Shown: positions 1 to 21,587 of the stretch, in pieces
Layout: each line of letters starts with the position of its first letter
Position numbering within the stretch: the first letter of the stretch is position 1
Source of the DNA: Bacteriovoracaceae bacterium UBA2428
GTDB lineage: Bacteria; Bdellovibrionota; UBA2428
DNA length: 21,587 bases
Direction: 5' to 3'
Assembly: GCA_002343545.1 (NCBI GenBank)
Contig: DDRA01000063.1
Coordinates: 2,944-24,530 of the forward strand
Position numbers and translations under genes: made by a program
Notes under the pieces: model-generated
Told to the model about the DNA's origin: nothing
The model's database searches: none
Seen by the model: the letters and a program-made list of their open reading frames with translations, nothing else

Positions 1-65
1 ACACGCAGGTCTCAGAAGCCTGTGATCGAAAGGTCGTGGAGGTTCAAGTCCTCTTCCGGGCACCA
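1..65 (+). tRNA. tRNA-Leu(CAG), 3' part
   Basis: The 5' part lies outside the window. The visible part folds as follows: anticodon stem 6-10/18-22, seven-base loop 11-17 with anticodon CAG at 13-15, long class II variable arm 23-37 with its own small stem, T stem 38-42/50-54 with loop TTCAAGT, acceptor 3' strand 55-61, discriminator A at 62 and encoded CCA at 63-65. The long variable arm and the CAG anticodon both fit leucine (CUG codons). The D arm and the 5' acceptor strand are not visible. Confidence 0.93.
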
Positions 66-85
66 ATTTCTTAGGGCAAAGCCGT

Positions 86-1309
86 TTAGATCCCGTCGAC
101 TTTCATGCGCTCGGCCACGAGCTTGGCGAAAGCCCGGAAGCACTCGGCGCCGAGACCTTTCGGGCAGGCATCCGTCAGGTGCCCCTCGAGGGTTCTCGCG
201 CAGGCGGTCGTATCGGCGTGAGCGGCGCGGCGGCAGATGCAGCCCAGAAAGCCCAGGCGCACGCCCAGCCGCGAAAACGTCGCGCACTCGCTCGAGGTTT
301 CCGAAGCGCAAACGCGCAAGTCGCGCCAGAGTTCGGCGGGCCAACGGACAAGCAGCTGACCTTGCTTTTGGCAGGAGCCGAGCTCCGCGACGTAGGGGTC
401 CTTCTCGCTCAGCTTTCCGTTCACGAGTCGCCAGCGGTTGAGCTTGGGATCAAAGGAACTCGGGCGAAACGCGAGGGCGTCGAACTCGGTGCGTATCCAC
501 GCCGCCAGCTTCGTGGCCTGGGCGGCGGCGTCTTTCTGGGCCCGCTCGTGGTCCCGCAAGGCGAGCAGCCGCGCTTCGAGCGTCGCCGCGGTCCCGACGA
601 GTTGCGAAAGACGCACGGCCACGCCGGGCTCGCGCGAGGAGAACGAGGCGATCAGGTAGCCGCTCAACTCCGTTTGCAAGGGGACGTCGCGGTAGTCCAG
701 GTCCCGGCACGCGGGCAAGGCGCGGTCGAGCACCGCCGCCCGTCGTTCGGAATCCTCCGGACGCTCGCCCCGAATCGCGGGGTAGGGGGAGAGCGCTTCG
801 CGACACTCTTTAGGGTCCCGAAAAGTTTTGCCGTTCTCGCGAACGACGATCGTTCTCTCGAGGACCTTCGAGATCGCGGGGCGATTGAGACGTTCGTGCT
901 CGCGGTCGTACTCGGCCCTCGGGTAGACTTGTTCGACGTGGGCGCGGCAAAGCGTCTCTTCGCACGAGACGGTCTTTCTTTTTTCTTTGCGTCCGACGAC
1001 GCGCACCTTCGGACAGCGTTCGAGGACCGTCGTTTCGACGCCGGTGCTTTGGAGCGTCTCCGTCGTTTTGGTCTGGTAGTCGACTTCGACGCCGAAGAGC
1101 TGACAGATTTTCGCGGCGCAGGCCGCGCGGGCTCCCGTGAGCGCGGCTTCCTCGGTCGCCCCTTCGCCTTCGCAAAAGAAGCCCCAGCCGTCCGTGGACT
1201 TGTAGTCGCGGTCGAACCAGGCGGGCTTCGCCTGGGCCTGGGCCTGGGCGCGTGGCGCGAGCCAGGCCGCGATCAGAAGCGGCGCGGCCCACGCCCCAAG
1301 CTTTTTCAC
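86..1309 (-). CDS. Exported protein with LPP20-like region, function unknown
   Basis: A protein of about 407 residues. I chose the GTG at 1309 because it overlaps the TGA of the upstream lipoprotein gene in a GTGA junction, with GAGGGG just upstream, and because it gives a clean signal peptide (VKK, then a hydrophobic stretch ending near AQAQA). An ATG at 1330 in the same frame would give a longer overlap. The mature N-terminal third has an alanine-rich helix (ARAACAAKICQLFGVEV) like the LPP20/FlgO type of envelope protein, which is also suggested for the neighbour. The rest is cysteine-rich, with repeated Cys-x2-4-Cys spacing, consistent with disulfides in the periplasm. No enzyme motif was recognised. 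It is the last gene of a three-gene operon (1902-3086, 1306-1905, 86-1309) and converges with the tRNA, leaving only about 20 bases between them. Confidence 0.8.
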   Translation of the reverse strand: MKKLGAWAAPLLIAAWLAPRAQAQAQAKPAWFDRDYKSTDGWGFFCEGEGATEEAALTGARAACAAKICQLFGVEVDYQTKTTETLQSTGVETTVLERCPKVRVVGRKEKRKTVSCEETLCRAHVEQVYPRAEYDREHERLNRPAISKVLERTIVVRENGKTFRDPKECREALSPYPAIRGERPEDSERRAAVLDRALPACRDLDYRDVPLQTELSGYLIASFSSREPGVAVRLSQLVGTAATLEARLLALRDHERAQKDAAAQATKLAAWIRTEFDALAFRPSSFDPKLNRWRLVNGKLSEKDPYVAELGSCQKQGQLLVRWPAELWRDLRVCASETSSECATFSRLGVRLGFLGCICRRAAHADTTACARTLEGHLTDACPKGLGAECFRAFAKLVAERMKVDGI

Positions 1310-1905
1310 TCCATCCCCTCGTTCGTCCACCCTTCCCGAAGGGTCGCTTCGACTTTGTTACGCAGATCGGTCGGGGCCTTGGCTTTCTGGGTCGAGGCGA
1401 GCAGGAGTTGCTTCATCTCGGCCTTCGGGATCGAGAGCAGGCTGAAGACTTTCATGAGCCGGGTTTCGGTACCGTCGGCCGCGGTTTTCGCGACCTGCTC
1501 CCAATAACGATCCGTCACGTCGAGGTTGCGGAAAGACGCGCGGCTCACTTCGGTGATGAGCGACTTGAGGCTCTGGTCGTCCATGCGGAGTCCCGCGTCC
1601 GACGACTCGACCACTTTGGTCAGCTGGGTCTCGATCTTGTTCGCGAGGAAGCCCTTGGCGGCCAGGTCCGAAGCCTTGAAGGCCGCCTGAACCCGGCTAT
1701 CGGAAGGTACTTCGGCCACGCCGATAAAAAGAACTCGCTCGTCTTTCTCTTTGACCGAGACGCTCTCGGTCACCCAATCGGGCCGCTTCTCGAGTCCGTC
1801 CATGCGCGAGAGCACCCGCTCCCCCTCGACCGGACGTGAAGGCGCGCTCGTGCATCCCGCGAGCAAAAATCCCGTCGTGGCGGCGATCCCCAAAAGTCGT
1901 TTCAT
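1306..1905 (-). CDS. LPP20-like lipoprotein
   Basis: A 199-residue protein with a clear lipoprotein signal: a MKRLL start, a hydrophobic core and the lipobox LAGC with Cys at residue 18, so it should be lipidated and envelope-anchored. The mature part has the pattern of LPP20-type domains: a WV..S.. segment, FIGVAEV, then a long amphipathic helix rich in alanine and lysine and a V-E-S turn. The start is secure. ATG 1905-1903 overlaps the TGA of the upstream gene (ATGA) and is preceded by AGGAGG at 1917-1912 with a 6-base spacer. It lies in the middle of a three-gene operon, and its stop overlaps the GTG of the next gene by four bases. LPP20 proteins are membrane-associated lipoproteins of poorly defined role, so the family call is an inference by eye. 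Confidence 0.82.
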   Translation of the reverse strand: MKRLLGIAATTGFLLAGCTSAPSRPVEGERVLSRMDGLEKRPDWVTESVSVKEKDERVLFIGVAEVPSDSRVQAAFKASDLAAKGFLANKIETQLTKVVESSDAGLRMDDQSLKSLITEVSRASFRNLDVTDRYWEQVAKTAADGTETRLMKVFSLLSIPKAEMKQLLLASTQKAKAPTDLRNKVEATLREGWTNEGME

Positions 1906-3086
1906 CGTGCTCCTCCTTTTTTAGGTAGCTTCCTGGACCCGTCCGGATGGAACTCGGTCGAGATTCCTTTCCCGTCCTTGCCGTATTCCGTTTGGCGGAC
2001 GAGGCGGCCTTGCGCGTCGAACTCCTGATCTAACGAGAGTTTTCCGGTCACGTCGTACTGCTTGGCGCGAAGGGACTTTTCTTCGTAGATCCGGCTGGCG
2101 CGAGCTCCGTAGTGGAGGCCTTCGTAGCGGCCCGCCTCGAACACGTTTTCGGTCCAAAGGCTGCCGTCGTCGCGGTAAATCTTTTCGTGCACGGTCTTTC
2201 CCGTGGCCTTCGTTTCGGTATCTAGATTGCCGTTTTGGAAGTAGACGGTCTCGGTGACGACGTCCCCGGCCTTCCAGGTCGAAAGGCTCCTTGGCTTGCC
2301 GTCCTCGAAGTAGGTGCGCGACTCGCCGTCGAGGACGGGGTTGAGTCCGTTCGCGTCGAGCTGAACGCGAAAACGGGCCACGACTTTGCGGCTCTTCGAA
2401 GACGCGATTTCGATCTCTTTGAGCCGCTGACCGAGGTCCTTCTCGCTCCGGAGGAAGCGGCCTCCGCTCAGCTCTTGGCTCGCGACGACTTTTCCGTTTC
2501 GGTAGGTCTCGGTCGCGAGCGCTTTCCCGCGGCCGTCGAAGAGGCGAACCTCGTTCTCGCCGCGAAACCCGCAGATCTGCGCTTGTTCCGGGAAGAAGGC
2601 TTTGTCTCCGCAGTTGACGTGGTTGAGTTGTCCGCGCTCGTTCCAGGTGAGCCGGGCCTGCTCGTAGCCGCCCACGAACCAGGCCATCGACGAGACCTTC
2701 GCTCCGGCTTGGTAGCGGACTTGGAGTCCCTCGGCCTGGCCCTGCTTATAGTGTCCTATTTCGTAGAGCTTGCCGTCGGGCGCGAAGATGCGCTCGACCC
2801 CTTCCTTCTGGTCTTGGGCGTTTATCGTTTTTTCGACGCGGCGGCCTTGGTAGTCGATCGAGACTTGGCGACCGATCCGCTGGCCCTTGACGTAAGTGGA
2901 CTCCGCGGCAAAGTCCCCTTTTTCGTCTCGGCAACTTAGCACGCCGGATGCCTTCTTTTCCTCGACATCCGACGCGCTCATCGGGCGATCCCCGAGACGG
3001 CAGACGCGTTCGGCGCGTGCGTCGTACGCTCCGCAGGCCGAAAGCAGCGCCAGACTTTTCCCCCAAGAAGCTTTTCTTTGATTCAT
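1902..3086 (-). CDS. Secreted MORN/YwqK-like repeat protein
   Basis: A 394-residue protein starting at ATG 3086-3084 (MNQRKASWGKSLALLSACGA). The N-terminus looks like a signal sequence with cleavage around residues 20-25. The open frame continues upstream to 3551, but that part reads against an intergenic region and another gene and is rejected. From about residue 60 to the end there are degenerate repeats of roughly 20-25 residues with patterns such as G-x-x-Y-E-x-G-x-Y and D-G-K-x-x-x, typical of MORN-variant/YwqK (COG2849) proteins. Members of that family are often annotated as antitoxin components, but no toxin gene is adjacent here, so an envelope or secreted structural role is as likely. 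It is the first gene of the minus-strand operon. No Shine-Dalgarno sequence precedes it; a TATCCT hexamer ends 6 bases before the ATG. Confidence 0.8.
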   Translation of the reverse strand: MNQRKASWGKSLALLSACGAYDARAERVCRLGDRPMSASDVEEKKASGVLSCRDEKGDFAAESTYVKGQRIGRQVSIDYQGRRVEKTINAQDQKEGVERIFAPDGKLYEIGHYKQGQAEGLQVRYQAGAKVSSMAWFVGGYEQARLTWNERGQLNHVNCGDKAFFPEQAQICGFRGENEVRLFDGRGKALATETYRNGKVVASQELSGGRFLRSEKDLGQRLKEIEIASSKSRKVVARFRVQLDANGLNPVLDGESRTYFEDGKPRSLSTWKAGDVVTETVYFQNGNLDTETKATGKTVHEKIYRDDGSLWTENVFEAGRYEGLHYGARASRIYEEKSLRAKQYDVTGKLSLDQEFDAQGRLVRQTEYGKDGKGISTEFHPDGSRKLPKKGGAR

Positions 3087-3092
3087 GGGCTC

Positions 3093-3098
3093 AGGATA
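3093..3098 (-). promoter_or_regulatory. -10-like element for the YwqK-like operon
   Basis: TATCCT on the minus strand, ending 6 bases before ATG 3086. A transcript would then start at or next to the A of the start codon, giving leaderless mRNA. No convincing -35 was seen. This is one of a series of similarly placed hexamers in this window. Confidence 0.45.
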
Positions 3099-3141
3099 GG
3101 GCCCGGTCGAAGTCCGCCGACGCGCGGGTTTTGGCGCGCGC

Positions 3142-3177
3142 CGATAATTCGTAGCCAAAAAGGTCCACGAATTATCG
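3142..3177. promoter_or_regulatory. Perfect 10-bp inverted repeat in divergent promoter region
   Basis: CGATAATTCG at 3142-3151 and CGAATTATCG at 3168-3177 are exact reverse complements separated by 16 bases. The match continues outward as GCGC on both sides after a short bulge. The half-sites are AT-rich inside a GC-rich region and lie between two divergent transcription units (minus operon from 3086, plus gene from about 3235). This fits an operator for a dimeric regulator, with half-site centres 26 bp apart. A terminator is less likely because the loop is long and no T-tract follows. Confidence 0.55.
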
Positions 3178-3234
3178 AGCGCCGTCGGCGAGCCATGCTC
3201 CTTTTCGGGAATACATCGCCCGATGATAGAAACC

Positions 3235-3696
3235 ATGATCATGTCGGCTCGCTCGTGGCTGCTCACCGTCGTCGCATCGTTTTTCGTTTTCTCCACGGGC
3301 TTGGCCCTCGCGGGAACGCGAAAGGCCTCGGGCGCGCCGCGGATTTTCCTTGGACCCGAGGGACGGCGCTTGACGGTCATCGCGCTCGCGCCGCCCGAAG
3401 AAGCCCGCTTCCTCATCCACTTCGAAGGATGCGGTGGGCCTTGGGAAGCGAAGTCTATCCTGCACGAGAGGGTCCGGCACGCGAGCGGCGATGAGTACAT
3501 CGTCTCGCTCGGCAAGAAAAAGCGCTTCACTTCGCTTCGCTCGAAATCCACGGGCTGGAGCGGTTGGACCGAGGTGACGGCCGAGGCCTACGGCACGGGC
3601 GAAGCACTCCCCTATGCCTACTCCGAAAAGGAAAGCAAAAAGCTCGATGCGGCCCGAGTCACGAAGCTTTTGGCCCTCGAGGCGAGCTCGCGTTGA
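3235..3696 (+). CDS. Small exported protein, unknown
   Basis: About 153 residues. Three in-frame ATGs lie close together (3223, 3235, 3241). I prefer 3235 because it avoids an acidic residue in front of the signal peptide and because GATGAT (3222-3227) lies 7 bases before it, matching the leaderless pattern of neighbouring genes. No Shine-Dalgarno site is visible for any of the three. The first 25 residues form a signal peptide (MSARSW, hydrophobic core, ALA cleavage site). The mature part contains FEGCGGPW and a lysine-rich C-terminus, and I recognise no family. It is followed 17 bases later by another small exported protein, so the two are probably co-transcribed. It may share the 3142-3177 operator with the divergent operon. 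Confidence 0.72.
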   Translation: MIMSARSWLLTVVASFFVFSTGLALAGTRKASGAPRIFLGPEGRRLTVIALAPPEEARFLIHFEGCGGPWEAKSILHERVRHASGDEYIVSLGKKKRFTSLRSKSTGWSGWTEVTAEAYGTGEALPYAYSEKESKKLDAARVTKLLALEASSR

Positions 3697-3713
3697 AACA
3701 AGAAAGAGGGACG

Positions 3714-4250
3714 ATGGCCACGAAAAGATTTTTGATCCTGGCGCTTGTGGGGCTCGTGGGAGCGGCCAACGCGAACGTTTTCGAGTTCAAAGACGCGGCG
3801 GGCTTCGAACGCTGCCTCTCGGCGAAAGACGTCACGGACGCGGCCAAGCCCAAGCGGCGTCTCGCGCCCGGCGAGGTCGCCACGCGTTGCTTGGAGCAAG
3901 GACTCCGCCTCGCGCGCGAGGACCGCGCCCAGATCCCCGAGTTCGTCGGGATCGTCCAGCGGAATTCCGCGCCCGAGAATGCCCTCGATCTCGTCGCGCT
4001 CGAGGTCGAAGCCAAGCCGCCGGCCTGCAACGAGACGGCCAACTACGAAGTCCTGCTGGCGGCCCTCGCCCGTCCGCGGGACTTCCCGACTCCGACGGGT
4101 TCCTACTACCGGAAAGCCGAAGGGGTCCTGCGTCGCTGCGTGAAGGACGCCGAATTTCTCGGCGACATCAAAGAGGAACGGGAATCGTCGAACAAGTTCG
4201 TCCGGGAGAACGTCCAGTTCTTCTTCAAGTCGAACCCCGCGATTCGCTGA
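3714..4250 (+). CDS. Small exported protein, unknown
   Basis: 178 residues starting at ATG 3714 (MATKRFLILALVGLVGAANA), a classic short signal peptide with an ANA cleavage site. An AAGAGGG ribosome site precedes the ATG. An open frame reaching back to 3564 overlaps the previous gene and is not the likely start. The mature protein has five cysteines and is rich in charged helix-forming residues. It ends in a lysine/phenylalanine-rich stretch. No family was recognised. It is the second of three consecutive small exported proteins on the plus strand, with 17 bases before it and 21 after it, so operonic expression is likely. Good coding character and the signal peptide support a real gene. Confidence 0.78.
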   Translation: MATKRFLILALVGLVGAANANVFEFKDAAGFERCLSAKDVTDAAKPKRRLAPGEVATRCLEQGLRLAREDRAQIPEFVGIVQRNSAPENALDLVALEVEAKPPACNETANYEVLLAALARPRDFPTPTGSYYRKAEGVLRRCVKDAEFLGDIKEERESSNKFVRENVQFFFKSNPAIR

Positions 4251-4271
4251 TCTCAACCCGAAGGAGAGTCT

Positions 4272-4688
4272 ATGTTTCGCTTTTCTCTCATTGCCCTCAT
4301 CGCCGCTTCGGCGTGGGGAGCCCACGCCGGAAAATTGGAGCGCAATCACCTGAAGAACGTCGTCGATCCGGCGATCGAGAAGGCCAAAAAGGATTTCGCG
4401 ACGGCCTGCGGTTGCAACTGGAGCATCAGCTTCGATCGCGCCGTCGCCGAAAAACAGGGCCTCGACAAGCTGAGCGCCCTCGTGAACATGGCCGAAAAAA
4501 TCTCGGAAGAAGCGCCGGGTTACTGCGACGACGCGGATTCCAAGAAGACGGCCTGTAAGGTCTCCAAGATCATCTTCGCCTACGGCCCCGAGCTGGCGCT
4601 TAGGGTCGAGAAGGACACGGCGACCTTCGTGACCGACGGCGGCGCCATCAAGACCTTCGATATGCTCATGACGGAGCTCGACAAGTAG
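4272..4688 (+). CDS. Small exported protein, unknown
   Basis: 138 residues starting at ATG 4272, with AAGGAG at 4261-4266 and a 5-base spacer. The first 19 residues (MFRFSLIALIAASAWGAHA) form a signal peptide. The mature domain starts with a lysine-rich helix, then ACGCNWSISFD, then a helix and a second cysteine pair (YC..., AC...), suggesting a small disulfide-stabilised periplasmic or secreted protein. No known domain was recognised. It is the last of three consecutive small exported proteins and is followed by a separate promoter-like sequence for the next gene. Confidence 0.8.
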   Translation: MFRFSLIALIAASAWGAHAGKLERNHLKNVVDPAIEKAKKDFATACGCNWSISFDRAVAEKQGLDKLSALVNMAEKISEEAPGYCDDADSKKTACKVSKIIFAYGPELALRVEKDTATFVTDGGAIKTFDMLMTELDK

Positions 4689-4690
4689 CC

Positions 4691-4720
4691 TTGCTCAAGT
4701 CCGGCCTGGCGCCTAAAGAT
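4691..4720 (+). promoter_or_regulatory. Putative leaderless promoter for the GNAT gene
   Basis: TTGCTC at 4691-4696 and TAAAGA at 4714-4719 are separated by exactly 17 bases. The -10 element ends 6 bases before ATG 4726, which puts transcription start on the start codon. No Shine-Dalgarno site lies between. The hexamers match the sigma70 consensus only partly, so this is suggestive only. Confidence 0.4.
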
Positions 4721-4725
4721 TCCGT

Positions 4726-5568
4726 ATGCAAATCCGCCGGGCCGACGCCTCCAACCGCGCTTCGCTCATCGAGCGGCTCCGCCGCGAGCCGGCCCGCCAC
4801 GCGGTCGTGCTCCAGGATCTGCTGCTTTGGTTCGAGGAATCTCGCTTTCACTTCGTCGAGACTCCCGCGGGTCTGAGCTACCTGCACGTCTCGGGGCATC
4901 CGGCGCACCAACGCCGTCATCCCGTGATCATCTTGGACGGCGAGCCCGCCGAGGTCGAAGCGCTGCTTCGCTTCGTGGCGCCGCCGGCGCCCTTCGTCGT
5001 GCGCGAGACTTCGGACCTGCATACCTCGGCGCTGCGCGAGTACTTTCCGGAGGCCCGCTTTTACTTCGAGCAGCGCATGGACCTCGCGAAGGAACGCTTC
5101 CGTCCGGCCCACCGGGGGTTCGCGCGGGAAATGACCCCCGAGGATGCGCCCGCGCTCGCCCGTTTCATGGGAGCTCCCCCCGCGGCGGCTCCCGCGCTTC
5201 TGGGTTGGATCCAGGGGGCCGAGGCTTTCCTTGGGGTCTTCGAGAACGACGCGCTCATCGCGGTCGGTTCGTCCTTCGTGACCCTGCCCGAAGTCTGGAC
5301 CCTCATCGGGATCGAGACGCATCCCCGCTCCCGGGGGCGGGGCTTCGCGACCGAAATCACGTCGAATCTCGTCGAGATCGCCCTGCGCGAGACTCCGCTC
5401 GTCTCGCTCACGGCGGTCAGCGACAACGTGCCGGCCGTGAAGATTTACGAGCGTTTGGGCTTCCAACGGACCCAGGGCCGCCTTTGGGCGGACTGCGGCG
5501 CCGGCTCGGCCCCCGACGCCTCGTCTTCCCCGGCGCCCGCCGCGCCGCCGGCCCCGCCGGAAAGCTAA
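4726..5568 (+). CDS. GNAT family N-acetyltransferase
   Basis: 280 residues. The C-terminal half (about 130-255) is a GNAT fold. It has the acetyl-CoA binding motif R201-S-R-G204-R-G206 followed by a helix (FATEITSNLVE), then the late-strand motif VSDNVPAVKIYERLGF, in which the Tyr is the usual general acid. The N-terminal half (1-125) is a divergent region as in two-domain FR47-like acetyltransferases. The last 22 residues are a low-complexity Ala/Pro/Ser tail. The substrate cannot be predicted. The ATG at 4726 has no ribosome site, but a promoter-like pair sits immediately upstream. The gene is monocistronic or leads into the exported protein gene at 5613, which has its own -10-like element. 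Confidence 0.85.
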   Translation: MQIRRADASNRASLIERLRREPARHAVVLQDLLLWFEESRFHFVETPAGLSYLHVSGHPAHQRRHPVIILDGEPAEVEALLRFVAPPAPFVVRETSDLHTSALREYFPEARFYFEQRMDLAKERFRPAHRGFAREMTPEDAPALARFMGAPPAAAPALLGWIQGAEAFLGVFENDALIAVGSSFVTLPEVWTLIGIETHPRSRGRGFATEITSNLVEIALRETPLVSLTAVSDNVPAVKIYERLGFQRTQGRLWADCGAGSAPDASSSPAPAAPPAPPES

Positions 5569-5600
5569 AGCTTTGACGCGCGAATCGCGGCCTTCGACCC

Positions 5601-5606
5601 CATACT
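5601..5606 (+). promoter_or_regulatory. -10-like element before the exported protein gene
   Basis: CATACT ends 6 bases before ATG 5613, the same spacing as at several other unit-leading genes here. TTGACG at 5573-5578 is a good -35 hexamer, but the 22-base gap is too long for a normal promoter, so the pairing is doubtful. A GAGG at 5607-5610 lies too close to the ATG to be an ideal ribosome site. Confidence 0.35.
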
Positions 5607-5612
5607 GAGGAA

Positions 5613-6371
5613 ATGAAGCCAGTTTTCCCTTTGGGTTTAAGGGCCGTCGTTCTGCTTTCGATCGTGTCGGCCGGGCACGCGTTCGCGCATGACGGCTTTG
5701 GGGAGGGCTCCGCGCCCGCATCCTCGGGGGGCGAACGGAGGCTTCGGGCCGATCCGCCGCCGCCGTGGCTCCGGCACCTTAGCCGCTGCGGCGAGGCGGC
5801 GGAGCTTATGGGCCTTTCGAAGGAAGGCTTCACCGGAATCGACGACATGACGACCGTCGCGAGCAAGCTGCGCGCCGAGGTCTCGTACCGCGCGAGCGAC
5901 AAGACCTTCGTGGAGGCCGCCCGGCATCCCGTCCTTCGGGATAACCTCGACTACGCGGCCCACGCCTCGAAACTCCCGAAGGGTGAAGGCGCCCTCCGGG
6001 AGCTCTTCGAAAAGTCCCAGGACCCCCAGATGCGCAACTCCGTGCTGCTCGAGCTCGACCAAAGGCCTCTGGCCGCTTACGTCGCCAAGACACCGCGCCT
6101 CGGCGAGCTGAGCCTCGAGGCGGCCTTGCCCCTCCGCCGGGTATCGATTTTCTCGGATCCGAAACAGGCCGCGGCCCTGAAGGCGACCTTCTACCGGCTC
6201 TGCGACAAGGACAATCAAGGCCCGCGGGAGCCTTTCGAGGGCTATTTTGCGGCGCTCGAGCGGGATTATTCCGCTTTCGCCGCCAGCTCCGCGCGTCGCC
6301 GGGCCCTTTTCGAAGCCTGGATGAACGGCAAGGCCCTCTCGACGGGCCGCCCGGACGTCGTGGCGGAATAG
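5613..6371 (+). CDS. Exported protein, unknown
   Basis: 252 residues with an N-terminal signal peptide (MKPVFPLGLRAVVLLSIVSAGHAFA). After it comes a Pro/Gly-rich linker (about 27-48), then a mainly helical region rich in Leu, Ala and Arg, containing two cysteines. No recognised domain or catalytic motif was seen. The helical pattern with regularly spaced Leu/Ala could be a repeat-type fold, but that is a guess. The gene ends 142 bases before the PTS operon. That interval holds an imperfect CCCGC/GCGGG stem near 6400-6420 without a T-tract, and then the PTS promoter. Confidence 0.75.
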   Translation: MKPVFPLGLRAVVLLSIVSAGHAFAHDGFGEGSAPASSGGERRLRADPPPPWLRHLSRCGEAAELMGLSKEGFTGIDDMTTVASKLRAEVSYRASDKTFVEAARHPVLRDNLDYAAHASKLPKGEGALRELFEKSQDPQMRNSVLLELDQRPLAAYVAKTPRLGELSLEAALPLRRVSIFSDPKQAAALKATFYRLCDKDNQGPREPFEGYFAALERDYSAFAASSARRRALFEAWMNGKALSTGRPDVVAE

Positions 6372-6477
6372 CCGAGCGCCGCCTTTCGCCGTTCCATCCC
6401 GCCCCTGTCCCAAGCGGGGCTCGCAAAATCGAGTCTTCTGTCCCAAGGAATCCCCCGCTTTCGGTCACGCTTGAGCT

Positions 6478-6513
6478 TTGACGCCACGCAATCATCCGTT
6501 TACGAACATACGA
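6478..6513 (+). promoter_or_regulatory. Promoter of the glucose PTS operon
   Basis: TTGACG at 6478-6483 (five of six bases match the sigma70 -35) is followed after 17 bases by TACGAA at 6501-6506. Predicted transcription start is at 6513-6514, directly on ATG 6514, and no Shine-Dalgarno sequence is present. This suggests leaderless initiation of crr. An in-frame TTG at 6478 is part of the -35 box and is not the likely start. Confidence 0.55.
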
Positions 6514-7026
6514 ATGTCTTTTCTTGATCGTTTTCTCTCGGGATCGAAGTCCAAAGCCGAAGCAACGGGTGCCCTGAGCGCGCCCCTCAAAGGCCGCGTC
6601 GTCCCGCTCGAGCAAGTTCCGGACGCCGCTTTTTCGGGCAAGATCCTGGGCGACGGAATCGCGATCGAACCCTCGGAAGGTCTGCTCGTGTCGCCGGTGA
6701 ACGGCGAGGTCGTGCAGATCTTCCGTACGAACCACGCCGTGGGCTTGCTGTCGGACGACGGCGTCGAAGTCCTCCTGCACATCGGCATCGATACGGTCAA
6801 GATGAACGGCGAAGGCTTCCGCGCGCACGTGAAGGCCGGCGACAAGGTCAAGGCGGGCGACAAGCTCGTCGAGTTCGACCTCGACCTCGTTCGCGCCAAG
6901 GCCAAGTCCACGATCACGCCGATCGTCGTCACGAACATGGACGCGATCGCTTCCGTTGAAACGCTTCGTTCCGGAGAGGTCGCCCACGGGCAGGATCTCC
7001 TCCGCGTCACGCCGAAGAAGGCCTAA
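6514..7026 (+). CDS. crr: Glucose-type PTS EIIA component
   Basis: 170 residues, the normal size for the soluble glucose-type EIIA. This cytoplasmic protein accepts phosphate from HPr and passes it to the EIIB domain of the transporter. The paired histidines of the family are present: H74 in TNHAVGL and the phosphorylated H89 in VEVLLHIGIDTVKMNG. A flexible N-terminus (MSFLDRFLSG) resembles the membrane-associating end of enterobacterial EIIA-Glc. Further family signatures are SPVNGEV and a GD-x-L-x-x-FD strand (residues 114-121). It is the first gene of crr-ptsH-ptsI-ptsG and starts without a ribosome site just downstream of a TTGACG promoter. An alternative TTG at 6478 would add 12 residues but is unlikely. 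In enteric bacteria EIIA-Glc also signals sugar status; whether it does here is unknown. Confidence 0.95.
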   Translation: MSFLDRFLSGSKSKAEATGALSAPLKGRVVPLEQVPDAAFSGKILGDGIAIEPSEGLLVSPVNGEVVQIFRTNHAVGLLSDDGVEVLLHIGIDTVKMNGEGFRAHVKAGDKVKAGDKLVEFDLDLVRAKAKSTITPIVVTNMDAIASVETLRSGEVAHGQDLLRVTPKKA

Positions 7027-7050
7027 GTCCCGTTTTCGAAGGAGCCAGCC

Positions 7051-7311
7051 ATGGAAAAGACCGTACGCATCTTGAACGACGAAGGATTCCACGCCCGTCC
7101 CGCCGGCGTCTTCGTCAAGAAAGCCTCGGAATTCACCTCGACCATCGAAGTGAAGGCCGGTGAGGTCACGAAAAACGGCAAATCCATCATGGCCCTCATG
7201 AGCCTTGGCCTCGCCAAAGACGCCGAGATCACGATCAAGGCCCAGGGCCCCGACGAAGCCGCCGCGGTCGACGCCCTCGTCGACCTCGTGAACAAGAAGT
7301 TCCAGGCCTAG
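7051..7311 (+). CDS. ptsH: HPr phosphocarrier protein
   Basis: 86 residues, the standard HPr size. The active-site motif is GFHARPAG with H14 as the phosphorylated histidine, which takes phosphate from Enzyme I and donates it to EIIA. The second conserved site, GKSIMALMSLG, contains S45 at the position that HPr kinase phosphorylates in bacteria that have that kinase; no hprK is seen here. AAGGAG at 7039-7044 gives a good ribosome site 6 bases before the ATG. It sits between crr and ptsI with 24 and 8 bases of spacing, clearly in the same operon. Confidence 0.97.
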   Translation: MEKTVRILNDEGFHARPAGVFVKKASEFTSTIEVKAGEVTKNGKSIMALMSLGLAKDAEITIKAQGPDEAAAVDALVDLVNKKFQA

Positions 7312-7319
7312 GCCCCGCC

Positions 7320-9038
7320 ATGCAACTCAGCGGCAAGAGCGCCTCGAGCGGGATCGTCGTCGGACGCGCGCTCGTCCTCAAGATCGACCCGATCGTGATC
7401 GACCCCGCGCCGACGACGAACGTCGACGCCGAGATCAAGCGTTTCCGCGCCGCCCTCGCCAAGTCCAAGGCGGACCTGGGGCACGTGCGCGACGCCGCGA
7501 TGGCCGCCATGGGCGCCGATAAGGCCGCGATCTTCGAATCGCACATGATGCTCGTCGAAGATCCCGAGCTCACGGGCGAAGTCGAAGCCCTCATCCGCGG
7601 GAAGAACCAGAACGCCGCCCAGGCGCTGAGCGAAGTCGCGGCCAAGTTCGTGGCCGTCTTCGAAGCCATGGACAACGAATACATGCGCGAGCGCGCGGCC
7701 GACGTGCGCGACGTCACGCTCCGGATGCAACGCAACCTGGCCGGCATCGAAGTCCCCGACCTTTCCACGGTCAAGGACCCCTTCGTGCTCGTGGCCCACG
7801 ACCTTTCTCCCTCGGAAACGGCCGTCATGGACCCCAAGAAGGTCCTTGGCATCCTGACGAACGTCGGTGGCAAGACCGGCCACACCGCCATCGTCGCGCG
7901 GACCCTCGAGATCCCGGCCGTGCTGGGGCTCAAGCGCGCGACCGAAGTCCTGAAGAGCGGCGACTGGGTCGCCTTCGACGGCGACACGGGCGAGGTCGTG
8001 GCTTCGCCCGACGAGACGACGCGCGCCCAATTCCTGCGCGATCGCGAACGCCAACAGAAAGACAACGTCGAGCTGCGCGCCCTCGTCGGGCAACCGAACG
8101 CGAGCGCCGACGGCGTCGTGGTCGGCCTCATGGGGAACATCGGCAGCCCGCAGGACCTGGGCGTGCTCAAGAAGTACGACGCCGCGGGCGTCGGGCTCTT
8201 CCGCACCGAGTTCCTCTTCATGGATCGGCCGACGATGCCGAGCGAAGACGAGCAGTACGAAGCCTACAAGACCGTGCTCGAGAGCCTCGCCGGCAAGCCG
8301 GCCACGATCCGCACGATCGACATCGGCGGCGATAAGCCCGTGCCTTTCATGAAGATCGGCAAGGAAGAGAATCCTTTCTTGGGTTACCGCGCCGTTCGCT
8401 ACTGCCTCGACCACCCCGAGCTCTTCGGCGTGCAATTGCGCGCTTTGCTCCGGGCGAGCGTGCACGGCCATCTCAAGATCATGTTCCCCATGATCTCCTC
8501 GCTCGAGGAGCTCCAGCGTTGCAAGGCGCAGCTCGAGGCCGCGCGCGCCGAGCTCAAGGCCAAGGGCGTCGCCGTCGCCGAGAAGATCCCCGTGGGCGTC
8601 ATGATCGAGATCCCGTCCGCGGCCGTCATCTCGGACATCCTCGCGCAGAACTGCGACTTCCTGAGCATCGGCACGAACGACCTTATCCAGTACACGGTCG
8701 CGGTCGATCGTTTGAACGAGCGCGTGCAGGATCTCTACGATCCGTTTCATCCCGGCGTCCTGCGGCTCATCCGCACGGTCATCGAAAACGGCCACAAATA
8801 CGGCGTCAAAGTGAGCATGTGCGGCGAGATGGGCGGAAGCCCCTTGCACCTGCCGCTGCTCTTTGGCCTCGGACTCGACGAATTCAGCATGGCTCCCACG
8901 TCGATCCTACGCCTGCGCCGGCAACTGAAGGGTTGGAAGCTTCCCGAGGCGAAAGCCCTCGTGGAAGAGGTTTTCTCGAAGTCCCGTTCCCAAGATATCG
9001 AAGCCGCGCTCGAAAGGGCGCGCACGGCCCGCGCTTAA
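7320..9038 (+). CDS. ptsI: PTS Enzyme I (phosphoenolpyruvate-protein phosphotransferase)
   Basis: 572 residues, full length for Enzyme I, which transfers phosphate from PEP to HPr. The order is: N-terminal HPr-binding helical part and phosphohistidine domain (1-230), with the active histidine H188 in GGKTGHTAIVAR; then the PEP-binding barrel, with GLFRTEFLFM, DIGGDKPVPF, GVMIEIPSA and FLSIGTNDLIQY; and the catalytic C501 in VSMCGEMGG. There is no N-terminal GAF domain, so this is the sugar PTS enzyme and not the nitrogen-related PtsP. One small departure is Gly187 where Ser is common before the active His. The start ATG 7320 follows the HPr stop by 8 bases and has only a weak ribosome site, suggesting translational coupling. 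Confidence 0.97.
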   Translation: MQLSGKSASSGIVVGRALVLKIDPIVIDPAPTTNVDAEIKRFRAALAKSKADLGHVRDAAMAAMGADKAAIFESHMMLVEDPELTGEVEALIRGKNQNAAQALSEVAAKFVAVFEAMDNEYMRERAADVRDVTLRMQRNLAGIEVPDLSTVKDPFVLVAHDLSPSETAVMDPKKVLGILTNVGGKTGHTAIVARTLEIPAVLGLKRATEVLKSGDWVAFDGDTGEVVASPDETTRAQFLRDRERQQKDNVELRALVGQPNASADGVVVGLMGNIGSPQDLGVLKKYDAAGVGLFRTEFLFMDRPTMPSEDEQYEAYKTVLESLAGKPATIRTIDIGGDKPVPFMKIGKEENPFLGYRAVRYCLDHPELFGVQLRALLRASVHGHLKIMFPMISSLEELQRCKAQLEAARAELKAKGVAVAEKIPVGVMIEIPSAAVISDILAQNCDFLSIGTNDLIQYTVAVDRLNERVQDLYDPFHPGVLRLIRTVIENGHKYGVKVSMCGEMGGSPLHLPLLFGLGLDEFSMAPTSILRLRRQLKGWKLPEAKALVEEVFSKSRSQDIEAALERARTARA

Positions 9039-9071
9039 GGGGTTGCGCGGTCCACATCACAAGGAGAGCAG

Positions 9072-10595
9072 ATGATTTTCTCGTCCCTTCAGAAACTCGG
9101 TAAATCCCTCATGCTGCCGGTCTCGGTGCTCCCCATCGCGGGCATCCTGCTCGGCGTGGGCGGCGGCTTCCTCGCCAGCGCCGACAAGTCCGGCATGCAG
9201 ATCGCGCCCTTCGTGCGCACCCTGCTCGAGATCATGCAGAACTCGGGCGGCGCCATCTTCGGCGCGCTCGCGCTGCTCTTCGCGGTCGGCGTGGCCCTCG
9301 GCTTCACGGACGACGACGGCGTCGCCGGTCTCGCGGGCGTGACGGGCTTCGTCGTGCTCCAGGGCACGATGGGCACCATGGCCAAGGTCCTCGGCGTCGC
9401 CACGTCTAAAGTCATGGGCATCGACTCGATCGACACGGGCGTCATGGGCGGCATCATCGCCGGCGGCATCGCGGCCTTCATGTTCAAGCGCTACTACCGC
9501 ATCAAGCTGCCCGCGTACTTGGGCTTCTTCGCGGGCAAGCGCTTCGTTCCCATCGCGACGGCCTTCGGCGCGATCGTCGCGGGTATCCTGATGGCCTTCG
9601 TGTGGCCCCCGATCGGCCGCGGCATCGACGCCTTCTCGCACTGGGCTTCGCTCGGCAATCCGACGCTCGCCATGGGCATCTACGGCGTCGTCGAACGCGC
9701 GCTCATTCCCTTCGGTCTGCACCACATCTGGAACGTGCCCTTCTTCTTTGAAGTGGGCGAGTACTTCCAGCCGCTCCAACGCGGCGTGGACTGCACGATC
9801 GAGGCCGTGCGCAGCAACCCCGAGATGTGCAAACGCGTGACGGGCGAAGTGACCCGCTTCTTCGCGGGCGACCCGACCGCGGGCAACATGGCCGGAGGTT
9901 ACCTCTTCAAGATGTTTGGTCTCCCGGCCGCCGCGATCGCGATCTGGCACACGGCCAAGCCCGAGAAGCGCGCCCTCGTCGGTAGCCTCATGGTTTCGGC
10001 CGCGATCACGTCGTTCCTGACGGGGATCACCGAGCCCATCGAGTTCGCGTTCTTGTTCGTGGCGCCGATCCTCTACGCGGTTCACGCGCTCTTCGCGGGC
10101 CTTGCCTTCGTGTTGCTGAATCTCGCGGGCGTGAAGCTCGGTTTCGCGTTCTCGCACGGCGCGATCGATTACGTGCTACACCACTTCGTGAGCGGCCTGG
10201 GCGAGAAGCCCTTGCTCATGATTCCGTTCGGTCTCGCGTACGCGGTCCTTTACTACTTCTCGTTCCGCTTCATCATCACGACGTTCAACCTCGCGACCCC
10301 GGGCCGCGAGAAGGACGACGTGGCGACGGCGGCTCCGACGGCTTCGAAGGGCGGCGACGCGGCCCTCGCGAGCGGCCTGATCCAGGCCTACGGCGGCGGC
10401 GAGAACATCGCGAGCCTCGACGCCTGCATCACGCGCCTTCGCATCGAAGTGAAGGACGTGGCCAAGGTCGACCAGGCCCAGATCAAGCGTCTCGGCGCCA
10501 CGGGCGTGCTCGTGTCGGGCAACGGCGTGCAAGCCGTCTTCGGCACGCGCTCCGACCTGCTCCGCACGGAGATGGCCGCGCAACTGAAGCGCTAA
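9072..10595 (+). CDS. ptsG: Glucose-specific PTS transporter EIICB
   Basis: 507 residues with membrane EIIC domain (about 1-410), a linker, and cytoplasmic EIIB domain (about 425-507). It closely follows enterobacterial PtsG in order and wording: [20 protein letters not shown] at the N-terminus, [49 protein letters not shown] and the sugar-site motif GITEPIEF. The EIIB phosphocysteine is C452 in [10 protein letters not shown], followed by [15 protein letters not shown]. It should import glucose and release glucose 6-phosphate, taking phosphate from Crr. A short extra segment around residues 236-258 carries two cysteines (C241, C253) that I do not recall in the enteric protein. AAGGAG at 9061-9066 precedes the ATG by 5 bases. 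It is the last gene of the PTS operon and is followed by a palindromic element. Confidence 0.95.
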
Positions 10596-10597
10596 CA

Positions 10598-10701
10598 GGC
10601 TGTTGAAAAAGTGCCGTCTGCGGCGTTCTCGGTCGCTCAGAGCCCTTCGGGCGGCTACCTCGCTCCCTGCGGCCTTGCATCCGACGACTTTTTCAACAGC
10701 C
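10598..10701. repeat. Palindromic element with 15-bp perfect terminal inverted repeats
   Basis: GGCTGTTGAAAAAGT at 10598-10612 is the exact reverse complement of 10687-10701. The interior of about 74 bases can fold imperfectly on itself, with GCCCTTCGGGC (10642-10652) at the tip. The whole 104-bp unit lies 3 bases after the ptsG stop and 13 bases before the next gene. CTGTTGAAAAA-type ends are common in dispersed non-coding palindromes of proteobacteria, from general knowledge. With A and T runs in the outer arms, it may also terminate transcription from both sides. No transposase is present, so a MITE-like or REP-like origin is an inference. Confidence 0.75.
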
Positions 10702-10714
10702 GGCTAAGTCCTGC

Positions 10715-11224
10715 ATGAGTTCGGGCGAGAGCGCTCCCCGCATCGTGCCGGCCTTGCCGGCGCACATGCCCGAGATCGTCGCGATCTACAACGCGGCGAT
10801 GGAGGAGCGCATCGCGACCTCGGACACCGAAGCCCAGACGCTCGAAGACCGCCAAGCGAGTTTCGAGCGTCTGCGCGACCGCTATCCTTTTCTGGTGGCG
10901 GTAGACGGCGAGGAAGTCGTCGGTTACGCGAATCTCTATCCTTGGTCTCCGCGCGCGGGTTACCGCTTCACGGCCGAGAATGCGGTCTACGTGCGGCGCG
11001 ATCGGCGCGGCACGGGCCTCGGACGACGCTTGCTCGGTGCCCTCGTCGAGGCGGCCCGCGTGGCGGGATTTCGCCATCTCGTCGCGCGAGTTTTCGAGCA
11101 CAATTCCGCGAGCCAGGCGCTCCACGTCTCGTTTGGGTACCGAAAGATCGGCGTCCAGCGCGAGGTGACCTGCATGGACGGTCGTTGGTACGACGTCGGC
11201 CTTTTTGAGCGGATTCTTCGCTGA
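10715..11224 (+). CDS. PAT/MnaT-like GNAT N-acetyltransferase
   Basis: 169 residues, the usual size for the phosphinothricin/methionine-sulfone acetyltransferase-like branch of GNAT. Signatures seen are IVAIYNAAMEERIATSDTE near the N-terminus, VVGYANLYPWSPRAGYRFTAENAVYV, the acetyl-CoA motif R98-G-T-G101-L-G103 and ARVFEHNSASQALHVSFGY, ending in a W-x-D-V-x-x-x-x-R-x-L segment. The family acetylates amino groups of small molecules such as amino-acid analogues; the native substrate here is not predictable. The ATG has no ribosome site. CTAAGT at 10704-10709 could be part of a -10. It lies immediately after the palindromic element and is probably transcribed on its own. Confidence 0.9.
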   Translation: MSSGESAPRIVPALPAHMPEIVAIYNAAMEERIATSDTEAQTLEDRQASFERLRDRYPFLVAVDGEEVVGYANLYPWSPRAGYRFTAENAVYVRRDRRGTGLGRRLLGALVEAARVAGFRHLVARVFEHNSASQALHVSFGYRKIGVQREVTCMDGRWYDVGLFERILR

Positions 11225-11246
11225 TCGGTTCGTCGGCGTGACTGAG

Positions 11247-11262
11247 CGGTCGCCCGCGACCG
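11247..11262 (+). terminator. Possible hairpin terminator after the acetyltransferase gene
   Basis: CGGTCG (11247-11252), loop CCCG, CGACCG (11257-11262) make a perfect 6-bp stem 22 bases after the stop codon. A GCGCGGG spacer and a TTTCTGATTT stretch follow instead of a clean T-run, so intrinsic termination is only possible. Confidence 0.35.
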
Positions 11263-11283
11263 GCGCGGGTTTCTGATTTCCGC

Positions 11284-11289
11284 TAGAAG
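11284..11289 (+). promoter_or_regulatory. -10-like element for the dehydrogenase gene
   Basis: TAGAAG ends 6 bases before ATG 11296, the spacing shared by other unit-leading genes in this window. There is no clear -35 and no ribosome site. Confidence 0.35.
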
Positions 11290-11295
11290 AACCCC

Positions 11296-13515
11296 ATGAC
11301 GAGAAACGCGTGTCGGGGAATTTGGATTCTTTGGTCGATCGCGCTGGGGCTTGGCATGGGCATGCCGGCGGCCTTCGCTTCGCGGGCCAGCGGCCTGCGC
11401 TTTCCCGTGGATCTGCCCACCGACGGGGCGCTTTATCGTTTGAAGCCCGCCTTTCCTCGCCTGGCTTGGCCGGGTCGACCGCTCTTCGCGACGATGGCGC
11501 CGGGAACCAAGCGGCTCTACGTCGTGGATCAGGGCGGGCGCATCGATTCCATTCCCAATCGCGAAACGGTGGGGCCGGCCGATCGTCGTCCCTTCTTGGA
11601 CTTGGGTATCCGCGTCCGCTCGGACGCTTACGAGACCGGGCTGCTCGGCCTCGCCTTCGATCCGGACTTCGCGCGGAACCGGGAGTTCTACGTTGCCTAC
11701 ACGGACCCTTCGCTCGCCCTCGTCGTGGCGCGCGGGCGCGCCCGCGACGCGATGAGCGCCGAGAACGCCGCGCCCGAGATCGTGATTCGCGTTCCCAAAC
11801 GCGAACCCCACGACAATCACAACGGCGGCATGATCGCCTTTGGTCCCGACGGCTTTCTTTACGTCGGCACGGGAGACGGCGGCTACTACGGCGATCCGCT
11901 CGGCAATTCGCAGAACATGGGGCAGCTCCTGGGCAAACTCTTGCGTCTCGACGTGCGCGGACAGACGACCTACCGCGTGCCCGAAGGAAATCCTTTCGTG
12001 TCCGTGAACGGGGCGCGGCCGGAGATCTGGGCTTTGGGGCTACGAAACCCGTGGCGCTTTTCCTTTGATCGCGCGAGCGGTGAGCTTTGGCTCGGCGACG
12101 TCGGGCAAGACGCACGCGAGGAGATCAATCTCATCGAGGCGGGGGGGAACTACGGTTGGAACGTGCGCGAGGGCCGCGTACGCCACGAGCGCGGCCCGGC
12201 GCCCGTGCCCGGCCGTCGTTATCTCGAACCCCTTTACGACTATCCCCACTGGGAGAACGGCCAGCGCGTCGGCGGCAGCGTAACGGGCGGTTACGTTTAC
12301 CGCGGTCGCCGAGATGCGGCGCTCAGAGGGACCTACGTCTTCGCGGATTTTGTGAGTCGTAAGATCTGGGGACTGCGTCGCGCGGGCGGAAGTCAAGTTA
12401 CGCGACTGGAACTCGCGTCGCAGGAAGGCGTCGTGTCCTTTGGCGAGGACGACGAAGGTGAACTCTTCGTGGTTTCGCGCAGCGCGGGTGGGGGCGCGAT
12501 CTCGCGCTTCGAAGCCGTCCTGAATTCGCCGGCATTGCGGATTCCCTCGCGGCTCTCGCAGACGGGGCTCTTCGCGTCGACGCGAGAACTCGTGCCCGCG
12601 GCGGGTGTGCATCCCTACGAGGTCAACTCCGAACTCTGGTCCGATGGGGCGCGCAAGCGGCGTTGGGTCGCGGTGCCGAGCGCTGGCTTCGTCGAGTTTC
12701 GCCGCGAGGGAGCCTGGGAGTTTCCGGTCGGCAGCGTTTTCGTGAAGCACTTTGAATTGCCTACCGTGGGCGGGCGTCTCGTGCGGCTCGAGACGCGGGT
12801 CCTCGTACGGCATCGCGCGCCCGGCGGGCCCGAATGGCGCGGTTACACCTACCGGTGGAACTCGAACCAAGACGACGCCGTGCTCATCGACGGCGCGGAG
12901 CAGGCCAGCTACGAGGTCGAGAATGCCGACGGAAGTCGTCGACGCCAGACTTGGAGTTTTCCGAGCCGCGCGGATTGCTTGCAGTGCCACGTCGGCGGCG
13001 CGGGCGGCACGCTGGGCGGACGGACCGCGCAGCTCCATCGTCCCGTGCGCTTGGCCGACGCGCGCCTCGTGGATCAGATTCGGCATTGGGAAAGTTTGGG
13101 ACTCTTGCGGGGAGTCGAGGGAACGCCGGCCGAATGGCCGGCTTACGCCGCGCTCGCCGACGAAAGCGCCGATCTCGAACGCCGCGTGCGCTCCTACCTG
13201 GCCGTGAACTGTTCGCATTGCCACTTTGCGGGCGGTCCCGCGCCCGGGGGCCTCGATCTGCGCGCCGAGATTCCGCTTTCGCGCGCGGCGATCGTGGGAA
13301 CTTGCGCGAGCGAAGGGGACCTCGGGCTCAACCGGCCCTACCGCGTCCATCCGGGCCGGCGGGAAGCGAGCGTGCTTTGGGCACGGCTCAAGAGCCTGGA
13401 TGCGGACGTGCGTATGCCGCCGCTCGCGACTTCGGTCGAGCACGCGGAAGCGGTGCGACTCGTGGGAAGCTGGATCGATGGACTTCCGGGCGGCGCCTTA
13501 GCACCTTGCCGCTAG
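11296..13515 (+). CDS. PQQ-type sugar dehydrogenase fused to dihaem cytochrome region
   Basis: 739 residues with a signal peptide (about 1-28, ending AAFA). Residues about 40-410 form a soluble glucose/sorbosone dehydrogenase-type beta-propeller. Features are GLLGLAFDPDF, H175 in PHDNHNGGMIAFGPDG (the likely catalytic base), GTGDGG, LGKLLRLD, ALGLRNPWRFSFD, GDVGQD and GGNYGWN. The C-terminal region (about 420-739) starts HPYEVNSELWSDGARKRRW and contains two c-type haem sites, CLQCH 561-565 and CSHCH 639-643, with VRMPP near the end as a possible Met ligand. It should oxidise a sugar or similar alcohol in the periplasm and pass electrons through its own haems to the respiratory chain. The substrate is not certain. 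It stands alone and converges on the sensor operon, with a strong hairpin between. Confidence 0.9.
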   Translation: MTRNACRGIWILWSIALGLGMGMPAAFASRASGLRFPVDLPTDGALYRLKPAFPRLAWPGRPLFATMAPGTKRLYVVDQGGRIDSIPNRETVGPADRRPFLDLGIRVRSDAYETGLLGLAFDPDFARNREFYVAYTDPSLALVVARGRARDAMSAENAAPEIVIRVPKREPHDNHNGGMIAFGPDGFLYVGTGDGGYYGDPLGNSQNMGQLLGKLLRLDVRGQTTYRVPEGNPFVSVNGARPEIWALGLRNPWRFSFDRASGELWLGDVGQDAREEINLIEAGGNYGWNVREGRVRHERGPAPVPGRRYLEPLYDYPHWENGQRVGGSVTGGYVYRGRRDAALRGTYVFADFVSRKIWGLRRAGGSQVTRLELASQEGVVSFGEDDEGELFVVSRSAGGGAISRFEAVLNSPALRIPSRLSQTGLFASTRELVPAAGVHPYEVNSELWSDGARKRRWVAVPSAGFVEFRREGAWEFPVGSVFVKHFELPTVGGRLVRLETRVLVRHRAPGGPEWRGYTYRWNSNQDDAVLIDGAEQASYEVENADGSRRRQTWSFPSRADCLQCHVGGAGGTLGGRTAQLHRPVRLADARLVDQIRHWESLGLLRGVEGTPAEWPAYAALADESADLERRVRSYLAVNCSHCHFAGGPAPGGLDLRAEIPLSRAAIVGTCASEGDLGLNRPYRVHPGRREASVLWARLKSLDADVRMPPLATSVEHAEAVRLVGSWIDGLPGGALAPCR

Positions 13516-13529
13516 TTTCGACGATGGTG

Positions 13530-13555
13530 GCCGAAGGCGCTCAGGCGTCTTCGGC
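13530..13555. terminator. Strong hairpin between convergent genes
   Basis: GCCGAAGGCGC (13530-13540) pairs with GCGTCTTCGGC (13545-13555) over 11 bp with one G-T wobble and a TCAG loop. The stop codon of the minus-strand regulator (13543-13541) sits in the loop, and its last codons form one arm. On the plus strand it starts 15 bases after the dehydrogenase stop. Neither side has a T-tract, so it may be a bidirectional 3'-end stabiliser or factor-assisted terminator. Confidence 0.6.
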
Positions 13556-14308
13556 GTTGAGGGCGCGACGAAGCGCGCGGCCGCCTTCGCGCGAAGCTTG
13601 GAGTTCGGTCCCGTCGCGGAGCGTGACGGTAGGGCCCGGTCCTTGGCCGCAGGCCCGGACGGCTTCGAGTTTCACGAGACAGTTGCGGTGGATACGGACG
13701 TAGGCCGTCGGGTCGAGGCGCGTCTGGAGTTCGTTCAGCGAAAAGTCGACGACGTAGTTCGTCGCCCGCGTGAAGAGGCGCGTGACGTGGTCTTCACTCA
13801 GGAAGTACTCGACTTCGCTTTCTTCGATGACTTTGTGCCGGAGCCCGACCCGCAGAACGAAACGCCGAATCCGCTCCGTACTTTGGGTGCGTGGTGGGCC
13901 GTCCGCGAGGAGTTTCTCGAGCCGCTCGCGCTCGCCCGGGGAGTCGCGGAAGGCGCGATCGAGGCTCGCACGGAGGCGGGCGTCGGGACTCGGTTTGAGG
14001 AGATAGTCGCAGGCGTTCACTTCGAAGGCCCGAATCGCGAAGGCATCGTGGGCCGTCTGGAAGATGACCTTGGCGCGAAGTCCGGGGCAAAGGCGCAGCA
14101 TCTCGAAACCGTTCATCTCGGGCATCTGCACGTCCAAGAAAACGAGGTCCGGATCGAAGGCGTCGATTTTTTCGAGCGCGACGAAAGCATCGGGAGCTTC
14201 TTCGATCACGAAGTCCTCGCCGCGCGTTCCGGCCTCGCGCTCGAGGAAGGTGCGTAGGCGGCGTCGCGCGAGTTCTTCGTCGTCGACGATGAGAATTTTT
14301 CGTTTCAT
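13541..14308 (-). CDS. LytTR family response regulator
   Basis: 255 residues. The N-terminal receiver (1-120) has the acidic pair D9-D10, phospho-acceptor D59 in LVFLDVQMPEMNG, T86 in FQTAHD and K105 in YLLKPS. The C-terminal DNA-binding LytTR domain (about 145-250) contains VEYFLSEDHVTRLFT, LNELQTRLDPTAYVRIHRNCLVKLEAV and a TVTLRDGTEL strand before the final helix. It should be activated by the kinase encoded immediately upstream: ATG 14308 overlaps the kinase stop by four bases (ATGA). LytTR proteins bind pairs of direct repeats about 21 bp apart. A matching pair occurs upstream of this operon at 16926-16955, so autoregulation and control of the divergent secreted gene are likely. The last codons form part of the hairpin at 13530-13555. 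Confidence 0.95.
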   Translation of the reverse strand: MKRKILIVDDEELARRRLRTFLEREAGTRGEDFVIEEAPDAFVALEKIDAFDPDLVFLDVQMPEMNGFEMLRLCPGLRAKVIFQTAHDAFAIRAFEVNACDYLLKPSPDARLRASLDRAFRDSPGERERLEKLLADGPPRTQSTERIRRFVLRVGLRHKVIEESEVEYFLSEDHVTRLFTRATNYVVDFSLNELQTRLDPTAYVRIHRNCLVKLEAVRACGQGPGPTVTLRDGTELQASREGGRALRRALNAEDA

Positions 14309-15708
14309 CCGCGCTTCCCGCTGAAGGTGAAGGTGGCGAGCGTCGTGCTTCCGTCGGCTTCCGTTCGCAGGTCGAAGCGACCGTCCTCGCCGTAGAGAAG
14401 CTCGAGTCGACGGCGGGTGTTCTCGAGTCCCGTGCCGTGGCGGTGCGCGGCCGATTCGAGCGGGGCGCCCGTGTTCCGGACTTCGCAGCGATAGATCCCG
14501 CCTTCACTCCGAACTTGAATGGAGAGCCGGCCGCCTTCGCGGGCACCTTCGATGCCGTGCTTGATCGCGTTTTCGGCCAGAGTTTGCATGAGGAGGGCGG
14601 GTACGTGGAGCGTCGTGAACTCCGCGGGCACGTTGATCTCGTAGCGGATGCGCTCGCCGAAGCGAAGTTTCTGGAGTTCGAGGAAATCACGCACGACGTC
14701 GAGTTCGTCGGCGAGCGTGACCGTGGCGGCCTTCGAGGCCTCGAGCATGCGACGGTAGAGTTGCGAGAGCTTGGCGATCATCTCGACGGCCTGGTCGGGA
14801 TCGACGTGCACGAGGGCACCCAAGTTGTTGAGGATGTTAAAGAGAAAATGCGGGTGCATCTGCTGCTTGAGGGTACGCAGTTCGCCCTCGACCTGCGCGA
14901 GGCGGCGCAGGGGACGGCTCAGGCGACGGCCGAGCGCGTAGGCAAGGACGGCGAGAAAGAGGGTGCCCGCGGCGGCGCCCAGCAGAAGACGTTCTTGCGT
15001 GGTCTCGACGATGCGAAAGCGCGCGGCCCGCGACTCGGAGAGGATGACGAGCGGGGCGTCCGCGCCGAGTTCGGGGATGCCGAGCGGGGCTTGGGCTGCG
15101 ACCCGTTCGGAAGGGGAGTTCGTCGCGGCATCCGCGCCGAGTTCGATGCTCTGTCCCACGCCGGCGCGGGCGGCCAAGAAACTTTGGATGCGCTCGGCGG
15201 GGATGCTGGCGACGATGCGTCCGGCGTGGTGTCCGAGGAGCCCTCGGACGGGCGCCGCGAAGACGAAGCCCCCGCCGTCCTGCGCGCGTTCGAAGCGCCC
15301 GGCTTTCTCGTCGTCGCGGAAGCGAAGTTGGCTCGTGGGCGTGGCGTCGGCGTCGGGAAGTACGAGCACTCCCCGGTCATCGCCGTCGAGGAGAGCGATC
15401 GAGCCAACGAGCGGGCTTTCCCGCCGAACTTCTTCGAGCAAACGTTGCGCGACGTGCTCAAAGAGCACGCTACGTACGGCCCCCGCGACGTCGGCGTTGC
15501 GGCCGAGCGCATCGACGCGGATGCGGAGGCGCTCAAGTTCGTGGCGCATGGCTTCGGCCGCGCGCTCGGCGCCTAATCGCAACTCGCGGTCGGCGTTTTC
15601 GCTCGTGAGACGCGAGACGCTACGGGCAAAGAAAAAGGCGATCGTGGCGGCGGGCGCGGCGGCCGCGAGTACGAGCGTGAAGACGAAGAGGGATCGAAAG
15701 TTGCGCAT
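14305..15708 (-). CDS. LytS/YesM-type sensor histidine kinase
   Basis: 467 residues. Transmembrane segment 1 spans about 7-28, an extracytoplasmic sensor region about 30-238, and transmembrane segment 2 about 241-260. The His_kinase domain follows, with H287 in QQMHPHFLFNILNNL, the N box around N380 (LAENAIKHG) and the G box G425-T-G427 (GTGLENTRRRL). This is the kinase class that pairs with LytTR or AraC regulators. The roughly 200-residue periplasmic domain contains DGDDRGVLVLP and GFVFAAPV, reminiscent of Cache-type sensors, and could bind a ligand or a loaded binding protein. It starts 3 bases after the stop of the binding-protein gene and overlaps the regulator gene by four bases, so the three are one operon. 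Confidence 0.93.
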   Translation of the reverse strand: MRNFRSLFVFTLVLAAAAPAATIAFFFARSVSRLTSENADRELRLGAERAAEAMRHELERLRIRVDALGRNADVAGAVRSVLFEHVAQRLLEEVRRESPLVGSIALLDGDDRGVLVLPDADATPTSQLRFRDDEKAGRFERAQDGGGFVFAAPVRGLLGHHAGRIVASIPAERIQSFLAARAGVGQSIELGADAATNSPSERVAAQAPLGIPELGADAPLVILSESRAARFRIVETTQERLLLGAAAGTLFLAVLAYALGRRLSRPLRRLAQVEGELRTLKQQMHPHFLFNILNNLGALVHVDPDQAVEMIAKLSQLYRRMLEASKAATVTLADELDVVRDFLELQKLRFGERIRYEINVPAEFTTLHVPALLMQTLAENAIKHGIEGAREGGRLSIQVRSEGGIYRCEVRNTGAPLESAAHRHGTGLENTRRRLELLYGEDGRFDLRTEADGSTTLATFTFSGKRG

Positions 15709-15711
15709 GGC

Positions 15712-16899
15712 CTAGCGTTTCTCCGGGGCGGTCGAGGGGACGGGCGTGGGCTTCGTGGGCGGGACGTAGGCCTCGCGGATCGCGCGCGCGGCCTGGGCGG
15801 GTGCCGCCGAGCTCTTGGTGCCCCGGCCGATCGCGCCCCAGCGGAAAAGCGTTCGGGCGTCGACCCGGATCGGCGGGGCCACCGCCGCCACGGCGAAGCT
15901 CGTGCGGAGAACTTCCACGCTCGGGGCGGGCACCTTCGCGTTCACGGGCCGTCGGAAAGCTTCGTTCTGCCAGCGCGTTTGCACGGGCAAACTCTGGAGA
16001 TGGCGCGCGAGCGCGAGCAGGCGCCCGCGGTGCGGTCCCCGGAGCGAGTCGTTCGGGAAGACGAGCACGTGCGCGAGCCGGTAGGCGTGCACGGGGCCGC
16101 TCTCGACGTTCGGAATCGCGGCCACGCCGAGTCCCTCGCCGAGACGATCGAAGGCATCGCGTAGCGCCCAGTCCCCGTTGATGGCGAAGGCGTAGCGCCC
16201 GGCGAGAAAGTCGTCCGTGGCGCAGGCGAAGCCGCACTTGGCTTCGACGATGCGGTCGCTTTCGAGCGAGGCGAAGAACGCGAGGGTCTTCTCGAGGATG
16301 GCCGTGTCGCCGGGATCGTCGTCGAAGGGGCGGCCGCCGAAGGCTCGCCAGAAGGGCGCGAAGAAATACGGCGTGCGGTGCCACCCGACGCCTTTCGGTC
16401 CGCCCTTGGGAAGCTTACGCACTTGCTCGCGTAAGGCGTCCCAACTCGCGGGCGCCGAAGCGATCCAGCGTCGATTGAAGAAGAGCAGAGGGTGATTGCC
16501 GTCGAGGAGCGGCAGGCCGTGGAGCTTGCCGCCGAGCGTGGCGCGTTCGAAGTGCTCCGCGGGGACCTCGGGTGATTTGAGGTCGGCGGGAATCTCCGAG
16601 AGACGAAGTTCCGCGGCGAGGCTCAGACTGTCGGCGGGCACGATCGCCGCGGCCGGCGCGAGTCCGCGTTGGCTTTGCGTGACGAGCGCGGGGGCGAGTT
16701 CAACGCCGCTCTCGAGGCGGATCGCGGGGTCGACTTCGCGCACGACTTTCTCGAGAAAGCGGGCTTGGCTGCGATCTTGGGCGTGCCAAAGCACGAGCGG
16801 AGCGGGTTTGGCCTCGGTTTCCCAAGCTCCCCCGCATCCTAACCATAAAGTCGCGCCCCACTTCGCGAGGCCCCAACGAGAGTATTTCAAGGCGACCAT
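15712..16899 (-). CDS. Orphan sugar-type extracellular solute-binding protein
   Basis: 395 residues from ATG 16899. The N-terminus has a hydrophobic stretch ending LWLGCGGAWETEA, so export by signal peptide is likely; the cysteine is not in an ideal lipobox. The mature protein has the layout of family 1 (maltose-type) binding proteins: LVLWHAQDRSQ at the start, LGGKLHGLPLLDGNHPLLFFNRR in the hinge region, DDFLAGRYAFAINGDWALRD, and GLGVAAIPNVESGPVHAY. No permease or ATPase gene lies nearby. Its position just before a membrane sensor kinase suggests that it delivers a sugar signal to the kinase and does not serve transport. The C-terminus is a Pro/Thr-rich tail. The start is uncertain: a TAGAAT hexamer overlaps the ATG, which would favour TTG at 16890. 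Confidence 0.88.
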   Translation of the reverse strand: MVALKYSRWGLAKWGATLWLGCGGAWETEAKPAPLVLWHAQDRSQARFLEKVVREVDPAIRLESGVELAPALVTQSQRGLAPAAAIVPADSLSLAAELRLSEIPADLKSPEVPAEHFERATLGGKLHGLPLLDGNHPLLFFNRRWIASAPASWDALREQVRKLPKGGPKGVGWHRTPYFFAPFWRAFGGRPFDDDPGDTAILEKTLAFFASLESDRIVEAKCGFACATDDFLAGRYAFAINGDWALRDAFDRLGEGLGVAAIPNVESGPVHAYRLAHVLVFPNDSLRGPHRGRLLALARHLQSLPVQTRWQNEAFRRPVNAKVPAPSVEVLRTSFAVAAVAPPIRVDARTLFRWGAIGRGTKSSAAPAQAARAIREAYVPPTKPTPVPSTAPEKR

Positions 16900-16903
16900 T
16901 CTA
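16898..16903 (-). promoter_or_regulatory. -10-like TAGAAT overlapping the binding-protein start codon
   Basis: TAGAAT on the minus strand includes the first two bases of ATG 16899. If it is the -10 element, transcription would begin near 16891 and translation at TTG 16890, the codon for Leu4 of the longer frame. The predicted -35 position (16926-16921) overlaps the LytTR-type repeat. Alternatively the true promoter is further upstream and ATG 16899 is used. Confidence 0.35.
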
Positions 16904-16925
16904 GTGGAGCGCGGCCAAATGTCCG

Positions 16926-16955
16926 ACCGCCTGGTGGGAAGAATAGACCGTTTGG
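16926..16955 (+). promoter_or_regulatory. Putative LytTR binding site, two direct repeats 21 bp apart
   Basis: ACCGTTTGG at 16947-16955 matches every position of the published LytTR consensus [TA][AC][CA]GTTN[AG][TG]. ACCGCCTGG at 16926-16934 is a second copy with two mismatches, and the similarity continues on both sides (GACCG..TGGTG). The copies start 21 bp apart, two helix turns, the spacing typical of LytTR sites. The pair lies between the divergent binding-protein/kinase/regulator operon and the secreted protein gene, just upstream of the putative promoter of the latter and over the -35 region of the former. Confidence 0.6.
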
Positions 16956-16966
16956 TGCGGACCTTC

Positions 16967-16996
16967 TTTTGGGGGAGGTCTTGTTTGTGGGATGCT
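16967..16996 (+). promoter_or_regulatory. Putative promoter of the divergent secreted protein gene
   Basis: A weak TTTTGG (16967-16972) and GATGCT (16991-16996) are spaced by 18 bases, with ATG 17004 following 7 bases after the -10. The poor -35 next to an upstream activator site would suit a regulator-dependent promoter. A GGAGG at 16974-16978 lies 13 bases before an alternative ATG at 16992 and is too far away to be ideal. Confidence 0.35.
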
Positions 16997-17003
16997 GTGC
17001 GTT

Positions 17004-17813
17004 ATGGAAAAGCTGCAAGCTATGATTTTCACGGTCTTTCTCGTCGCTGCGACCTCGGCCGTGGCTCAGCCCACCGAGGAAAACGGCGGCAATACGGATG
17101 TTCAGGTTCTCCAGGCTTGGTACGGTCAGGCGATCAATAGCCACACGGGTTTCGGGTCCGATCGCCGTCCGATCTTGCGCGTGGATTTCGCGACCTGCTC
17201 GACCCTTTCCTCGGAAACTCCGGAGCAAGGGGCCTATGCCTACGCCAAGCGGGACTGCCGCAAGGCTTTGAAGGAAGCGGCTCGGCTGGACGGAGTGTCT
17301 TCGCAGCTGAGCCCCGTCATCGGGTCCTACGTCGAGGACACCTATTGGTCCCGTAGTCGTCCTTCGCCGACGGGCGCGCAGATCTCTTCGCGCTTCTTTG
17401 GCTGCGCGACGGTTGAGCTGCGTACGGTCACGCCCGTCTCGATCGTGCAGGGGTCGACCTTCGAGGGGCTCGGCGTTTATCTGAACGGCGTCGAGACCTT
17501 CGTACCGAAGCTCGAGCTGCACGAAGTCGGCCGTGCGACGCTCAAAGACGGTCGTCCCGCGATCGTCCACCGTTTCGTGGGCGTGGACTTGTGCAAGGTC
17601 TCCGGCGCGAGCAAGTACTCCGCGCAGGTCACCTCGTTCAACGCCTACGCCCTCTACGCGGGTGGTCGTTACAAGCGTTGGGAACTCGCCGAGCGTAACC
17701 ACGAGATCGGCTACGCCAACGGCAATACGACCTCGAACGGCTCGGGTTGGGGCAACCGGGTCAAGATCATCCCGTCGAGCTTCGATCGCCAGGACGAGAT
17801 CCTGCGCAAGTAG
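17004..17813 (+). CDS. Secreted protein, unknown; likely target of the LytTR system
   Basis: 269 residues from ATG 17004; an ATG at 16992 in the same frame would add four residues. The N-terminus (MEKLQAMIFTVFLVAATSAVA) is a signal peptide with an AVA cleavage site before QPTEE. The mature protein has several cysteines (DFATCSTL, RDCRK, FGCATVEL, DLCKV) that probably form disulfides. It is rich in beta-forming residues and Tyr/Gly/Asn near the C-terminus (AYALYAGGRYKRWELAERNH, GYANGNTTSNGSGWG). No family was recognised. It is divergent from the sensor operon and has the paired LytTR-like repeats directly upstream, so it is the best candidate output of that regulator. It is followed after 46 bases by the GH1 gene, which has its own -10-like element. 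Confidence 0.78.
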   Translation: MEKLQAMIFTVFLVAATSAVAQPTEENGGNTDVQVLQAWYGQAINSHTGFGSDRRPILRVDFATCSTLSSETPEQGAYAYAKRDCRKALKEAARLDGVSSQLSPVIGSYVEDTYWSRSRPSPTGAQISSRFFGCATVELRTVTPVSIVQGSTFEGLGVYLNGVETFVPKLELHEVGRATLKDGRPAIVHRFVGVDLCKVSGASKYSAQVTSFNAYALYAGGRYKRWELAERNHEIGYANGNTTSNGSGWGNRVKIIPSSFDRQDEILRK

Positions 17814-17847
17814 GCGCGACGTGACTACCCGAAGTCCGGCGACGCGC

Positions 17848-17853
17848 TAGAAT
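17848..17853 (+). promoter_or_regulatory. -10 element for the GH1 gene
   Basis: TAGAAT (five of six bases of the sigma70 -10) ends 6 bases before ATG 17860, with no ribosome site between. This is the clearest example of the leaderless-type arrangement seen in the window. No good -35 was found at 16-18 bases upstream. Confidence 0.5.
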
Positions 17854-17859
17854 GGCGTC

Positions 17860-19299
17860 ATGACGAACGCGTCGCCGACTTACGTTTTTCCGAAGGGTTT
17901 CGTGTGGGGATCGGCCACGGCCGCGATCCAGGTCGAGGGGGCCGCGAGTCTTTACGGCAAAGGTCCCTCGAATTGGGATGTGTTTTGCCGCGAACACCCC
18001 GAGAAGATCTTTGACCGCGGGAGCCCCGAAGTCGCCTGCGACCACTACCACCGCTACAAAGAAGACGTCCGGCTCATGAAGGAGACCGGGCACACGGGCT
18101 ACCGCCTGTCGATCGCGTGGACCCGCATCTTCCCCGAAGGCTACGGCCGGACGAATCCCGAGGGCATCGCCTTCTACCGTGCGCTCTTCGACGAGTTGCT
18201 GGCAAGCGGTATCGAGCCGAACGTGACGCTCTACCACTGGGACTTGCCACAAACGCTCGCGGAGCGGGGCGGGTGGGAGAACAAGGAAACGATCGAGCAC
18301 TTCGTGCATTACGCGCGCACTTGCTTTGAGCTCTTCGGCTCGCGCGTGCGCCTGTGGTCGACGCTCAACGAACCGGCCTGGACGACGCTGCAGGGCTACG
18401 TGACGGGCTTGCACCCGCCCAACCAAACGAGCCACCGCGCGGCGATCCAGGTCTCGCATAACTTCAACGTCGCGCACGCGCGCGTCGTGAAAGATTTCCA
18501 GGCGATGAAGCGCGCGGGGGCCTTCGCCGCCGGGGCCGAGGCGCAGATCGGCCTCGTGCTCAATATGTCGACCGTCTATCCCGCCACCAAGGACCCGCTC
18601 GACGTGCGGGCCGCGCGCCTGGCCGACGGCGTGCTGAACCGTTGGTTCATCGATCCCGCGCTCAAGGGCGTCTACCCCGAGGATATCTGGGAGCTCTACC
18701 GGAGTTGCGGGATCTTGCCCGTGCATACCGAGTCCGAGCTCGCGCTCTTCCGCGAAAACACGGTCGATTACATCGGCGTGAATTACTACTATCCGCACTA
18801 CGCCTCGAGCGACGCGCCCGAGAGCGCCTATCACCTGAATACCTCGGGCAAGGCGAACGAGGACTGCGTGTTTGCCATCAAGGATCTCTTTCGCTTCGTG
18901 AAGAACCCGAGCGGCAAGTACACGGACTGGGGGTGGGAGATCTTCCCCGAGGGTCTCTACGAGTTGCTCTGGCGCGCCCAGGAATACCGGCCGGGGATTC
19001 CGGTCTACATCACGGAGAACGGCGTCGGCATGAACGAGAAACTCGACGATCAAGGCACCGTGAACGACGAAGCCCGCATCGAGTTCGTGCGCGAGCACCT
19101 GAAGGTCGCGCATCGCGCGATCTCGAACGGCGTGAACGTGAAGGGCTATTACATGTGGGCGCTCATGGACAACTTCTCGTGGGTGAACGGCTTCAAGAAA
19201 CGATACGGGTTCTTGTTCGTCGATCGCGCCACGCAGGCGCGATCGATCAAGGCGAGCGGCCGGTGGTACCGCGAGGTCTCGGCCCGCAATGGCTTTTAG
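17860..19299 (+). CDS. Family 1 glycoside hydrolase, probable 6-phospho-beta-glycosidase
   Basis: 479 residues, full-length GH1 with no signal peptide, so cytoplasmic. N-terminal signature is FVWGSATAAIQVEGA. The acid/base is E171 in STLNEPAW and the nucleophile is E386 in VYITENGVG. Near the C-terminus, MDNFSWVNGFKKRYGFLFVD holds S440, K447 and Y449, the same Ser-x6-Lys-x-Tyr spacing that binds the 6-phosphate in LacG-type enzymes; ordinary beta-glucosidases have Glu in place of this Ser. It may therefore split beta-glycosides phosphorylated by a PTS. The Trp after the Ser is more usual in 6-phospho-beta-galactosidases. No PTS permease for a disaccharide is in the window, so the substrate source is open. 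Its stop codon overlaps that of the convergent gene by four bases. Confidence 0.93.
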   Translation: MTNASPTYVFPKGFVWGSATAAIQVEGAASLYGKGPSNWDVFCREHPEKIFDRGSPEVACDHYHRYKEDVRLMKETGHTGYRLSIAWTRIFPEGYGRTNPEGIAFYRALFDELLASGIEPNVTLYHWDLPQTLAERGGWENKETIEHFVHYARTCFELFGSRVRLWSTLNEPAWTTLQGYVTGLHPPNQTSHRAAIQVSHNFNVAHARVVKDFQAMKRAGAFAAGAEAQIGLVLNMSTVYPATKDPLDVRAARLADGVLNRWFIDPALKGVYPEDIWELYRSCGILPVHTESELALFRENTVDYIGVNYYYPHYASSDAPESAYHLNTSGKANEDCVFAIKDLFRFVKNPSGKYTDWGWEIFPEGLYELLWRAQEYRPGIPVYITENGVGMNEKLDDQGTVNDEARIEFVREHLKVAHRAISNGVNVKGYYMWALMDNFSWVNGFKKRYGFLFVDRATQARSIKASGRWYREVSARNGF

Positions 19300-19985
19300 C
19301 GACGGGTCGCGAGCGTCTCGCGCACGGCGCGGGTGAACTCGACGAGGTCACCCGGGCTACGGCTCATGATGAGATTCCCGCTGCGGACGACGGGTTGGTC
19401 GAGGTAACGGCCGCCCGCGTTCTCGAGGTCCGCGCGTACCGAGGGCGTGCCCGTGACGTCGCGTCCCTTGGCGAGGCCCGAATCGATGAGGACTTGGGCC
19501 CCCGAGCAGATGATCGCGATGGTTTTGCGCAAGCGATGGAAGGCGAGCAAGGTCTCCAGCGCCTTGGCGTCTTTGCGAAGCACTTGGGTGGACCAGGCGC
19601 CGCCCGGTACGAGCAGGAGGTCGTAGTCGGACGGCCGTAGGCGCTCCAAAGCACCGCGCACGGGCGCCCATTTTGTCGGCTTCACGAAGTCCACGAGAAG
19701 CACGCGCGATCCGACCCAGCTCGGGGCGTAGACGTCGACGCGGGCGCCGCGCGCTTCGAGGTCGCGCAGCGGGAACTCGAGCTCGATGTCTTGGACGCCG
19801 TGCGAGGCCAGGACCGCGATGCGGTAGCCCCGGAGCTCGCGGGAGTCGGCGACCTCGTCGGGTTTGACGTCGTAGGCCATGCCGGCCGGCACCTCGTTCG
19901 GGAGGACGGGGCGTAGCGGGGTCGTGGCCCCGGCCGCGGCGGGCAGGCTGGAAAGACCGAGGAGAAGAAGGGATTTCGTTTTCAT
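19296..19985 (-). CDS. Exported DJ-1/PfpI-like protein
   Basis: 229 residues. A signal peptide (MKTKSLLLLGLSSLPAAAGA) precedes a DJ-1/PfpI domain (about 53-220): YRIAVLASHGVQDIELEFPL with E68 or E70 near the position of the conserved Glu, DYDLLLVPGG, and the nucleophile elbow AIICSGAQVLIDSGLAKGRDVTG with C160. The residue after Cys is Ser, not the His of PfpI-type peptidases, so peptidase activity is unlikely. Roles in oxidative or carbonyl stress protection are known for other members, but no specific function can be assigned. AAGGAG lies just upstream of the ATG, unlike many neighbours. It is divergent from a LysR gene, whose product often controls such a partner. Its 3' end overlaps the GH1 stop by four bases. 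Confidence 0.88.
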   Translation of the reverse strand: MKTKSLLLLGLSSLPAAAGATTPLRPVLPNEVPAGMAYDVKPDEVADSRELRGYRIAVLASHGVQDIELEFPLRDLEARGARVDVYAPSWVGSRVLLVDFVKPTKWAPVRGALERLRPSDYDLLLVPGGAWSTQVLRKDAKALETLLAFHRLRKTIAIICSGAQVLIDSGLAKGRDVTGTPSVRADLENAGGRYLDQPVVRSGNLIMSRSPGDLVEFTRAVRETLATRR

Positions 19986-20022
19986 GGGGCTCCTTAGCGT
20001 TTGGGTTGCGTTGGGGACCGCC

Positions 20023-20060
20023 CCATAAAGCCAAAATCGGGTGTAAAGCTCAAATTATGG
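20023..20060. promoter_or_regulatory. Divergent control region with CCATAA/TTATGG inverted repeat
   Basis: The 103-base interval between the DJ-1-like and LysR genes contains CCATAA (20023-20028) and TTATGG (20055-20060), an inverted pair with 26 bases between. The region is AT-rich compared with its surroundings. LysR regulators commonly bind such dyads between themselves and a divergent target, but no clean T-N11-A site was seen, so this is tentative. Confidence 0.3.
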
Positions 20061-20076
20061 ATTTTTTTAGATCTGA

Positions 20077-20082
20077 TAAACT
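20077..20082 (+). promoter_or_regulatory. -10 element for the LysR gene
   Basis: TAAACT ends 6 bases before ATG 20089, matching the pattern of the other leading genes. The intervening GAGGTT is too close to the ATG to act as a standard ribosome site. Confidence 0.42.
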
Positions 20083-20088
20083 GAGGTT

Positions 20089-21009
20089 ATGATTCATCCC
20101 GACTGGGTGCGGACTTTCGAGACGCTCGCGCAGCTCAAGAACTTCACGGCGACGGCCCGTCGCCTGGGCATGACCCAGCCCGGAGTTTCGCAGCACCTCA
20201 AGAAGCTCGAGCTCGAGTTGGGGGTGCCGCTCGTGGGTCGAGCGCGCGGCGCCTTCCAGCTCTTGCCCTCGGGCGAGCGTTTGCTCGAGTACCTTCGGGA
20301 CCTTTCGGCCGGAGAAAAGAAGCTTCGCGAAGGTTTGCGCGAGGATCGTCCGGAGCGTGGCACCTGCCGAATTGCGGCGCCGGGGAGTCTGGGCCTGCTC
20401 GTCTACGATACCTTGCTCGAAGTCGGGCGCGAGTGTCCGGAATTGCGGCTGGATCTGACCGTCGCGCCGAGTCTGTCGGCCGAACGGCATCTCGAGCAAG
20501 GCGAAGTGGACTTGGCCTACCTCAATCATATGCCCCGCTCGGAACACCTTGAGGTGACCAAGCTCGCGGAAGAAAGGCTCGTGCTCGTGGTGCCCCGGTC
20601 GCGCGTCCGCCGGCGCGGACCGCTCGAGTGGAGCGCGCTCGCGGCCTGGGGGCTGGTGCGGCACCCCGACGGGACTCGGCTCGCCGAACGGCTGCTGTCG
20701 GCGAATTTTCCGCGGGATTTTCGGGGCGCGGATCGTTTGCCTTCGCGCACCTCGATCAATCAGATCAACCGTATTCTCGAAGCCGTCGCGGCGGGACTCG
20801 GTTTTACCGTCATCCAGGAATTGGCTTATTTACGCAGCCCCTTCCGAGAAAAAGTCGAGCTCGTGGAGATGCGGGTTCCGGTGACCGACCCCATCGTCTT
20901 GGCTCGGGCCCGGCATCGGGAATTGCCGAGTCGCTTTGCGTTCGTGCAGGGGCGGATCTCGGAGGCGCTCGGTGCTTCCCTCGGGCGTCGTCGTTCCCGC
21001 CGCGGCTAG
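20089..21009 (+). CDS. LysR family transcriptional regulator
   Basis: 306 residues, the usual LysR size. The N-terminal winged helix-turn-helix (1-60) reads WVRTFETLAQLKNFTATARR, then LGMTQPGVSQHLKKLELELGVPLVGR. A linker helix and a periplasmic-binding-like effector domain (about 90-295) follow, containing GTCRIAAPGSLGLLVYDTLLE, GEVDLAYLNH and INRILEAVAAGLGFTVIQE. The effector cannot be predicted. It is divergent from the exported DJ-1-like gene, the common LysR arrangement in which the regulator controls its neighbour and itself. Its stop codon overlaps the stop of the convergent histone-fold gene in a CTAG junction. Confidence 0.93.
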   Translation: MIHPDWVRTFETLAQLKNFTATARRLGMTQPGVSQHLKKLELELGVPLVGRARGAFQLLPSGERLLEYLRDLSAGEKKLREGLREDRPERGTCRIAAPGSLGLLVYDTLLEVGRECPELRLDLTVAPSLSAERHLEQGEVDLAYLNHMPRSEHLEVTKLAEERLVLVVPRSRVRRRGPLEWSALAAWGLVRHPDGTRLAERLLSANFPRDFRGADRLPSRTSINQINRILEAVAAGLGFTVIQELAYLRSPFREKVELVEMRVPVTDPIVLARARHRELPSRFAFVQGRISEALGASLGRRRSRRG

Positions 21010-21548
21010 AAGTCGCGGGACATGACGGTCTTGCGGCCGTCGGCGTGGGCCCGGCGGATGGCTTCGTCGCAGAGGACGCGAAGCTTGGCCGAGAGAGTCT
21101 CGAGGACCTCGGCCGAGGTGTTCATATCGGAGCGTTCGCGGATGTAGCCTTTGAGCTTGGACGCGACGACGAGGATCTCGTGCGCGTGTTCCGTCGGGGG
21201 GCTCAGCGCGAGGCCGCCGCCCGCCGCCGAACTCGTCGAAGCGGACGGGGTCGAAGCCATCGAGGACGGCGAAGCCGGCACGGTCGCGGCGGGGCGCACG
21301 ATCGTGGCGGGCTTCACGCCGTCGCCCGATTTCTCCCACTCTTCGCGCGAGGGCGAGGTTTCTTCGACGGCCCACGCGCTCTTGTGCCGGTAGACCGGCA
21401 CGTGGGCCGACCAACACGAGACGGTGCAGAACACGAGCGCGATGCGCGATTGGTTGCACGTCGAGACGTTGCACTTCTGGTAAGCCTGCCGAAACCCGAT
21501 GGGCTGTTTGCACGTGCTGCACTTGCGCCAAAACGTCGCGACTTCCAT
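21006..21548 (-). CDS. Cys/His-rich zinc-finger-like domain fused to C-terminal histone fold
   Basis: 180 residues from ATG 21548; GTG 21575 and ATG 21557 are alternatives that add 9 and 3 residues. The N-terminal part (7-60) has C10-x2-C13, C26-x4-C31, C41-x3-C45, H49 and H54, the spacing of a cross-brace zinc finger of MYND/HIT or ZZ style (FCTVSCWSAH). A linker rich in Ala, Pro and Ser follows (75-118). Residues 123-180 read like a histone fold: helix 1 (EILVVASKLKGYIRER), helix 2 (TSAEVLETLSAKLRVLCDEA, then IRRAHADG), the RKTV loop and a very short helix 3 (MSRDF) at the stop. The EAI-x-x-A-x-x-x-GRKT-x-x-x-x-D pattern matches archaeal histones. It is probably a DNA-associated protein; the zinc part could bind proteins or nucleic acid. 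CACAAT at 21561-21556 lies 7 bases before the ATG. Confidence 0.8.
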   Translation of the reverse strand: MEVATFWRKCSTCKQPIGFRQAYQKCNVSTCNQSRIALVFCTVSCWSAHVPVYRHKSAWAVEETSPSREEWEKSGDGVKPATIVRPAATVPASPSSMASTPSASTSSAAGGGLALSPPTEHAHEILVVASKLKGYIRERSDMNTSAEVLETLSAKLRVLCDEAIRRAHADGRKTVMSRDF

Positions 21549-21587
21549 CCCCCCCATTGTGGGGGCGTCAGGCACCTTTTGGTAGCG

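Follow-up and report, generated by a model that had tools for sequence, protein, structure and literature searches.

The window analysed here, a stretch of 21,587 nucleotides from Bacteriovoracaceae bacterium UBA2428, encodes on its minus strand (21006..21548) a protein of 180 residues in which a zinc finger precedes a histone fold, and it raises the question of what such a finger contributes to a bacterial histone. The protein is a ZZ histone, a member of a named class closely related to the bacterial dimers (Schwab et al. 2024, PMC11390915); the preliminary description was right to place zinc-finger/histone fusions in a described, little-studied class. A review (PMC11318664) reports that a deletion of bd3044 in Bdellovibrio is lethal. 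The reading we prefer, at a probability of about 45%, is that a histone dimer sits on DNA while the zinc domain acts as an adaptor for another molecule. The main-text parts of the ZZ-histone literature covered here make no mention of the solo fingers, linker motif and possible internal starts discussed below.

The gene and its histone fold

The ORF runs from an ATG at 21548 to a stop at 21006-21008. Nine bases before this ATG there is another one in the same frame (21555-21557), and the protein may be 183 residues long. We take the ORF to be a real gene because of its GC by codon position (0.57/0.56/0.88 at positions 1/2/3) and the 776 matches at E <= 1e-3 in a protein search, the best 120 of which serve as protein-search rows below. 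NCBIfam has no family for the window protein, Pfam has no accepted family for it, and a single-protein query of phage and plasmid records gave no match. Viral contigs yielded no finger and three histone-only loci (L261, L262 and L263, from a viral collection), whose genes are akin to the C-terminal domain. A convergent gene for a LysR-type regulator (20089..21009, plus strand) overlaps the histone stop with its 3' end; neighbourhood comparison gave no sign of a functional link between the two. Elsewhere in the window are a run of PTS genes at 6478-10595 (EIIA, HPr, enzyme I, EIIC-EIIB) and a GH1 glycosidase at 17860-19299. The genome itself (G000; completeness 73.94%) carries a second histone at bases 1-171 of contig 113 (L002, L045), cut by the contig end and 44% identical to the window's histone fold.

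Residues 124-180 (21009..21179, minus strand) form an alpha3 histone fold with an R172-K173-T174 loop and an R172/D179 pair, according to sequence, fold and structure matches. Against solved histones, residues 121-180 match HBb at E 3.9e-13, HLp at 1.6e-6 and 9f2c (HTkC) at 6.9e-6; the Pfam archaeal-histone model stays below threshold over residues 150-179 (13.3 bits vs 21.4 needed). AlphaFold2 predicts the helix-strap-helix core (helices 129-140, 146-169 and 177-179), with a mean pLDDT per ten residues of 83 for 121-130 and 95-97 for 131-180, which bears out the C-terminal histone fold first proposed from the sequence. HBb (Bd0055; PDB 8cmp, 9ezz, 8fvx) is the top match by sequence and by fold, at 53-54% fold identity, and shares the short third helix and a Cys in helix 2. 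Histones of the HBb type have no further domain, neither zinc finger nor linker, and it is by its finger that the window protein departs from them; the matched HBb chains also extend about 5 residues past its end. HLp (Leptospira perolatii) and HTkC (Thermococcus), 36-39% identical to the window fold, are face-to-face alpha3 histones that assemble as tetramers (PMC11390915; PMC12701072).

What had been read as peculiar in this domain turns out to be shared. The third helix spans only 177-179 in the AlphaFold2 model and the chain ends at 180, a truncation that the preliminary description expected to change dimer or DNA contacts; it is the defining feature of all alpha3 histones, in which this helix has only 3-4 residues (PMC11390915), the third helix of HBb is likewise one single turn (PMC11317129), and the chain ends directly after RD[F] in 57 of the best 120 relatives as well. 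Nor is the supposedly unusual Cys160 in helix 2 an oddity, being Cys in 106 of 121 aligned rows (which include the window's own protein twice) and aligning with a Cys of HBb. The RxTxxxxD motif (R172, T174, D179) is present in every one of the 121 rows, as are S130 and K133, and R178 is kept in 120; compared with the DNA-contact residues of HBb, eight of ten are identical, one Lys is replaced by Arg and one Thr by Ala. By analogy with HBb, we infer that the C-terminal fold would dimerise and bind the DNA backbone with no sequence preference, probably bending the DNA as HBb does.

The zinc finger and the linker

The N-terminal zinc finger occupies residues 6-66 (21351..21533, minus strand) and is recognised by invariant ligands, pLDDT and weak Foldseek matches to ZZ domains. 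The six Cys and two His that had been pointed out within the first 60 residues hold in 121 of 121 rows; grouped into two sites following PMC11390915, they form a C4 set (C10, C13, C41, C45) and a C2H2 set (C26, C31, H49, H55), and to judge by these ligands the finger probably binds zinc. The ZZ histones described in the text of PMC11390915 have the same C4 + C2H2 N-terminal finger and C-terminal alpha3 fold, with no structural difference from the window protein; the sixth Cys is put at profile position 43 there, perhaps a misprint, vs 45 in the rows here.

In the full-length AlphaFold2 model the finger region reaches pLDDT 91-97 (residues 11-70). The finger was also modelled separately because histones filled the whole-protein fold list, and its mean pLDDT alone is 76, below that of the full-length model. 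Foldseek ranks ZZ domains first for it, weakly (E 0.31), with MYND and other fingers behind; of the ZZ, MYND and HIT types put forward in the preliminary description ZZ leads, but the fold comparison does not separate the three. Pfam ZZ (PF00569) is not among the 25 families listed, out of 55, for the 120 members and has no match in 10 further proteins at E <= 10. Eukaryotic ZZ domains (p62, BIG, HERC2) resemble this finger in outline as two-site Cys/His fingers, in a weak match, but differ from its spacing, which ends C-x3-C-x3-H-x5-H.

Between the two domains, residues 67-123 (21180..21350, minus strand) form an Ala/Pro/Ser-rich linker, mostly predicted to be disordered (pLDDT 44-55 for 81-120). 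At residues 79-86 (21291..21314, minus strand) it carries K-P-A-T-I-V-R-P, a variant of a short basic-aliphatic motif and, as T-I-V-R, a weaker copy than the usual form P-R-R-I-I/V/L-V. Among 125 linkers, one for each genome or locus with a fused protein, [RK] beside two of I, V, L, M occurs in 101, against a mean of 19.1 and a maximum of 31 in 500 within-sequence shuffles, a comparison in which shared ancestry stays in the counts (f8 supplies 46 of the 125) and the patterns were picked after inspection of the linkers. The form without M is found in 49 of the best 120 protein-search rows (shuffled mean 9.2, maximum 18). Frequent forms are APRRILV, PQRRIIR and ARIIVKP, and the motif is distributed unevenly by group: 42/46 in f8, 1/7 in f12 and 2/6 in f7. 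A finger-less histone at L029 (G058 contig 3) has an N-terminal tail with SPRRILVK, resembling the linker motif.

Fused and solo fingers in the phylum

The finger occurs in 142 of 293 genomes searched in the phylum, as a single copy except for one genome with an extra fragment; in 116 it is fused to a histone and in 26 it stands solo. On recounting, 115 fused cases were confirmed as one ORF (in the exception, G082, a stop separates the halves), and 24 of the 26 solo ORFs were seen at their loci (G258 and G263 rest on ORF lengths). At L042:2437-2993 finger and histone lie in different frames, either an assembly frame shift or a broken gene. The fused genomes often contain more histone besides, with an additional match in 88 of 116 (32/49 + 56/67). 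Tandem histones also occur: L046:5010-5468 (G018 contig 34) is a single ORF with two alpha3 folds (66 and 69 bits), and similar pairs are seen in other f8 genomes, e.g. G123, G124 and G131.

Solo fingers are either long-tailed (15) or short (11). A finger profile search of short proteins gave 643 matches at E <= 1e-3, some of which may be fragments; it admitted short candidates only, so fused proteins could not turn up among them. None of 121 sampled from the 643 matches a histone at E <= 10. Tails of at least 15 residues are present in 116 of these 121, and [IVLF][IVLF]R[RK] is found in 107 of the 116; in 87 of those it sits 2-5 residues before the C-terminus, where 500 shuffles gave a mean of 1.7 and at most 6. 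Aligned, 63 rows give the consensus PKVILRR, preceded by a stretch without consensus; most of the solo-finger loci (L012, L016, L106-L117, L119) and proteins (P0123-P0243) have a tail of this type. Their composition suggests that linker motif and solo-finger tail motif are the same.

A separate histone accompanies the long-tailed solo finger in all 15 genomes (at >= 104 bits in 14, at 87 in G265). This co-occurrence is discounted as a sign of a link, since a histone match is also present in 132 of 151 finger-less genomes. The short-form solo genomes of g26 (n = 3) have divergent histones at 42-45 bits, while G150, G181 and G258 have one each at 86-96 bits. Genus g6 (G005, G013, G021, G040, G263), with solo fingers of the short form, has no convincing histone in any of its five genomes (best E 0.18), so the finger can be kept without a histone. 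Conversely, four g17 genomes have a histone and none of them shows a finger; the histone therefore does not need the finger.

Joining, parting and possible internal starts

Finger and histone have joined separately in relatives. A finger tree of 82 rows and 75 columns requires 9 changes of the fused label, and the histone tree (61 columns; 110 of 171 rows, with fused rows thinned from 121 to 60 and HBb not included) requires 11, at least 3 in each being forced by well-supported branches. For the solo fingers, 8 of 15 partner histones fall in a group with other free histones (86/79) and 7 are placed elsewhere. A plain fission history was not borne out by these trees of 75 and 61 columns, which have many weak forks.

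Among the neighbourhoods of 58 loci (19 of them solo-finger), common neighbours are confined to g17 and to small sets of close relatives, three Myxococcota loci being one such set; for the two commonest other neighbour families (9 and 8 loci) distances are scattered. In g17 the same flanking genes (37-79% identity) are seen when two of the seven fused loci (G037, G267) are compared with four histone-only loci, at which no finger remnant is detectable (best E 0.94). In genus g156, G295 is fused (L283, contig 258) and G296 split (L282, contig 34). The fused gene of G295 adjoins the same neighbour as the free histone of G296 (identity 63% for the neighbour and 81% for the histone part), and its histone part is placed among free histones in the histone tree (98/83). 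Within one genus, then, a finger is found joined in frame to the histone at a free-histone locus. Of the ORFs picked at the finger locus of G296, none had a match on the G295 contig, in a rough automatic picking that missed the G296 finger gene.

The seven fused g17 genes (L005, L059, L060, L062, L063, L064, L148) have an in-frame ATG at, or at most one residue from, the N-terminus of free g17 histones, and G295 (L057) has the same arrangement. A purine-rich site precedes this ATG (aaaaggagctagatATG in the fused gene of G272, aaaggagctaaatATG in the free gene of G271), its match to a ribosome site being only four bases in 5 of the 7 fused g17 genes. The eight genomes have no other histone match, and to judge from these sequences two products may possibly come from one gene at the g17 and G295 loci. 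G260 has the internal site yet has other histones too, and twelve g34 genomes have a fused histone only, with no internal site in those examined. Over 116 genomes, an internal start (site match of at least 5 bases) is not significantly associated with the lack of another histone (3 and 2 against 25 and 86; Fisher p 0.09), and g17 counts as one lineage. In the window gene no sequence resembling a ribosome site precedes the internal ATG (M97).

Discussion

On the adaptor reading, the zinc domain, held on its flexible linker with the short basic-aliphatic motif, would recruit a partner to histone-bound DNA, and the ZZ histone may mix, as a minor variant subunit, with its own cell's free histone (G000 contig 113). 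The adaptor role is our guess. Against it stand the lack of a conserved neighbourhood outside g17 and small sets of close relatives, the uninformative co-occurrence, the g6 fingers kept where no convincing histone is seen and the g17 histones kept where no finger is seen; Schwab et al. (PMC11390915) also consider it unlikely that the ZZ domain binds histone tails. A wider reading, which we put forward tentatively and consider doubtful, makes finger and histone one bacterial chromatin system with three possible arrangements: a fusion, as in the window; separate genes for the histone and for a finger ending in a conserved PKVILRR-type peptide; or a double-start gene yielding both ZZ histone and free histone, with the motif of linker and tail as a docking peptide that would bind the histone or a shared partner.

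It is rather unlikely that the zinc domain is instead a second nucleic-acid-binding module, a dimer with two fingers then bridging DNA or binding particular sites. The charge of the finger (Lys+Arg 8 vs Asp+Glu 3) and the basic motifs in linkers and solo tails fit such a module, but the nearest structural neighbours, weak as they are, are peptide-binding ZZ domains, and the many aromatic and aliphatic side chains that are conserved (W7, F40, W46, W59 among them) fit protein contacts or a core. In cross-brace fingers generally, both zinc sites are structural. Both sites here look structural too, and solo fingers persist in the five g6 genomes with no detectable histone; we therefore consider it improbable that the zinc sites are a sensor, in which metal loading or Cys oxidation would alter the finger and thereby histone binding, although the eight invariant ligands would speak for it. 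Very improbable is a histone fold that only dimerises, its DNA binding lost, in a regulator working through the finger: the Bdellovibrio (B. bacteriovorus) ZZ histone is indeed low in expression and abundance (PMC11390915), but the DNA-contact residues S130, K133, T174 and R178 are kept. Least probable is a finger that tethers a substrate to DNA by recognising N-terminal peptides, in the manner of the p62, BIG and PRT1 ZZ domains; in its favour, the first six Foldseek ranks are p62 and BIG ZZ domains whose structures were determined together with N-terminal peptides or degrons.

The evidence from the family is of more interest than the window gene alone. That the halves occur as separate genes in relatives offers a way to learn the role of the zinc part, and the fused, split and in-between states, together with the linker and tail peptides, provide handles (a bait, a peptide, a double start) on the partner that the finger may recruit.
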